From positions 248,001-312,000 of the forward strand of contig JANQSI010000013.1 of NCBI GenBank assembly GCA_028284125.1: DNA of 64,000 nucleotides. The letters are read 5' to 3'. The notes below the pieces were generated by a model, which was not told the DNA's origin, did no database searches, and saw nothing but the letters and a program-made list of their open reading frames with translations. This stretch comes from Cyclobacteriaceae bacterium (GTDB lineage: Bacteria; Bacteroidota; Bacteroidia; Cytophagales; Cyclobacteriaceae). This document shows, piece by piece, positions 1 through 64,000 of the stretch. Within the stretch, counting starts at the first letter, position 1. Every line of letters starts with the position of its first letter. Both the position numbers and the translations under genes were made by a program.

Positions 1-160
1 GGCCATAGAAAATAACATCGTGACGCAGGACATAGCAGGCGAAGCAGAAGCTCAGCCATGCTCTAAAGTAGGAGATTTGATTGCCTGTTTTCTTGAAGAA
101 CAAGGAAACGTGGAAATGAAAAATGATTCAATCAACATGTCATTAAACACCATTATATAG
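1..160 (+). CDS. leuB: 3-isopropylmalate dehydrogenase, C-terminal end (partial)
   Basis: The frame starting at base 2 is open from the window edge to a TAG at 158-160, giving about 52 residues. The stretch AIENNIVTQDIA followed by SKVGDLIACFLEE resembles the end of LeuB, where a 'VT.D' segment precedes the final 'vGD.I' helix. LeuB oxidises and decarboxylates 3-isopropylmalate in leucine synthesis. A leu gene directly upstream of the ilv operon on the same strand fits known Bacteroidota leu/ilv clusters. About 18 extra residues follow the usual family end. The call rests on a short fragment and on context. Confidence 0.65.
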   Translation, partial: AIENNIVTQDIAGEAEAQPCSKVGDLIACFLEEQGNVEMKNDSINMSLNTII

Positions 161-230
161 ACAACAAAAAAACCCAAAATACAACTCGAAGTGATTTCTC
201 ATAACGACTGAGTTGCGTTAAACAATGTGG

Positions 231-261
231 TCCCTTCTCTCTCGCAGAGAAGGGATTTTTT
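231..261 (+). terminator. Intrinsic terminator after leuB
   Basis: A perfect 10-bp stem (TCCCTTCTCT at 231-240 with AGAGAAGGGA at 246-255) and a 5-nt loop are followed by six T (256-261). It lies 70 bp after the leuB stop and just before the ilv promoter, so it probably ends the leu transcript. Its core CCCTTCTC/GAGAAGGG is the same as in the ilv attenuator terminator at 438-467. Confidence 0.85.
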
Positions 262-276
262 AGAAACCAGAAAAAT

Positions 277-309
277 TTTGACAAATAATTTAAAAATGAT
301 ATAGCTTTG
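277..309 (+). promoter_or_regulatory. ilv operon promoter, Bacteroidota type
   Basis: TTTG at 277-280 is followed after 21 bp by TAGCTTTG at 302-309. This matches the Bacteroidota sigma-ABfr consensus (-33 TTTG, -7 TAnnTTTG) exactly in both elements and in spacing. Transcription would start near 315, about 30 nt before the leader peptide. Confidence 0.75.
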
Positions 310-346
310 GAAAACCTTAAAACAAATCGAAGGCTACAACCAAGAA

Positions 347-412
347 ATGAAAAATATACTTTCAAATATCCTTGTGATCATTAACGTCATTATCATCTAC
401 GATATGAGTTGA
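347..412 (+). CDS. ilv leader peptide (21 aa)
   Basis: ATG at 347 opens a 21-codon frame ending in TGA at 410-412. The peptide begins MKNILSN and contains the run VIINVIII. Eleven of 21 residues are Ile, Leu or Val (7 Ile, 2 Leu, 2 Val). It sits between an exact-consensus promoter and a terminator directly in front of ilvD, and its stop codon lies inside the 5' arm of an antiterminator stem. This is the arrangement of the enterobacterial ilv leaders: a ribosome stalled for lack of charged tRNA-Ile/Val/Leu lets the operon be transcribed. The frame is too short for ordinary gene calling. Expression is inferred. Confidence 0.85.
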   Translation: MKNILSNILVIINVIIIYDMS

Positions 413-467
413 GAAGGATATTTGATAAAAATATTAGAACCCTTCTCAACTCGAGAAGGGTTTTTTT
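406..467 (+). promoter_or_regulatory. ilv transcription attenuator
   Basis: Two mutually exclusive hairpins can be read directly. Antiterminator: GAGTTGAGAAGG (406-417) is perfectly complementary over 12 bp to CCTTCTCAACTC (441-452). Terminator: AACCCTTCTC (438-447) pairs over 10 bp with GAGAAGGGTT (453-462), loop AACTC, followed by a T-run (461-467). The antiterminator 5' arm overlaps the leader stop codon. A ribosome that finishes the leader would cover it and permit termination; one stalled at the Ile codons (377-397) would leave it free. Confidence 0.85.
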
Positions 468-482
468 ATGCTCAAAATTCAA

Positions 483-2159
483 ATGGAAGAATTAAACAAA
501 TACAGCAAAGCAGTCACTCAGGACCCAACGCAACCTGCGGCGCAGGCAATGCTCCACGCCATTGGACTAACCGATGATGATTTCAAGAAACCATTGGTTG
601 GCGTTGCTAGCACAGGTTATGAAGGGAATCCCTGCAACATGCACCTGAATGGGCTCGCTGAGCATGTAAAGAAAGGAATCAATGATTCAGAAGGTGTAGG
701 TCTGATCTTCAATACAATTGGCGTCAGTGACGGGATATCCATGGGAACCCCAGGAATGAGATACTCGCTTCCATCTCGTGACATCATTGCCGATTCAATG
801 GAGACAGTCGTTCAGGGAATGAGTTATGATGGAATGGTTACTGTTGTTGGCTGTGATAAAAATATGCCTGGCGCATTAATGGCGATGCTTCGTCTCGATC
901 GACCTTCTGTAATGGTTTATGGTGGAACGATTGCGTCTGGTTGCTTGAACGACAAGAAATTGGATGTCGTATCCGCGTTTGAAGCCTGGGGTGAAAAAGT
1001 AGCAGGTAAGATAGATGAAGCTCAATTCAAAAAGGTGATCCAAAATGCTTGTCCAGGAGCTGGTGCGTGCGGTGGAATGTACACCGCAAATACTATGGCA
1101 TCCGCGATTGAAGCGATGGGAATGGCACTCCCCTACAATTCTTCCAATCCAGCCGTAAGCCAGGAAAAAGTTGATGAATGCGAAGAAGCTGGAAAAGCAA
1201 CCATGAACTTATTGCGTCTTGGACTTAAACCTTCAGATATCGTTTCCAAAAAATCATTGGAGAACGCCATTACGATGGTAACTGTATTAGGCGGTTCAAC
1301 CAACGCAGTTCTTCATTTTCTCGCCATTGCAGATGCCGCGGGAATAGAATTCACATTAAAAGATTTTCAACGAATAAGTGATAATACGCCATTTCTTGCA
1401 GACCTAAAACCAAGTGGCAAGTTCCTAATGGAAGACGTCCATGAAATTGGAGGAGTGCCAGCGGTAATGAAATTCCTATTGGAAAAAGGAATGCTTCATG
1501 GCGACTGCCTAACGGTCACAGGCAAAACCGTCGCAGGGAATCTATCAACCGTTCCTTCAATGACTGAAGGACAAAAGGTAGTTAGAGATCTTTCAGACCC
1601 AATAAAACCAACAGGCCATATCACCATTTTGCATGGGAATCTTGCAACAGAAGGTGCAGTCGCAAAAATCACTGGAAAAGAAGGCCTTCAATTCAAAGGA
1701 AAAGCCAAAGTCTTTGATGGAGAGTTTGCAGCAAATGAAGGAATCAAAAACGGGGAAATCGAAAAAGGTGATGTAGTTGTTATCCGATATGAAGGTCCAA
1801 AAGGAGGTCCAGGAATGCCAGAGATGTTGAAGCCCACAGCGGCCATTATGGGAGCTGGATTAGGAAATGATGTAGCGCTAATTACAGACGGACGGTTTTC
1901 TGGAGGCACACATGGATTTGTCGTAGGACACATAACTCCAGAAGCGCAAAATGGCGGCAACATCGCCCTAGTAAAAGATGGAGATGCCATCACAATCGAT
2001 GCGTCAAAAAAGACCATTGAAGTAGAGCTAACCGAAGAAGAACTGAATCACCGAAGAAATCAGTGGGAGCAGCCACAATTAAAGGTTAAGGGTGGCTCAC
2101 TTTATAAATACGCAAAACTAGTATCATCAGCGTCCAAAGGATGTGTAACAGATAAATAG
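483..2159 (+). CDS. ilvD: Dihydroxy-acid dehydratase
   Basis: Dehydrates 2,3-dihydroxy-isovalerate and 2,3-dihydroxy-3-methylvalerate to the 2-keto acids in valine and isoleucine synthesis. The protein has about 558 residues, full length for IlvD. Cluster-binding motifs are visible: [25 protein letters not shown] and, near the C-terminus, TDGRFSGG. I prefer the start at 483 (MEELNKYSK), which matches the usual family beginning. An in-frame ATG at 468 touches the attenuator T-run and would add five residues. It is the first structural gene of ilvDBNCA, and only 1 bp separates it from ilvB. Confidence 0.95.
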
Positions 2160-2160
2160 A

Positions 2161-3879
2161 ATGGAAGCAGCAGTAGAAATAAAAGAAAAGAAGGAAACCG
2201 TACTCGGCTCGGAGGCATTGTTAAAATGTCTTCTAAAGGAAAACGTCGACACCATTTTCGGATATCCTGGTGGAGCGATTATGCCAGTCTATGACTCTTT
2301 GTTTAAATACGAAAATAAGCTTAAACACGTCTTAACCCGGCATGAGCAAGGAGCTGTTCATGCCGCGCAAGGTTACGCAAGATCCTCTGGGAAAGTGGGT
2401 GTTTGTTTTGCCACTTCCGGTCCGGGAGCTACCAACTTAATAACCGGAATTGCAGATGCTCAGATTGACTCTACGCCATTGGTCTGCATCACCGGACAAG
2501 TTGCAAGTCATTTGCTCGGAAGCGATGCTTTTCAGGAAACAGACATCATCGGTATTTCCATGCCGGTGACTAAGTGGAACTTCCAGGTGAGTTCGGCAGA
2601 TGAGATCCCTTACGCCATTTCACGCGCATTTTACATCGCAGCTTCAGGAAGACCCGGGCCCGTCTTGATAGATATCACAAAGAATGCGCAGCAGGAATTG
2701 ATGGAGTTTAAGTACAAATCCTGCGAGAAGATCAGAAGCTACCAACCGTATCCAGATGTTGATGAAGACAAGATTCTTGAAGCTTCAAAATTGATCAATG
2801 AAGCCGAAAAACCACTAGTGCTAGTGGGTCAGGGAGTTACGTTATCTGGAGCTGAAAAAGAATTCAAGCAATTCATTGAAAAAGCTGGATTGCCAGTGGC
2901 TTCTACGCTACTTGGGCTCTCAGCACTTTCAACTAAACATCCGCTATATGTAGGCTACACTGGAATGCATGGGAATTATGGTCCCAATCTAAAAACCAAT
3001 GAATGCGACCTTCTCATCGCAGTTGGGATGCGGTTTGATGATCGCGTCACCGGTGATGTGAACAAGTTTGCTAAGCAAGCCAAAGTGATTCACATTGAAT
3101 TGGACCCTGCCGAAATTGACAAGAATGTAAAAACCGATGTAGCTATCAATGCAGATGCTAAACAAGCGCTTAAGCTGTTAACTCCAGAGGTACAAGAAAA
3201 AAGCTATGAATCTTGGTTAAAGGAATTCAAAAACTGTGATGACAAAGAGCATGAAAAAGTAAAATCTCAAGCACTTTTCCCAGAAGATGGTGAACTTAAA
3301 ATGGCGGAAGTAATCCATCAAATCTCACAAATCACGGAAGGAAAATCAATCGTCGTAACAGATGTCGGTCAGCACCAAATGGTCGCCAGCAGATACTATC
3401 AATTCGATCAGAAGAAAAGCAATATCACTTCCGGAGGTCTGGGCACGATGGGATTTTGTCTGCCAGCAGCGCTTGGGGCAAAACTGGGAACTCCCAAACG
3501 TCAGGTGATTGCAATAATCGGAGATGGTGGATTTCAAATGACTGTCCAGGAGTTGGGAACCATTATGCAATACAACATTGATGTGAAAATCCTGATCCTC
3601 AACAACAATTTCTTAGGAATGGTCCGGCAATGGCAAGAGCTGTTTTTTGAGCGTCGATATTCCTTTACAGAAATGACAAATCCTGATTTTGTTGCCCTGG
3701 CCAACAGCTACAATATATCAGCTCAAAGAGTATCAGAAAGAGCGGAATTGGATGATCGTATCAACGAATGGCTTTCGACTGAAGGTCCGTCTCTTCTGGA
3801 AGTGATGGTTGAAAAGGAAGAAAATGTTTTTCCAATGGTCCCAACCGGCAGCAGTGTGTCAGATGTAAGGTTAGAATGA
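2161..3879 (+). CDS. ilvB: Acetolactate synthase large (catalytic) subunit
   Basis: Thiamine-diphosphate enzyme that condenses two pyruvates, or pyruvate with 2-ketobutyrate, in the first common step of branched-chain synthesis. It has 572 residues, the usual length. Near the N-terminus are GYPGGAIMPVYD and the catalytic-Glu segment RHEQGAVHAAQGYAR. The central domain has VGMRFDDRVTGD, and the C-terminal ThDP motif is GDGGFQMTVQEL with NNNFLGMVRQW. Its TGA overlaps the ilvN start (ATGA), suggesting translational coupling of the two subunits. Confidence 0.96.
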   Translation: MEAAVEIKEKKETVLGSEALLKCLLKENVDTIFGYPGGAIMPVYDSLFKYENKLKHVLTRHEQGAVHAAQGYARSSGKVGVCFATSGPGATNLITGIADAQIDSTPLVCITGQVASHLLGSDAFQETDIIGISMPVTKWNFQVSSADEIPYAISRAFYIAASGRPGPVLIDITKNAQQELMEFKYKSCEKIRSYQPYPDVDEDKILEASKLINEAEKPLVLVGQGVTLSGAEKEFKQFIEKAGLPVASTLLGLSALSTKHPLYVGYTGMHGNYGPNLKTNECDLLIAVGMRFDDRVTGDVNKFAKQAKVIHIELDPAEIDKNVKTDVAINADAKQALKLLTPEVQEKSYESWLKEFKNCDDKEHEKVKSQALFPEDGELKMAEVIHQISQITEGKSIVVTDVGQHQMVASRYYQFDQKKSNITSGGLGTMGFCLPAALGAKLGTPKRQVIAIIGDGGFQMTVQELGTIMQYNIDVKILILNNNFLGMVRQWQELFFERRYSFTEMTNPDFVALANSYNISAQRVSERAELDDRINEWLSTEGPSLLEVMVEKEENVFPMVPTGSSVSDVRLE

Positions 3880-4445
3880 AGATGGAACAAGAAGCGAAAG
3901 AATATACACTATCTGTACTCACTGAAGACAAACCTGGTTTGCTCAACCGGCTCACAATCATTTTCAGTCGACGGAAAATAAACATCAGTAGTTTGAATGT
4001 GTCCAGCTCAGAAGTGGCAGGAGTTTCTAGATACACTTTGGTCGTAACAGAAACAAAAGAACATTTAGAGAAAGTGGTAAAGCAGATACGAAAGTTGGTG
4101 GATGTTTTAGGAGCGTTTGTGTACGATGAAGATCAAATCTTCTACCAGGAAATAGCTCTATACAAAGTAGCTGCCAGTGCATTCGAGCAAAATGGAATGA
4201 TAGAGAAATTGGTACGAAACAACGGAGCTCGAATCATCGCATTAGATAAGGATCACATCATCATCGAAAAAACTGGAACCAAGCACGAAACACATGAATT
4301 GTACTTGGCCCTTGAGCCTTTCGGGATTTTGGAATTTGTTCGATCAGGCCGTGTGGCCATTTCCAAATCAAAAAGAAAAACAGAAGCATTTATAAAAGAG
4401 CTGGAGAGCTCTCGATCAAATAAACTCAGTATAAAAGACTTTTAG
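3876..4445 (+). CDS. ilvN: Acetolactate synthase small (regulatory) subunit
   Basis: Binds IlvB and gives feedback sensitivity to valine. The 189-residue protein opens with an ACT domain (TLSVLTEDKPGLLNRLTIIFSR, then INISSLNVSSSEVAGVSRYTLVV) and has the family C-terminal domain (IARNNGAR-like segment 'LVRNNGARIIALDKDHIIIEKTG', then LEPFGILEFVRSGRVAI). It starts 4 bp inside the end of ilvB, and ilvC follows 20 bp later. A second ATG two codons on (3882) is possible. Confidence 0.93.
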   Translation: MKMEQEAKEYTLSVLTEDKPGLLNRLTIIFSRRKINISSLNVSSSEVAGVSRYTLVVTETKEHLEKVVKQIRKLVDVLGAFVYDEDQIFYQEIALYKVAASAFEQNGMIEKLVRNNGARIIALDKDHIIIEKTGTKHETHELYLALEPFGILEFVRSGRVAISKSKRKTEAFIKELESSRSNKLSIKDF

Positions 4446-4465
4446 AAAACAGAAATAACAAAAAA

Positions 4466-5512
4466 ATGGCAAAGATAGATTTTGGCGGAACGCTGGAAGA
4501 AGTAGTAACACGAGAAGAATTCCCTCTTTCAAAAGCACAGGAAACATTAAAAGATGAAACTGTAGCAGTTATCGGTTATGGAGTTCAAGGTCCAGGACAA
4601 GCATTGAACCTACGAGATAATGGAATCAACGTGATCGTCGGACAGAGAAAGGGTGGTAAATCCTGGGACAAAGCCGTAAACGATGGATTCGTTGAAGGCA
4701 AGAACCTTTTCGAGATCGAAGAAGCATGTGAAAAAGGAACCATCATCCAGTACCTGCTGTCGGATGCTGGTCAAATTGAGCAATGGCCAGTAATCAAAAA
4801 ATATTTGACTCCAGGGAAGGCGCTTTACTTCTCGCACGGATTTGGAATTACCTATAATGAGCAGACTGGAATTGTCCCGCCAAGTGATGTGGACGTAATC
4901 CTCGTTGCACCTAAAGGGTCAGGAACTTCCCTTAGAAGGCTTTTTGTAGCAGGCAAAGGGCTGAACTCCTCGTTTGCAGTCCATCAAGATTCAACCGGAA
5001 AAGCGCGTGATCGTGTGATTGCACTTGGTATCGGAGTTGGCTCAGGCTACTTGTTCGAAACTGATTTTAAGAGAGAGGTCTACAGTGATCTTACAGGTGA
5101 AAGAGGCAGTTTGATGGGCGCCATTCAAGGGCTTTTTGCTGCCCAATATGACCTTTTGAGGAAAAAAGGACACTCCCCTTCCGAAGCTTTCAATGAAACA
5201 GTGGAAGAAGCAACCCAGTCGCTATATCCACTTGTTTCAGAAAATGGAATGGATTGGATGTATGCTAACTGCTCAACCACCGCACAACGTGGTGCGCTTG
5301 ATTGGTGGAAAAAATTCAGAGATGCGGTATCTCCCGTTTTCGAAGACCTATATAATAGCGTTTCGACTGGAAATGAGGCAAGAATCACCATTGAGGCAAA
5401 TGAAAAATCTGATTACAGAGAAGGCCTGGAAAAAGAACTTAGTGAACTAAAAGAATCTGAAATGTGGCGAGCCGGAGCTGCCGTAAGAAAGCTAAGACCT
5501 GAAAACAAATAG
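4466..5512 (+). CDS. ilvC: Ketol-acid reductoisomerase (NADP+)
   Basis: Isomerises and reduces acetolactate or acetohydroxybutyrate. The Rossmann motif appears as VAVIGYGVQGPGQALNLRDNG, followed by the cofactor-phosphate loop GQRKGGKSW. Acidic Mg-binding residues lie in SDLTGERGSLMGAIQG and later in the C-terminal helical domain. At 348 residues it is a class I (single C-terminal domain) enzyme. The ilvA start follows the stop codon without a gap. Confidence 0.95.
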   Translation: MAKIDFGGTLEEVVTREEFPLSKAQETLKDETVAVIGYGVQGPGQALNLRDNGINVIVGQRKGGKSWDKAVNDGFVEGKNLFEIEEACEKGTIIQYLLSDAGQIEQWPVIKKYLTPGKALYFSHGFGITYNEQTGIVPPSDVDVILVAPKGSGTSLRRLFVAGKGLNSSFAVHQDSTGKARDRVIALGIGVGSGYLFETDFKREVYSDLTGERGSLMGAIQGLFAAQYDLLRKKGHSPSEAFNETVEEATQSLYPLVSENGMDWMYANCSTTAQRGALDWWKKFRDAVSPVFEDLYNSVSTGNEARITIEANEKSDYREGLEKELSELKESEMWRAGAAVRKLRPENK

Positions 5513-6775
5513 TTGGAAACAGAAGAACTATACTATCCTGGCATTGAGGACATAAATCAGGCAGCATCTACTATTAAAGAAGCTGCCGCTTTAACTCCTC
5601 TTTTGCCCAATCTTCATTTCTCAGACCAGTTCAATTCGAACATTCTGATGAAGCGAGAAGACCTTCAGTTGGTACGTTCTTACAAGATTAGGGGTGCGTT
5701 CAACAAGATGTCTTCTCTGTCAAAAGATGAATTGGATAAAGGTGTGGTATGTGCAAGTGCTGGCAATCATGCCCAGGGAGTTGCATTTTCATGCAACCAA
5801 ATGCAAGTGAAGGGCACGATTTTCATGCCTGCTCCAACTCCCAAGCAGAAAATCGAGCAGGTAAAGATGTTCGGAAAATCCTACATCGATGTTCGCTTGG
5901 AAGGTGACAGCTTCGATGATGCCTATCACAATGCCAAAACATTTAGCCATGACTCGGGCGCATCATTTATTCACCCTTTTAATGATCAAAAAGTGATTGA
6001 AGGCCAGGCCACGGTAGGGTTAGAAATATTGGAGCAATCCACAGAACCAATCGACATCCTCTTCATTCCTGTCGGTGGTGGTGGCTTAGCCGCTGGAGTT
6101 GGCCCGGTCTTCAAAACACTTTCTCCGAATACAAAAATCATTGGTGTAGAACCAGAAGGAGCACCAGCGATGTATACCTCCTTAAAAAATGGAGAAAATA
6201 CCACACTTGATAGCATAGAAAAATTTGTGGATGGAGCAGCCGTCAAGAGAGTAGGCGATCTCAACTTTGAAATTTGTAAGGAAGTCTTAGATGATGTCGT
6301 CACAGTTCATGAAGGAAAAGTCTGCGAAACCATTCTCAAGCTTTACAACAAAGATGCAATCGTTGCTGAACCTGCTGGTGCACTCACATTAGCCGCATTG
6401 GACGATTTTTCAGAAGAAATTGAAGGAAAAAACGTCGTTTGCATCGTGAGTGGTGGAAACAACGATATTACGAGAACGGAGGAAATCAAAGAACGAGCAC
6501 TTCTTTATAAAGGTCTTAAGCACTATTTCATCGTCAACTTTCCCCAAAGAGCTGGAGCGCTCAAAGAATTCGTTACGGAGATCCTTGGTCCAACCGATGA
6601 TATCACACACTTTGAATACACCAAAAAGAACTCCAGAGAAACCGGATCTGCCGTCGTTGGTATAGAATTGAAGAAATCGGAGGATTTAGAAGATTTGGTA
6701 AAAAAGATGAAAATGGAGAATTTTTTTGGTGAGTACCTAAATCATCGAAATGATCTACTACAAATACTCATTTAA
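5513..6775 (+). CDS. ilvA: Threonine ammonia-lyase (biosynthetic)
   Basis: PLP enzyme that deaminates threonine to 2-ketobutyrate, the isoleucine precursor. The PLP lysine lies in LVRSYKIRGAFNKM, and the phosphate loop is PVGGGGLAAG. After about residue 325 comes one ACT-like regulatory domain (LKHYFIVNFPQRAGALKEF). The length, 420, fits the single-ACT type. The only plausible start is TTG at 5513, immediately after the ilvC TAG, since the next in-frame Met would remove the N-terminal part of the catalytic domain. It is the last ilv gene; I see no convincing terminator behind it. Confidence 0.93.
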   Translation: METEELYYPGIEDINQAASTIKEAAALTPLLPNLHFSDQFNSNILMKREDLQLVRSYKIRGAFNKMSSLSKDELDKGVVCASAGNHAQGVAFSCNQMQVKGTIFMPAPTPKQKIEQVKMFGKSYIDVRLEGDSFDDAYHNAKTFSHDSGASFIHPFNDQKVIEGQATVGLEILEQSTEPIDILFIPVGGGGLAAGVGPVFKTLSPNTKIIGVEPEGAPAMYTSLKNGENTTLDSIEKFVDGAAVKRVGDLNFEICKEVLDDVVTVHEGKVCETILKLYNKDAIVAEPAGALTLAALDDFSEEIEGKNVVCIVSGGNNDITRTEEIKERALLYKGLKHYFIVNFPQRAGALKEFVTEILGPTDDITHFEYTKKNSRETGSAVVGIELKKSEDLEDLVKKMKMENFFGEYLNHRNDLLQILI

Positions 6776-6870
6776 CTTACTTAAAGTATTACTTCAATAG
6801 GTTTAATACCTAGATGGATTTAAGGATTCTGTGAACTCAGAAAATACTTATGTTTTAGTCTTTTTAAAGC

Positions 6871-6963
6871 ATGGAATTTCAACTATTGTCGAAATATGCT
6901 GTGCTTTTGAGATGGGGATCATTGATACTCGGTATCATCGCTCTGTTCATAATGGCCGGCTAA
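6871..6963 (+). CDS. Possible 30-aa small membrane protein
   Basis: ATG at 6871 to TAA at 6961-6963 encodes a polar start (MEFQLLSKYAVLLRW) followed by one strongly hydrophobic segment (SLILGIIALFIMAG). This could be a single-pass small membrane protein. It stands alone between ilvA and the convergent gene at 7027. I know no family for it and see no clear promoter, so it may be chance. Confidence 0.3.
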   Translation: MEFQLLSKYAVLLRWGSLILGIIALFIMAG

Positions 6964-6999
6964 GACTGCCACATACTTATTACCGCCCAATTAGAAATC

Positions 7000-7021
7000 T
7001 CACTTGAAACCAATCAAGTGA
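7000..7021 (-). terminator. Probable terminator for the minus-strand secreted protein gene
   Basis: TCACTTG (7000-7006) and CAAGTGA (7015-7021) form a 7-bp stem with an 8-nt loop, 6 bp beyond the stop codon of the gene at 7027. The minus-strand 3' flank is moderately T-rich (ATTTCT). It could act in both directions, also ending the ilv transcript. Confidence 0.5.
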
Positions 7022-7026
7022 TTTAT

Positions 7027-7983
7027 CTATTGCTGTTCTATTACCGATTCGTGATTCCTCAACTTTACCTTCACATTTTCAGTATAGACAGAATCCGTGG
7101 TATTAACAGTTTCTCTAATAAGCTGTGTTAGATCCGGCTGTCCGGCTTTCACCCAACAACTCATCCAAAAGTCCCCTACCATCTTGATTGACGCTCTCAT
7201 TCTTCGTTCCACCATCCCATTCAATTTTCGATGATAGTCTTCAGAAAAGTTGTATGAGTAAGTTTTGACTGTGACGTTTCCACGTTCCTCATAACTATAC
7301 TTCTTAGAATCTGGATATTTCTTGGTGAGCTGTTTCTCAAACAATAAAACGGAATCCAGTGCCTGATGAGCATTTATTACTGCCTCCCAGGCATATAATT
7401 GCAAATTCTCAACGTATTCCGCTTTTCCAGTCAAAAGCTCATAATCATCAAAGAACAGTTCCGGTAATCTGGATTCCCAAAAACCATGAATTCCATATTG
7501 GCCAGTCAATTGGCCATTGTAGTTTTCTGTCGTATGCAATGGGACATTAGCATCCCCAATGTAATGACCAATATCTGAGGAAAGTCTTAAGATCTGTTCA
7601 GCGTCTCTTTTTTTGAATGCCTCAATCAACCAGAAACTCATTCGGCCAATGTGATAGGGAACAATTCCATAAGCCAGAAGCGTGTCCTCGGTATATTTTT
7701 CAACAGCCTCTTTCCAATACCTGGGCATCTTATAAGCCGCAGAATCACCATACACATCCAAATCGATATAATGCCTCGGAGCTTCATTCTTGACAGCATA
7801 TCTTCGTTTATCCGGATTAATGGCTTTTTCAGTCAAAAATTGAATGTGATACTTGTAAAACCCGATCATTTCCGGAGGAAGCGTAAATACCGCAAGTCGA
7901 TTGATCTTCTGATGAGCAAAAAACCCCCAGCCTTCACTTAAAATGGGAAAAAATAGAATCAGAAAGGTGAAAATCACACGCAT
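7027..7983 (-). CDS. Secreted zinc-dependent phospholipase C / S1-P1 nuclease-like protein
   Basis: 318 residues with a signal peptide (MRVIFTFLILFFPILSEG). The mature protein would start at Trp19, with His24 following; in this fold an N-terminal Trp supplies a zinc ligand. Further His/Asp ligand candidates are EAPRHYIDLD, SSDIGHYIGDANVPLHTTENY and YGIHGFWES. The core HYIGDANVPLH is characteristic of zinc-dependent phospholipase C and S1-P1 nucleases. The sequence does not tell whether phospholipid or nucleic acid is the substrate. It is monocistronic and divergent from rpsT. Confidence 0.75.
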   Translation of the reverse strand: MRVIFTFLILFFPILSEGWGFFAHQKINRLAVFTLPPEMIGFYKYHIQFLTEKAINPDKRRYAVKNEAPRHYIDLDVYGDSAAYKMPRYWKEAVEKYTEDTLLAYGIVPYHIGRMSFWLIEAFKKRDAEQILRLSSDIGHYIGDANVPLHTTENYNGQLTGQYGIHGFWESRLPELFFDDYELLTGKAEYVENLQLYAWEAVINAHQALDSVLLFEKQLTKKYPDSKKYSYEERGNVTVKTYSYNFSEDYHRKLNGMVERRMRASIKMVGDFWMSCWVKAGQPDLTQLIRETVNTTDSVYTENVKVKLRNHESVIEQQ

Positions 7984-8053
7984 GAATCCAAAATAGCAGA
8001 TCCATTTTTGACCCTCGGACTACATGTAGTCTACACCAAAATAAAGTCACTCA

Positions 8054-8086
8054 TTTTTTCATTTTTGACTAAAACATCTATCTTTG
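8054..8086 (+). promoter_or_regulatory. rpsT promoter
   Basis: TATCTTTG at 8079-8086 matches the -7 consensus TAnnTTTG. The T-run at 8054-8059 is at roughly -33 but lacks the G. The predicted start is about 30 nt before the rpsT ATG. Confidence 0.55.
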
Positions 8087-8119
8087 CCGTCCGAAATTTT
8101 CAGAACAGAAAAAAGCATT

Positions 8120-8371
8120 ATGGCAAACCATAAATCTGCATTAAAAAGAATTAGAAGCAACGAGGCAAAAAGGCTGAGAAATAAGTATCAGCACAAAACT
8201 GCCAGAACGTTCATAAAGAGGTTGAGAGAGACTACCAACAAAAGCAAAGGCGAAGAACTTTTGGTGCAAGTTGTTGGTATGATTGACAAGCTTGCCAAGA
8301 AAAACATCATCCACAAAAACAAGGCAGGTCACTTAAAGTCTCAATTGACTAAGCACGTAGCTAGTCTATAA
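8120..8371 (+). CDS. rpsT: 30S ribosomal protein S20
   Basis: A small basic protein of 83 residues that binds 16S rRNA early in 30S assembly. It shows the family start MANHKSALKRIRSNEAKRLRN and the later KNIIHKNKAGHLKSQLTK. The correct start is the ATG at 8120; the open frame further upstream runs into the promoter. It is monocistronic, with its own promoter and a strong terminator. Confidence 0.95.
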   Translation: MANHKSALKRIRSNEAKRLRNKYQHKTARTFIKRLRETTNKSKGEELLVQVVGMIDKLAKKNIIHKNKAGHLKSQLTKHVASL

Positions 8372-8395
8372 GAAATTAAGAACTACAGTTAGTAT

Positions 8396-8425
8396 ACCCC
8401 TTGCACTCAGTGCTTGGGGTTTTTT
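8396..8425 (+). terminator. rpsT intrinsic terminator
   Basis: ACCCC-tt-GCACT pairs with AGTGC-tt-GGGGT around a single C (8408), followed by TTTTTT at 8420-8425. It begins 25 bp after the rpsT stop. Confidence 0.85.
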
Positions 8426-8477
8426 CATTTTAGGGCAAAATCATTTTAAAATTCCATGATGACAAAAAATAAAATTC

Positions 8478-9170
8478 ATGGAAGATTTCCGAATGACCAT
8501 TAAAAAATGGGCTGAACAAGATCGCCCCCGAGAGAAACTATTACAGAAAGGGAAATCTGCACTAACCGAAGCTGAACTTATTGCAATATTAATTGGGTCA
8601 GGAAACAAAGATCAAACGGCAGTAGAACTCGCTCAGCAACTACTTAACCATTGTGGGAATAATCTTAACACACTTGCCAAGCTATCAATCAAGGATCTTC
8701 AGAAATTCAAAGGAATTGGTGAAGCCAAAGCAATATCAATCGTAAGCGCCCTTGAGATTGGACGAAGAAGAAAAAACTCAGATCCTGACCAAAAGATCAA
8801 AATTCATTCTTCTAAAGACACATTCGACATAATTAATGGTGATTTGATAGACCTTGAGCATGAAGAGTTTTGGATCATACTGCTCAAAAGAAACAACGAA
8901 GTAATCCTCAAGCAGCAAGTGAGTCGTGGAGGTGTTTCAGGAACGGTAGTTGATCCGAAAATCATTTTTAAAAAAGCCATAGAAGAAACCGCTAGCGGTC
9001 TGATCTTGGTTCATAATCATCCAAGTGGAAACCAACAACCGAGCAAAGAGGACGCCCTACTAACTAAGAAGATTAAGGAAGGTGGAAAATCTTTGGAAAT
9101 CACTCTTCTCGATCATATGATTATTGCTAACAATTCTTTCTACAGTTTTGCAGATGAAAACATGTTGTAG
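8478..9170 (+). CDS. radC: RadC family protein (MPN/JAB domain)
   Basis: 230 residues. The N-terminal part has a helix-hairpin-helix (FKGIGEAKAISIVSALEIGRRR). The C-terminal MPN/JAB domain carries the metal-binding motif HNHPSGNQQPSKED, with an upstream Glu in IEETASGLILV. The family was long named for DNA repair; its true activity is unsettled. An alternative start at 8493 (MTIKKWAEQDRPREKL) fits many homologues equally well. No partner gene gives further information. Confidence 0.9.
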   Translation: MEDFRMTIKKWAEQDRPREKLLQKGKSALTEAELIAILIGSGNKDQTAVELAQQLLNHCGNNLNTLAKLSIKDLQKFKGIGEAKAISIVSALEIGRRRKNSDPDQKIKIHSSKDTFDIINGDLIDLEHEEFWIILLKRNNEVILKQQVSRGGVSGTVVDPKIIFKKAIEETASGLILVHNHPSGNQQPSKEDALLTKKIKEGGKSLEITLLDHMIIANNSFYSFADENML

Positions 9171-9196
9171 CATTTTATCGTCTCACAAAGACCAAA

Positions 9197-9796
9197 ATGA
9201 AAAAAGTCATTCTCATCCTCGTTCCAATTGCCCTTCTGGTTTTTGTCCTCACTCAATCGGGAGGTTCTTCAGATGAATACATTAACGAAATAGAAGAATT
9301 CAGAGAAGATATGCATGACTTTTTCAAAAATGCTGAAGCGAGCCCATTTGTTCAAAAAGGCATCGAATATGAGCCCGTCACCTTCTTCCCCCCCAACCCG
9401 GATTTCAAAGTGAGAGCCAAACTCGATCGCCTCACCACAAGAGAAACTGTTTCAATAACTAACAGCGATGGAACCCAAGCGAAGTATCTCAAATTCGCAA
9501 GAGCCAATTTTTCTCTGCAAGGTTCAGAATATTCATTACTTATTCTAAAACAACTGGGGTTTGGTAATTTTTATCTGACCGCATTTTTGGATGAAACAAG
9601 TGCCATTTCCACCTACGGAGGTGGACGTTACATTGACGTGGAAATTGGCAAATCAGATCAAATTGAAATTGATTTCAACAAAGCCTATAACCCCTATTGT
9701 GCATACATAGAAGATTTCTTATGCCCATTACCACCGAGAGAGAACTACCTCGAAGTAGCAATTGAAGCAGGAGAAAAAGACTATAAGACTGAATAG
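9197..9796 (+). CDS. DUF1684 family protein
   Basis: 199 residues with an N-terminal hydrophobic anchor or signal (MKKVILILVPIALLVFVLTQ). The C-terminal half has the family signature: TYGGGRYIDVEI, then FNKAYNPYCAYIEDFLCPLPPRENYLEVAIEAGEK. Function is unknown; the family is common in Bacteroidota and probably acts outside the cytoplasm. It starts 26 bp after radC and may be cotranscribed with it. pheT downstream has its own -7 box. Confidence 0.8.
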   Translation: MKKVILILVPIALLVFVLTQSGGSSDEYINEIEEFREDMHDFFKNAEASPFVQKGIEYEPVTFFPPNPDFKVRAKLDRLTTRETVSITNSDGTQAKYLKFARANFSLQGSEYSLLILKQLGFGNFYLTAFLDETSAISTYGGGRYIDVEIGKSDQIEIDFNKAYNPYCAYIEDFLCPLPPRENYLEVAIEAGEKDYKTE

Positions 9797-9812
9797 TCAT
9801 TCTCGGTCTCAT

Positions 9813-9820
9813 TATTTTTG
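9813..9820 (+). promoter_or_regulatory. -7 box of the pheT operon
   Basis: TATTTTTG fits TAnnTTTG and lies 21 bp before the pheT ATG. I see no clear -33 TTTG. The leader would be very short and contains no attenuator-like structure. Confidence 0.45.
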
Positions 9821-9841
9821 CCGACCGTACAACTCGCATAA

Positions 9842-12250
9842 ATGAAGATCTCATATAATTGGCTCAAAGAATACATCGATTTCGATCAAAACCCTAGGGA
9901 ACTTGGCGAAATATTGACTCAAACTGGACTTGAAGTTGAGGGAATTGAGCGTGTTGAAAAAATCCCCGGCGGATTGGCTGGAATCGTTGTTGGAGAAGTC
10001 AAATCATGTGAACAGCACCCCAACGCCGATAAGCTGAAAGTTACAAAGGTAGATATTGGTGCTGATCAACTTTCGGATATCGTTTGTGGTGCTCCAAATG
10101 TAGCAGCTGGTCAAAAAGTATTAGTAGCAACCGTCAATTCTACCATTTATCCAACCAAAGGCGAGCCATTCAAAATTAAAAAGGCAAAGATTAGAGGAGA
10201 AGTCTCAGAAGGAATGATCTGTGCAGAGGATGAAATTGGCTTAGGAACAGAGCATGACGGAATCATGGTGTTGGACACGGATCTCGCAAACGGAACTCCT
10301 GCCATTCAACTTTTCGAGACTGGAGAAGATCACATTTTAGAGATCGGGCTGACCCCAAATCGAGGAGACGCCACTTCTCATATGGGTACTGCAAGAGATT
10401 TAAAAGCATTCTTTAAAAGAGAAATAACACTTCCCACAGTCAACGATTTTGAGACTAAGAAAGAAAATCCAATCAAAGTCACTGTGGAAGACCATGAGGC
10501 TTGTCCAAGATTTTCTGGTATTTACATTAAAGGAATTGAAGTAAAACCCTCACCAGACTGGCTACAATGGAAGTTAAGATCCATAGGACTTGAACCCATC
10601 AATAACATTGTAGACATTTCAAATTATGTCTTGCATTCAATAGGGCAACCAAACCATATGTATGATGCCGATGAAATCGCTGGTGACGAGATCATTGTAA
10701 AATACCTTCCAAAGAAGACCAAGTTTGTCACACTCGATGAGAAGGAACGTGAATTGAGCGACAAGGACTTAATGGTTTGCAATGGTAAGAGTGAAGGAAT
10801 GTGTATTGCCGGAGTTTTTGGTGGGTTAAAATCTGGAGTCAAAGATGCTACTAAGAACATTTTTTTGGAAAGTGCCTATTGGCATCCCGACGGAATCCGA
10901 TCCACGGCTCAGTACCATACGCTTTCAACCGATGCGTCCTTCCGATATGAACGTGGAACCGATCCGGAAATGACTATTCCAGCGGTAAAACTGGCCACTT
11001 CGCTAATTCTTGAATTGGCTGGAGGCGAAGTTGCTTCAGACATTGTCGATATTTATCCTAAAAAGATTGAGCCCAAGGAAATTGACATCACCTTTCAAAA
11101 TTTCCATTGGTTGATTGGAAAGGAGCTTCCAAATGAAAGGATTATAGAAATCCTCAATTGGCTGGATATCAAAACGGAGAACGTAACCGAGACTGGTTTC
11201 AAAGCTGTTGTTCCACCATATCGAAGTGATGTAACTCGTCCAGCAGATTTAGTTGAAGAAGTCCTGCGGATCTATGGATTCAATGAAATAGAATTAGAAA
11301 CTGAAATCGCTACTGACTATTTAGCAGAATTCCATGAGCATGAACCTTACAGAATTCAGGAAGACTTGTCTAAATTCTTAGCAGGAAAAGGTTATTCTGA
11401 AATCCTTACAAATTCACTAACGAGCCCGGATTTCTACAAGAAATTTCCACTAGGAAGTGAGCCAGTGCCGATGCTTAATCCTTCCAGTGAGGATTTGGCG
11501 GTATTGAAGACTTCTCCTGTTTATACGGCTCTGCAATCCATCGCCTATAACATCAACAGGAAAAGCTCCAATCTGAAGTTCTTCGAATTCGGACGCACCT
11601 ATGAAAAACCAGGAGAGGATTATCTGGAAACAGAATGGCTAACGATCTATCTGACTGGTAAAACCACGGATAATAACTGGCAAGATGAAAATCGCGATGT
11701 GAGCTTTCACGATCTCAGTAATGATGTGCAGTCAATGTTCAAATATGCTGGTATTAGAAGATTTAACTCAATTCCCGAGGAAAACCCTCAATTTTCCTAT
11801 GAACTTACTTTCAAGAAAAATGGGCAATCGCTTGGTACCGTTGGAAGGCTGAACGACCAACTACTAAGAATAGTTGGAATCAAACAAGAGGTTTTCTGCG
11901 CTCAGCTAAATTGGGAAGTGCTGAAGAAACTGTACAAATCCGATATTGAATTTGAGCCAATCCCGAAATACCCGGAAGTGAAGCGTGACTTGTCCTTAGT
12001 TATCGATAAAAAGGTTTCTTATGCTCAAATCGAGGACTTGGCATTCAAACAGGAGAAAAAATTATTGAACAGAATCAACCTCTTCAGTGTCTACGAGGGG
12101 GAAAAGATAGAAAAAGGTAAAAAAGCTTACGCAATTAGTTTTTTTCTTCAAGATAAATTCAAAACTTTAACGGATAAACAAATTGATCGGACCATGAATG
12201 GCCTGATGAGTTTGTACGAAAGAGAATTAGGAGCTGTGATAAGAAAATAA
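9842..12250 (+). CDS. pheT: Phenylalanine-tRNA ligase beta subunit
   Basis: 802 residues, full length for the bacterial beta chain of the (alpha-beta)2 enzyme. Domains in order: an N-terminal tRNA-binding OB fold (about residues 40-155, VVGEVKSCEQHPNADKLKVTKVD), the B3/B4 editing region (about 210-390), a B5 domain, the catalytic-like core (about 480-690) and a C-terminal anticodon-binding domain (PKYPEVKRDLSLVID). pheS is not in the window. Its stop overlaps the next ATG by one base, so it heads an operon with the coiled-coil protein and zapA. Confidence 0.96.
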   Translation: MKISYNWLKEYIDFDQNPRELGEILTQTGLEVEGIERVEKIPGGLAGIVVGEVKSCEQHPNADKLKVTKVDIGADQLSDIVCGAPNVAAGQKVLVATVNSTIYPTKGEPFKIKKAKIRGEVSEGMICAEDEIGLGTEHDGIMVLDTDLANGTPAIQLFETGEDHILEIGLTPNRGDATSHMGTARDLKAFFKREITLPTVNDFETKKENPIKVTVEDHEACPRFSGIYIKGIEVKPSPDWLQWKLRSIGLEPINNIVDISNYVLHSIGQPNHMYDADEIAGDEIIVKYLPKKTKFVTLDEKERELSDKDLMVCNGKSEGMCIAGVFGGLKSGVKDATKNIFLESAYWHPDGIRSTAQYHTLSTDASFRYERGTDPEMTIPAVKLATSLILELAGGEVASDIVDIYPKKIEPKEIDITFQNFHWLIGKELPNERIIEILNWLDIKTENVTETGFKAVVPPYRSDVTRPADLVEEVLRIYGFNEIELETEIATDYLAEFHEHEPYRIQEDLSKFLAGKGYSEILTNSLTSPDFYKKFPLGSEPVPMLNPSSEDLAVLKTSPVYTALQSIAYNINRKSSNLKFFEFGRTYEKPGEDYLETEWLTIYLTGKTTDNNWQDENRDVSFHDLSNDVQSMFKYAGIRRFNSIPEENPQFSYELTFKKNGQSLGTVGRLNDQLLRIVGIKQEVFCAQLNWEVLKKLYKSDIEFEPIPKYPEVKRDLSLVIDKKVSYAQIEDLAFKQEKKLLNRINLFSVYEGEKIEKGKKAYAISFFLQDKFKTLTDKQIDRTMNGLMSLYERELGAVIRK

Positions 12251-12546
12251 TGCCAAACGAGCAATTATACAGAGAGATCCAAACCCTAGAAAGGAAGATT
12301 CAGCTGATACTAGCTGACAACCAAAAATTAAGGGAGGAATTATCACAGAGTCAAAATGAAAATCAGGTTTTGCAAGGTAAGGTTGAAAGTCAGATGACCA
12401 ATATCAGCCACTTTCAAAATCAGATGAAAATGAGTAAACTTGTTAATAACATGGTAGTCGGAGGAGGAGATTCAGAAGAGCTGAAAGTGAAGTTGGACGG
12501 CTATATTAAGGAGATAGATAAATGTATTGCCCATTTGGCAGAATAA
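12250..12546 (+). CDS. Small coiled-coil protein encoded upstream of zapA
   Basis: 98 residues, mostly heptad-like helix from about 5 to 65 (QTLERKIQLILADNQKLREE), then a Gly-rich break (VVGGGDSEE) and a short C-terminal helix. The start overlaps the pheT stop by one base, and zapA follows 11 bp after its end. Position and shape suggest a cell-division coiled coil comparable to ZapB, but I recognise no named family; this role is inferred from neighbours only. Confidence 0.75.
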   Translation: MPNEQLYREIQTLERKIQLILADNQKLREELSQSQNENQVLQGKVESQMTNISHFQNQMKMSKLVNNMVVGGGDSEELKVKLDGYIKEIDKCIAHLAE

Positions 12547-12557
12547 GATGAACCCGA

Positions 12558-12842
12558 ATGGCTGAATTATCAATAAAAATCAGAATTGGGAACCGAGAGT
12601 ATCCCATGAAAGTGAAAGCAGAAGACGAAGAACGAATTAGAAGGGCGGGAAAATTGTTGAATGAAAAAATAAAAAACTACCAAAATCAATTTGGTATAGA
12701 CGATACACAAGATTTGGTTGCAATGGTAGCCTTCGACTGTCTCGTTGAAAAAATAAAAAGTGAAGAAGCATCAGAATCATCCGATGATTTTGCACTTAGA
12801 GAAATAACCAAACTCAATCAACTAATTACCGACTCACTTTAA
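12558..12842 (+). CDS. zapA: Cell division protein ZapA
   Basis: 94 residues. The N-terminal beta-hairpin/helix domain (IKIRIGNREYPMKVKAEDEERIRRAGKLLNEKI) followed by a helix (DDTQDLVAMVAFDCLVEKI) is the ZapA pattern. ZapA bundles FtsZ filaments at mid-cell. It lies between the coiled-coil gene and rny on the same strand. The 51-bp gap to rny is too short for a 6S RNA gene, which lies near zapA in some other phyla. Confidence 0.85.
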   Translation: MAELSIKIRIGNREYPMKVKAEDEERIRRAGKLLNEKIKNYQNQFGIDDTQDLVAMVAFDCLVEKIKSEEASESSDDFALREITKLNQLITDSL

Positions 12843-12893
12843 TCCTTACATAGCTCCATTCTACCTGTTATTTGTCAACCAAATAACGAAAAG

Positions 12894-14459
12894 ATGGATT
12901 CAAATACGCTACTTATTATTGCCTCTCTTGCTTCCCTTGTTATAGGATTGGTTATTGGTCGTGTACTTAAAGGAAAAAGTGCTGGCAAAAAAGTCAAGGA
13001 AGCCGAAGAACAGAGCAAGCTTCTTCTCAAGGAAGCTGAAGTCAAAGCAGAGAATTTAAAGAATGAAAAAATTCTCGAAGGCAAAGAAAACATCCTCAAA
13101 ATGAAAACCGAGTTTGAGGAAGAAGCCAACCGCAAGAAAAACATCATCATCACCAATGAGCAAAAGCTCAAGCAAAAAGAAGCCAATCTCAATAAGCAGA
13201 TTGAGCAAACCAAGCGCACTGAAAAAGATTTGGATAACTTGAAAGAGACGTTGGCAAACCAAATGGAAATTGCCCGTCAGCGAAAAGACGAGTTCGAAAA
13301 GCTCAAAAATCAGCAAGTAGCAATCCTTGAAAAAGCTGCGAACTTATCTGCGGAAGAAGCCAAAAGTCAGATCATCGAAACACTAAAAGATGAAGCTCGA
13401 ACGGATGCTTCCGCACACATCAAAGAAATCGTAGAAGAAGCTAAAATGACTGCCACTAAAGAAGCTAAAAAAGTGGTCATCGAAGCAATCCAACGAACTG
13501 CGACTGAGCATGCCATTGAAAACACGGTCTCTATTTTCAATATCGAAAGTGATGATATCAAAGGGAAAATTATTGGCCGTGAAGGAAGAAACATCCGAAC
13601 CTTGGAAGCAGCCACAGGAGTTGAAATTATAGTAGACGATACGCCGGAAGCCATCATCATTTCTGGATTTGATCCGGTTAGAAGAGAAATAGCGCGATTA
13701 TCCTTGCATCGCCTGGTTCAAGATGGTCGAATTCACCCAGCTCGGATTGAAGAAATCGTAGCAAAAACAACCAAAAACATCAATGAAGAAATAATCGAGA
13801 TTGGTGAGCGAACTGTGATTGACCTAGGAATTCACGGTTTGCACCCCGAACTAATCAAAATGGTTGGCCGAATGAAATTCCGATCGTCTTATGGACAAAA
13901 CCTTCTTCAACATTCGAGAGAGGTTGCCAATTTAAGTGCGACACTATCATCCGAACTTGGTCTCAATCCAAAAAAAGCCAAAAGAGCAGGTCTACTACAT
14001 GATATTGGAAAAGTTTGGCCCGAAGAGCCTGAAAAACCACACGCCATCTTGGGAATGGAGCTCGCTCAGAAATACAAAGAACATCCAGACGTTTGCAATG
14101 CAATTGGAGCACACCACGACGAAATTGAAATGACAGCAATGATTTCTCCAATCGTTCAAGCTTGTGATGCCATTTCAGGAAGTAGACCTGGAGCGCGTCG
14201 TGAAATTATGGAGCAATACTTGAAAAGGCTTAAAGATTTGGAAAGTGTTGCACACAGCTTTGATGGAGTCAACAAATGCTACGCTATTCAAGCAGGTCGC
14301 GAACTTCGCGTGCTAGTCGACGCAGAAAATGTAGATGATAAACAAGCAAGTGATCTGTCGTTCAATATTTCCCAGAAAATTGAAAAAGACATGCAGTATC
14401 CTGGCCAAATTAAAGTGACTGTAATAAGGGAAACAAGAGCGGTGGCTTTTGCTAAATAA
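12894..14459 (+). CDS. rny: Ribonuclease Y
   Basis: Membrane-anchored endoribonuclease that starts mRNA decay. The 521 residues show an N-terminal transmembrane helix ([18 protein letters not shown]), a long Lys/Glu-rich coiled coil to about residue 190, a KH domain ([23 protein letters not shown]) and an HD domain ([11 protein letters not shown] ... AGLLHDIGK ... GAHHDE). All expected catalytic His/Asp residues are present. It is on the same strand as zapA and may be in the same operon. Confidence 0.96.
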
Positions 14460-14478
14460 GGACACAAATAACCGAGCT

Positions 14479-15000
14479 ATGAAAAACTTTGTTCTATTCT
14501 TATCAATCATTTCTGTTGGCCTTATTTCCTCATGTGGGAATGATGACGATACAGAAGACATCATCAACGAGATAATATTTGACGGAACCACTTTGGTGGG
14601 TGAGAATGGAATTGCTGTCGATATTGGAGATTCTGAAACTCATTACGAGTTTAACTTCGCCATTTCTGATGGAGATATAAACTATGTTGCTAGTTCAGAA
14701 AGCTTTCAGTTTTCGACTAGTGCCAGTTTCTACTTCCTCTTTGGTGCAGCTTCTTTGGGTACAGATCAATTTAAGACCGGTACTTTTCAATTCAAATCTG
14801 TAATCGATGCGGTTCCGGATGACAATTTCTTCTTCAGTACAACCTTCAAAGAAGGTGGCAACTCTCCAACTCTTAGTGTGACCGATGGAACAATCACAAT
14901 CTCTGGCTCTAGTCCAAATTATACGATCCAGTTCGACCTAACCTTAACTGGTGGTAGAAGCCTTACTGGTGCATTCGTTGGAACATTTGAGGTGAAATAA
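14479..15000 (+). CDS. Lipoprotein of unknown function
   Basis: The preferred start at 14479 gives 173 residues: a lipoprotein signal (MKNFVLFLSIISVGLISSC, lipobox LISSC) followed by an acidic linker (GNDDDTEDIINE). The mature part looks all-beta and ends with TLTGGRSLTGAFVGTFEVK. An earlier in-frame ATG (14449) overlaps rny and would place a polar stretch before the signal. It should sit on an envelope membrane. No named family recognised. Confidence 0.7.
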   Translation: MKNFVLFLSIISVGLISSCGNDDDTEDIINEIIFDGTTLVGENGIAVDIGDSETHYEFNFAISDGDINYVASSESFQFSTSASFYFLFGAASLGTDQFKTGTFQFKSVIDAVPDDNFFFSTTFKEGGNSPTLSVTDGTITISGSSPNYTIQFDLTLTGGRSLTGAFVGTFEVK

Positions 15001-15017
15001 ACTTATACTCCCCCCTA

Positions 15018-15049
15018 TTTCTAAAATCCATCCAAAGGCTATACTTTTG
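15018..15049 (+). promoter_or_regulatory. lysA promoter
   Basis: TACTTTTG at 15042-15049 matches TAnnTTTG. TTTC at 15018-15021 sits 20 bp before it as an imperfect -33 TTTG. Transcription would begin near 15056, only a few bases before the leader ATG. Confidence 0.55.
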
Positions 15050-15063
15050 AGCGATTTTTAAAA

Positions 15064-15111
15064 ATGAGAATCAAGCAAACAACAAAGAGTAAGAAACAAA
15101 CCTGGCCTTAA
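15064..15111 (+). CDS. Putative lysA leader peptide (15 aa)
   Basis: ATG at 15064 to TAA at 15109-15111 encodes MRIKQTTKSKKQTWP, with four Lys in 15 residues including an adjacent pair (codons 15091-15096). It lies just after a -7 box and in front of a terminator preceding lysA, the last gene of lysine synthesis. The Lys pair is 18 nt before an antiterminator arm that begins 3 nt after the stop codon, the spacing expected for ribosome-stalling control. Lys codons are common in this AT-rich genome, so composition alone is weak; the RNA geometry carries the call. Confidence 0.55.
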   Translation: MRIKQTTKSKKQTWP

Positions 15112-15113
15112 CT

Positions 15114-15168
15114 GCCTCAGGAAAGAATAATAATGAATTCAAGCCGAGGCGATTGCCACGGCTTTTTT
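15114..15168 (+). promoter_or_regulatory. lysA transcription attenuator
   Basis: Terminator: AAGCCG (15141-15146) pairs with CGGCTT (15159-15164), and GGC (15148-15150) with GCC (15155-15157), around loop GATT with one A-A mismatch; a T-run ends at 15168. Alternative stem: GCCTCaGG (15114-15121) pairs with CCGAGGC (15144-15150) over 7 bp with one bulged A, which would destroy the terminator. CCTGG (15101-15105) can also pair with TCAGG (15117-15121) as a protecting hairpin. The lysA ATG is 9 nt after the T-run. Confidence 0.6.
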
Positions 15169-15177
15169 ATTTTGTAA

Positions 15178-16401
15178 ATGCAAAGAACAAAAATGAACAA
15201 CTCAATAATAGCTAGCGCTGTAGAAGAATTTGGATCACCACTTTATATCTATGATTCTTCAAAAATCAAGGAAAACTACAAGCAGTTTACGGATGCATTT
15301 AAGGTCGAAAAAATGAAGGTTCATTACGCTTGCAAAGCATTGAACAACCTGACAATACTCAAGCTATTTAAATCAATGGGTTCGGGATTGGATTGTGTTT
15401 CCATCCATGAAGTTCAGTTGGGCCTAAAAGCTGGGTTCTTGCCAGAAGACATTCTTTTTACTCCAAATAATGTATCGATTGAAGAGTACGAGGAAGCCAT
15501 TGAATTGGGAATAGAAATCAATGTTGATAACCTTACCACATTAGAATATTTTGGGATGAATCACTCGAATGTTCCCATTTACATTCGAATTAACCCGCAT
15601 TTAATGGCTGGTGGTAATCAAAAAATATCGGTCGGACATATTGATTCAAAGTTTGGGATTTCGATCCATCAAGTCCCTCATATCGAAAGAATAGCCAAGA
15701 AGTTTGACATCAATATCAAAGGAGTTCATGTTCACACCGGTTCAGATATTCTCGATCCTGAAATTTTTGTAAAGGCGGCAGAATTGGTATTCGGTGTAGT
15801 AGAGAAATTCGATTCCGTCACACATATAGACTTTGGAAGCGGATTCAAAGTAGCATATAAAGAAGGCGATTTGCATACGGATATTGAAGCTCTGGGAAGT
15901 AAGTTCAGTCAATCTTTCAATGAGTTTTGTGAGCGGCAAGGAAAAACGTATACGCTTGAATTTGAGCCAGGAAAATACATGGTCAGCGACGCAGGTTTCT
16001 TCGTAGCAAAAACAAATGTAGTGAAGCAAACTACCTCTTGTACTTTCATTGGATTGGATACTGGTTTCAACCATCTCATTCGTCCGATGTTTTACAATTC
16101 CCATCATGAAATCGAGAACATCTCGAATCCGAACGGTGACAAAAAAGTCTATAATGTGGTTGGCTACATCTGTGAAACTGACACTTTTGCGATGGATCGA
16201 ATCATTTCAGAAGTCAGAAAAGGGGACTTGCTAATGTTCAAAAATGCCGGAGCTTACTGCGCGACGATGGCTTCCAACTACAATTCCCGACCCAGACCTG
16301 CGGAAGTTTTGATCCATGAAGGAAAGACACATCTGATCCGAAGGAGAGAAACACTTGAGGATATTCTCGCTACTCAAGTAGAAGCAGAGATTGAATTGTA
16401 G
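15178..16401 (+). CDS. lysA: Diaminopimelate decarboxylase
   Basis: PLP enzyme that decarboxylates meso-diaminopimelate to lysine. The 407 residues show the PLP lysine in VHYACKALNN (Lys53), the substrate His in GVHVHTGSDI, the phosphate-binding glycines in HIDFGSGFKV, EFEPGKYMV, and the C-terminal CETDTFAMD and GAYCATMASNYNSRPRP. The CETD and GAY motifs favour DapDC over arginine or ornithine decarboxylases. A start at 15193 is also possible. Expression is probably set by the attenuator directly upstream. Confidence 0.93.
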   Translation: MQRTKMNNSIIASAVEEFGSPLYIYDSSKIKENYKQFTDAFKVEKMKVHYACKALNNLTILKLFKSMGSGLDCVSIHEVQLGLKAGFLPEDILFTPNNVSIEEYEEAIELGIEINVDNLTTLEYFGMNHSNVPIYIRINPHLMAGGNQKISVGHIDSKFGISIHQVPHIERIAKKFDINIKGVHVHTGSDILDPEIFVKAAELVFGVVEKFDSVTHIDFGSGFKVAYKEGDLHTDIEALGSKFSQSFNEFCERQGKTYTLEFEPGKYMVSDAGFFVAKTNVVKQTTSCTFIGLDTGFNHLIRPMFYNSHHEIENISNPNGDKKVYNVVGYICETDTFAMDRIISEVRKGDLLMFKNAGAYCATMASNYNSRPRPAEVLIHEGKTHLIRRRETLEDILATQVEAEIEL

Positions 16402-16418
16402 AATCTATAAAACCGGGA

Positions 16419-16540
16419 GTCACCCTGAACTTGTTTCAGGGTCTTCCTAGAAAACTTCAACATTCGAAGATCCTTCGCTTCGCTCAGGATGACATTCAAC
16501 ATCTAAATCTGTACTGTCATGCTGACGCAGGAAGCATCTT
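16419..16540 (+). repeat. Cluster of interspersed palindromic repeats
   Basis: Three related units lie between lysA and ada. At 16419-16447 a GTCACCCTGAA...TTCAGGGTCTTCC hairpin has an ACCCTGAA/TTCAGGGT stem. At 16468-16493 is AGATCCTTCGCTTCGC followed by TCAGGATGAC, in reverse orientation. At 16515-16540 is TGTCATGCTGACGCAGGAAG then CATCTT. The common form is GTCATnCTGA...nATCTT. Related units occur at 27068-27109 and 46966-47123. The last unit touches the ada stop codon. Confidence 0.8.
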
Positions 16541-17579
16541 ACTGATTCTCAAATTCATGCTTCAAAAGCCATTGCTTTCTGTGAACACCTCCTCCATAAC
16601 CGACCGCACTTCCGTCAGACCCGATGATTCGATGGCATGGGATAATAATTGAAATTCGATTTTCTCCGTTGGCTCTTGCCACAGCTCTTACCGCTTTAAT
16701 GTTTCCAACGACATTCGATTGTTGCTTGTAGGAACGAGTCACACCATACGGAATTTCAATAAGAGCTTTCCAGGCCTTAAGTTGAAAGTCGGAACCCGGA
16801 ACAACCAACGGAAGATCAAATTCTTTTCTACTTCCTTCAAAATACTCTTTGAGCTGTTGCTCAACTTTTTCAATCATTGGGTGTTTCCCAGTAACCATTT
16901 CAGCATTCAGTCGCTTTTTTAAGGTGGCAATCTGTGTCTCCAACATCTTTCTATCAGTGAACTCCAAAAGACATAGTCCGTCATTAGTAACACCCACCAT
17001 CACGGGTCCAAGTGGAGTTGGAATTCTATTTACGGTAATAAGATCACCTTTTGTTCCCGGAGAAAAACCTGTCATATTCTTATATGTTTCTGAAAAACCA
17101 CTCAGTGAATCGTACCCATTTGAAAATGCTGCAGAAGTAACACTTTCGCCTTCTTTGATTTTCAAAAATGCTTGATTTATTCTGTTCATCCTTAAGTAAG
17201 CTTGAAAAGTGATTCCATGGTGTTTTTTAAAATAGCGTCTGACTCTTGAGGGGTTAAATCCCATATTACCTAATTCAGCATCTTTCCATTTCTTTTCTGG
17301 TTGTATTTCTACTTGCTTTAACAATGGAACTAGCCAATCAGGGGTTTCGCCAAAAGCCTTTGTGGGTCTGCAAACCTTACATGCTCGATAACCGTTTTTC
17401 AATGCTTCTTCCACATTTTTAAAAAACTCTACATTTTGTCTTTTAGGTTTTCGTGCAGAGCAAGTGGGGCGACAAAAGATGCCAGTAGTTTTTACACCAA
17501 CCACAAAAATTCCCTCATAGTGAGAATCTTTGGTCACTAAAGCCCGATACATTTCGTTATCTGTTGGGAAAGAGATCAT
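16539..17579 (-). CDS. ada: Bifunctional Ada: methylphosphotriester sensor/activator and O6-methylguanine-DNA methyltransferase
   Basis: 346 residues with the complete Ada order. First is a zinc-binding methyl-acceptor domain (Cys36 and Cys40 in GIFCRPTC; Cys67 and Cys70 in YRACKVC). Next is an AraC-type helix-turn-helix region (about 85-175, FNPSRVRRYFKKHHGITFQAYLRMNR). Last is a C-terminal methyltransferase domain with IPCHRIIGSDG, active-site Cys315. Methylation of Cys36 converts such proteins to activators of the methylation-damage response, normally including their own gene. No alkB or alkA is adjacent. It converges on lysA. Confidence 0.95.
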   Translation of the reverse strand: MISFPTDNEMYRALVTKDSHYEGIFVVGVKTTGIFCRPTCSARKPKRQNVEFFKNVEEALKNGYRACKVCRPTKAFGETPDWLVPLLKQVEIQPEKKWKDAELGNMGFNPSRVRRYFKKHHGITFQAYLRMNRINQAFLKIKEGESVTSAAFSNGYDSLSGFSETYKNMTGFSPGTKGDLITVNRIPTPLGPVMVGVTNDGLCLLEFTDRKMLETQIATLKKRLNAEMVTGKHPMIEKVEQQLKEYFEGSRKEFDLPLVVPGSDFQLKAWKALIEIPYGVTRSYKQQSNVVGNIKAVRAVARANGENRISIIIPCHRIIGSDGSAVGYGGGVHRKQWLLKHEFENQ

Positions 17580-17610
17580 TGATCAAATTGTACTAATGAC
17601 AAACATTTTT

Positions 17611-17618
17611 CAAAAATA
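17611..17618 (-). promoter_or_regulatory. -7 box of ada
   Basis: CAAAAATA on the plus strand reads TATTTTTG on the minus strand and fits TAnnTTTG, 31 bp before the ada start. No clean -33 element is visible, which fits a promoter that needs an activator such as Ada. Confidence 0.45.
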
Positions 17619-17688
17619 TTGTGTTTTAGTTCGGAATATCAACCGAAAAATGAACACCTATTTTTTATTTGTAAGCTCAGATTGAAAT

Positions 17689-18279
17689 ATGAGAATTCTA
17701 GCAGTCCTTTCATTAGCATTTTTAATAGCCTGCGGCAGTGAAGAAGAGCCGATACCTCCGGGACCGATTACACTAGCTTCCGCAGATATTCATTTTGTAA
17801 GTTCTGATGACGGTGACAATTTCATCAAAGGTGAACAAATGGGGAATGTGAGTCTCGAGTACCAGGATGGAGTTACCACCATGGTGATCACAGTAACTAA
17901 AATGACTCCCAACACCAAACATGCGATGCATTTGCATTTAGGATCACTTGAAGTCCCTGGCAGGCACTGGAATCAAAATGCGTTCACGGCCTTTTGCAAC
18001 GTTGAAAGTATGGGGAATCTATGGGCTAAACCGTTTGCTGGAGATGTAGGCAATATTGAAATAGATGAAAACGGCATTGGAACGTTCACGATTCAGACTG
18101 ACTTATGGTCACTTGGCACGGAAGAGGATTCGGATATACAAAACACCGTGCTGTTCATACATGAAAATGAAGAAGATTTTCTATATGAGTGTGACCCGAA
18201 TCATTCTCATATACATGGGCATATGAATCCAAAAATTGCGGGTGGAACGATCGAACTAGGAGAGCAAATACTTCCGTAA
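17689..18279 (+). CDS. Cu/Zn superoxide dismutase-like lipoprotein with altered metal site
   Basis: 196 residues with a lipoprotein signal (lipobox FLIAC, Cys15). The order of motifs follows Cu/Zn SOD: MHLHLG (His81, His83), GRHWNQ (His93, as GPHFNP), FAGDVGNI (as HVGDLGN, Asp119), FIHENEED (His158, as VHEKxDD) and NPKIAGGTI (as GSRLACGVI). Copper ligands appear kept. One zinc His is replaced by Phe116, the active-site Arg by Lys182 and the disulfide Cys by Gly185. It may therefore bind copper without full dismutase activity. The alignment was made by eye. Confidence 0.65.
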   Translation: MRILAVLSLAFLIACGSEEEPIPPGPITLASADIHFVSSDDGDNFIKGEQMGNVSLEYQDGVTTMVITVTKMTPNTKHAMHLHLGSLEVPGRHWNQNAFTAFCNVESMGNLWAKPFAGDVGNIEIDENGIGTFTIQTDLWSLGTEEDSDIQNTVLFIHENEEDFLYECDPNHSHIHGHMNPKIAGGTIELGEQILP

Positions 18280-18286
18280 ATAAAAA

Positions 18287-18308
18287 AGCCCGTCGTTCCA
18301 GACAGGCT
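18287..18308 (-). terminator. Hairpin with minus-strand terminator features
   Basis: AGCC-c-GTC pairs with GAC-a-GGCT around GTTCCA. The A-run at 18282-18287 gives a T-run only on the minus strand. No minus-strand gene ends here; it may still help stop the lipoprotein transcript, or end an unannotated minus-strand RNA. Confidence 0.35.
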
Positions 18309-18357
18309 ATCGGTCCCTACTATCAGCGGTAATTATATCTCTGCATACACCAGCGAT

Positions 18358-18377
18358 ATCTTAAACTTCGTTAAGAT
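18358..18377 (+). other. Stable hairpin in the queG leader
   Basis: ATCTTAA (18358-18364) and TTAAGAT (18371-18377) form a perfect 7-bp stem around ACTTCG, 45 bp before the queG ATG. I do not recognise it as a preQ1 riboswitch. No T-run follows. Confidence 0.35.
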
Positions 18378-18421
18378 GATTCAAACCTAAAGTGAATTAT
18401 CTTCACTGTCAAAATGATTCG

Positions 18422-19351
18422 ATGGACACGGAGATTGTTAGGATCAACACCCAAAAAATTAAGAGGACTGCTTCTGAACTTGGGTTCAATTTCTGTGGAA
18501 TTGCCAAGGCGGAACATCTAGCTGAGGAAGAATCAAAACTTGAGGAATGGCTAAAAAGAGGATACCAGGGGAAAATGAGTTACCTGGAAAATCATTTTGA
18601 CAAAAGGCTGGACCCGACCAAACTTGTTCCTGGAGCGAAATCTGTAGTTTCTCTAGCTTATAACTATTTCCCCAAAAAATCACTAGAAACTGAGTTCCCT
18701 AAGATTGCAAAATATGCCTATGGCCAGGACTATCATTTTGTTATCAAGGACAAGCTGAAAGATTTCATGAAAAGAATCGAAGAAGAGATCGGAAAAGTGG
18801 AAGGTCGTGTGTTTGTCGACTCGGCTCCTGTTCATGAAAGAGCATGGGCAGCAAAAAGTGGAATCGGATGGATTGGGAAAAATTCACTTCTTCTCAATCG
18901 TGAGATGGGGAGCTTTTTCTTTCTGGCAGAAATTATTTCTGACCTTGAACTAACTCCCGATGGTCCTATGAAAGATTATTGCGGTACTTGCACCGCATGC
19001 CAAGATGCTTGTCCAACAAACGCAATTCCGGAACCATATGTCGTTGATGGCAGTAAGTGTATCTCCTACCTCACCATTGAGCTTAAAGATGAAATCCCTG
19101 TAGAATTCAAAAACAAAATGGACGGATGGGCTTTCGGGTGTGATATCTGTCAGGATGTGTGTCCCTGGAACCGCTTTTCAAAGCCCCATAATGAATCAAA
19201 ATTTGCGCCACAGGGTTGGGAAGAATTTTCGAAACAGGAGTGGCAGGAAATGACTCAAGAAGTCTTTCAAAAAGTTTTCAAAAAATCTGCTTTGAAACGG
19301 ACCAAATTTGAAGGATTGAAAAGGAATTTGAAGTTTATAGAAAACGACTAG
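18422..19351 (+). CDS. queG: Epoxyqueuosine reductase
   Basis: Cobalamin- and iron-sulfur-dependent enzyme performing the last step of queuosine synthesis on tRNA. 309 residues from the ATG at 18422; a GTG 30 bp upstream would add ten residues without family support. The catalytic Asp region is [20 protein letters not shown], and two [4Fe-4S] motifs follow: [12 protein letters not shown] and [12 protein letters not shown]. The usual C-terminal HEAT-repeat extension of longer QueG proteins is missing, as is common in Bacteroidota. Its end overlaps the convergent LytTR gene by 4 bp. Confidence 0.93.
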
Positions 19352-20244
19352 TCCGCTTCTAAAAACATGTGCTTGATTTTCTGAAGGCGTTCTCGAGACA
19401 TCACAAATTCTGACTTTTTCTCGTCATTCATCCTTAGCACGTATTTGTCATTTTCCCAAAACGAGTAATTCTGCACAAACTCGAGGTTCACCAACGTTCC
19501 TCGATTTATTCTCACAAATTTGTTAGGATCAAGTTTATCTTCTAATTCAGTAATATTTTCCTTCAGTCGATATTTCTCTGAATCAGTTTTAGCGATGCTT
19601 TTTCTATCCGTTCGTTCGATCCAAAAGATTTTGTCCACGTCGAGAAACATTTCTCCCCACTCATCTGAAGCCCAAAGTCTGTTTTTTAGTTTAGGTTTTT
19701 TCGCTTCTCTAAGGTCAATCTGAGTTTTTCCTAACTGCCGATTATACAACACGATCAAATTGGCATTTACGATCCCAAACCCATAGAGAAAAACGGGAAG
19801 TAAATACACAATGTAAAGTGACGAGCTATAGAAATAGCTCTCCAAGTAGATGTTCCAATCAAGGTTGGGGAAATGGTTATAGAGAAATCTTGTCGTAAGC
19901 GTAAATGGAGCAAAAAAGAAAAACGACACAAGTATTACCGGCAAAAATTTCAGTTGGTAGATCAGTAACGATTTAGGTGCTAATCTTAGCTGAAAAAGTT
20001 TTAATCGCTCTGCATAAATTCTAATCAATTGAAATACGACAAAGGCCGTAATCAACTCCACAAGTATTTGATCAATGATCAAAAATCTTAATGTATTGGA
20101 CCAGGTGAAATGACCACTACTCATCCAATCCATATTTGCCGGGTGGAGGTACGCAATGAAATTGTAGGTCAAAACCACAACGATGGTTGTGATCAAAATT
20201 GCTTTCCAATTTCTTAACAATTTATAATCCAGTTCCAGCCACAT
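19348..20244 (-). CDS. Membrane-bound LytTR transcription regulator
   Basis: 298 residues with four hydrophobic helices in the first 175 (for example [35 protein letters not shown] and [21 protein letters not shown]). A linker and a LytTR DNA-binding domain (about 200-297) follow, with [34 protein letters not shown] and [12 protein letters not shown]. There is no receiver domain, so signals probably come through the membrane part. It is divergent from the gene at 20404, and the shared intergenic region holds 21-bp-spaced direct repeats suitable as LytTR sites. Confidence 0.85.
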
Positions 20245-20253
20245 CTTGCTCAG

Positions 20254-20392
20254 ATTTCAGACATCAATTTAGGCATTTCAGACAAGTGGTAGATAAGCCA
20301 AACCAGCAGAAAACCAAGATTTCAGTCTTGGAAATCCTGATTTGAGACATTTTGAGAAAATGAAAATTCATTGAATCGTGTGATTTGAGAAA
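20254..20392. promoter_or_regulatory. Phased direct-repeat array, candidate LytTR operator
   Basis: ATTTCAGACA occurs at 20254-20263 and again 21 bp later at 20275-20284. ATTTCAGTC at 20319 and ATTTGAGACA at 20340 form a second pair, also 21 bp apart, and ATTTGAGA at 20383 is one more. All five start positions fall on a lattice of about 21.5 bp. LytTR proteins typically bind two direct repeats about two helical turns apart, and a LytTR gene is adjacent. Confidence 0.55.
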
Positions 20393-20403
20393 AACAAAAT
20401 CAT

Positions 20404-21324
20404 ATGAAAACGATTATTTGTATTTGCTCATTGATCATTACTTTCTTGTGCCAGGCACAGAAAATAGAAATATTGATTCTGGGAACGGTTCATCATTTTA
20501 AGAATGAATTCAAATCCCTTCAGAATTTTAAAAAAGTACAAGACGATCTTGTTTCCTACAATCCAGACATTATCTGTATCGAGGCTACTCCAACGAGTGA
20601 CACGTTGAGCCTCAAAGAGATCTGGCCTAAAAACATGAAGCGAGCAGACAGCTTAAAGGAAGATCTTGCAAGTGGAAAATTCGACAGTATTGCTTCAGAC
20701 ATTCAGCTTCAAGGAGCCATGTATTACTCCAATTATGATTTCTGGAATGCGTACTTTCTGTGGGATTCCTCAGAAGATTCAATCAATCCTTTTTCCAATT
20801 ACCACAGAAATCAGAGCAATTCGGAGTATGGGAATATTGTTTTTCCAGCGGCCAGAAAATTGGGAATTGAAAAATTTCAAAACATCGATTATCGATACGG
20901 CGAAAATGCTTTTTTGACTAGCAACAATAAAGTCATGAAGAAACTGATTTTCAATCTAAAGCTGAAGCCCATTCGGACGTACTTAAAGATTCAAAAAAAG
21001 TACAAGAAAGAACACGAGAATGGACGGCTCATGGAATTCGTGAATGAACCGGAATTTCAAAATTCATTTACCCACCTCATCGATGAATTGCCCAATAAAC
21101 TTCCCAGATCAGAGGAAGCCAAATCTGTAAAAGACGCATGGCATCTCAGAAACAGAATCATGGCAGAGAGAATCTACAATTCTGCTCAGACCAATCAGGC
21201 TTCCAAAGTACTTGTAACTGTTGGTGCAGCTCATGTAACTCATATCAAAAACTATCTCGAACAGTTAGGATGTGATGTCACTACATATGGAGAATTCCTA
21301 AGTCAGAAATCCAAAACACATTAA
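20404..21324 (+). CDS. Secreted DUF5694-type (TraB/GumN-like) protein
   Basis: 306 residues with a signal peptide (MKTIICICSLIITFLCQAQ). The opening motif LILGTVHHF and the late motif VTVGAAHVTHIKNYLEQLG, together with DIICIEATP, follow the GxxH...E...GxxH pattern of the TraB/PrgY/GumN-Tiki fold; the best match I can name is DUF5694. Function is unknown, and a metalloprotease-like activity is only suspected for the superfamily. It is divergent from the LytTR gene, and a membrane-protease-like gene follows 2 bp later, so the two are probably cotranscribed. Confidence 0.65.
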   Translation: MKTIICICSLIITFLCQAQKIEILILGTVHHFKNEFKSLQNFKKVQDDLVSYNPDIICIEATPTSDTLSLKEIWPKNMKRADSLKEDLASGKFDSIASDIQLQGAMYYSNYDFWNAYFLWDSSEDSINPFSNYHRNQSNSEYGNIVFPAARKLGIEKFQNIDYRYGENAFLTSNNKVMKKLIFNLKLKPIRTYLKIQKKYKKEHENGRLMEFVNEPEFQNSFTHLIDELPNKLPRSEEAKSVKDAWHLRNRIMAERIYNSAQTNQASKVLVTVGAAHVTHIKNYLEQLGCDVTTYGEFLSQKSKTH

Positions 21325-21326
21325 TC

Positions 21327-22097
21327 ATGGAAGAAATCATGCAATCCAATACTTTTTTCATGGTTCCACTTACGATAGCGTACGCGTCTATGTGTGGACT
21401 ATGGTTTTTGGTAAATAAGCAAAAAAATTTGTGGGCGTTAGATTCCATTAAACCATCTAGAAAACCCTGGTTAGACTTTTTCTTAGGATTGATTACGGCA
21501 ATTGCAATAATTGGAATTGGTCAACTTTATTCTGCGGGATTCTTAATTCCTGATTCAGAAAACATTACCATCAATCAATTCGTCTGGATGGCGAATAACT
21601 TCATCATTTTTTCGCCTATTGCAGTTACACTGTTTTTAAGGAGGCAAAGTCTTTTGACTGTATTCATTTCTCAAAATCAATTAATAGCCAAATTGATCTT
21701 TGGAGTAGCAGCATCCATAATAGGGATTATTTTATTCTTGACTTTAAGAGGTGAGCTTTCACGATTGCCAGAAATCCTTTCAGAAGCGGTTCAATTCAAA
21801 TCCATCTCCTATTTCCCCGCTGTTTTCTTTGAAAATGTATCGCTTGCTTTTTTGTTTGTCCGACTCAAATGGGCCGTAGGTATAAAATGGGCTATCATCA
21901 TTCCTTCAATTCTTTTCGCGCTCGCACATGTCCCCGGATCTTTGGCTGAAGGAGATCCCTGGAGTCATATTGTCACCTTCTTTTTTCTTACGGGGAGCCT
22001 GACAACATTTATCCTTTACACTGCCTATCGATCAAGAGACATTATCTGGTTAGGAGTGGTTCACTATATGATGGATATCGTAATCAAAGCTTTTTGA
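21327..22097 (+). CDS. CPBP-family (Rce1-like) membrane protein with degenerate first motif
   Basis: 256 residues with about seven hydrophobic segments. Motifs 2 and 3 of CPBP glutamic proteases are present: FALAH (His201) and HYMMD (His246, Asp250). Motif 1, normally EExxxR, reads FFENVSLAFLFVR with a single Glu169 and Asn170. Activity may therefore differ or be lost. It follows the DUF5694-type gene by 2 bp. Confidence 0.65.
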   Translation: MEEIMQSNTFFMVPLTIAYASMCGLWFLVNKQKNLWALDSIKPSRKPWLDFFLGLITAIAIIGIGQLYSAGFLIPDSENITINQFVWMANNFIIFSPIAVTLFLRRQSLLTVFISQNQLIAKLIFGVAASIIGIILFLTLRGELSRLPEILSEAVQFKSISYFPAVFFENVSLAFLFVRLKWAVGIKWAIIIPSILFALAHVPGSLAEGDPWSHIVTFFFLTGSLTTFILYTAYRSRDIIWLGVVHYMMDIVIKAF

Positions 22098-22106
22098 TTT
22101 TAAAAA

Positions 22107-22144
22107 AGAGAATAGTCACTACTTTCGCTGCGTGACTATTCTCT
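22107..22144. other. Perfect 13-bp hairpin covering a start codon
   Basis: AGAGAATAGTCAC (22107-22119) pairs completely with GTGACTATTCTCT (22132-22144) around a 12-nt loop. The 3' arm begins with the GTG start of the TRIC-type gene. A run of six A in front (22102-22107) makes the minus-strand version resemble an intrinsic terminator; the plus-strand version has no T-run. Confidence 0.7.
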
Positions 22145-22734
22145 ATTACATTGATATTGTTGGAACGATGGTATTCGCCATCAGCGGTGCGCTTACAGCG
22201 GTCGATAAAAAACTGGACTTCTTCGGCGTTTCTGCTGTAGCATTTATTACTGCGCTTGGAGGTGGAACTCTTCGTGATGTTTTGATTGGAAGCACGCCTG
22301 TCGGCTGGATGAACGATCTAACTTATCTTTTAATGATTGTAATCGGCATCACGATTTCTGTGATTTTCAGAAAGATTGTTCAAAAATTAAGAAGAACTTT
22401 TTTTCTTTTTGATACGGTTGGAATTGCTGCCTTCACGGTTCTTGGACTTCAAAAAGCGCTATTAATAGGAATTCATCCAATCATTGCTGTGATGATGGGA
22501 ATGGTCTCAGCCGTTTTTGGTGGAGTTATAAGAGATATAGTCTGTAATGAAATTCCACTGATCTTTAGAAAAGAACTCTATGCACTGATCTGTCTGGCAG
22601 GCGGTATACTATATGTAATCATGGAGTCTTATTCAATAGCCCCTATGGTCGTTATTCTTACAACTTTCACCTTCATTGCAATCATTCGAGTATTAGCCGT
22701 TCGATTTCATTGGAAACTACCGGATATCAAATAA
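22132..22734 (+). CDS. TRIC-type cation channel family protein (UPF0126)
   Basis: 200 residues, an almost wholly hydrophobic protein made of two homologous three-helix repeats, each with a Gly-rich GGGxxRD motif: ALGGGTLRDVLIG (about residues 42-54) and VFGGVIRDIVCNE (about 128-140). This is the prokaryotic trimeric intracellular cation channel family. The start is GTG at 22132, since no ATG lies further upstream in frame and the next Met would delete the first helix. The start codon lies in the 3' arm of a 13-bp hairpin, which could limit translation. Confidence 0.8.
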   Translation: MTILYYIDIVGTMVFAISGALTAVDKKLDFFGVSAVAFITALGGGTLRDVLIGSTPVGWMNDLTYLLMIVIGITISVIFRKIVQKLRRTFFLFDTVGIAAFTVLGLQKALLIGIHPIIAVMMGMVSAVFGGVIRDIVCNEIPLIFRKELYALICLAGGILYVIMESYSIAPMVVILTTFTFIAIIRVLAVRFHWKLPDIK

Positions 22735-22770
22735 ATCGTTTGATTCCCTCAAAAAATCTAACTTTATTCA

Positions 22771-23265
22771 ATGAAGAAATCTGTACTACTTTTCTTAACA
22801 CTCGCACTTGCAACCTCTATTCTGGCGCAAGATCAAACCACGTTTATTCTTGTTCGTCATGCAGAAAAGGCTGACGATGGAACTAGAAACCCTCCATTAA
22901 ATGAAGTCGGAAAACAGCGAGCATTAGATCTTGCTGCTCTTTTGGAAAACCAAGAAATCACAGCACTCTACTCTACTCCCTACAAACGAACAAGAGAGAC
23001 CGTGCAACCTTTAGCTGAAAAAAAGGGATTGGAAACAAAAGAATACGAGCCGCGACCTGGTGAAGATTGGCTGGCAAAGCTTTACAAGGATCACACTAGC
23101 GGAACAGTTGTAATTGTTGGTCATTCCAATACGATCCCTTTTATTGCCAACAAATTGCTTGGTGAAGATGTCTTTAGTCAATTTGATGATAAAGAATATT
23201 CCAATTTGATAGTAGTATTAGGCACAGAAGTTGGGAAAGGTAAATTGGTAAGGCTAAGCTTTTAG
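22771..23265 (+). CDS. Secreted histidine phosphatase family protein
   Basis: 164 residues with a signal peptide (MKKSVLLFLTLALATSILAQ). The catalytic RHAEK motif (LVRHAEKADDG) is the histidine phosphatase signature; the second catalytic His is in VIVGHSNTIPF. STPYKRTRETVQPLA is also typical. It is a short form, close to SixA or small phosphoglycerate mutase-like proteins, exported to the periplasm. The substrate cannot be told. Its stop codon abuts that of the convergent methyltransferase. Confidence 0.85.
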   Translation: MKKSVLLFLTLALATSILAQDQTTFILVRHAEKADDGTRNPPLNEVGKQRALDLAALLENQEITALYSTPYKRTRETVQPLAEKKGLETKEYEPRPGEDWLAKLYKDHTSGTVVIVGHSNTIPFIANKLLGEDVFSQFDDKEYSNLIVVLGTEVGKGKLVRLSF

Positions 23266-24393
23266 CTACTTGCTTCCATCATAAAGTTCATAATGGCAAT
23301 AATCACACTCCAAAGGGCCATTGAATAACGTATGCCTTGAAGAGTAATTCAACCCAATCTTTTTCATTGCTGCTTTATTCGAACTAATTATCCACGCATC
23401 AAAACCAGCAAAATTTTGTTTGAAGGCATCCCCCATTGAGGTGTAGAATGCATTAATATCATCCTCTCCAATTCGTTCACCGTAAGGAGGATTTGTAATA
23501 ATTGTACCTTCTTCTGATAGGGGCTTGAAATCCCTGAAATCCATTTCTCTAATCTTCACTTCTCTTCTAAGACCAATTTTGCTAAGTGATTTTCTGGCCA
23601 ATCCAACAGCATTTGAATCAATGTCTAATCCCGTAAAATCCAATGAAGGTTTTCGCATCTTTGACTGCTCCTCATTTTTTACTCGACTCCAAAGCACAGG
23701 ACTGAATTCCGGCCAAGTTCTAAACCCGAAATCCTTCCGATTGATGTTAGGAGCCATATTCATCGCAATCATTGCTGCTTCCACCAAAATAGTTCCGCTA
23801 CCACACATTGGGTCCACCAATGCCTTGCCTTTATCCCAGTTAGATAATTTGATCATTCCCGCAGCAAGCACCTCGTTCATCGGTGCTCGGTGCCCATCTT
23901 CTCGATATCCTCTTTGATTCAAGGGAGCTCCAGAACTATCCATTGAAATGGTGAATTGATCATTGGCGCAATGAAGGTTGAATAGAACGTCCGGATTATC
24001 CGTATTGATGGAAGGTCTTCTTCTGTATTTATTGCGATACTGATCAACAATTGCATCCTTTGCTTTAAGTGCAACAAATTTGGAGTGTTTAAAGAGTTCA
24101 GAGAAAACAACATTATCAATCGCAAACGTTTGATCGACATCTAAAAAGATGGACCAATCAAAATCCATCATTCGATCATAGAGCTCCTTCTCATTTTTCG
24201 CTTTGAACGTATGAATCGGAACCAGAATTTTTAAGGCAGTCCGCAATGACAAGTTTGCACGATATAGAAATTCAGGATTCCCTTCACACTTTATGCCTCT
24301 TGTGATTTTCTGAATCTTTTCTCCGCCCAGTTCCTTAATTTCATCAGCGAGAATACCCTCAAACCCATAAAGCGTCTTGATTGTCAATTTCAT
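23266..24393 (-). CDS. THUMP-domain class I RNA methyltransferase (RlmL N-terminal-like)
   Basis: 375 residues from the preferred start MKLTIKTLYGFEG; a longer frame adds 23 unsupported residues. The N-terminal half is a ferredoxin-like plus THUMP RNA-binding region. The C-terminal half is a Rossmann methyltransferase with VDPMCGSGTILVEAA and the amino-methylating motif TNPPYGERIGE. This architecture matches the rRNA guanine-N2 methyltransferases related to E. coli RlmL (23S G2445). The exact target nucleotide is not shown by sequence. Confidence 0.85.
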   Translation of the reverse strand: MKLTIKTLYGFEGILADEIKELGGEKIQKITRGIKCEGNPEFLYRANLSLRTALKILVPIHTFKAKNEKELYDRMMDFDWSIFLDVDQTFAIDNVVFSELFKHSKFVALKAKDAIVDQYRNKYRRRPSINTDNPDVLFNLHCANDQFTISMDSSGAPLNQRGYREDGHRAPMNEVLAAGMIKLSNWDKGKALVDPMCGSGTILVEAAMIAMNMAPNINRKDFGFRTWPEFSPVLWSRVKNEEQSKMRKPSLDFTGLDIDSNAVGLARKSLSKIGLRREVKIREMDFRDFKPLSEEGTIITNPPYGERIGEDDINAFYTSMGDAFKQNFAGFDAWIISSNKAAMKKIGLNYSSRHTLFNGPLECDYCHYELYDGSK

Positions 24394-24541
24394 TGCTACA
24401 AATCTACATGAAGTCTCCTCCAGTGAAATAAGAAAATAATTATTGGTTTTTAGCCACATCATTGGTTGTTAAGCATAATCCCAGCGTTTCTGTAAATCTC
24501 CACTCAAATACAATTCAAATGGATATATTAGTAGCTGATCA

Positions 24542-26905
24542 ATGCAAACCAGCTATATCTATATTACCCGGAAGATTTTTTCAGCTTTACTGGTACTTTT
24601 TTGTGTCTCAACTCAGGCCCAATCCATAGAAAATGGACAGGTTGATCTATCAAATTATGACTTCAATAGCTCTTCAACGTTTTCTTTGAATGGAGACTGG
24701 AAGTTTTATTCTTCAAAATTTATCTCTCCAGACCTTTCAGAAATACCACAAGAATTCAAACTGATTGATGTTCCAAATCGCTGGGATCAATCGGGATTAC
24801 CAGCTTTTGGTTATGGATCGTATCAACTCACAATAATCCAGAATTCCAATGTCCCACTTGCGCTACGAATTCCGGATCAATTCAGTGCTTACAACTTATT
24901 TGTGAATGGTCAATTGCTAGCCAACATGGGAGAACCAGGAACTGAAGCTGAGTCAGAAGAACCAGGTCGTCTATTCAAAATGGTCTCATTGGCTCATATC
25001 GATTCTGACACACTCAATGTTGTAATACACGTATCAAATTTTGTACACAGCAAAGGCGGCATTGGTGCTCCAATTCAGATCGGATCTCTAGATCACTTGA
25101 TGCACATCAAATTCATCAATGACGTTTATGATGTATTCATGGCTGGATGCTTGATAATGGGGGCGTTCATTTTCCTCGGCATGTACTTCTATGGAAGGCA
25201 AAAAAGGATGGCATTTTATTTTGCCCTCTTTTGCTTGGTTTATGCCTATCGAATCATAGGTTGGGGAAATTATATCCTTCATGACCTTATTGATATGCCT
25301 TATTACTTAGGTATGGTCATTGAATATTCTACTCTCTATTTAACCGTTTTCTTTTTCGCAGCTTATTTAAAAAATCTATTTCCAGAGGATACGCCAAAGC
25401 TGCTAGCCAAAATATTCATGTACTTGTCGCTCCTTTGGGCAGCTCTCACACTCTTACCTGTTCGAATATTCACAGCAATCAATGATCCATTCCTGATCAT
25501 TCTGCTATTTGGAATGTTCTTCATCAGTTTTGTTTATGTAAAAGCACTTGTTAGAGGTCGAGGAGGAGCCAGATTTTCTATTTACAGTACTATCGGCATC
25601 ATTGTGGTTTTTGTTATGAAAACCACGGCATATCTCAATATCACAGAGGAAATTTTATGGATTTCGATGGTCGGTCAGCTCATTTTTTTCCTATTCCAAT
25701 CACTCATTTTATCAAAGCATTTCACTTCATCATGGCGCCAAGCGAAGGAAGAAGCCGAAAGTGCAATGAAGGTTCGATCAGATTTCTTGTCGGTTATGAG
25801 TCATGAAATACGCACGCCATTGAATACCGTTATTGGTACCGCTTATCATCTGTTGGATGAGAATCCCAGAAAAGAACAGGTTCAGGAATTGAAAAATCTC
25901 AAGAATGCATCCGAGAACCTCCTCTCTTTGATCAATAATGTACTTGATTATAGTAAAATTGATGCTGGAAAACTGGAATTTGATGAATCGAATACTCAAC
26001 TAAAACGCTACTGTGAGGATGTCGTTAATGTTTTCAAGCCAGTTGCTAATCAAAAAGAAATTGACTTGGAACTTGTTTATGATGAGTCACTTCCTGAAGT
26101 AGTTAAATTGGATAAGGCCAGAGTTAATCAGATTTTGACAAATCTGATTGGCAATGCGATAAAATTCACAGAAAAAGGACAAGTAACCGTTTCCGTTTCA
26201 CTGACTGAACGAATAGAAAAAACAGTCAAAGTTTTGTTTGAAGTTAAAGACACAGGAATAGGTGTGAGCAGTGACCTCAAGGATCGAATATTTAAATCTT
26301 TCCAACAAGCAAACACCTCCATTACTAGAAAATATGGAGGAACGGGATTAGGTCTATCAATTACCAAGCAATTAGTTGAAATGATGGGTTCCGAGATTCA
26401 CCTCAATAGTGAAAAGGGTCAGGGCTCCATTTTCTACTTCACATTATCTCTAAAAATTGGCAATAAGGTTCTCGAAAAACTCCAAGAAACAGAGGCGTTT
26501 GACCTATCCGGATATCGAGTTCTGTTAGTAGAGGATAATCAAATGAACGTGCTGATTGCCAAGCGACTTTTAGAAAAATGGAACATGGTCGTGGATCTTG
26601 CCGAAAATGGATTGATCGCTATAGAAAAAGTTGAAAACAACCAATACGATATTGTATTGATGGACCTGCAGATGCCTGAAATGGATGGTTATGAAGCTAC
26701 AAGAATACTGCGCAAAAAAGGATTCGAATTACCGATCCTTGCACTAACTGCCTCAGCGATGTATGACAAATCTTCCAAACTTGGATCCACTGGATTGGAT
26801 GGACTGGTCACTAAACCTTTTAACCCTAAAGACCTGTACAAGGCAATTTCTGATAGACTGGAGAAGAAACCCTTCCTTCCGGATATAGAAAACGAGCCAG
26901 AATAA
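24542..26905 (+). CDS. Hybrid sensor histidine kinase with 7TMR-DISM-like sensor
   Basis: 787 residues. After a signal peptide comes a beta-sandwich extracellular domain (about 27-195, including LNGDWKFYSS and LRIPDQFSAYNLFVNGQLL) of the 7TMR-DISM extracellular type. About seven membrane helices follow (195-395). Then come HisKA with His421 in VMSHEIRTPLN, a HATPase (TNLIGNAIKFTEKG, DTGIGV, GTGLGLSI) and a C-terminal receiver with phospho-acceptor Asp708 in VLMDLQMPEMDG. No output domain is present, so the phosphate probably passes to a separate partner. No response regulator is adjacent. Confidence 0.92.
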   Translation: MQTSYIYITRKIFSALLVLFCVSTQAQSIENGQVDLSNYDFNSSSTFSLNGDWKFYSSKFISPDLSEIPQEFKLIDVPNRWDQSGLPAFGYGSYQLTIIQNSNVPLALRIPDQFSAYNLFVNGQLLANMGEPGTEAESEEPGRLFKMVSLAHIDSDTLNVVIHVSNFVHSKGGIGAPIQIGSLDHLMHIKFINDVYDVFMAGCLIMGAFIFLGMYFYGRQKRMAFYFALFCLVYAYRIIGWGNYILHDLIDMPYYLGMVIEYSTLYLTVFFFAAYLKNLFPEDTPKLLAKIFMYLSLLWAALTLLPVRIFTAINDPFLIILLFGMFFISFVYVKALVRGRGGARFSIYSTIGIIVVFVMKTTAYLNITEEILWISMVGQLIFFLFQSLILSKHFTSSWRQAKEEAESAMKVRSDFLSVMSHEIRTPLNTVIGTAYHLLDENPRKEQVQELKNLKNASENLLSLINNVLDYSKIDAGKLEFDESNTQLKRYCEDVVNVFKPVANQKEIDLELVYDESLPEVVKLDKARVNQILTNLIGNAIKFTEKGQVTVSVSLTERIEKTVKVLFEVKDTGIGVSSDLKDRIFKSFQQANTSITRKYGGTGLGLSITKQLVEMMGSEIHLNSEKGQGSIFYFTLSLKIGNKVLEKLQETEAFDLSGYRVLLVEDNQMNVLIAKRLLEKWNMVVDLAENGLIAIEKVENNQYDIVLMDLQMPEMDGYEATRILRKKGFELPILALTASAMYDKSSKLGSTGLDGLVTKPFNPKDLYKAISDRLEKKPFLPDIENEPE

Positions 26906-26976
26906 AAAACCCTCCGATGTAAATCAGAGGGTTTATAGCTAGCCCTTAATAAGTCGGTTTTCCCTTTTAAACCAAG
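26904..26976 (-). ncRNA. Candidate small RNA 1 (minus strand)
   Basis: On the minus strand, TACTTTTG (26989-26982) fits a -7 box. About 45 nt later a hairpin (stem 26907-26914 with 26927-26934) ends in a T-run, giving a predicted RNA of about 70 nt with no reading frame. The element AGGTTAACAG lies 41 bp upstream of the -7 box, exactly as in the second unit at 27151-27361. The hairpin may also terminate the kinase transcript. Transcription is inferred. Confidence 0.35.
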
Positions 26977-27067
26977 TACTTCAAAAGTAGAATTGAAGAA
27001 ATACTTAGAAACTATTTATGCATATACATAAGGTTAACAGTGATTTCATTTTTAGCTTAAAGCACAG

Positions 27068-27109
27068 ATTCAGAATTGAAATGTCATTCTGAGCACAGCG
27101 AAGAATCTA
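27068..27109. repeat. Interspersed palindromic repeat
   Basis: TGTCATTCTGAGCACAGCGA then AGAATCT (27083-27109) belongs to the same family as the repeats at 16419 and 46966. It is preceded head-to-head by AGATTCAGAAT (27068-27077 region), so TCAGAAT and ATTCTGA can pair. It lies between the two small-RNA-like units. Confidence 0.65.
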
Positions 27110-27150
27110 AAATTTATGTTTGTTGATATTGGTCCTCCAAAAGAAAGAAA

Positions 27151-27297
27151 TAAAAAACCCTCCGAACGAGATTAAGGAGGGTCATCTACATCAAAGGAAG
27201 TCGAAGGTAGTATGAGTCACCAGCTAATAAACCAATCTGAATTCCTTGTCTGTAATCTAAGAGTATAACTCACACGAAGTATTACTAACCGTGCTTA
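27151..27297 (-). ncRNA. Candidate small RNA 2 (minus strand)
   Basis: TACTTTTG on the minus strand (27310-27303) is followed by about 115 nt without a reading frame and then a strong terminator: ACCCTCC (27157-27163) with GGAGGGT (27176-27182). Its T-run exists only on the minus strand (A-run 27152-27157), so a minus-strand transcript must end here. The dnaK transcript has its own terminator further upstream (27401-27422), so a separate RNA is the simpler reading. AGGTTAACAG is 41 bp upstream of the -7 box, as in unit 1. Confidence 0.4.
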
Positions 27298-27390
27298 TGA
27301 TTCAAAAGTAGGAAGAGATGTTAAGGTGTGAATGAAACTGATATATACAAAAGGTTAACAGCGGATGATGAGTATGAGAATCTGATCATT

Positions 27391-27422
27391 ACAAAACAAA
27401 AAACCCCTCGCATGAGGGGTTT
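27391..27422 (-). terminator. dnaK terminator
   Basis: AAACCCCTC (27401-27409) and GAGGGGTTT (27414-27422) form a perfect 9-bp stem with a GCAT loop. The A-rich 27391-27403 gives a long T-rich tail on the minus strand. It lies about 50 bp after the dnaK stop. A second small hairpin, CCCGA/TCGGG, lies near 27444-27460. Confidence 0.85.
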
Positions 27423-27470
27423 CATTATATATTTCAGAGAAATCCCGAATGCCATCGGGACAGAAAAGAA

Positions 27471-29393
27471 TTACTTCTTATCTTCTTCTACTTCTTCAAA
27501 TTCAACATCGGAAACATCGTCTCCTCCAGCTGAAGCATCCTCACTAGCTCCAGCGTCAGCTCCTGGCGCTCCACCTTGTGCTTCTTGCTGTGCAGCATAG
27601 ATTTCCTGAGAAGCTGCTTGCCAAGCATTGTTCAAAGCTTCCATTGCCGTATCAATTTCAGCTAAATCTTGCTTGCCATGTGCTTCTTTCAGCTTGGTTA
27701 ATGCACCTTCAATCGCAGACTTGTTTCCATCGGAAAGCTTGTCACCAAACTCGCTCATTTGCTTCTCTGTTTGGAAAATCAATGAATCTGCTTGGTTGAT
27801 TTTTTCAACCTTATCCTTCGCTTCTTTGTCCGCTTCTGCATTAGCTTCTGCTTCCTGCTTCATCTTTTCGATTTCCTCATCAGTTAAACCTGAAGAAGCC
27901 TCGATTCGAATTTTCTGCTCTTTACCAGTTCCCTTGTCTTTTGCTGAAACATTCAAAATACCATTGGCGTCAATGTCGAATGTTACTTCTACCTGAGGTA
28001 CTCCTCTTGGTGCTGGCGGAATTCCATCTAAGTGGAACTTACCAATTGACTTATTGTCTTTCGCCATTGGTCGCTCACCTTGAAGCACATGAATTTCTAC
28101 GGATGGCTGATTATCTGCTGCAGTTGAGAATGTCTCTGATTTCTTAGTCGGAATTGTTGTATTAGATTCAATCAACTTCGTGAATACTCCTCCCAATGTC
28201 TCAATTCCCAATGAAAGCGGAGTAACATCAAGAAGCAATACATCTTTTACTTCTCCTGTCAACACACCACCTTGGATTGAAGCTCCGATCGCAACAACTT
28301 CATCCGGGTTTACACCTTTCGAAGGTTTTTTCCCGAAGAATTTCTCTACTTCTTCCTGAATTTTAGGGATTCGTGTAGATCCTCCAACAAGAATCACTTC
28401 GTCGATATCACTTGTAGAAAGTCCTGCATCTTTCAATGCTACTTCAACTGGCTTCATTGAACGCTTCACCAATGAATCTGCTAGTTGTTCGAACTTAGCT
28501 CTGCTCAATGATCTTACTAGGTGCTTCGGCACACCATCCACTGGCATGATGTACGGAAGATTTATCTCAGCGTTTGACGAACTTGACAATTCGATCTTCG
28601 CTTTTTCAGCCGCTTCTTTCAATCGCTGAAGTGCCATTGGATCTTTTCTCAAATCGATTCCTTCATCAGACTTGAACTCTTCTGCCAACCAATCGATGAT
28701 CACTCCGTCAAAATCATCTCCACCTAGGTGAACATCACCGTTAGTAGATTTTACTTCGAATACGCCATCTCCTAATTCAAGAATGGAAATATCGAATGTA
28801 CCACCACCAAGGTCGTACACCGCGATTTTCATGTCTTGATTTTTCTTATCTAAGCCATAAGCCAATGCTGCTGCAGTAGGTTCATTGATGATTCGTTTAA
28901 CATCCAATCCTGCAATTTGCCCAGCTTCTTTAGTTGCTTGTCTTTCAGCGTCGTTGAAATATGCTGGTACAGTGACCACCGCTTCTTTCACCTCCTGACC
29001 AAGAAAATCTTCAGCCGTAGACTTCATTTTCTGAAGAATCATTGCCGACAATTCCTGAGGCGTGTACGTTCTGTCACCAATTTTTACCCGAACTGTGTCA
29101 TTGCTCCCCGATTCCACTTCGTAAGAAATGTTCTTCATCTCTGCCTTCACTTCCGAGAACTTCTTACCCATAAATCTCTTCACTGAGCTGATCGTGTTTT
29201 GCGGGTTGGTTATGGCCTGACGCTTGGCAGGATCACCCACTTTTCGTTCGCCCTTTCCACCATCGAGAAAAGCCACAATCGAAGGAGTTGTTCTCCTTCC
29301 TTCACTATTCTGGATTACTACCGGCTCATTTCCTTCCATCACAGCCACGCATGAGTTTGTAGTTCCTAAATCGATACCTATGATTTTACCCAT
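27471..29393 (-). CDS. dnaK: Molecular chaperone DnaK (Hsp70)
   Basis: 640 residues. The ATPase domain starts [21 protein letters not shown] and shows [17 protein letters not shown] and [16 protein letters not shown]. The linker [19 protein letters not shown] leads to the substrate-binding domain and helical lid. The tail is Gly/Ala-rich and acidic, ending [13 protein letters not shown], typical of bacterial DnaK. It stands alone; grpE and dnaJ are not in the window. Heat-shock control is plausible, and a small palindrome lies about 80 bp upstream. Confidence 0.97.
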
Positions 29394-29469
29394 TTCTTTG
29401 ATCTATTTATTCTGATTTTAATTCTTTGTTTCTTTCCATTTATCAATGGATGTGCCAAACGGTAAAATG

Positions 29470-29482
29470 TGACAGATTGTCA
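29470..29482. promoter_or_regulatory. Palindrome in the dnaK upstream region
   Basis: TGACA-gat-TGTCA is a perfect 5+5-bp inverted repeat 77 bp before the dnaK start. Downstream on the minus strand, TACCGTTTG (29464-29456) resembles a -7 box with one extra base. The palindrome would lie just upstream of it, suitable for a regulator. It is not the CIRCE element. Confidence 0.35.
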
Positions 29483-29559
29483 GATCAGGCTTTGATATAT
29501 GATAGAACTAGAAACAAATGACATTTTTTAATGCCAAAAAAACACCTCTTGAAAAGATC

Positions 29560-29742
29560 TTACTTATCGTAGCGTTGCTTGATCAGTCGAACAATAACCA
29601 ACAAAACGAATACGACAATGATTGCTCCAAGTAGCCAGTTTCTCGCATCTTGATGGGTAAAACTTGTTTCACCTGAATCAATAATCTGATAGATCAAAAA
29701 GCCGATTATAAAATACAATGCATATCTGACTGATCTTTTCAT
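29560..29742 (-). CDS. Small two-helix membrane protein
   Basis: 60 residues: a basic start (MKRSVRYA), a hydrophobic helix (LYFIIGFLIYQII), a polar loop (DSGETSFTHQDARNW), a second helix (LLGAIIVVFVLLVIV) and a basic tail (RLIKQRYDK). The positive ends imply that both termini are cytoplasmic. It is divergent from prfC and separate from dnaK. No named family recognised; the clean topology supports a real gene. Confidence 0.6.
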   Translation of the reverse strand: MKRSVRYALYFIIGFLIYQIIDSGETSFTHQDARNWLLGAIIVVFVLLVIVRLIKQRYDK

Positions 29743-29785
29743 ATCACCAATGTGTGGTAAGGATTGTCATGGTCCAAAGTTATTC

Positions 29786-29793
29786 TAATTTTG
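29786..29793 (+). promoter_or_regulatory. -7 box of prfC
   Basis: TAATTTTG fits TAnnTTTG and lies 18 bp before the prfC ATG. ATTG at 29763-29766, 19 bp upstream, could be a weak -33 element. Confidence 0.5.
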
Positions 29794-29811
29794 CACATCA
29801 AATTTTAAGAC

Positions 29812-31389
29812 ATGACCCTGGAGCAGGAAATAGAACGACGGAGAACTTTTGGAATCATAGCTCACCCGGATGCTGGTAAAACGACTTTGACAGAGAAACT
29901 ACTTCTTTTTGGTGGAGCTATTCAGACCGCCGGAGCAGTGAAGTCCAATAAAATTGATATGGGGACTCGCTCTGACTGGATGGAAATCGAAAAGCAACGT
30001 GGTATTTCGGTTGCAACCTCGGTCATGGGTTTTGAATACAAGGATCTCAAAATCAACATCCTGGACACGCCTGGTCACGAAGATTTTGCTGAAGATACTT
30101 ATAGAACATTGACTGCTGTGGATAGTGTGATCATGGTCATCGACTGTGTAAAGGGCGTTGAGAAGCAGACGGAGAAACTCATGGAGGTTTGCCGAATGCG
30201 AAATACTCCCGTTATCTGCTTTATCAACAAACTGGATCGTGAAGGACGAGATGCATTTGAATTGCTGGATGAAATTGAGGATAAGCTAGCCATCAAAGTT
30301 CGCCCAATGAGTTGGCCAATCGGTATGGGGAAAACATTACGTGGGGTTTTCAATATTTATGAAAATAACCTAAATCTCTACGAGCCTAACAAGCAAAAAA
30401 AGGTCGATGAGGTGGTTAAAATTGATGGGGTTGATGATCCTAATTTATCCAACTACTTACCTGACTCTGCCATCAATGAATTACAGGAGGAGATTGAATT
30501 AGTGAGCGGTGTTTATGATGAGTTTGATTCTTCAGCTTATCTCAATGGAGAAATGGCACCTGTGTTTTTTGGAAGTGCAGTCAACAACTTCGGCATCCGA
30601 GAGCTTTTGGATTGTTTTACTGATATCGCTCCACAACCGCACTCTAGAGAAACAGAAGAACGTGAAATCCTTCCTACTGAGAGTAAATTTTCCGGTTTCA
30701 TTTTCAAGATTCACGCAAACATGGATCCGAAACACAGAAATAGAATAGCCTTTGTACGCGTCTGCTCTGGAATGTTTAAAAGAGGAAGCAACTACTTCAA
30801 CGTCAGGCAAAACAAGAATTTCCGTTTTTCCAACGCTACAGCTTTTATGGCTCAGCAAAAAGAAACAGTAGAAGAAGCTTTCCCAGGTGATATCGTTGGG
30901 CTTTATGATACCGGAAATCTAAAAATCGGCGATACACTCAGCGAAGGAGAAAAAGGAATTTACAAAGGGATTCCATCATTCTCACCAGAGCTTTTTAGAG
31001 AAGTCATCAATATGGATGCAATGAAATCCAAACAGCTAGAAAAGGGTTTGATTCAGTTGATGGATGAGGGAGTAGCTCAGCTTTTCACGTTCGAGATGGG
31101 AGCCAGAAAAGTCGTTGGAACGGTAGGTGCACTTCAATTTGAGGTACTGCAATACCGTCTGCTGAATGAATATAGTGCCAATGCCAAATTTGAACCAGTC
31201 AATATCTATAAGGCTTGTTGGATCAGTGGTGATGATGATAAGTTAGAAGCTTTTGTAAAAGACAAGTACCGTCACATTGCCAAAGACAAAGAAGGAAAAT
31301 TAGTCTTTATGGCTGAGACCAAGGCCTGGCTACAAATGGTTCAGGATAATTTTCCCGATGTTCAGTTTCACTTTATTAGTGAATTCTAG
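29812..31389 (+). CDS. prfC: Peptide chain release factor 3
   Basis: Translational GTPase that recycles RF1/RF2 after peptide release. 525 residues, full length. G motifs are [35 protein letters not shown] and [10 protein letters not shown]. The RF3-specific effector region [16 protein letters not shown] separates it from EF-G. A pseudouridine synthase gene starts 1 bp after its stop, so they are probably cotranscribed. Confidence 0.96.
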
Positions 31390-31390
31390 A

Positions 31391-32089
31391 ATGAATAGTG
31401 TTTCTCATAAAAAGCCGCAAGTAGCTTACGAAGACAATCACCTCTTAATTGTCGAAAAGCCAACTGGATGGCTTATTCAAGGAGATGAAACAGGCGATCC
31501 TACACTTACGGATTGGGCCACCGAATACATTCGAAAAAAGTACAATAAGCCTGGAAATGTTTTCTGCCAACCTTGCCATCGACTGGACCGACCTGTGGGT
31601 GGTTTGATTACGTTCGCACGAACATCAAAGGGTCTTGAACGCATGAATCGACTTTTCAGAGAGAACGAAATCACTAAAACGTATTTGGCAATCGTCGATG
31701 GAACTCCTAGAAAAGATGAAGATACACTTGTGCATTGGCTGGAAAAAGATGAGAAACGAAACTTGGCAAAAGCTTATGTCAAGCAAAAAGGAAAATCAAA
31801 GCGTGCTGAGCTTTCCTACCAATTAATTGCTTCGCATGGAAAAACATCTCTATTAAAAATTAATCCTAAAACTGGGCGTCCACATCAGATTAGGGTGCAA
31901 ATGAAAATGTTGGATTGCCCAATAAAAGGTGACTTAAAGTACGGATATAGTAAACCTAATCAGGACAAAAGCATAGATTTGCATGCCTTTAAGTTGGATT
32001 TCATACATCCAGTAAAAAAGGAACCGATTTCAGTTATTTCAAAACCTAAATGGCCGGATTTTGAGGCTTTTATAGATGAGTTGGATTAA
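31391..32089 (+). CDS. RluA-family RNA pseudouridine synthase
   Basis: 232 residues from the ATG one base after the prfC stop; a longer frame inside prfC is unlikely. The catalytic motif is CHRLDRPVGGLITFAR, with Asp in HRLDR as nucleophile, and NPKTGRPHQIRVQM is the second family motif. There is no N-terminal S4 domain, so it is the short type. The target RNA cannot be told from sequence. It overlaps the following small membrane protein gene. Confidence 0.9.
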   Translation: MNSVSHKKPQVAYEDNHLLIVEKPTGWLIQGDETGDPTLTDWATEYIRKKYNKPGNVFCQPCHRLDRPVGGLITFARTSKGLERMNRLFRENEITKTYLAIVDGTPRKDEDTLVHWLEKDEKRNLAKAYVKQKGKSKRAELSYQLIASHGKTSLLKINPKTGRPHQIRVQMKMLDCPIKGDLKYGYSKPNQDKSIDLHAFKLDFIHPVKKEPISVISKPKWPDFEAFIDELD

Positions 32090-32093
32090 GAAA

Positions 32094-32387
32094 ATGCAAG
32101 ACAAATGGGAATTGAAAAGCCTGTGGCAAGTGATCATTGTCATGGTCGTTTTTGCATTGACAGGATTCACTGTCCTATTTATCAAAGAACCAATTCTGTG
32201 GCTAATTACGGGTGGTGGCGAAAAAGAATGGTGGATGACGGTGATCTACTTTTTGCTAATTCTTCCGATTTACAATGTCATTTTGCTTTGTTACGGATTC
32301 ATCTTCGGACAATTCAATTTCTTTTGGAAATATGAGCAAAAAATGCTGAAGCGCTTCAGATTCAAGAAAAATGATCACTCAGCGTGA
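32094..32387 (+). CDS. DUF6787-like small membrane protein
   Basis: About 97 residues from MQDKWELKSLWQ; an earlier ATG at 32076 adds six residues and overlaps the previous gene by 14 bp. Two membrane helices (VIIVMVVFALTGFTVLFIK and MTVIYFLLILPIYNVILLCYGFIFG) are followed by a basic Phe/Lys-rich tail. The start K.ELKSLWQ and GFTVLFIKEPI resemble the Bacteroidota family DUF6787. Function is unknown. Its end overlaps the pabB start by 17 bp, implying coupling. Confidence 0.6.
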   Translation: MQDKWELKSLWQVIIVMVVFALTGFTVLFIKEPILWLITGGGEKEWWMTVIYFLLILPIYNVILLCYGFIFGQFNFFWKYEQKMLKRFRFKKNDHSA

Positions 32388-33339
32388 TGCCATTTCTCTT
32401 CTGAACGAATTTGGAAAAAACGGCACCCCGTTCTCGTTTTATTGCGATTTTTTAGGCGAAAATTGGGAAATAGCTGCACTTGAAAAAGGAAATACAAGTG
32501 ATTTCAAATTAAGTATTTCGAGTACAAATGGTGAACAGTCGACAGTTGATAGTCGACAGTTGACTGTCGGGAAAAATCCGGTTTCATTTCCTGATTTCAA
32601 GAAAGCATTTGACCAAGTTGTTCATGAGATTAATATCGGCAATTCTTTTCTCACCAATTTGACGTTCCAAACGCCAATTGATATCGATTCAAGTCTTGAA
32701 GAAATAATCGAGCTTTCAAGTGCCAGGTACAAACTATATGTGCCGGATCAATTCGTGGTATTTTCTCCAGAGACCTTCATAAAGACTCGAAATGATTGGA
32801 TCTACTCATATCCGATGAAAGGCACGATTGATGCAACGCTCAAAAACGCTGAAGAGATAATCCTTAATGATCCAAAGGAAACAGCTGAGCATATTACCAT
32901 CGTCGATTTGATCCGAAATGATTTGAGTCAAGTGGCATCTGAGGTTTCAGTATCAAAATTTAGATACGTGGAGGAGATACGAACGAGGGAGAAAAACTTA
33001 TTGCAAGTCAGTTCTGAGGTGAAAGGAAAACTTCCCGATCAATGGCAAGAAAAACTAGGAGAGATATTGACTAAGCTTATCCCAGCTGGATCGATTTCAG
33101 GAGCACCTAAACCAGAAACCTTGAGTATCATTCAACGAGTAGAAAACTACAACAGAGGTTTCTATACTGGAATTTGTGGTGTTTTTGATGGAGAAAACCT
33201 GGATACGGGTGTAATGATTCGATTCATCAAGAAAGAAAACGACCAATTATTCTATTGCAGCGGTGGTGGTATCACTTCTTTTAGTGATCCCGAAAAAGAA
33301 TACCAGGAGATGATTGATAAGGTTTATTTGCCAGTTTGA
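32371..33339 (+). CDS. pabB: Aminodeoxychorismate synthase component I-like
   Basis: Chorismate-binding enzyme that with a glutaminase makes 4-amino-4-deoxychorismate for folate. 322 residues, a short form. The C-terminal catalytic part has SYPMKGTIDA, HITIVDLIRNDLSQVA, LIPAGSISGAPKPETLSIIQ, GFYTGICGVFDG and IRFIKKEN. The PIAGT-like segment read here as SYPMKGTIDA carries the Lys typical of PabB rather than TrpE. Residues about 54-65 (QSTVDSRQLTVG) come from an in-frame DNA repeat. The pabC-like gene is 3.2 kb away, beyond a CHAT gene. Confidence 0.85.
   Translation: MITQRDAISLLNEFGKNGTPFSFYCDFLGENWEIAALEKGNTSDFKLSISSTNGEQSTVDSRQLTVGKNPVSFPDFKKAFDQVVHEINIGNSFLTNLTFQTPIDIDSSLEEIIELSSARYKLYVPDQFVVFSPETFIKTRNDWIYSYPMKGTIDATLKNAEEIILNDPKETAEHITIVDLIRNDLSQVASEVSVSKFRYVEEIRTREKNLLQVSSEVKGKLPDQWQEKLGEILTKLIPAGSISGAPKPETLSIIQRVENYNRGFYTGICGVFDGENLDTGVMIRFIKKENDQLFYCSGGGITSFSDPEKEYQEMIDKVYLPV
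32537..32570 (+). repeat. Tandem/palindromic repeat inside pabB
   Basis: AGTCGACAGTTGAT (32537-32550) is followed directly by AGTCGACAGTTGAC (32551-32564) and then TGTCGG. CGACAGT and ACTGTCG at the end can form a 7-bp hairpin. The 14-bp unit is not a multiple of three, so the two copies are read in different frames (STVDS, then RQLTV). Confidence 0.8.
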
Positions 33340-33342
33340 GTC

Positions 33343-36258
33343 TTAATTCAGCATAATAAAAGCTCCCCAGTAATAAGGATCTGGATAGTTTTCCCTCAAA
33401 GATCTCTGTGCCGCAAAGAATGCTTCTTCTCTTTGTTTTCCGCCCATCCATTCCTGGTAAAAAGAAGTCATCAATTGTTTTGTAGCATCATCGCTTACTT
33501 TCCACAAACTCATAATCACAGATTCTGCTCCTGCCACCTGAAAAGCTCGCTGAAGTCCGTAGACTCCTTCACCAGATTTAATTTCTCCTAAGCCTGTCTC
33601 ACACGCACTGAGAACAACCAAGTCCGTGTCTTTCAAATCAAGCGTGATCACTTCATAAGAAGTCAATACGCCATTATTTGCTGAACTTGCTTCTACGCCT
33701 TGAGTAGCAACCTCCATGGTTTGTTCGGCGTTGGCCAACATCAAACCTGATCTTAGCAGTGGATTATCCTTCGCTTGATTTACTTCCACGCCAAAGACTT
33801 TTTCACCAGTTGATTGGCTTTCCTGCAGGAAAAACCCATGTGTTGCGATATGGAGTAAGGAAGGTGATGAAATCTTCTTGAAATTTTCTTCCGATGCTTC
33901 TTTTGCTAAATAAGTGCTCGTGGCAAAGCCTTTGGATTTGGAAATATTGCTGATCGCCGCAATTTCATCTCTCGTGCCTGGCAATGCATCCAATAATCCT
34001 TTTGGTCCGAAATCAGGATAGCCAAAAAAGTCTGCTTTTTTCGAGGAAGCGGTTGAACTTCCCTTCTTAACCAAATCTCGTGTACTTGAATAGAGGCTGA
34101 GTTTTAAAGCATCAGAAACGTAGGTTCCATCTGGTCTCTTCAACGCACCGATATTCACCTGATAGTAAATTCCGTCCAATGATAAGTGAAGGTTTTCAAC
34201 TCCTGCCAGTTTTTCGTCCACAGGTTTCCAGAACTTGCTATAGGTGATTTGATCGTTGGCTTTTAGCTGGACCATGTTTCGATAAGCCTTGGCATACTTT
34301 TGATCCAGGTCCTGGCCTTTTTCAATCACCACCAATTTTGGATGAACAGATACTTTGTCAGCAATTAAGAATGCATAATTCTTTTCGCTAGAAAAGCTCT
34401 TGTCGAATACTTGATAGCCTATAATTTCTATCGCTGCATCGCTTGCACCAAGGGCCGTCTTCACATCTGCCAGTGTGGTTGTTGGCAGTTTGTTCGATTG
34501 AGCAAATTCTGAGGACATTCGAGTCAATTTCTTTTCAAGTTCGTTGGCCTGACTTTCAATCAAGTCCAGATCAATTTTTTGTTTACTCAATTCCTCTTTG
34601 GAATAGGTGTAGTATAGAATCAAAGACTCTTTGGTCTCAACCCATTCTGCATAGGTGGCTTTCAATTCTTCATCATCGCTGTTTAAAATTTGCTCTCTCA
34701 CTTTTGTGGATGCACTCAACAATATCCCTTTTGTTTTCAAATGAATGTTGTACATCTCCGTGAGCAACTCAGGTTCGCTAGTTCCCCTGTCTATGGCGTA
34801 GGCGTAGAATTTCAAAATGGACGGTCGAATCTTTGCCCAATATTGAGTTTTCTCGTATTCACTCATCGCTCCGAAATACTTCTCAACTAAATCAAGATTA
34901 GTGGAAATGACTTGCTTGAACTGCTGTGTTGCGGTTGAATACAAATCTTGTTTCCATGAAACTACCGCCTGGTCTTCCAAAGAAGCCAAGTAATCGGGAT
35001 GATTTTCTCCAAAAAAATCAAGATAGGATTGGCTAACTTCTTGCAGGATGGATGCAGCCCTCACGAAATCACCTGAGTAGATTTTGAATTTACCCAGGTT
35101 GTGCTTGGTCTTGATGTAAGCAGGGTGCGAGGTTCCGTACTTTTTCTCAAAAATGCGAAGAGCGTCTGTCAGGTACTCAACAACTTGATCAGTCTTCCCG
35201 GATTCCATGAGCACTGCGGCTAGATAATTTTCTACGTTAGCATAATCCGTTTGATTTCTTGCCATTCGCTTCCTTTTCAACTCCAGAACCTCTAAGAAAA
35301 TCTGCTCAGAACGCTCATAATTTCCACTGCTATATTCTATCAAGCCTTCGTTGATCTTAAAACTGATATTGTCTCTCCCTTTTTCACGAATAGAACCGGA
35401 TGCAATTTCGGATGCCTTTTTTATTGCCGAAAGGGCTTCTTCAAATTGGCCGATTTCATTGTAAAGAAGCGCTCTATTGCTTGTGATTATTGCATGGGAT
35501 AATGAACCATTCTTGTTGTTTGCACCAATAATCTGCTCTGATCGATTGAAGTATTCTTCAGCTTCTAGGTACTTACCCTGTGATTGAGCAATTACCGCGT
35601 GATTATTATACAATGACGCCAATGCGATGGATTGTTCACCAATATTTTCCTTGAAGTATTTTGTTGTTTCACCAATAAAATCCTGAGAAAGTTGGATTCT
35701 TCCCTGGCTGTTGATGACAATGCCCATATTGGCAATGGTTTTACCTAAAGCATATTTTTCAGGTGTGCTTAAAGTATCCATATTAACCATGTCTGTTATG
35801 GCAAAAGCTGAGTCTAAATCGAAAGCATTGACGTAACTATTCTCACCTGTCATCAGTGATAGTGCTTCGATAAAGTTCAAGGTGGCTGCCCACGGATTTA
35901 TATAAATGGAAAACTCTCCAGTTCTGTTTAAATCAAAAACCTCTTCGTAAGTCTCCAACTTCACAGCTTCCGTTTGCTCGTCTTCATAATTTTTGGAAAC
36001 GGTTAAGAGCAAACTTTCCTTTCCTTCTCTGTTGGCAAAAAAAGAAGCCCTGTTTCCCTGTGAGAAGATGTAATTATAGTTGGAGGTGTCTTTGACCAAT
36101 TGATCCATTCTTGCCTTCATCATCCTGTCGTCTTTCAGATCGTCTTTGTTTTCATCAAGTTGTTCCTCAACGGCTTTCTTTATTTTTTTTAGGAATCCTT
36201 GTCCCTGAGATGAAAAGCTGACAACAAGGGACAATAAAAGAATACTGATTATGCGCAT
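33343..36258 (-). CDS. Secreted TPR-CHAT protein
   Basis: 971 residues. A signal peptide (MRIISILLLSLVVSFSSQGQ) is followed by an array of TPR-like helix pairs (about 160-440, e.g. ALYNEIGQFEEALSAIKKASEIA). A helical region and a C-terminal CHAT (caspase HetF-associated) domain (about 690-971) follow. The protease dyad is visible: His807 in LLHIATHGFF and Cys886 in VVLSACETGLGE. The end, AQRSLRENYPDPYYWGAFIMLN, is typical. CHAT proteins are often proteases in signalling or defence; no effector or sensor partner is adjacent here. It converges with pabB. Confidence 0.88.
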   Translation of the reverse strand: MRIISILLLSLVVSFSSQGQGFLKKIKKAVEEQLDENKDDLKDDRMMKARMDQLVKDTSNYNYIFSQGNRASFFANREGKESLLLTVSKNYEDEQTEAVKLETYEEVFDLNRTGEFSIYINPWAATLNFIEALSLMTGENSYVNAFDLDSAFAITDMVNMDTLSTPEKYALGKTIANMGIVINSQGRIQLSQDFIGETTKYFKENIGEQSIALASLYNNHAVIAQSQGKYLEAEEYFNRSEQIIGANNKNGSLSHAIITSNRALLYNEIGQFEEALSAIKKASEIASGSIREKGRDNISFKINEGLIEYSSGNYERSEQIFLEVLELKRKRMARNQTDYANVENYLAAVLMESGKTDQVVEYLTDALRIFEKKYGTSHPAYIKTKHNLGKFKIYSGDFVRAASILQEVSQSYLDFFGENHPDYLASLEDQAVVSWKQDLYSTATQQFKQVISTNLDLVEKYFGAMSEYEKTQYWAKIRPSILKFYAYAIDRGTSEPELLTEMYNIHLKTKGILLSASTKVREQILNSDDEELKATYAEWVETKESLILYYTYSKEELSKQKIDLDLIESQANELEKKLTRMSSEFAQSNKLPTTTLADVKTALGASDAAIEIIGYQVFDKSFSSEKNYAFLIADKVSVHPKLVVIEKGQDLDQKYAKAYRNMVQLKANDQITYSKFWKPVDEKLAGVENLHLSLDGIYYQVNIGALKRPDGTYVSDALKLSLYSSTRDLVKKGSSTASSKKADFFGYPDFGPKGLLDALPGTRDEIAAISNISKSKGFATSTYLAKEASEENFKKISSPSLLHIATHGFFLQESQSTGEKVFGVEVNQAKDNPLLRSGLMLANAEQTMEVATQGVEASSANNGVLTSYEVITLDLKDTDLVVLSACETGLGEIKSGEGVYGLQRAFQVAGAESVIMSLWKVSDDATKQLMTSFYQEWMGGKQREEAFFAAQRSLRENYPDPYYWGAFIMLN

Positions 36259-36358
36259 GGTTATAAATACTTGAATTAAAGTTAACCTGATTTTGACATA
36301 GTAAAATTGGAATTATTCATTTGATAAATGTGAAGATTAATTTTCCGTTAGAATTCTT

Positions 36359-36441
36359 CCCTTGAGGGAGGTTAGGAGGGTGTTTTTCTAATTAAATCTA
36401 TCTTGAACACTTCAAAACACCCCTATAATCCCCTCAAGGGG
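36359..36441. repeat. Long inverted-repeat element
   Basis: The left arm (36359-36387, CCCTTGAGGGAGGTTAGG then AGGGTGTTTT) and right arm (36414-36441, AAAACACCCCTATAATCC then CCTCAAGGGG) are imperfect reverse complements about 28 bp long around a 26-bp centre. Each outer end is itself a small palindrome (CCCTTGAGGG, CCCTCAAGGG). It has no coding capacity and looks like a REP- or MITE-type repeat between the CHAT and pabC-like genes. Confidence 0.75.
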
Positions 36442-36556
36442 ATATTTTGTATTTGCTTACATTGAACTCACATTCAAGTTAAGATTTTCTTCAACACAAT
36501 GGAGTATGATTGATTGTTCGTTTAACTTTAATCGGACCTAACCAATCACCGTTGAT

Positions 36557-37141
36557 TTGCGATTTATTGAGAGTATTTGTTATCAGGATGGAGAATATCA
36601 AAACCTGGATCTGCACCAAGAACGATTAAACAACACTTGCTTCAACTTTTTTGGCGAAGCATTATACGATCTTAGAGAACTCCTTCCTGAAATCGAGGAC
36701 GAACGAACACACAAAGTCCGTTTCACCTACGACAATTCGACTCATTCATGCGAAGCAATACCTTATGCCAAACTCCCAATTCAAACATTGCAGGTGGTCA
36801 ATACTAGCTGGTTCGACTACTCTTTCAAATACGCAGATCGATCAATACTTCACGAATTACTTAATTCTTCTTCAGCGGATGAAATCATCATATGCATTGA
36901 CGAGCTCGTAACGGATTGTTCTTATGCCAACTTGGCTTTTTGGGACGGAAAAGAATGGTTAACGCCCGATTCACCTCTTTTAAAAGGGGTAAGACGTACC
37001 CAACTTCTCAATGAGGGAAAAATAAAAGAAGCGGCTATTCGATGTGACGATCTAGCTACTTTTGAAAAAGTCGCGCTCATCAATGCTATGCTTGACCTTG
37101 GAGATTTAGAAATTCCGGTAGCTAAGGTGAAAAAGGGTTAA
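36557..37141 (+). CDS. pabC: Class IV aminotransferase family, probable aminodeoxychorismate lyase
   Basis: 194 residues, short for the family. The PLP Lys is likely Lys93 in YSFKYADRSILHELL. The C-terminal part DCSYANLAFWDGKEWLTPDSPLLKGVRRTQLL is the typical class IV signature. With pabB nearby, the likely job is releasing pyruvate from aminodeoxychorismate to give 4-aminobenzoate. The start is TTG at 36557; no ATG precedes it in a sensible place, and MRFIESICYQDG matches the usual beginning. The symbol is assigned partly from context. Confidence 0.7.
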   Translation: MRFIESICYQDGEYQNLDLHQERLNNTCFNFFGEALYDLRELLPEIEDERTHKVRFTYDNSTHSCEAIPYAKLPIQTLQVVNTSWFDYSFKYADRSILHELLNSSSADEIIICIDELVTDCSYANLAFWDGKEWLTPDSPLLKGVRRTQLLNEGKIKEAAIRCDDLATFEKVALINAMLDLGDLEIPVAKVKKG

Positions 37142-37190
37142 TCCATACAGTATTCCAGAAACAAAATCTAAACCCATTTTTGAAACTTTT

Positions 37191-37241
37191 TTTCTTTAAC
37201 AAAGTATATAGAAATATTTCTTTAACAAAATGTATAGAAAT
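37191..37241 (+). promoter_or_regulatory. Tandem 26-bp repeat over the PadR start, candidate operator
   Basis: Two near-identical 25-nt copies, 37191-37215 and 37217-37241, each run TTTCTTTAACAAA ... TATAGAAAT. The second reaches into the ATG of the PadR gene. TTTCT and AGAAA at the ends are complementary, so each unit has dyad character. This position suits autorepression. Confidence 0.55.
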
Positions 37242-37566
37242 GAAAGGACTTGTTCTCGGAGAATTTGAAGAATTGGTAATGTTGATGTGCATGATTCTGA
37301 AAGATGAAGCCTACGGAATCAATATCGTAGAGGAAATCAGGATCAAAATGAACAGAAAAGTGAACTTAAGTGCTGTTCATGTCACCCTTTATCGTTTAGA
37401 GGACAAGGGTCTTGTCACTTCACATATGGGTGGAGTTACGCAAATGAGAGGAGGCAGAAGGAAAAGAATCTTTGAGCTTACGAGTACTGGTATAGAAATG
37501 CTGAAAGATTTGCAAGAAAAAAGACAGACTATCCTGTCGCTTATTCCTGAATTCAAACTCTCTTAA
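37240..37566 (+). CDS. PadR-family transcription regulator
   Basis: 108 residues from ATG 37240. The winged-helix domain follows the PadR pattern: MKGLVLGEFEELVMLMCMIL, DEAYGINIVEEI, NLSAVHVTLYRLEDKGLV and MRGGRRKRIFELTSTG. It is a short PadR without the long C-terminal dimer helix. It is encoded 2 bp before a large permease, a pairing often seen in Bacteroidota, and probably controls that transporter and itself through the tandem repeat at its start. Confidence 0.88.
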   Translation: MKGLVLGEFEELVMLMCMILKDEAYGINIVEEIRIKMNRKVNLSAVHVTLYRLEDKGLVTSHMGGVTQMRGGRRKRIFELTSTGIEMLKDLQEKRQTILSLIPEFKLS

Positions 37567-37568
37567 AA

Positions 37569-40160
37569 ATGAATTTCGAAAAAAAGTATTCTATACGTTT
37601 GCTCAAACTTTTTTGCCCCAAGGAGCTTCAGGAATCAATAATTGGTGACTTAGAAGAACAATATTTGATTTCCCGTAAAACAAAATCCAAGCTGCTAGCC
37701 AATCTCCTCCTTGCTTATAACACCATGCGATTTTTCAGATATGGGATCTTCAAAAGACACAGCGTAAATAACCAATCATCCAATGCAACTTTCAATTTGC
37801 TTTGGAACTATATGATTGTTTTCGTCCGATCTGCAAAGCGAAACTTTACCTTTTATTCCATCAATCTCACAGGGCTTGTTCTTGGATTAACAGTGGTTCT
37901 TTTCGCTCTCCTTTACATAAAGAATGAGACCACCTATGATAGTTTTCACACTGAATCCGATAAGATTTATCGAATAGCAGCGCAAAGGTCTTATGGCCCT
38001 TGGTTTCCATCAATAGAATTAGCGGAAGGGAAAAAGCTTCTTACGGAAAATCATACTTGGATGGCAGAGGCCACTTTTTTCTCACGAATGCTGGAGCGGT
38101 ATGTAACTGTGGATGGTAAGAAATTCGCAGAACCAAATGTTTTATTGGTAGAATCAGGAGATAAGTTTTTTGAGATTTTCGACTTCAAAATAATCGGTGG
38201 AAATTCAAAAGAGTTAACCAAAAACACTAATTCAATAGTTATTAGTGAATCCTTAGCACGGAAATATTTTGGGTTCGAAAATCCCGTTGGGAAATCGGTT
38301 CACTTTGACAGTATAAATGTTAAAATTTCGGGTGTGTTTGAAGATTTACCTACAAACACCCATGTTTCACTTGATCTCCTCTTAGTTAGTAACACCTATT
38401 TTGCTTCAAAAGCCTCCGGACTTTTCTATTTCCGATTAAATGGTAACGACACCAAACTTGTAAGAGATGCAGTATTGGGTTTTTCAGATCCAGAAAAATC
38501 TCAACTGGATGTAGATGAAGAAGAGAGTTTGATTGATGTTCAAATTCAGAACATTAAGGACATTCATCTTGGTTCAAATCTTACATTTGAGCTGAAACCA
38601 GGTGGTGATAAAACACAGCTTAAAATCTTTGGATTAGTAGCATTCGTGATATTGCTGATCTCATGTTCGAACTTCACCAATCTCTCCAATGCAATATTTT
38701 CCAAGCGGAGAAAGGAAATGGCCGTTCGAAAGGTTCTCGGAAGTAAGAAGTCAAGCCTCACCTTACAATTTTTACTTGAGTCGATAATAATGGCAATCAT
38801 AGGTTTGGTGATTGCTTATATCATCTCATTTTACTTACTCCCCTTTTTCAGTCAATTCACAGGAATTGGGTTTACTATTAAGCACCTTTTCGATCCTTAC
38901 CTATTAAGTATTTCTATCGTCTTGACGGTCATAACTGGTTTGCTAAGTGGGCTTTACCCATCTTTAATTATGCCTCAAATCAAAATCTTAAGCTTGTTTA
39001 AGAATGATTTCAGAACCCAATCAAAAATTAATGTCAGAAAATCACTAGTGACAGTTCAATTTTTCCTGTTAATCGGATTAGGATCGAGTTCATTTATAAT
39101 CAACCAACAGCTAACCTACCTCACAAGCCTTGATTCTGGCCTTAAGAAAGAGGGAGTTGTGAAATTAAAGAAAGCATGGTCTCTTCAGGGAAGCGAGACA
39201 ATAAAGTCTTTCAAAAACAAGCTTTTAAGCCAATCCTATATATTGAATGTATCGCAGGGATATGTTCCTGGAGATGAAGATTATACCATGAGCTATCTTC
39301 CAGAAGGGTTCGAATACCCTTTAAAAGATGCACTTACAAATACTACCGATTTAAATTATCTAGCGTTGCTTGGAGTTGAAGGAAAGCATGGACCTTTTTT
39401 CGACGAGGAGCAACACCCGGATGTCTCCTTGCTAGTGAATGAGACTTTTGTTAAAAATCTAGGTTGGGATGACCCTATCGGGAAAAAAATTAATATTCGC
39501 CCTGACGCTCCTGAACCTCGCTATCGTGAAGTTAGAGGCGTTTTTTCAGACTATAATTTTTTCTCATTTCACCAACAAGTAACACCTCAGATGATCTTTA
39601 TGAGGGAAAACTTGCAATATGTAAACCAAAACATTCTGGTAAAGATCAACATGGCTCACGCTAAGGAGTCATTTGAATGGATTGAAAAAGTTTGGGACGA
39701 ATACCAGCCAGATATTCCTTTGAATTATGCTTTTATAGAGGATGATATGCAGTATGCATATGAAAAAGATCGTCGGACAGCAAATACCAGCAAAGTACTT
39801 GCATTTCTTGCTACATTATTATCTATTCTTGGGCTTGTAGGAATAACTGCATTTTTGACAACACTTAAAACCAAGGAAATTGGTATTAGAAAAATTCTTG
39901 GCGCTACGACTGGAAATCTCCTCCTTCAATTCAGCAGGGAATACTTTTCATTGATCGCCATTGCTACTTTAAGTGCCTCGCTGCTGAGTTATACTTTTCT
40001 CAATTCATGGCTGGAAAACTTTGCTTACAGAATTAACATTAATCCGGTCATATTTTTATTTGCAGGCTTCCTTTTGGCGATTATCGCTTTCATCACCGTA
40101 AGTCTTGAAGGACTTAAAGTGATAAGAGAAAATCCTACAAAGGCGTTAAGACATGAATAA
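37569..40160 (+). CDS. ABC transporter permease with permease-prefix domain (MacB/FtsX type)
   Basis: 863 residues. The first about 65 (RLLKLFCPKELQESIIGDLEEQY) look like the permease prefix domain found in PadR-linked permeases. Two FtsX-type halves follow: helix, MacB-like periplasmic domain (ETTYDSFHTESDKIYRIAAQ), three helices with the RKEMAVRKVLGSKKSSL loop, then a second periplasmic domain and helices with TKEIGIRKILGATTGNLLLQF. The end, RENPTKALRHE, is typical. No ATPase gene is adjacent. Substrate unknown. Confidence 0.88.
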   Translation: MNFEKKYSIRLLKLFCPKELQESIIGDLEEQYLISRKTKSKLLANLLLAYNTMRFFRYGIFKRHSVNNQSSNATFNLLWNYMIVFVRSAKRNFTFYSINLTGLVLGLTVVLFALLYIKNETTYDSFHTESDKIYRIAAQRSYGPWFPSIELAEGKKLLTENHTWMAEATFFSRMLERYVTVDGKKFAEPNVLLVESGDKFFEIFDFKIIGGNSKELTKNTNSIVISESLARKYFGFENPVGKSVHFDSINVKISGVFEDLPTNTHVSLDLLLVSNTYFASKASGLFYFRLNGNDTKLVRDAVLGFSDPEKSQLDVDEEESLIDVQIQNIKDIHLGSNLTFELKPGGDKTQLKIFGLVAFVILLISCSNFTNLSNAIFSKRRKEMAVRKVLGSKKSSLTLQFLLESIIMAIIGLVIAYIISFYLLPFFSQFTGIGFTIKHLFDPYLLSISIVLTVITGLLSGLYPSLIMPQIKILSLFKNDFRTQSKINVRKSLVTVQFFLLIGLGSSSFIINQQLTYLTSLDSGLKKEGVVKLKKAWSLQGSETIKSFKNKLLSQSYILNVSQGYVPGDEDYTMSYLPEGFEYPLKDALTNTTDLNYLALLGVEGKHGPFFDEEQHPDVSLLVNETFVKNLGWDDPIGKKINIRPDAPEPRYREVRGVFSDYNFFSFHQQVTPQMIFMRENLQYVNQNILVKINMAHAKESFEWIEKVWDEYQPDIPLNYAFIEDDMQYAYEKDRRTANTSKVLAFLATLLSILGLVGITAFLTTLKTKEIGIRKILGATTGNLLLQFSREYFSLIAIATLSASLLSYTFLNSWLENFAYRININPVIFLFAGFLLAIIAFITVSLEGLKVIRENPTKALRHE

Positions 40161-40161
40161 G

Positions 40162-42891
40162 CTATCTCCTACTTCTTCTTGACCTGATTGAGAATTCCCT
40201 GTTTTCTTCAAATGCGGATAAGCGATAGGTAAAGCTTAGCATGTAATAAGTACTTAAAGATGCAATGCGCTCTTCCTCAATAAAGTTGAAATTAGTCGTT
40301 CGATTTATTCCTTGATTTTGATTCAAGATATCAAACACGGAGGCCTTCAGTTCTCCTCGATCATTTTTCAGAAATGTCTTCTGAATTGAAGCTTCCCAAA
40401 GCTGAATTTCCTGATTGTCAGCAAATGAAGCACTTTCAAAAATCTGATAATCAAAATTGGTTGTTATTGACCATTTCTTGAGGAAAGAAACAGTCACATC
40501 CAAATAGTATGTCTGATTCGTGAAGTCCTGGTTTGAAGCTTCTTGCGTTCCTTTAGTTTTTCCGGAAGTGAAATTGGTTCCTAGGTTCCAATCAATAATT
40601 CTCTTCCTCAGGTTTTCTAAGCTCACACTGAATGTATTATTGGTATTGGTCGTTTCTGAAGTCACGTCATTAATAATTGTAAATCCTTCATTCATCGCAA
40701 TTCTATTACTGATTCTGAACCTGGTTTTTGCAAATTTTATTGGTCTGCTAAAGGAAGTGTAGTTGGTGATTGTAAATGAGTTATCAGCATTGACCGGGGT
40801 TGAAAACTGGGAAAAGTTGGTATTGTCAACTGTTCTGCTGGTAACGATATTATCCAACGTATACGAAACATCGACAAAACTAAAAAGAGATGTAGATGTG
40901 AACTGATCGAAGTACCTGAAATTGAATCGAGCCGAATGAATATACTCTGCATCCAGAGCAGGATTTCCTTCATATACATTTAAAGGGTTGGAGTTGTCAG
41001 CAACGGGCTGTAGTTGTGTGATTGTTGGAACATTCAGTCTAGTATTGTAATCAAGGCGAATACCTACACTCGTTGTAATATCATAATTCATCCTGAAAAA
41101 GGGCAAAGTCCGATTAAAATCCTTTGAAATGAAGGAGTTTGCTACTTCAGGTTCCTCACCATCTAGGGTGCTGAATTGGTAGTTCGTTCCAGCTGTGATT
41201 CTAAAATCATCCGTCGCATAGTTAAAACTGACACCTGTCCGATTATAATTGAATTGACGATCAAAGAAGGAACTAAGCCCATCATTGAAGGTTCTAGAGC
41301 CATTATTTATATCATAGAACTCTTTATCATTATCACCATTCGTTACATTTCTTTCGTATCTGAATTCGAGGAATTTATTTTTTCCAACAGGCTCTGTATA
41401 GGAGATTTCTGCACCAAACGTTCTGGATCGATTATCCGTGAACTGCTCCTGGTTAGTAGCTATCGCTCCTGGATTAATCAATGTATTCAGCAGGTATTCT
41501 GAATCATTTAGCTGATTTGAAAAACGAAACTCCGTGATAAAAGTCCGTCCAATTTTGCTAAAGCGCTTTCGAAACATCAAGCTGCTATTTAGACTAAAGC
41601 CCATTCCTTCAGTGGTGTAATCACTTAAACTACTGCTTGACCCAAGATCGGATGAATTGAGCGTATTTGTTAAGTTGAGTACTTCTCCATCTTGAAATCC
41701 AATCGTATTTCGCAGTTGAATGTCATGAAACTTGTTGATTTCATGTTTCACGTTTAGAGTTACGTTATGATTTTTCCCAACACTTGACGTATTTGAGCTC
41801 TCTTCTGTGTCAAAGGCTTCATCGTTCACAAAGTTGGTTCTATCTGTGAAGCGATTTGTGATATTTTCTATTCTGGAAAATGTATAGCTCGATCTGACCT
41901 CAGTTTTGTTAAAATCTCGATTGTAATTCAATCCGCCAGCACTTGTGGTGATGAATCCATCACTTAGACCATTAGAAATTGGAAGGCCGCTGTTTCCTCC
42001 AATGGAAATTCTGCCTGAGCCACCACTCATGTTTCCAAGTCCTCCCATGAAACGGATATAATCCGAAATAGAAAAGCCTTGCTCATTGATGTTGTTTTGT
42101 TTTCCAATAAAAGAAAACTGGTTGTCTTCTCGAAACTGATTGATATTGGCAGAAAGTTGATTTCTGTCATCCGTTCCATAGCCTCCACCAATTGTTCCAA
42201 ACGTTCCTTTTTTGTGATCTTCTTTGAGCGTTAGGTTGATCGTCTTGGTTTCATTTCCATCATCAACACCAGAGAACTGGGTAAATTCTGACTTCTGATC
42301 AAACACTTGCACTTTGTTGACCGCATCTGCTGGCAGGTTTTTAGTCGCCATTTGAGGGTCATCCCCAAAAAATTCTTTCCCATCAACAAGGACTCGATCA
42401 ACTGTTTCTCCTTGTGAACGAACGGTTCCGTCTCGGTCCACTTCCACTCCAGGCAATTTTTTAAGCAAATCCTCTACCACATCATTTGGTTGAGTTCCAA
42501 AAGCTGCAGCATTGTACTCAATGGTGTCCTTTTTCATAGTAATGGGAATCGCTTCTCCTTCTACCACCACTTCATCAAGAAGTTCTAGTTCTAGATTGAT
42601 TGTCCCAAGATCAATATCCTGACCATCAACTGTCAATTTCTTATCATAGGTTTTGTAGCCAACAAAATTTACCCTAAGCAGGTAATCACCCTTAGGCACT
42701 CTTTTAATTTCAAAAAGCCCATTTGCATCTGTCATCGCGAAAGATGCAAGAACGGAATCTTCAGCCTGTAGCAACATAGCAGTCGCTGAGAACAAAGACG
42801 CTCCATCCTCATCATTAACCAACCCTTTGATGGTTTGAGCTTTTCCAACTCCAACTGATACAATAAAAATTAAGACTATGACCTTTTTCAT
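40162..42891 (-). CDS. TonB-dependent receptor-like outer membrane barrel
   Basis: 909 residues from MKKVIVLIFIVSVGVGKAQ, a signal peptide; the longer frame overlaps the upstream gene and precedes the signal. Order: a carboxypeptidase-regulatory-like beta domain (about 20-105), a plug domain (DVVEDLLKKLPGVEVDRDGTV, DRVLVDGKEFFGDDP), and a large barrel of the OMP_b-brl_3 type, ending in alternating beta strands (MLSFTYRLSAF). It follows the GLPGLI gene by 10 bp, probably as one operon. The substrate cannot be told. Confidence 0.88.
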   Translation of the reverse strand: MKKVIVLIFIVSVGVGKAQTIKGLVNDEDGASLFSATAMLLQAEDSVLASFAMTDANGLFEIKRVPKGDYLLRVNFVGYKTYDKKLTVDGQDIDLGTINLELELLDEVVVEGEAIPITMKKDTIEYNAAAFGTQPNDVVEDLLKKLPGVEVDRDGTVRSQGETVDRVLVDGKEFFGDDPQMATKNLPADAVNKVQVFDQKSEFTQFSGVDDGNETKTINLTLKEDHKKGTFGTIGGGYGTDDRNQLSANINQFREDNQFSFIGKQNNINEQGFSISDYIRFMGGLGNMSGGSGRISIGGNSGLPISNGLSDGFITTSAGGLNYNRDFNKTEVRSSYTFSRIENITNRFTDRTNFVNDEAFDTEESSNTSSVGKNHNVTLNVKHEINKFHDIQLRNTIGFQDGEVLNLTNTLNSSDLGSSSSLSDYTTEGMGFSLNSSLMFRKRFSKIGRTFITEFRFSNQLNDSEYLLNTLINPGAIATNQEQFTDNRSRTFGAEISYTEPVGKNKFLEFRYERNVTNGDNDKEFYDINNGSRTFNDGLSSFFDRQFNYNRTGVSFNYATDDFRITAGTNYQFSTLDGEEPEVANSFISKDFNRTLPFFRMNYDITTSVGIRLDYNTRLNVPTITQLQPVADNSNPLNVYEGNPALDAEYIHSARFNFRYFDQFTSTSLFSFVDVSYTLDNIVTSRTVDNTNFSQFSTPVNADNSFTITNYTSFSRPIKFAKTRFRISNRIAMNEGFTIINDVTSETTNTNNTFSVSLENLRKRIIDWNLGTNFTSGKTKGTQEASNQDFTNQTYYLDVTVSFLKKWSITTNFDYQIFESASFADNQEIQLWEASIQKTFLKNDRGELKASVFDILNQNQGINRTTNFNFIEEERIASLSTYYMLSFTYRLSAFEENREFSIRSRRSRR

Positions 42892-42901
42892 GAATGTAGG
42901 T

Positions 42902-43645
42902 CTAGTTGCGAATAATGAATCTTCCGCCCCTTCCACCATTCATCTCCTGCATTTCTTGTATTTTCTCATCCCGAATTTTTTCAAACTCTTCTCTGGTTAC
43001 TTTTTTCCCTTTCTTAGGGACCTCAATTACCTCATCATCTGTTAAGTTTCTAAGGTCAACTTCTAACGCTTCTATGGTTCTTCGTCCGTTGTTGGAATCC
43101 ACGGCCAGCACAACTCCTGGAAGGCCTTTAAATGTGGCGGGGCCTAACGACAGTGGTATTTGAGGTGTAAACCAGGCTGCAATCGGGATGGTATCACGCA
43201 TGTATGTTGCTTTCATACACTGGTAGCCAGCAATCATTTTTGATTCTCCTGTGATTTTCCAATCAATTTCCTCGTCTCCCTCTATCAGAAAAACTCGTCC
43301 CATGAAATCCGTTTTATCTATTGAAGTTCCTTCCTCAAGATTTGTATAAAATTCATTGTCTCCACCACCTGGCGTTCTTAGTTGAATTCTCATACCACCG
43401 CCAGAAGCTGTCACTTCTCGATTAGTATCTTCATCTGTCGGCAAAGCCTTATAAATCGACTCCTTTTCATTGAATGTTAATTGATTTTTTGATTTTCGTT
43501 CAGGTGGGATTGCTCCCCTCATTTCAGGTGGAAACCGGCTAACGTCAATTCGCATAGTAGATTCATAAGTGATGACTCCCTCTTTGTTTTGAGAAAAACA
43601 GAATGTGGCTGTTATACTCAACAAAATGATAAAAACAGATTTCAT
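42902..43645 (-). CDS. GLPGLI family protein
   Basis: 247 residues: a signal peptide (MKSVFIILLSITATFCFSQ), then a periplasmic beta-rich domain with the family hallmark FKGLPGVVL and the preceding AWFTPQIPLSLGPA. The middle GESKMIAGYQCMKAT is also typical. The C-terminal part is highly charged and ends NGGRGGRFIIRN. The family is Bacteroidota-specific, with unknown function, and is often paired with a TonB-dependent barrel as here. Confidence 0.88.
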   Translation of the reverse strand: MKSVFIILLSITATFCFSQNKEGVITYESTMRIDVSRFPPEMRGAIPPERKSKNQLTFNEKESIYKALPTDEDTNREVTASGGGMRIQLRTPGGGDNEFYTNLEEGTSIDKTDFMGRVFLIEGDEEIDWKITGESKMIAGYQCMKATYMRDTIPIAAWFTPQIPLSLGPATFKGLPGVVLAVDSNNGRRTIEALEVDLRNLTDDEVIEVPKKGKKVTREEFEKIRDEKIQEMQEMNGGRGGRFIIRN

Positions 43646-43740
43646 GTTGCTCGTTGTTTAGTTGGTAATTGGTGGAATCTCCATGATGGGAGATTCATCG
43701 ATTATTCGAACAAATAAACTGGAATAGCCTGGTGAGGTAT

Positions 43741-43770
43741 GTTAACTGCGGTTAAAGAATGTTAATGAAT
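43741..43770. repeat. Three tandem 10-bp GTTAA repeats
   Basis: GTTAACTGCG, GTTAAAGAAT and GTTAATGAAT follow each other with an exact 10-bp period, about 100 bp upstream of the GLPGLI start. One-turn phasing puts all GTTAA cores on one DNA face, as in regulator half-sites. The regulator is unknown. Confidence 0.45.
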
Positions 43771-43801
43771 AGATTTTTTAACATTTGGGCTTTGGCATAA
43801 A

Positions 43802-43833
43802 AAAAGCCATCAGAATTACTTCTCATGGCTTTT
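43802..43833 (-). terminator. atpDC terminator
   Basis: AAAAGCCAT (43802-43810) pairs with ATGGCTTTT (43825-43833). On the minus strand it ends in a long T-run, 20 bp after the atpC stop. Confidence 0.85.
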
Positions 43834-43853
43834 CTATTTAAGATTTTTTGGAG

Positions 43854-44105
43854 TTACTCATCTAAAACTTTTTCAACCAACACATTTACTTTGTTGTGAA
43901 TCACTTCAACAACGCCTCCTTCTACTAGAATGTCTACCTCTTCTTTTTTCTCCTGTTTGTATTTGATGTCTCCCTTACCAAGAGTTGTCACTAATGGTGC
44001 GTGATGATTCAAGATCTGAAATGATCCATCAATTCCAGGAAAAGTAGCGCTTTCTACTTCGCCTTCAAAAATTTTCTCATCAGGAGTAACGATCTCTATA
44101 AACAT
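43854..44105 (-). CDS. atpC: ATP synthase epsilon subunit
   Basis: 83 residues: only the N-terminal beta-sandwich domain (MFIEIVTPDEKIFEGEVESATFPGIDGSFQILNHHAPLVTTLG). The C-terminal helical hairpin of longer epsilon chains is absent, a short form usual in Bacteroidota that cannot give the helix-type ATPase inhibition. It follows atpD by 2 bp. The other F-type subunits are not in the window. Confidence 0.93.
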   Translation of the reverse strand: MFIEIVTPDEKIFEGEVESATFPGIDGSFQILNHHAPLVTTLGKGDIKYKQEKKEEVDILVEGGVVEVIHNKVNVLVEKVLDE

Positions 44106-44107
44106 GA

Positions 44108-45628
<1,521 letters not shown>

Positions 45629-45700
45629 TTATGAAATGGGGTGTTTGAATTTTGGTGCGAAAATACAGGAAAAATTTGGAGGAAAAAAGACTCTTTGAGC

Positions 45701-46912
45701 TTATGATTTCAGATAAATTCTAAAAGTTGTTCCCTTGTTCAATTCTGACTCTTTGACAAAGATTTTTCCTGCGTGATATTGCTCAATGATTCGCTTCACA
45801 AGCGTTAAACCAAGCCCCCAACCGCGCTTTTTTGTTGTAAACCCAGGACGAAACACGCTTGTCATTTTTGATTTTGAAATTCCCTTACCCGAATCCTTTA
45901 CATCGATTGCAATCTGACCTTCATTGGCCATCAAAATTTGAATTTTTATTTCGCCGTTTCCGTCCATCGCATCTGCTGCATTTTTACATAGATTTTCAAT
46001 AACCCAAGCAAACAATGAAGTATTGATCCAGCCGATGATGTTTCTATTTGGAAAGGAAGTTATCGAAATGTTGATTTTGGATGGTAGCCGTTTTTGTAGA
46101 TAGGATACGATTTCATCCATTGTCTCAGCAATGTTTCTTTCCTCCAACTGCGGTTCACTTCCAATACTTGAAAAACGATCGGTGATGGTTCGTAGGCGAT
46201 CAACGTCCTTATCAAATTCAAGTAGCGTTTCCTTTTGATCCGGATACAATCCCTTGAAATATTCTGACCAGGCCATCAAGGACGATAACGGTGTTCCTAA
46301 CTGGTGTGCCGTTTCTTTTGCCAGACCCACCCAAACCATGTTTTGCTCTGACCTCCTCAGGTAGTTCATGATCAAAAAAGTGATGAAACCAAAAACAGCA
46401 ATCACAGAAAGCTGAACATATGGATAGAAGCGCAGCTGATTCAGAAGAAATGAATTCTTGTAATAGATGTATTTGTACCCATAAATCGTGTTTTCTCCGG
46501 CTAGCGTTACAAGTATGGGATCGTGCTGTTCTTTCATTCGTTCAATCTCTTTATTGAGAAATTGAGTTCTTTCTTCACGATCGGTAATTTTATCTGCTTT
46601 GCTGATGTTCCGATAATCTTCTGGGACACCATCTTCACTTGTCAAAATCACTGGAATGGTGTGATTCGCTTTTACAATTTCATCCAATACCAAAAGAAAA
46701 TTATCAGCACTTTCATTAGCGAGAAATTCAAGTGAGCTTGCATAGATGTCTATCTGTCTTCTTTCTCGCTCTCGTATTTGATCAACAAGGTTATTGGTGT
46801 AAAGGATTGATGCAATACTGATCAGTATTGCGACTCCTAAAATGATCCACTTTAGGTGTGGCCTTAGGGGATATAAACCAATCGTGGTTACGTCTTTTAG
46901 TTTCTTCTTCAA
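45701..46912 (-). CDS. Membrane sensor histidine kinase
   Basis: 403 residues. Two membrane helices (WIILGVAILISIASILYT near 22-40 and YPYVQLSVIAVFGFITFLIMNYL near 165-187) enclose an extracellular sensor of about 120 residues. The kinase core has the phospho-His in LAKETAHQLGTPLSSLMAW, an unusual H-box, then an HATPase with VIENLCKNAADAMDG, VKDSGKGI, RPGFTTKKRGWGLGLTLVKRII. No response regulator is adjacent. It lies downstream of atpD on the same strand but 84 bp on the upstream side, so it is a separate unit. Confidence 0.9.
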   Translation of the reverse strand: MKKKLKDVTTIGLYPLRPHLKWIILGVAILISIASILYTNNLVDQIRERERRQIDIYASSLEFLANESADNFLLVLDEIVKANHTIPVILTSEDGVPEDYRNISKADKITDREERTQFLNKEIERMKEQHDPILVTLAGENTIYGYKYIYYKNSFLLNQLRFYPYVQLSVIAVFGFITFLIMNYLRRSEQNMVWVGLAKETAHQLGTPLSSLMAWSEYFKGLYPDQKETLLEFDKDVDRLRTITDRFSSIGSEPQLEERNIAETMDEIVSYLQKRLPSKINISITSFPNRNIIGWINTSLFAWVIENLCKNAADAMDGNGEIKIQILMANEGQIAIDVKDSGKGISKSKMTSVFRPGFTTKKRGWGLGLTLVKRIIEQYHAGKIFVKESELNKGTTFRIYLKS

Positions 46913-46965
46913 CGAACAATCCTTTGGTTAAAAATAACCAGGATTGAAAGAATGTGTCTTGAAAG

Positions 46966-47123
46966 TCATTCTGAACTTGATTCAGAATCTTCGAAAACTG
47001 ACCTAAGGGGATACTTCATTTCGTTCAGTATGACAATGATTATACAGTAAGTAACTGTCATGCTGACAAGGGGAGCATCTTTACATTGTTATGGAAGATG
47101 CTGAAATAAATTCAGCATGACAG
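46966..47123. repeat. Interspersed palindromic repeats, including a nested long hairpin
   Basis: A first unit at 46966-46994 has an ATTCTGAA/TTCAGAAT stem. At 47057-47123 two units stand head to head: TGTCATGCTGA (47057-47067) pairs with TCAGCATGACA (47113-47123), and inside AGCATCTT pairs with AAGATGCT. The rest of this intergenic stretch (46913-47206) shows no gene. Same family as 16419-16540 and 27068-27109. Confidence 0.8.
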
Positions 47124-47206
47124 CTGGTCTTGAATTACATTGTACCATCTTAACTGGTTGAACTACTAACACGGACTATTCAACTAATTAACTAATTCAC
47201 CGGCAA

Positions 47207-48517
47207 TCAATTTTTCATCATAAACCACTTCGCAAGCACTTTGTAATTGACCTTGGTACCGTGCATTAAAATACCAATTCGGTAGATTCTACTTGCCAGC
47301 CAAATGGTAAAAATGAATCCGGCGACAAGCAAAACCATTGAAAGTCCAAGCTCCCAAAGTGGAACTCCGAAAGGAACTCGCATCATCATAACTACCGGTG
47401 AAGTGAATGGAATCATTGACATCCAAAAAGCAAATGTCCCATGTGGTTCGATCAATACTGCACCTAATGAAGCAATTGCGGCGATGAGCGGTATCGTGAT
47501 TGGAAACATAAATTGTTGAGCATCGGCATCACTATCCACTGCGGAACCAACTGCGGCAAATAGTGCGCTATACAATAGGTATCCACAAATGAAATAGAAC
47601 ACAAAAGCTCCCAATGTCAATGGAATATTGATGGAGTTAACCGATTTCATAATGTCCTCAACAGGATTCACGGGTTGCGCCTGAATTTCTGCTGATTGTT
47701 CAATTGCCTCGGTCATCTGTTGTGAAGCTTCCGCTCTCGCAGCAAACACATTAATACCTACCGAGCCAAGCACGGATGTGAGTACGATCCACATCAACAA
47801 TTGTGTGAATCCGACCGCTGCTATTCCAATGACTTTTCCCATCATTAGGTGAAAGGGTCGAACTGAAGAAATAATCACCTCGACAATCCGGCTAGTTTTT
47901 TCTTCAATAACGCCGCGCATGCATTGTGCTCCATAAATGAAGATGAACATATAGATCATGAAAGCTGCTACATACCCGACTCCAGTCGCAGTACCGGAGC
48001 TACTGTCTTTTTCTTCTCCTGATGAGGAGAGATTGATGGAGTGAATGGAGACATTGGACTCCAATCCATCTAAAATTTCCTGGGTTAGTCCAGATCTCAA
48101 AAGCTTGATACTTTCAATCTCATTCTCGATTCTTCGTTCAATGGACCGGACGAGACTGATGCTTGGATTGCCTGGCGCATAAAATGAAACTCCTTCCGGA
48201 TCATCCAAATTAGAAAGCTCAGGGATATAAATAAGTCCGTCGATTATGCCAAATTCCACATGTTTTTTAGCAGAATCCAATGGCATATCAATGTAGATAT
48301 ATGTTTCATCATCGTCCGAAACGAAAAGCTCCGGGAACAATCCACTTTCGTCCAATACCTCAATGTTCTTGCTTTCACCACCCTGGTCAGAGAGCCAAAA
48401 GATCAAGGCGAAAATTCCCACGAATAATAATGGAGCCAGGAAAGTCATGATGATGAATGATTTTTTCTTGACTCGAGTCAAATATTCTCGTGCGATTATT
48501 AAGCCTATATTATTCAT
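47207..48517 (-). CDS. ABC-2 type exporter permease (NatB-like)
   Basis: 436 residues. An N-terminal helix (SFIIMTFLAPLLFVGIFALIFWL) is followed by a large external domain (about 45-175) and five or six helices from 180 on, including MIYMFIFIYGAQCMRGVIEEKTSRIVEVIISSVRPFHLMMGKVIG, a hallmark of the ABC2 family. It overlaps the ATPase gene upstream by 8 bp, so the two form one transporter. NatAB systems export Na+ in Bacillus; the substrate here is unknown. Confidence 0.9.
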   Translation of the reverse strand: MNNIGLIIAREYLTRVKKKSFIIMTFLAPLLFVGIFALIFWLSDQGGESKNIEVLDESGLFPELFVSDDDETYIYIDMPLDSAKKHVEFGIIDGLIYIPELSNLDDPEGVSFYAPGNPSISLVRSIERRIENEIESIKLLRSGLTQEILDGLESNVSIHSINLSSSGEEKDSSSGTATGVGYVAAFMIYMFIFIYGAQCMRGVIEEKTSRIVEVIISSVRPFHLMMGKVIGIAAVGFTQLLMWIVLTSVLGSVGINVFAARAEASQQMTEAIEQSAEIQAQPVNPVEDIMKSVNSINIPLTLGAFVFYFICGYLLYSALFAAVGSAVDSDADAQQFMFPITIPLIAAIASLGAVLIEPHGTFAFWMSMIPFTSPVVMMMRVPFGVPLWELGLSMVLLVAGFIFTIWLASRIYRIGILMHGTKVNYKVLAKWFMMKN

Positions 48518-49418
48518 GATTTCCTCCTTTCACTTGAGAGATGAAAATTTCATTGACACTTGGAACTCGCTCAACAAATGAGTGAATTTCTACTTTAGAA
48601 ATAAGTGATTTCAATAACTCGTTTGGATCCTCGACTGTTGCTTTGATGATTGAGCTGTTAAGTCCTCGCTCGGTGGTTTCACTGGAGATCAATTCAAAAG
48701 CTGAGTTACCAGTGAGTGTCCCTGTATATTCTACGTTGAATGTTCCGTCTCTGAATTTTTCTTTGATATCCAGTTTCTTGCCATCCAAGATTTTCTCTGA
48801 CTGGTTAATGAGCGCGATGTGATCACATAACTCTTCTACAGATTCCATTCTGTGTGTAGAAAAAATGATTGTTGCTCCTTTTTCTCTTAGCTCTAAAATT
48901 TCATTCTTAATGATATCAGCATTCACTGGATCGAAACCGGAAAATGGCTCATCCAAAATCAAAAGATCTGGTTCATGCAAGACTGTCGCGATAAACTGAA
49001 CCTTTTGTGCCATTCCTTTTGAAAGGTCTTCGATTGTCTTATTCCACCACTCAGACAGTTCTAATTTTGCTAACCACGACTTTATCCTTTTTACCGCATC
49101 ACTTCTGTTTAGTCCTTTTAATCGAGCCAAATAAAGCAGCTGCTCTCCTACTTTCATTTTTTTGTACAATCCACGCTCCTCAGGTAAATATCCGATCCTT
49201 CTTACAAGCTCGGTAGTCATTTGTTCTCCTTTAAGAGCCACTTTGCCTTGGTCTTGTTCGATGATCATAGTAATGATTCGGATCAGGGTGGTCTTACCTG
49301 CCCCATTTGGTCCCAGAAGTCCGAAAATGCTTTTCTCCGGGATTTCCAGGCTTACACCGTTCAGTGCCTGATGATCACTGTACGATTTGTGAATATTTTC
49401 TACTGATAATAAACTCAA
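48510..49418 (-). CDS. ABC transporter ATP-binding protein (NatA-like)
   Basis: 302 residues. Walker A is GLLGPNGAGKTTL, the Q-loop region GYLPEERGLYKKMKVGEQL, signature DLSKGMAQKVQF, Walker B LLILDEPFSGFDPVN and the switch His in IIFSTHRME. The signature is a variant (LSKGM rather than LSGGQ), common in this subgroup. A C-terminal domain of about 80 residues follows, of the DUF4162 type. Its partner permease follows with an 8-bp overlap. Confidence 0.92.
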   Translation of the reverse strand: MSLLSVENIHKSYSDHQALNGVSLEIPEKSIFGLLGPNGAGKTTLIRIITMIIEQDQGKVALKGEQMTTELVRRIGYLPEERGLYKKMKVGEQLLYLARLKGLNRSDAVKRIKSWLAKLELSEWWNKTIEDLSKGMAQKVQFIATVLHEPDLLILDEPFSGFDPVNADIIKNEILELREKGATIIFSTHRMESVEELCDHIALINQSEKILDGKKLDIKEKFRDGTFNVEYTGTLTGNSAFELISSETTERGLNSSIIKATVEDPNELLKSLISKVEIHSFVERVPSVNEIFISQVKGGNHE

Positions 49419-49571
49419 TGCTTTCCTCCTTTTTAATACAAAATTGATTTGCTAGCTGATTGTTACGAACATTAGTCCACGAAACTATCAATTTATTACA
49501 ATGCTTCGCTTTTTTTTCTGCTAGCTGGATTTTGAGCCTATTTTAGTGGCCGAATACACCTGCTAACCGGA

Positions 49572-50330
49572 GTGCTATTATTAAGAAGACTATATTCTAC
49601 CTGGGTCGTCCTTGTGATGGCAGTGCTTTTTTTCATTCTTATTATCCCATTAATTCTGTGCATTCCAATTAGAAAAGCCCATTTTATTGCTCTGAGATTA
49701 AACATCCTCTGGGCCTGGTGTTTTTTTAGAATGGCTTTTATGCCATTGAAAGTTGAATGGAAATTTAAACTCGATAAGAATCAGCAGTACATCCTTTGCT
49801 CGAATCATTTTTCTTATTTGGATATTCCCGGCCTTGGTTTGTTTCCAAAACCGTTCAAGTTTGTTGGAAAGAGTCAGTTAGGTAAAATTCCTTTATTCGG
49901 GCTTATGTACAACAACCTTCACATCACCGTCAATAGATCGAGTTATAAAAGCCGGGCAGTTAGCTTAAGAAAAGCTCGCACTGCCATTCAAGATGGATTC
50001 AATCTCGGCTTTTTTCCTGAAGGTGGTATTCGTCTGAAGGAGTTTCCAAACATGGTAAATTTTCAAGATGGCGCATTCAGACTGGCAGCCGAAAACAACT
50101 TACCTGTCGTACCAATCTCTCTGCTTGATAACTACAATATTCTAAGAGATGATGAAGTTTTTAATATGAGGAGGAGAATTTGTCGTGTTGTCTATCACGA
50201 GCCCATTTGGGCGAAAGATGCTTCCGAAGAAGAAATAAAAAAACTTAAAACCAGTGTTTACCGTGTGATTCAAGACGAATTGACTTCACGTCACAAAAAA
50301 ACATCTCCCAAAAAAGAAACACTTGCCTAA
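49572..50330 (+). CDS. 1-acyl-glycerol-3-phosphate acyltransferase-like (PlsC family)
   Basis: 252 residues with an N-terminal membrane helix (WVVLVMAVLFFILIIPLILC). The acyltransferase motifs are NHFSYLDIPGL (the HX4D catalytic pair), GKSQLGKIPLFG, FFPEGGIRLKEFPN and VVPISLLDNY. It probably makes phosphatidate or another acylated lipid at the inner membrane. The start is GTG at 49572; a later ATG would cut the membrane helix. The next gene starts 3 bp after the stop. Confidence 0.87.
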   Translation: MLLLRRLYSTWVVLVMAVLFFILIIPLILCIPIRKAHFIALRLNILWAWCFFRMAFMPLKVEWKFKLDKNQQYILCSNHFSYLDIPGLGLFPKPFKFVGKSQLGKIPLFGLMYNNLHITVNRSSYKSRAVSLRKARTAIQDGFNLGFFPEGGIRLKEFPNMVNFQDGAFRLAAENNLPVVPISLLDNYNILRDDEVFNMRRRICRVVYHEPIWAKDASEEEIKKLKTSVYRVIQDELTSRHKKTSPKKETLA

Positions 50331-50333
50331 AAA

Positions 50334-52925
50334 ATGATAGAAGAGAGAGTAAAAAAAAGCATTCAAATCTTATTTTTTGGCTGCCTCGTGATACTTCTCT
50401 GGCTTTACGCTAAGGGCTATCACAATTCAATTGGATGGGAAGTGACTACTTCAGCAGAAGTCTTAAAATATCCAGCCATTGAAATAGAAGGAAATCTTTT
50501 GGACTTCAGTATTACTGGAGAAAAATACCTGCTGACTGAAAATTACACGGGCGGTCCAATAGTTAGAAACAGGGTAGTGGACACGTTGCTGGTTTCTGTT
50601 GGATGGATTGGAATTTGTTTAGCATTGACAGCTTCTTCTTTTCTGAGGAGATATGGATTTCTATTCGCGCTCGGCCTATTCACCTTATTTATAAACCGAT
50701 TGAACCTGGGAGAAATTGGGCTTTTCGGGATTCAAAATCGAATGGTGATGCTCATTCCTTTCCTGGGATTCATAGGGCCTCTATTTTATTTTCATGAATA
50801 CAGACCAACTACAAAATTCCTTTTCAGGTTTACAACACTTCTCCTGGTCAGCATCATTCTGGGATTTTTTGGAATTTCTGAATCTGCGATATTCCTAGAT
50901 TATTTTGTTAGTCATTCTTTGTTTGCATATTCTATTGCAGGCTTGTTATTCCTGTTCATTCTTGCTGAGGAAAACATTTTTGGGATCTTATTTCTAGTCA
51001 CACGAGTCAAGGGCGGAAAAAGCAACTTTCAGCATTTCATCATTCTCTCGTTGATTTATTTGGTCAATCTGATTTTGTATTATCTCAATAAATCAGGCAT
51101 TGTACCAAACTCCTTTTCATTTTTCGACCCGTTTATTCTATTAGCTTTTTCTTGTGTGGTGGCTTACTGGACCTTGAAATTCAAGGCAAATCATTTTCGA
51201 GATATTGCAGATCCCGAATATTCAAGGATCTTGTTTTATGGACTTGGAATCGTTCTGTTTTCATTTTTAGGGCTTGCATTTTTTAGAGGCAACGATGCTG
51301 TGTATGAAAGCTTTCACTACTTCATTCTGTATTTCCACATCGGGTTTGGGTTCTTTTTCTTTTTGTATTTGATTATCAACTTCATCGACGCTTTTCTTCA
51401 AGGGTTTGAAGTGTACAAAATCGCCTATAAGGAGCAGCACTTCCCTTATGTCTCAGCTCGACTTGGAGGGCTGGTGGTCGTTCTTGGATTTTATTTTCTC
51501 GCTACTCAAGAGCCTTATAGTTTACTCAAATCCGGATATTACTGCAACCTGGGGAACCTGGAAGAGACGCTTGGCAATCCTGATCTGGCTGATCAATATT
51601 ACCAGCAAGCAAGTTTCCTTGGATACAACACTCATCATTCGAATTATCAGCTGGCATGGAACTACTCAGATAAGGGGAATGATTACTTGACGCAAACGCA
51701 TTTCGAAAAGGCAGCTTCCAGATTCCCATCTTCGTTTGCTCTTATCAACTACGCCAATCTTGACAAGGAGATTAATCCGGTGAAAGTTCAAGCAACATTG
51801 GAACGGGCGCAACAGCAATTCGGTGACGGAGAAATTGGCAATAACTATGGCCTCTTGAGAATGCAAAATGAAGAATGGGAAAAGGCGCTTGAACATTTTG
51901 AAGATGCCGAATCCAGTACCTCATGGAATCAGGCCCCTTTGATAAACAAGTGGGCAGTCTTAAACAAGTTGAAATCTACTGACTCAGCGCAGTTTCTAAA
52001 AGATTATGAACAGGGAAATCATGGAGTGAAAGGCAATATCCTGGCAACCGATTTTGACCCTTCGCTTTCACTTGCTTATCAGGATTTCCAGGAAGTCCCG
52101 GTTCTTCACCGTCAAGCATATCTACTCAACGCTTCTTCCCTATTTGATGATGACACACTTGCGGCTCTTGCTATTTATGAGATCGAAAATTCAATTGATG
52201 GGAATTACAACGACCGATTGAGAAAAGCACTGGCGATTCATTACTACAAAAAAGGAGAAGTGAATAAAGCCTTTCGAATGATGGATTATTTGCAGGCAAA
52301 TAGTTATCAACATGTCAAAGGCTCTCATTTAAACGACATTGGCAAGTTGGCACTCGACCAAGGTGCGTACAGACTTGCACTCGAGTATTTTGAACGAGCA
52401 GCCAACAGTAATTATCAAGCAGCAGAATTAAATCAAGTTGAAGCTTTGGCTGGTTTAAGTCGAGAAATTGAAATACCAGATTCTCTTCTGAAAACGGTTC
52501 AAAAAGACCCGGGCCTAACTGCTTTAGCAAATCAAATCTTAGCAAATCTTGAGGCTGGCGAATTCATCAGAAAGGAACCTGAGCAAGGCAATTATGATTT
52601 TTCACAAATGGAAGATTCTCTAATTGTTAGAATTGCATCACGAAATGCGTTTGATGAGAAGACGGTGATTGATGCAGTCAAAATTCTTGAAGAAAGAGAA
52701 AACAACAACTGCTACCACGTAATGCTGGAAGCCATCGAGATCAATCCCTATTCCGCTAATCTTCTTAGAACCTATGCGATCACTGCGCTAAAGCAAAACT
52801 TCACTGCATATGCTGAAGCCGTTTTACCAAGGATTGCTACATTGATTGATAAAAATTCCTTTGTAGAATTCGTTCAAGAATTCAATACCGTCAAAGAAAA
52901 TCAAGCGGCTGAACCTTGGGATTAG
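50334..52925 (+). CDS. Polytopic membrane protein with C-terminal TPR domain
   Basis: 863 residues. The first 400 contain about ten to twelve hydrophobic helices, with one extracytoplasmic loop between the first two. From about residue 405 there is a helical TPR-like solenoid (YYCNLGNLEETLGNPDLADQYYQQASFLGY, EEWEKALEHFEDAES, AYRLALEYFERAANSNYQAAELNQ with a Q/G variant). No family is recognised. It is coupled to the acyltransferase gene (3 bp gap), hinting at an envelope or lipid role. The stop is followed by a terminator. Confidence 0.75.
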   Translation: MIEERVKKSIQILFFGCLVILLWLYAKGYHNSIGWEVTTSAEVLKYPAIEIEGNLLDFSITGEKYLLTENYTGGPIVRNRVVDTLLVSVGWIGICLALTASSFLRRYGFLFALGLFTLFINRLNLGEIGLFGIQNRMVMLIPFLGFIGPLFYFHEYRPTTKFLFRFTTLLLVSIILGFFGISESAIFLDYFVSHSLFAYSIAGLLFLFILAEENIFGILFLVTRVKGGKSNFQHFIILSLIYLVNLILYYLNKSGIVPNSFSFFDPFILLAFSCVVAYWTLKFKANHFRDIADPEYSRILFYGLGIVLFSFLGLAFFRGNDAVYESFHYFILYFHIGFGFFFFLYLIINFIDAFLQGFEVYKIAYKEQHFPYVSARLGGLVVVLGFYFLATQEPYSLLKSGYYCNLGNLEETLGNPDLADQYYQQASFLGYNTHHSNYQLAWNYSDKGNDYLTQTHFEKAASRFPSSFALINYANLDKEINPVKVQATLERAQQQFGDGEIGNNYGLLRMQNEEWEKALEHFEDAESSTSWNQAPLINKWAVLNKLKSTDSAQFLKDYEQGNHGVKGNILATDFDPSLSLAYQDFQEVPVLHRQAYLLNASSLFDDDTLAALAIYEIENSIDGNYNDRLRKALAIHYYKKGEVNKAFRMMDYLQANSYQHVKGSHLNDIGKLALDQGAYRLALEYFERAANSNYQAAELNQVEALAGLSREIEIPDSLLKTVQKDPGLTALANQILANLEAGEFIRKEPEQGNYDFSQMEDSLIVRIASRNAFDEKTVIDAVKILEERENNNCYHVMLEAIEINPYSANLLRTYAITALKQNFTAYAEAVLPRIATLIDKNSFVEFVQEFNTVKENQAAEPWD

Positions 52926-52930
52926 GTCAC

Positions 52931-52958
52931 AAAAAAAGGCCTCCAAAATGAAGGCCTT
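52931..52958. terminator. Bidirectional terminator
   Basis: AAGGCCT (52936-52942) pairs with AGGCCTT (52952-52958). The A-run at 52931-52937 gives a strong T-run for the minus-strand tonB transcript; it also lies directly behind the plus-strand TPR gene. Confidence 0.75.
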
Positions 52959-52978
52959 CCTTGATGTTTCTATAAATC

Positions 52979-53656
52979 TTAGTTAGAAAACTTAAACAGA
53001 ATATTTTGAATCATTTTCTGTCTAACTGCTCTACCTCTTTGTTTTCCTGGTTTCCACTTGGGAGATTTTGTTAAGACTCTAACAGCTTCTTCATCACACC
53101 CAGCACCAATTCCTTTCACAACTTTAATATCTGTCAAAGATCCATCTCTTTCCACTACAAACTGAACGAACACTCTTCCTTCAATTCCCATTCGCTGTGC
53201 CTGTCTTGGATACTTCATTTCTTTCTTCAGGTATCCGTAGAAAGCCTCTAGTCCTCCTGGGAATCCTGCTGGCTCTTCTACAATGGTGAAAATCTCATCA
53301 ACATTTTCTTCTTCAGGAGCTTCTTCGAAGATAATTTCCTCAACAACAGTTTCTTCCGTTACCTCAACGTCAAGTTCAACTTCGATCTCTTCTTCGATTT
53401 CCTCTTCATCAGGAACTTCGATGATTTCTGGAAGTTTGATCTTTGGTGGAGGTGGAGGTGGCTGCTCAGTCGGTGGAATTTCGAGAATATCTTCAAAGTC
53501 ATCGTCAACGCTTCCAAGGTCCAATAGACCAGCATCGTCATAAGACCTCCACTCGAATGCTACAATTGTGAGCAACAAACTGCCACACAATCCTATGTTG
53601 AGAAAGAGGCTTGATTTTTTCGCCAAATCGGCTTTTGGATTTTTCTTAAGCTCCAT
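52979..53656 (-). CDS. tonB: Energy transducer TonB (paralogue 1)
   Basis: 225 residues. A short cytoplasmic start (MELKKNPKADLAKKSSLF) is followed by one membrane helix (LNIGLCGSLLLTIVAF), PPPPPPK and a long Glu-rich linker (PDEEEIEEEIEVELDVEV). The C-terminal TonB domain reads YPRQAQRMGIEGRVFVQFVVERDGSLTDIKVVKGIGAGCDEEAVRVL. Such proteins energise outer-membrane receptors with ExbB/ExbD. It is similar along its whole length to the gene at 54268, from which gcvH separates it. Confidence 0.9.
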   Translation of the reverse strand: MELKKNPKADLAKKSSLFLNIGLCGSLLLTIVAFEWRSYDDAGLLDLGSVDDDFEDILEIPPTEQPPPPPPKIKLPEIIEVPDEEEIEEEIEVELDVEVTEETVVEEIIFEEAPEEENVDEIFTIVEEPAGFPGGLEAFYGYLKKEMKYPRQAQRMGIEGRVFVQFVVERDGSLTDIKVVKGIGAGCDEEAVRVLTKSPKWKPGKQRGRAVRQKMIQNILFKFSN

Positions 53657-53685
53657 AATATCCTTCTTTTTTAGAAGTTGAACGT

Positions 53686-53693
53686 CAAATATA
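53686..53693 (-). promoter_or_regulatory. -7 box of tonB paralogue 1
   Basis: CAAATATA on the plus strand reads TATATTTG on the minus strand and fits TAnnTTTG, 30 bp before the start codon. The 14-nt motif CAAAAAACATTCCA at 53747 recurs upstream of the second tonB at 55016. Confidence 0.5.
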
Positions 53694-53766
53694 TGTTCCT
53701 TGCAAAAGAATTGCTAATCAGAACAATCGTATTACTTGATTTTTAACAAAAAACATTCCAAAAATG

Positions 53767-54141
53767 CTATCCACCAACCTCATTTTTATAGTCATCTGCT
53801 GATAGCAAATCATCCGTATCACCGGAAACTTTGATTTTGACCATCCAGCCTTCACCATAGGGGTCAGCGTTAACGCTCTCTGGATTTGATTCAAGACCTT
53901 CATTAACCTCAATCACCTCTCCACTTACAGGCATGAATAAATCCGATACTGTCTTAACCGCTTCGACTGTACCAAATACGTCCCCGGAAGATAAACTTTC
54001 ACCTTCCGTTTCAATTTCCACGTACACAATGTCACCAAGTTCACCTTGTGCAAAATCAGTAATTCCGATCGTAGCAATATCGCCTTCGATCTTCACCCAT
54101 TCGTGATCTTTTGTGTATTGTAAGTCGCCTGGAATATTCAT
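53767..54141 (-). CDS. gcvH: Glycine cleavage system H protein
   Basis: 124 residues, full length. The lipoyl-carrying Lys63 is in [15 protein letters not shown]. The start [21 protein letters not shown] and [14 protein letters not shown] are typical. It shuttles the aminomethyl group between the P, T and L proteins, none of which is in the window. Its position close to sprA is a neighbourhood known from other Bacteroidota and is not metabolically explained. Confidence 0.96.
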
Positions 54142-54267
54142 TCTCGCTTATTTTTTTAATTAGAAGTTGCCAAAAATAATGCGAAGAATTTATCTAATGG
54201 TATAGTTATTATTTTTTTCTAACGTCACGATTCGAAGGCGTCACTGTTAGCTTCCAAATCGATCATT

Positions 54268-54945
54268 TTAATTGGAGAACTTAAATGAAATAAACTGAAT
54301 CATGCTTTGCCTAACCGGTACCCCTCTTTGCTTTCCAGGCTTCCATTTTGGAGAATTTTGGAGAACTCTCACCGCCTCCTCATCACAACCTGCACCAATT
54401 CCCTTGATAACTTCAATGTCGGTAAGTGAACCATCAAGCTCCACAACAAACTTGACAAATACCCTTCCTTCTATATTCATTCTTTGAGCTTGTCTTGGGT
54501 AATTGATTTCTTTCTTTAAATAGGTATAAAAAGCTTCTAATCCTCCTGGGAAATTTGCAGGCTCTTCAACAATTTCAAAGATCGTATCTACATTTTCTTC
54601 TTCAGGAGCTTCTTCGAAGATAATTTCATCTACTACGGTTTCTTCAGTTACCTCTACATCTAATTCTATTTCGATTTCCTCTTCGATTTCTTCATCATCC
54701 TGAACTTCAATGATTTCTGGCTGTTTAATTTTTGGTGGGGGTGGAGGTGGTTGATCTGTTTGAGGAATATCTAAAATTTCTTCAAAATCATCTTCTAATG
54801 ACCCAAGGTCTATTAAGCCTACATCATCATATGATCTCCATTCAAAAGCAACGATTGTAAGTAGCAAACTACAACATAGACCTATGTTTAAGAAAAGACT
54901 CGATTTCTTAGCAAGGTCGGATTTAGGATTCTTTTTAGGTTCCAT
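54268..54945 (-). CDS. tonB: Energy transducer TonB (paralogue 2)
   Basis: 225 residues, the same length and domain order as the gene at 52979: MEPKKNPKSDLAKKSS, a membrane helix, PPPPPPK, a Glu-rich linker and a C-terminal TonB domain ending PVRQSMIQFISFKFSN. Most residues are shared, while many silent positions differ, so the duplication is not very recent. It sits between sprA and gcvH. Confidence 0.9.
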   Translation of the reverse strand: MEPKKNPKSDLAKKSSLFLNIGLCCSLLLTIVAFEWRSYDDVGLIDLGSLEDDFEEILDIPQTDQPPPPPPKIKQPEIIEVQDDEEIEEEIEIELDVEVTEETVVDEIIFEEAPEEENVDTIFEIVEEPANFPGGLEAFYTYLKKEINYPRQAQRMNIEGRVFVKFVVELDGSLTDIEVIKGIGAGCDEEAVRVLQNSPKWKPGKQRGVPVRQSMIQFISFKFSN

Positions 54946-55047
54946 TGTCTCATGTTTTTGTTTTAAATAAATCCAATTCGAGCTATAGCATTTGAAGTAA
55001 CAAAGGACTTAGCAGCAAAAAACATTCCAAGAAATTTTATGCTAAGC

Positions 55048-58000
55048 TTATTGTGAAAGCCCAAACCTCAGCTGAATTCCAAAGGCAGAAGTGGATCGTC
55101 TAAATGAACTAAGGACTTTGGGCTCAGTCACATTTCTCTCAAAATACATACTTAAATCCAACTGGTCACTGAGCTTATAAGTGAATGTCGGCCTCATTTG
55201 GAAGGTCCTGCTTCCGTTAGTGATTACATCCTCATCATCAATTTTTCGCTGGACTGTCCTTGAATTTCGAACCGACGCAGATATTCGAATGGTGAGGTCA
55301 TTTTCAAGAGTTACAGTTCGTCCCTGAAAACGCCAAGGAAATTTGAATCCGGTTGCTGTATACCCAAAGTCAATAGTGACGTCATTGTTATTAGTCTCGG
55401 TAACTTGGGCATTGGACATATTTAGCGCCAAATTCCGACTTTTCTTAAATTCAATGCGAGTAGAGATATTATTGACGGTCCGCAAGTTGACGCCTATTAA
55501 AGGAACAAATTGCTCAGAAATAAGCGCTTGGTTAATAAGGTAAACTGGAACGAGTCTTCCAGTTGAATCTACTTCTGCAAATGGATAATCCAGCAAATCG
55601 TTTTGAAGTCCCACTAGTGCGTTATCATAAATCAAGTTGTTAAAACCTGAAACTGAATACGTGGAATTGTACCCATGTGAAATAGTAATGGATGAAAATA
55701 TCTCTTGCAATGCCGGGATCTTGGATAATCCCGTATAATCTACTCTCCAGTTAGGTAGTGGAATTCTTGGAAATGGGGTTAACTCAATATCTTCAGCACT
55801 TTGGCCACTGTAAGCTGAAATAAATGCCGGGATTAGGACATCCTGGGCCAATGAATCATAAACTACGTTACTGTTATTCGCAGAATTTGGATTGCTGGAA
55901 TCCAAACGAGCTCTTACAATATTTAGATTCTCCTCAAATGTTGCGAACGCCTCAGAAAAATTGTCCTCTGTTTCTTTTTCAAAGGCAGTTCTTATCGATA
56001 GAAATGTGGACGAGTAGCTCCCAGTTCGTGTTGGTGATAAAGTTTCAAAATCATCAATTCCTCCATTATATCTATATATTTCCTGGTAGTTATTTGTCAA
56101 TCCTCTATTCCATGAAAGTTGAATTTTCACATCGTTAAATGGTTCAAAATCCGCACGGATATCTAAGTCTGTTCCGAAGCTTTGCTGAAAAGGAGAGTTC
56201 AGATTTTCATTCCGAATCAGCCATCCATTGTCCGCTGCTCTTGTCCGAATCTCTGGGTCCTGACTTCCAAGAATAAAACCCACGCCAGGCGCATTCCATC
56301 CGCTATCAAGTCCAAACAAAAAAGGAGTTTGCTTAAAACCAGGAAGCGCTGTAGTCTCTCTTATGTTGTAAGATCCATTGATTGATTTCAACATGGTGAC
56401 AAATCGAAGGAATCCATCAGCAATTGTTCCTTCTCCCTGGGGTTTTGGTGTGTTGGCATTTTTGAGGAATGTTGCTTTGCTGTACAGCTTTGACATATCA
56501 ACCCTTGCATTTATGCCCCGATCCCTTTGGTTATTCAAGAAGTTTCCAAAAAATAAAGAATCTGGAACTATGTTTTGACCGTCCGGTTGAGGAATAGAAC
56601 CGGCGACCCAGCCGTACCCCACAGCATATCTAACGTCTGCCGAAATCCAATCTGTTAAAGGAAATTTGTCGAGCGGCAGTTTATAATTCACCGAAATATC
56701 CTGATTGAAATTTTTCATCCTACCCAGGTTGAATATCTGGTCCCAAATAAATTTTCGCTCTGCTTTAGTAGAAATATCTCCTTCAATAAACTCTTCTGGC
56801 TCATCAATCACAGCATTGGCTGTCGCATTGTAGGTGAGTCCTAAGCTCTTGGTAAGATCCCAGCGCATGGAATAGTTTCTCACGAAAGTGAAAAGTCGTT
56901 CGTAGACTGGATCAACCCCTTCAGTTGTCAGCTCATTGTTGTAGAACTGAGTGGCTCTAAAATCTCTTCTAAGATTTGCCGAAAACGAAAAGTTACTAGG
57001 TATTGGAGACAGGTTGACATCCTTAATTAGAGCTAAGTAAGGACTGCTCAATTTTTCATAATTCTTGAACGGCTCAATGCTGAATGCCGATGGAGAGTAG
57101 TTGTAATTAACTCCGCCAGATACCGATTTATTAATGAAGCTTTGTGTATTGGAATTACTCCTCACAAGATCACTATATGCATAACTGAAAGCAAAATTCT
57201 CAATGTCGTAGATCCTTTTAGGTGATTCGGGATTTACTTTTTGTTTTCTTACGTTGGTAAAATTGATACTTCTTCGAACGGTACGATCTTCCACAATTCT
57301 CCTATATGCTTCCCGCTCCGCTTCCGTATCCAATGTTTCCAATGATGCTTCCAATGGTACATCCGGATCCAATGGATCAAACTGTGGCGTCACTGTCGTT
57401 TTTTCGTAACTAACAAACATTGGTACAACCAAGCCGGTCTTTTGAGGCAAAAGAAATTTTTCAACATTGATGTTGGCGGAAACATCAAATTGTCTGGTCT
57501 CTTCTCGGGTCCGCTCAGAAATTCGCTGTTGGATATTTCCAAAACCGATTGATGTATATCTGGTTGAAGCTGAGATTGTACCTAAATCTGCCAGTTGAGT
57601 ACTCAACCTGGCATTTGCTGCCCAACCCGCATTACTATCAAAATCAGTAACTCTTAATTCATTGGCCCAGATACAAACAGATTTAGGAAGTCCATCATCG
57701 GTAGAAAGATTCTGTGCATTTCGTCCTGGATTTCGAACACCAATCATCAATATTTTGATCGCCGAGATATCCGGATTCCCTTTAATGGCAAATTGATATT
57801 TACCATCATTCGATGAGGTTCTAAACGGAACATCTTCCGGTAATCGTGCCCGATTTCTCTCAGACTTGGTACCAATTAACTCATTGATGGAGACATCAAT
57901 TTCATTTTCCAGCGGCCATACCAGTCTTCTAATGTCAGCATCTGCTACTCCTACACCCTGCGGTGTAATGGTTAGTGGTACTTCTATTTCATAATAGTTT

Positions 58001-61000
58001 TCATCTTCATCTGTTCCCAGCCGCATAAATCCGGTCAATTCACCGTCCCTTATTTGATCATTCATGTAAGATTCGGCATGTAAGAACATTTTCATTCGAC
58101 CATAATTGATCAAATCAAAACTCACATTTTTGTAAACGGCTCTTGCATCCTTATCATCCAAATCTTCTACACACAGTTGTAGCGATTGCTCATTCAATCG
58201 CACATTGTTGATTGTGGTATTATCAATATCCCTGTCGAGACCTGGTGGAAGTACGTAAGGTGAGCCTCCGTTGGCAGTACTGTTTTCCTCAATGTTTACC
58301 ACCGAAACTTGAAAATCCGAGGTATTGGTGTTGGGTATTTCGTTCAAGCCTTCTTCACGCAATGATTTCACAGATTTTAACCACTGACTCCCCACCAACT
58401 GTAGTTGAGCCATTCGAAGCACTACTGGTTCGCTAAAACCGGTGAGATACATTCTCACATACTTTATATTTTCAAATGAGGGTGTACCAATTGGAGTTCC
58501 AACATCCTGAATAGGAATCCGATACAAATACCAGGTGGCTTCTCCGTTTGAAATTTCATCAATGATGTACTCCTCTCCTGCTCTTAATTGCCCAGGAAGT
58601 AATGGCAATCGATACTCGAAATATTCTTCTAAGTCCGAGATCGTATTGTCAACATTTATGTCTTCATTATCCGGCAGTGTAGATGATGCAGGAATGAAAT
58701 CTTGATTGGTACTTGCGGATATTGGTGAATTTCCTTCCATTCCATTCCAGCTCTTATAGCGTTGCACAATTTTAGCATCTGCTTCATCATAGGATTCATC
58801 CAGGATGTACACAAAATTATCAGCTGATGGGTCATCAAGGGCTCCATGTGGATTTCCAGGGATTCGATCTTCGTCATCATCACGCAATCCATCCAATCCC
58901 ACATCCTGATTATCTCGTGCTCCTGGAGTATTGGCAAAAAAATTGGTCAAATATTGTTCAGTCGTAATTTGTCCCCAAGTTGAGATCGCATCATCGGGGA
59001 TCGGTCCTCCGTCTGTCGGAAGTCCGTTCTCAAATGCGTGACGATCGTCCGGTGCTACATCTTCTGAAACACTCCCGAGGTTAAATACCAATTCTCCACC
59101 CCGAGTATTATTAGTGTTAAAAATTCCGTCTTTTACTTCCCCATTTTCACCACCGATAAACGGATCCATCAGCCAAAATTCCAGATACTGAATATTGGTC
59201 GCCTCAAAGTTTACTTCATTGGTGATCGCTCTTGTAATCCCAGCCCAATTGTCTTCCGGATTAAACAAAAGTCCTTCTGGGGCATCCGGATTAGAAAAAT
59301 CCAGTTGAGGATTGTAATTATACTGTCCTCTTTCCGATGGAAAATAAGCGATATCTAAAAGAGGTTCGTTCAATTGAACCTGTTGATTGTCTCTATTTGG
59401 AAAAATCTCTTGTGGGAATACCGGCCGTTCATAATGATTTTCCAGATCATTATCCGAAATATTTGATGGTCGTGTGTTACCAAATGTTCGATAGAAAATA
59501 CTGTTATCAACTGTGTACCAGGCAATTTTTGCTTTTCTGTCATTGAAATCCAGCCCGGAAGATGCACTTTCATCAAATTCTCTTGGAGTTGATGCTAACC
59601 GCCAAGACTGCCAGCCGCCGATATTGATTGGTGTGACTGCATTTTCGAAATCATCTATGTAGGAAGTTCCTTCTCCATTCACAATGTTGCTGGTGCCCGG
59701 AATCAGTTGAGCAAATTCAGCATTGAAAATCACATTGGATCGTTCTTTGGTACTTACCAGCGGCAATGCATCCACCATCTTGGTTAGGAATCGGGATTCT
59801 TGTTGGAAATTGATATCAAATCCATACTTCGTATTTCTTGTCGGCTCACTTCCAACAGCAAATCGGCTAATTCCTCCAGGTCTTTCACTTAAATGAAGAA
59901 CAGTTCCGCCTACGTTGAAATTTTCATTAAATCGATAATCAAAGCGAGCTCCGGTAAGTGTCCTAGTTTGGAAATTGAATAAGTCAGCTTTTTCATAAGA
60001 AATATTGAGTTGTTTTCCAGAATTCAGAATTCCATCATTTAATATCCGAACCACTCCTAAGTTATAGTCGACATTGTAGTCGAGACCTTCGGTGAGCAAC
60101 GTTCCACCTGCCGTCACGACAACAGAACCTTCGGCAATGTTTATTCCTGGAAGTGCCACTTCACTTGAAGACCCAGCAGTTAGTTTTCCAGCTATAACAA
60201 ACTTGTTTTTGGTCGCGTCTCGTTCAGCAACAGCTTTTGTGTTGGAATACAATTCATCGTACACAAATTTCTCAATAAGATCTCCTTCTGTATTTGGATT
60301 GAACTGAGATTCTAATCGGCTACCAAAAGGTTCCAGGACAGGAAAAATGACGTTTCCATTTCTTGTATCTATAGTGATTCCTTCTATGAAATCGAAATTG
60401 GCATCCGGTTGCCGGTCGTTGTTTTGATTGAGCTGATCGAGACCTAAGACTTCAATAAGTGGTCTGTCCTTTAATAACTGACCTTCGTGCAAAGAAGGAT
60501 TGTCCTGACCTGTTAAGTCATCTCTGTAAATCACTCTTAGCTGAAATCCTTCTCTTGAAACCTGCGCTGAATTAAGGTTATAGATATTTTTCATCATCAG
60601 ATCCCAAGTCGGCAATTCCGTAGCAATCTGATTAGGTCTCAGCATTTTTAAATAAATGACCTCATCATCACCTCGATTCGCATAGTCAGATTGTATTTCT
60701 CCAACCTGGTAAATGGGACCATTGAAAGAATACTGATAAGAAACTGCAAGAACTTCATCACTTTGTAACCTTCGTAGCAATGTGATATATCCAAGCTCCC
60801 TGTTAATGGTGTATTCGGTTTCGTCCAGCTTTCTTGCTGTAGTCACTTTCACATAATCGGTTGAGCTTTCGAAACTTGGGAATTTCGAAACAAGATTGGC
60901 ATCTACAGCATTCACATCAAATTCGTCAACCACTTGACTGAATAGATTATTGGCTCTGTTGTCCGTCGGTCTTCCAGGTTGCTGATTTGTAGAAGGAATT

Positions 61001-62166
61001 ACTTCCGAGTTATAGATTCTTTCTCCTTCTCCCAGGTCCATCAGCGCTACAATGTTCCGTGTAGTTCGTGTTTCATTGTTTCTATTCAAAACATAAACCT
61101 CGACCCGGTTGATATTAACTCCGGACGTGATTTGCGGAACAGTGGCCAACCAGCGTTCATAGTTGTCTCTGAAAAATTGGCCAAGGAAGAAATGTCTGTT
61201 TTCATCGTATTCTGATCCTTGTATTTCGAATTCTCGACCTTGGAATCCACTTTCTATGGTGAGTGTCTCGTTTCTACCTCGTTGCTGAGACGCGACTGCT
61301 GTCACCCAAAGTTTTCCAAATTGCAATTCTGTTTTGACTCCAAACAATGATTGAGCGCCTGAGATTAGCGAGTTGCTGACAGGCATACTTACATTTCCAA
61401 TTTCTATTTTCTTAATGATGTCTTCTTCATAGCCAGTGTACTCAACTTTCATGTTATTTTGAAAATCGAAAGTATTATTGTTGTCAAAGTTGGCAGTGAT
61501 GGCAAGCTTCTCGCCCACTTTACCTACCACGTTCATACTAATCTGCTGGTCAAAGTTGAATCCGCCATTTCTCTGCTGCCTTCGTGGAATTGCAGGATTA
61601 TCCAAACGCTGAAAACGTGCACCAAAGTCAAGGTTGACAAACCCATTCGGCTGGATATCGACATAGCTTCCACCAAAAATTCGATCAAAGACTGGACTTA
61701 TATATAGGCGTGGAATCAGACTTCTTCCGCTTACTGCACTTTCACCGTCCAATCCAATGGATTTCTCTTTGAAGTATTCCTTATTTAACTGCGAGTTGTT
61801 GTAAGCATTAAACTCCTGAAACGTCATAGTGGTAGCTGGGCGAAAGTCCAGATTCCCGATGTTTTCAAAAACTGAGTAGCTGATTCCAGGATTATCGGAT
61901 AAGGAATCAGGATTGAACTGAACCTGAAGGTCTAATTGTGATGGGTCTCGAAGGAATAGCGGAGATCTCGAAGTTCTGTTTGCAAATGGGTCTCCAAAAC
62001 GATAACTAGGTTGAAAAGTAGGTTGTCGAGATGGCTCATAAGTCTGCAGTGAGTCAGTTTCTGTAGTGTCTTGAGGTACTTGCTGAAAAAACAGTCCTTC
62101 CGCTTCTGCCTGGAAGGCAAAGCCAAAGAGTGAACAAAGGACTAGTATATAGGCGTGAATTTTCAA
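55048..62166 (-). CDS. sprA: SprA, type IX secretion outer-membrane translocon
   Basis: 2372 residues, the expected very large size. After a signal peptide (MKIHAYILVLCSLFGFAFQAEA) the protein is beta-rich throughout, with SprA-type segments such as YISPVFDRIFGGSYVDIQPNGFVNLDFG, MNVVGKVGEKLAITANFDNN and YTGYEEDIIKKIEIGNVSMPVSNSLISGAQSLFG. It ends in barrel strands. SprA (Sov) forms the pore through which T9SS cargo crosses the outer membrane and is needed for gliding in Flavobacterium. It is 21 bp behind ruvA, in the conserved order ruvA-sprA-(gcvH). No other T9SS component is in the window. Confidence 0.95.
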   Translation of the reverse strand: MKIHAYILVLCSLFGFAFQAEAEGLFFQQVPQDTTETDSLQTYEPSRQPTFQPSYRFGDPFANRTSRSPLFLRDPSQLDLQVQFNPDSLSDNPGISYSVFENIGNLDFRPATTMTFQEFNAYNNSQLNKEYFKEKSIGLDGESAVSGRSLIPRLYISPVFDRIFGGSYVDIQPNGFVNLDFGARFQRLDNPAIPRRQQRNGGFNFDQQISMNVVGKVGEKLAITANFDNNNTFDFQNNMKVEYTGYEEDIIKKIEIGNVSMPVSNSLISGAQSLFGVKTELQFGKLWVTAVASQQRGRNETLTIESGFQGREFEIQGSEYDENRHFFLGQFFRDNYERWLATVPQITSGVNINRVEVYVLNRNNETRTTRNIVALMDLGEGERIYNSEVIPSTNQQPGRPTDNRANNLFSQVVDEFDVNAVDANLVSKFPSFESSTDYVKVTTARKLDETEYTINRELGYITLLRRLQSDEVLAVSYQYSFNGPIYQVGEIQSDYANRGDDEVIYLKMLRPNQIATELPTWDLMMKNIYNLNSAQVSREGFQLRVIYRDDLTGQDNPSLHEGQLLKDRPLIEVLGLDQLNQNNDRQPDANFDFIEGITIDTRNGNVIFPVLEPFGSRLESQFNPNTEGDLIEKFVYDELYSNTKAVAERDATKNKFVIAGKLTAGSSSEVALPGINIAEGSVVVTAGGTLLTEGLDYNVDYNLGVVRILNDGILNSGKQLNISYEKADLFNFQTRTLTGARFDYRFNENFNVGGTVLHLSERPGGISRFAVGSEPTRNTKYGFDINFQQESRFLTKMVDALPLVSTKERSNVIFNAEFAQLIPGTSNIVNGEGTSYIDDFENAVTPINIGGWQSWRLASTPREFDESASSGLDFNDRKAKIAWYTVDNSIFYRTFGNTRPSNISDNDLENHYERPVFPQEIFPNRDNQQVQLNEPLLDIAYFPSERGQYNYNPQLDFSNPDAPEGLLFNPEDNWAGITRAITNEVNFEATNIQYLEFWLMDPFIGGENGEVKDGIFNTNNTRGGELVFNLGSVSEDVAPDDRHAFENGLPTDGGPIPDDAISTWGQITTEQYLTNFFANTPGARDNQDVGLDGLRDDDEDRIPGNPHGALDDPSADNFVYILDESYDEADAKIVQRYKSWNGMEGNSPISASTNQDFIPASSTLPDNEDINVDNTISDLEEYFEYRLPLLPGQLRAGEEYIIDEISNGEATWYLYRIPIQDVGTPIGTPSFENIKYVRMYLTGFSEPVVLRMAQLQLVGSQWLKSVKSLREEGLNEIPNTNTSDFQVSVVNIEENSTANGGSPYVLPPGLDRDIDNTTINNVRLNEQSLQLCVEDLDDKDARAVYKNVSFDLINYGRMKMFLHAESYMNDQIRDGELTGFMRLGTDEDENYYEIEVPLTITPQGVGVADADIRRLVWPLENEIDVSINELIGTKSERNRARLPEDVPFRTSSNDGKYQFAIKGNPDISAIKILMIGVRNPGRNAQNLSTDDGLPKSVCIWANELRVTDFDSNAGWAANARLSTQLADLGTISASTRYTSIGFGNIQQRISERTREETRQFDVSANINVEKFLLPQKTGLVVPMFVSYEKTTVTPQFDPLDPDVPLEASLETLDTEAEREAYRRIVEDRTVRRSINFTNVRKQKVNPESPKRIYDIENFAFSYAYSDLVRSNSNTQSFINKSVSGGVNYNYSPSAFSIEPFKNYEKLSSPYLALIKDVNLSPIPSNFSFSANLRRDFRATQFYNNELTTEGVDPVYERLFTFVRNYSMRWDLTKSLGLTYNATANAVIDEPEEFIEGDISTKAERKFIWDQIFNLGRMKNFNQDISVNYKLPLDKFPLTDWISADVRYAVGYGWVAGSIPQPDGQNIVPDSLFFGNFLNNQRDRGINARVDMSKLYSKATFLKNANTPKPQGEGTIADGFLRFVTMLKSINGSYNIRETTALPGFKQTPFLFGLDSGWNAPGVGFILGSQDPEIRTRAADNGWLIRNENLNSPFQQSFGTDLDIRADFEPFNDVKIQLSWNRGLTNNYQEIYRYNGGIDDFETLSPTRTGSYSSTFLSIRTAFEKETEDNFSEAFATFEENLNIVRARLDSSNPNSANNSNVVYDSLAQDVLIPAFISAYSGQSAEDIELTPFPRIPLPNWRVDYTGLSKIPALQEIFSSITISHGYNSTYSVSGFNNLIYDNALVGLQNDLLDYPFAEVDSTGRLVPVYLINQALISEQFVPLIGVNLRTVNNISTRIEFKKSRNLALNMSNAQVTETNNNDVTIDFGYTATGFKFPWRFQGRTVTLENDLTIRISASVRNSRTVQRKIDDEDVITNGSRTFQMRPTFTYKLSDQLDLSMYFERNVTEPKVLSSFRRSTSAFGIQLRFGLSQ

Positions 62167-62187
62167 AAAAATCTCTACTCGATTAGG

Positions 62188-62781
62188 TTATGCCCGTTTG
62201 AGTGCCTGCTTAATCAATTCTTCCAGCTTAATCTCTTCACCATACTCCTTCATAATCGAATTGATCGTTTTATCCGCTACAGACTTGTTTATACCCAAAG
62301 TGGTTAAGGCTGATAACGCCTCATTTTTCAAGGTATTATCAAAATTCGGAGCTATTTCCGTTGTTTTGTCCAAAAGACCCTCTTTTTTCATCTTATCCTT
62401 CAATTCAAGGACAATTCGTTGCGCCGTTTTGCCACCAATACCCTTTACCCGCTGAATAGTAGCGACATCCTCTTGGGCGATAGCGGCTTGAAGTTCTTTT
62501 GCGTCCAAGGAAGATAAGATCATCAGTGCAGTGCTGGGTCCCACTCCGTTGATTGAAAGCAGATCTAAAAATCGCTTTTTTTCAGATTGCTCGTAAAATC
62601 CAAACAGGGTATGCGAATCTTCTTTGACGTGTAAATACGTGTTGATTAGAAGGTCTTCCTTGTCTTTGATTTGTGAGTAGGTATTTAAGCTGATTTTCAC
62701 TTCGTATCCAACTCCACCTACATCTACAATGACGTGCGTGGGATCTTTGTAGGCGAGTTTTCCCTTTAGGTAGGTAATCAT
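62188..62781 (-). CDS. ruvA: Holliday junction branch-migration protein RuvA
   Basis: 197 residues from MITYLKGKLAYKDPTHVIVDVGGVGYEV, the universal RuvA beginning; the frame extends 20 residues further without family support. Domain I is the OB fold, domain II has two helix-hairpin-helix motifs (FLDLLSINGVGPSTALMIL and IQRVKGIGGKTAQRIVLELKDK), and domain III binds RuvB (LKNEALSALTTLGINKSVADKTI). A -7 box, TAGATTTG on the minus strand (62794-62787), lies directly in front of the ATG. It is cotranscribed with sprA. Confidence 0.95.
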   Translation of the reverse strand: MITYLKGKLAYKDPTHVIVDVGGVGYEVKISLNTYSQIKDKEDLLINTYLHVKEDSHTLFGFYEQSEKKRFLDLLSINGVGPSTALMILSSLDAKELQAAIAQEDVATIQRVKGIGGKTAQRIVLELKDKMKKEGLLDKTTEIAPNFDNTLKNEALSALTTLGINKSVADKTINSIMKEYGEEIKLEELIKQALKRA

Positions 62782-62861
62782 GGACCCAAATCTATTTAAT
62801 TCAGGGGATTTTGCTAATTCAAGCAGCGATTTTGAATCCAAAAGAGAAACTCCGAGATTCG

Positions 62862-62880
62862 TGACCTCTAGGAAAGGTCA
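62862..62880. promoter_or_regulatory. Palindrome between ruvA and the methyltransferase gene
   Basis: TGACCT (62862-62867) and AGGTCA (62875-62880) form a perfect inverted repeat with a 7-bp spacer, about one turn between centres, 18 bp before the methyltransferase ATG. The shape fits a dimeric regulator; none is identified. Confidence 0.4.
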
Positions 62881-62898
62881 GCACTAATTAATTCATCA

Positions 62899-63666
62899 AT
62901 GAGAAACTTGATCGACCGTATTTATGATACCATAAAGGCGAAAAAGAAAATCAAGCCCAAGCAAGAACCAAACATCAATTCAGGCGATGCTGACGTGATA
63001 GGAAAAGAGTTTCTGAACTATTTCATCAAGTTGGGAGAATTAAAAAGTACAGATCAAGTTTTGGACGTTGGTTCAGGTTATGGAAGGATGGCTGTTGCTC
63101 TAAGCAGTTTTCTGTCTTCAGAAGGCTCCTATGAAGGAATTGAAATCATTCCAAAAGGAGTTGATTGGTGCACTAAAAACATCACACCAAATTTCAAGAA
63201 TTTCCATTTTCAATTAATCGATGTAAAAAACGATCGGTATAACCCCGCTGGCAAACAAAAAGCTTCTCAATTCAAATTTCCATTTGAGGACGCATCGTTT
63301 GATTTCATTTTTCTCACTTCGGTTTTTACTCACATGCTTCCAGCTGATCTTGAAAATTACCTTTCTGAGATTTCAAGGGTTTTAAAAAAGGGTGGAAAAA
63401 CATTCATTACCTATTTTCTTCTGAATGATAAATCAAAAGAACTCATATCAGAAGGCGAGAGCCTTCATAAGCTGCCTTTTGATTATGAAAATTGTCGGAT
63501 AGAATATCAAGAAGACCCAGAACACATCATTGCCTACGAAGAAACGGATGTGATAAACTTGTATACCAAATATGGTCTTGATTTCTCCTCCACTCATTAC
63601 GGAAATTGGTGTGGAAGAGAAGATTTCGTTTCCCATCAAGACATAGTGATTGGCACTAAGTATTAA
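62899..63666 (+). CDS. Class I SAM-dependent methyltransferase
   Basis: 255 residues. Motif I is QVLDVGSGYGRMAVAL, acidic motif II EGIEIIP, motif post-I FPFEDASFDFIFLTSVFTHMLPADLENYLSEISRVLKKGGKTFITYFL. This is the Methyltransf_11-type fold. The Lys-rich start (AKKKIKPKQEP) is not a signal peptide, so it is cytoplasmic. The substrate is unknown. It is the only plus-strand gene in this stretch, between ruvA and the malic enzyme gene. Confidence 0.85.
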   Translation: MRNLIDRIYDTIKAKKKIKPKQEPNINSGDADVIGKEFLNYFIKLGELKSTDQVLDVGSGYGRMAVALSSFLSSEGSYEGIEIIPKGVDWCTKNITPNFKNFHFQLIDVKNDRYNPAGKQKASQFKFPFEDASFDFIFLTSVFTHMLPADLENYLSEISRVLKKGGKTFITYFLLNDKSKELISEGESLHKLPFDYENCRIEYQEDPEHIIAYEETDVINLYTKYGLDFSSTHYGNWCGREDFVSHQDIVIGTKY

Positions 63667-63674
63667 AATTCGGT

Positions 63675-64000
63675 CTACAACTTCTCCTTATCTGTCACTC
63701 CAGCATCGACCACCGCGATTGTTACCATATTGAAAATTTCACGGACTGAGCTTCCAAGTTGAAGTACTTGTACAGATTTTTTCATTCCCATCAATATCGG
63801 ACCAATCACTTCAGCTCCACCCATTTCCATCATCGTTTTATAGGCTATGTTTCCAGACTGTAGATCGGGAAAAATAAGTGTGTTGACCTGGTGTCCAGCT
63901 AAATCACTAAATGGATAAAGCTCTTCCAACAATTTCTTGTTCAATGCAATATTTGCCTGAATATCTCCATCAATAATTAAGTCCGGCCATCGTTCTTTGG
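63675..64000 (-). CDS. maeB: NADP-dependent malic enzyme with phosphotransacetylase domain, C-terminal end (partial)
   Basis: The frame is open to the window edge; about 108 C-terminal residues are visible. RWPDLIIDGDIQANIALNK, LIFPDLQSGNIAYKTM, GAEVIGPILMGMKKSVQVLQLGSSVREIFNMVTIAVVDA are typical of the phosphate acetyltransferase-like domain that ends MaeB-type malic enzymes. A plain phosphotransacetylase is possible, but an end at this point and the ruvA-sprA neighbourhood favour MaeB. The N-terminal catalytic part lies outside the window. Confidence 0.8.
   Translation of the reverse strand, partial: KERWPDLIIDGDIQANIALNKKLLEELYPFSDLAGHQVNTLIFPDLQSGNIAYKTMMEMGGAEVIGPILMGMKKSVQVLQLGSSVREIFNMVTIAVVDAGVTDKEKL

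Follow-up and report, generated by a model that had tools for sequence, protein, structure and literature searches.

Does a ribosome reading a short lysine-rich frame decide whether lysA, the gene for diaminopimelate decarboxylase, is transcribed? The question is raised by a 64,000-nt stretch of Cyclobacteriaceae DNA (the window), in which such a frame and a terminator lie directly ahead of the gene. We infer from sequence, with a probability of roughly 0.86, that lysA is under lysine-responsive, ribosome-mediated transcription attenuation through a lysine-coding leader. Such a switch would probably let lysA be transcribed only under lysine shortage. The parts of the element are as follows:

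15042..15049, + strand: promoter -7 motif TACTTTTG, a match to the consensus TAnnTTTG
15064..15111, + strand: leader frame MRIKQTTKSKKQTWP, 15 codons and a stop, with Lys at codons 4, 8, 10 and 11
15114..15121, + strand: antiterminator 5' arm GCCTCAGG with A15119 bulged, from sequence, duplex and nascent-RNA folding
15144..15150, + strand: antiterminator 3' arm CCGAGGC, overlapping the terminator 5' half, from sequence, duplex and nascent-RNA folding
15141..15168, + strand: intrinsic terminator, hairpin and T run, -13.9 kcal/mol
15193..16401, + strand: lysA, diaminopimelate decarboxylase (NCBIfam TIGR01048, 384 bits against a cut-off of 298; Pfam PF02784 and PF00278)

On the 5' side, a frame that reads as lipoprotein-like and has no Pfam match ends at 15000. 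From there to 15193 the order is promoter motif, Lys-rich leader, GCCTCAGG arm, terminator with CCGAGGC in its 5' half, and lysA. The promoter consensus and its -12 to -5 position are taken from PMC9723704, and transcription is predicted to start about 10 nt 5' of the leader ATG. Read directly, the leader codons are ATG (15064), AGA, ATC, AAG, CAA, ACA, ACA, AAG, AGT, AAG, AAA, CAA, ACC, TGG and CCT, followed by TAA (15109-15111). The terminator is made up of AAGCCG.GGC (15141-15150), the loop GATT, GCC.CGGCTT (15155-15164) and a T run (15163-15168). Pairing of GCCTCAGG with CCGAGGC gives an alternative stem of 7 bp that starts two bases past the leader stop. The lysA start was placed at the ATG at 15193, which aligns with relatives; there is an in-frame ATG at 15178 as well. 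The initial annotation had described a 15-codon frame with four Lys codons, one pair of them adjacent, before a terminator at 15141-15168, and direct reading bears it out. It had also drawn a 7-bp alternative stem just after the leader stop that competes with the terminator, and the stem does overlap the terminator 5' half. Its interpretation of the whole as a lysine attenuator before lysA is supported as a reading, in which we infer the response to lysine.

In the proposed mechanism, RNA polymerase would start just 5' of the leader ATG with a ribosome trailing it. When Lys-tRNA is ample, the ribosome would reach the stop codon and mask the GCCTCAGG arm, so that the terminator forms and transcription stops ahead of lysA. 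When Lys-tRNA is scarce, the ribosome would stall on the Lys codons; the final two begin 20-23 nt 5' of the GCCTCAGG arm. The exposed arm would then trap the terminator 5' half as it emerges, and polymerase would continue into lysA.

Conservation was assessed in ten genomes of the genus, one of which is Ekhidna lutea DSM 19307. All ten carry lysA, and in all ten a Lys-rich frame followed by a terminator lies ahead of it, so the leader frame is kept among relatives. An automatic filter (at least 4 Lys and 22% Lys) picked eight of these leaders; those of L004, which has 3 Lys only, and L009 were added by reading. The leaders are of the types xxIKQTIKNKKQTWP (four genomes), SWxxKKKKSxKKSKRFL-like (four) and KNRNxKKKxxKK-like (two); counting ties, no residue outnumbers Lys in 9/10, and KK occurs in every one. 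A TAnnTTTG or TAnnTTAG motif starts 12-23 nt 5' of the leader ATG in all ten members, and the gene 5' of the element varies among them while the element stays with lysA. LysA identity within the genus goes down to 75%. Over aligned columns, leader-region DNA of sub-clade A (the xxIKQTIKNKKQTWP type) is 75-84% identical to that of the rest, barely above a shuffled control (mean 71%, maximum 82.5%, 60 comparisons); the genus thus conserves Lys content and layout more than sequence. Codon tests in the genus rest on 3 and 2 comparisons only, with p values of 0.065 and 0.055 for a synonymous excess. From equally few comparisons, Lys loss in sub-clade A (3 vs 3.9 under the null, p 0.385) was no better than the null, and in sub-clade B it stood at 2 vs 8.4 (0/400 nulls).

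Two genus genomes, G009 (L031) and G008 (L032), each hold a second lysA-like gene that is 45-46% identical, and no leader was seen before either. LysA of the genus is 66% identical to homologs in two MAGs labelled Chitinophagia and Saprospiraceae and 59-63% identical to those of Aquimarina. Identity to other genera of its own family is 57% at best. Because LysA is closer to distant taxa than to its own family, these values hint at a possible horizontal acquisition of the gene.

Nascent-RNA folding was used to follow the competing stems, taking the RNA from the front edge of the ribosome to the terminator loop and giving the ribosome an assumed footprint of 12 nt that begins at the first base of the A-site codon. 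When the ribosome occupies any of the three final Lys codons, the terminator 5' arm is captured upstream with a predicted probability of 0.90-1.0 in 10/10 genomes; with the ribosome at the stop, capture falls to 0.00-0.54 in nine of them. The exception is L008, which shows no difference (0.90 stalled vs 0.94 at the stop) and forms another pairing at the stop. By this modelling, the antiterminator is exclusive with the terminator, freed when the ribosome sits on Lys codons and blocked when it sits at the stop. Full-length equilibrium folding favours the terminator in most states, including most Lys-stalled ones, and for the window sequence the antiterminator becomes the minimum in two states only, ribosome-free and stalled at Lys 8. 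The switch would thus need kinetic trapping, and equilibrium folding is not decisive as a test of it.

Duplexes joining the leader end to the terminator arm outdo shuffled DNA by a modest margin only (0.002-0.158 of 500 shuffles); for L003 and L006 the strongest duplex is a stem other than the main one. Read by hand, the stem position that follows C-G, C-G and G-C is A-U, G-U or G-C across sub-clades; the next antiterminator positions are G-C or A-U, then G-C or C-G (C-G in L007). The alternative stem accordingly keeps its pairing, with two positions changed on both sides between genus sub-clades, again by hand. Terminators of L001-L003 carry a purine-purine mismatch (A.A, A.G, G.A) at the very position where pairing of the antiterminator requires A/G opposite U, which suggests that the A/G base is retained by the antiterminator.

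Duplicated copies of the element offer a further view of the arm. In G007 (L006, 418 to about 620), an upstream duplicate precedes a lysA start that diverges beyond its sixth codon; seven Lys remain in the leader of this copy, and the arm has gone from TCCGG to TATGG. In G005 (L364, about 1473-1660), a duplicate about 4 kb upstream precedes a lysA start that runs into a stop after five codons; here the leader frame is disrupted and the arm has become TACAG. Copies before an intact lysA retain the antiterminator arm, and both relics, two cases only, have lost it. With the genus leader as a DNA query, the credible matches were the lysA sites and these two relics; the other matches were short (E 0.0099 to 0.83) and were not considered credible.

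A second lineage came from a survey of 167 other lysA upstreams (80 retrieved by hand and 87 from loci collected before), which includes two paralogs of the genus and possibly duplicated species. A terminator-like site was present in 57 of the 167, with a Lys-rich leader before it in three, all from f24, a family of the same phylum in another order. Lys-containing short frames also recur in Aquimarina loci and were dropped on the strength of one locus, L053, in which the frame shares sequence with the 3' end of a long gene, ahead of that gene's terminator. A lysA match was found in 182 of 197 f24 genomes searched. A further 110 f24 upstreams, 30 of them from loci and 80 fetched, yielded 40 ATG leaders that contain 4 or more Lys and lie 15-40 nt ahead of a terminator, and one more leader, with a GTG start, was seen by eye in G470. 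Together with six upstreams from the first survey, three with and three without, Lys leaders precede lysA in 44 of 116 f24 upstreams; as the scans took ATG starts, leaders with other starts are under-counted. Within the 80 fetched upstreams the leaders are distributed by genus as g56 13/20, g86 14/20 (G470 included), g193 8/8, g195 2/5, g207 0/4 and others 4/23, and the 30 loci gave none.

The f24 leaders have cores such as GKKGAVKFSK and SKGKKFFSK, and an arm GAGC or GAGT that pairs with GCTC or ACTC in the terminator. A TAnnTTTG or TAnnTTAG motif lies within 45 nt before the leader ATG in 42/43, against 3.5% in shuffled upstreams, and in 42 of the 43 leaders Lys is the commonest residue or ties for that place. 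Lys codons were lost less often than expected in both groups compared (2 vs 10.0 in group one, 9 vs 35.9 in group two; 0/400 nulls each). Synonymous changes numbered 23 vs 10.1 under the null in group one (0/400) and 34 vs 25.7 in group two (p 0.065).

Pairing in f24 was scored on 36 of 37 distinct sequences, all but G441. In these, 91.7% of antiterminator cells pair, compared with 31-56% when the partner is slid by 1-3 columns; this paired-cell level was reached by 5/500 shuffles and the antiterminator covariation of 0.189 by 1/500. One antiterminator pair only is changed on both sides (U-A and C-G, in 12 of the 36 sequences), a count reached by 213/500 shuffles. A smaller set of 27 sequences, without G510, gave 90.9% pairing with weaker controls (covariation 18/500, paired cells 49/500). 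All five core antiterminator pairs are possible in 27 of the 37 distinct sequences and four in the other ten, G510 with its shortened arm included. The f24 terminator is 85.4% paired, with four double-change pairs (1/500 shuffles) and covariation at 0/500. Nascent-RNA folding of f24 leaders predicts capture of at least 0.8 in 43/43 when stalled (best of the last two Lys; mean 0.97) and of less than 0.5 in only 23/43 at the stop (mean 0.47). A longer leader frame takes in the arm GAGCTGC in G360 (L329) and G441 (L330), both of genus g195, so that this arm is not 3' of the stop; the RNA arm has been retained and its coding status has changed.

Run against 148 genomes of f24's order, a covariance model built on the f24 element hit 13, each with a single strong match (E 2.4e-9 or better). 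All 13 are f24 genomes, and three of them (G395, G414 and G461) had supplied training sequences for the model. Twelve of these matches sit directly 5' of lysA; the lysA of the thirteenth genome (G443) was not among the matches listed. Outside f24, the best match among those listed had an E of 9.9e-4 (G639; Infernal stricter filters) and was taken as noise.

Could the arrangement in the window be fortuitous? The hairpin might be the mere terminator of the lipoprotein-like frame that ends at 15000, in whose 3' gap it does sit, and the Lys-rich frame might be a chance product of A-rich DNA, which often yields Lys codons. We scanned 464 kb of the source genome on both strands (the window and 20 non-overlapping 20-kb stretches) and counted 519 terminator-like sites, 198 of them preceded by a short ATG frame whose end lies no more than 60 nt away. 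A Lys-rich frame (at least 4 and 25% Lys) occurs at 1 of the 519, and that one is the lysA leader. A looser scan of the window, which accepted frames enriched in any single amino acid or in Ile/Leu/Val, returned 8 frames at 7 terminators, including those of ilv and lysA. The Lys-rich leader before lysA is real and exceeds chance. Its presence in all ten genus genomes despite differing upstream genes, each time with a promoter motif between the upstream gene and the leader, and its recurrence before lysA in f24 with Lys codons retained also speak against a fortuitous origin, which we regard as very improbable. Another explanation would accept a ribosome-sensing attenuator and change its signal to arrest by the basic nascent peptide, general translation rate or arginine. 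Basic nascent peptides are able to slow ribosomes, and Arg is present in some leaders (11/179 residues in the genus, 16/986 in f24). This proposal sits poorly with the dominance of Lys in nearly all leaders of both lineages, with peptides that differ among lineages while Lys codons persist, and with a gene product that makes lysine. AAA (169) and AAG (148) are both used, which fits lysine decoding. We consider a signal other than lysine unlikely.

A metabolite riboswitch or an RNA-binding protein might also act on the leader, with the frame incidental, much as the L-box riboswitch controls lysine genes elsewhere (PMC1262725). The lysine riboswitch RF00168 scored above its gathering score in 0/10 genus genomes and in 4 of 14 control genomes, and Rfam scans gave no match for the window or for 20 sources of lysA upstreams (15 of them f24, 5 from the genus). 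The 28 nt from the leader stop to the terminator also leave scant room for an aptamer, and we give this explanation the smallest chance of the three. A T-box leader, a family represented in Rfam, was likewise set aside, with no match in the window or in the 20 sources. Under lysine-responsive attenuation, control may perhaps cover only the last step of lysine synthesis, because no Lys leader was flagged on the matching strand before dapA or aspartokinase genes of the genus (L106-L143; ATG frames, minimum 4 Lys and 22% Lys). The single frame flagged there, in L141, is on the opposite strand to the gene match; dapA was matched in nine of the ten genomes.

The window itself offers a point of comparison, listed here with its terminator:

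347-412: ilv leader MKNILSNILVIINVIIIYDMS, with a terminator at about 437-467, before ilvD and ilvB (NCBIfam)

The leader also precedes frames that were identified as ilvN, ilvC and ilvA by reading alone. Like the lysA leader, this element (347-467) has a two-stem layout, its stop lying inside the arm GAGTTGAGAAGG, the complement of the terminator's CCTTCTCAACTC; unlike it, the ilv leader has Ile/Val/Leu codons and an unrelated sequence and stands ahead of ilv genes. The initial annotation had noted the matching geometry and the unrelated sequences. The trp, his, leu, thr, ilv and pheA attenuators, listed in the introduction of PMC1183508, share with the lysA element a short leader with codons for the product, an intrinsic terminator and an antiterminator that excludes the terminator and has its 5' arm at or just 3' of the leader stop. 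The lysA leader differs from them in its amino acid, lysine, in its phylum, Bacteroidota, and in having two competing stems with no separate pause hairpin seen.

Published work on lysine genes and on leader peptides bears on how new this would be. PMC1262725 assigns lysine control to the L-box, which like the lysA leader is an RNA switch over lysine genes; unlike it, the L-box (RF00168, model of 182 positions) is an aptamer that senses free lysine. In the same phylum, strong hints that leader peptides attenuate amino acid biosynthesis operons have been reported for Flavobacterium psychrophilum (PMC9723704), in a study from whose main text 'lysine' is absent, although its supplement may list a case. 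A further comparison is the S. meliloti SEP5 sORF, a short frame that holds six codons for Thr and three for Lys and has been put forward as a possible leader peptide (PMC10117765); it precedes an aspartate dehydrogenase gene, Thr is dominant, and the relevant passage gives no terminator or antiterminator. According to the accessible part of PMC2965389, where 'lysine' occurs 0 times, no leader-peptide system was known outside Proteobacteria and Actinobacteria before its Firmicutes his case, the ermC leader apart. The word is also absent from the accessible text of PMC1183508. The portions seen of PMC1273637, PMC4833913, PMC9413887 and PMC6386406 contain no lysine leader attenuator; PMC4833913 has a histidine-tRNA case at lysQ of Lactococcus and PMC6386406 an arginine leader. 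A full-text literature search, including a phrase search, found no published lysine leader-peptide attenuator, older key papers and supplements being beyond its scope. This agrees, within that scope, with the remark in the initial annotation that a lysine leader attenuator would be new. Novelty is likely and not certain, because the search covered few subscription papers and no supplements.

The proposed mechanism is of a known kind; its novelty would lie in the use of lysine, in the phylum and in having arisen more than once. We think it fairly probable that a lysine-specific leader-peptide attenuator arose at least twice on lysA in Bacteroidota, in the Ekhidna genus and in f24, where it would serve the function that the L-box has elsewhere. 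The textbook list of leader-peptide attenuators lacks lysine, and lysine genes are model riboswitch targets. The analysis also shows that gene-centred comparison can find small leaders that have no Rfam family. To our knowledge, transcription-translation coupling in Bacteroidota has been little studied, and the lysA leader would provide a compact, testable reporter of Lys-tRNA charging in this phylum. The seemingly separate origins in two lineages, neither of which showed an L-box before lysA, suggest that this kind of sensing may be open to any amino acid with codons that can be grouped.
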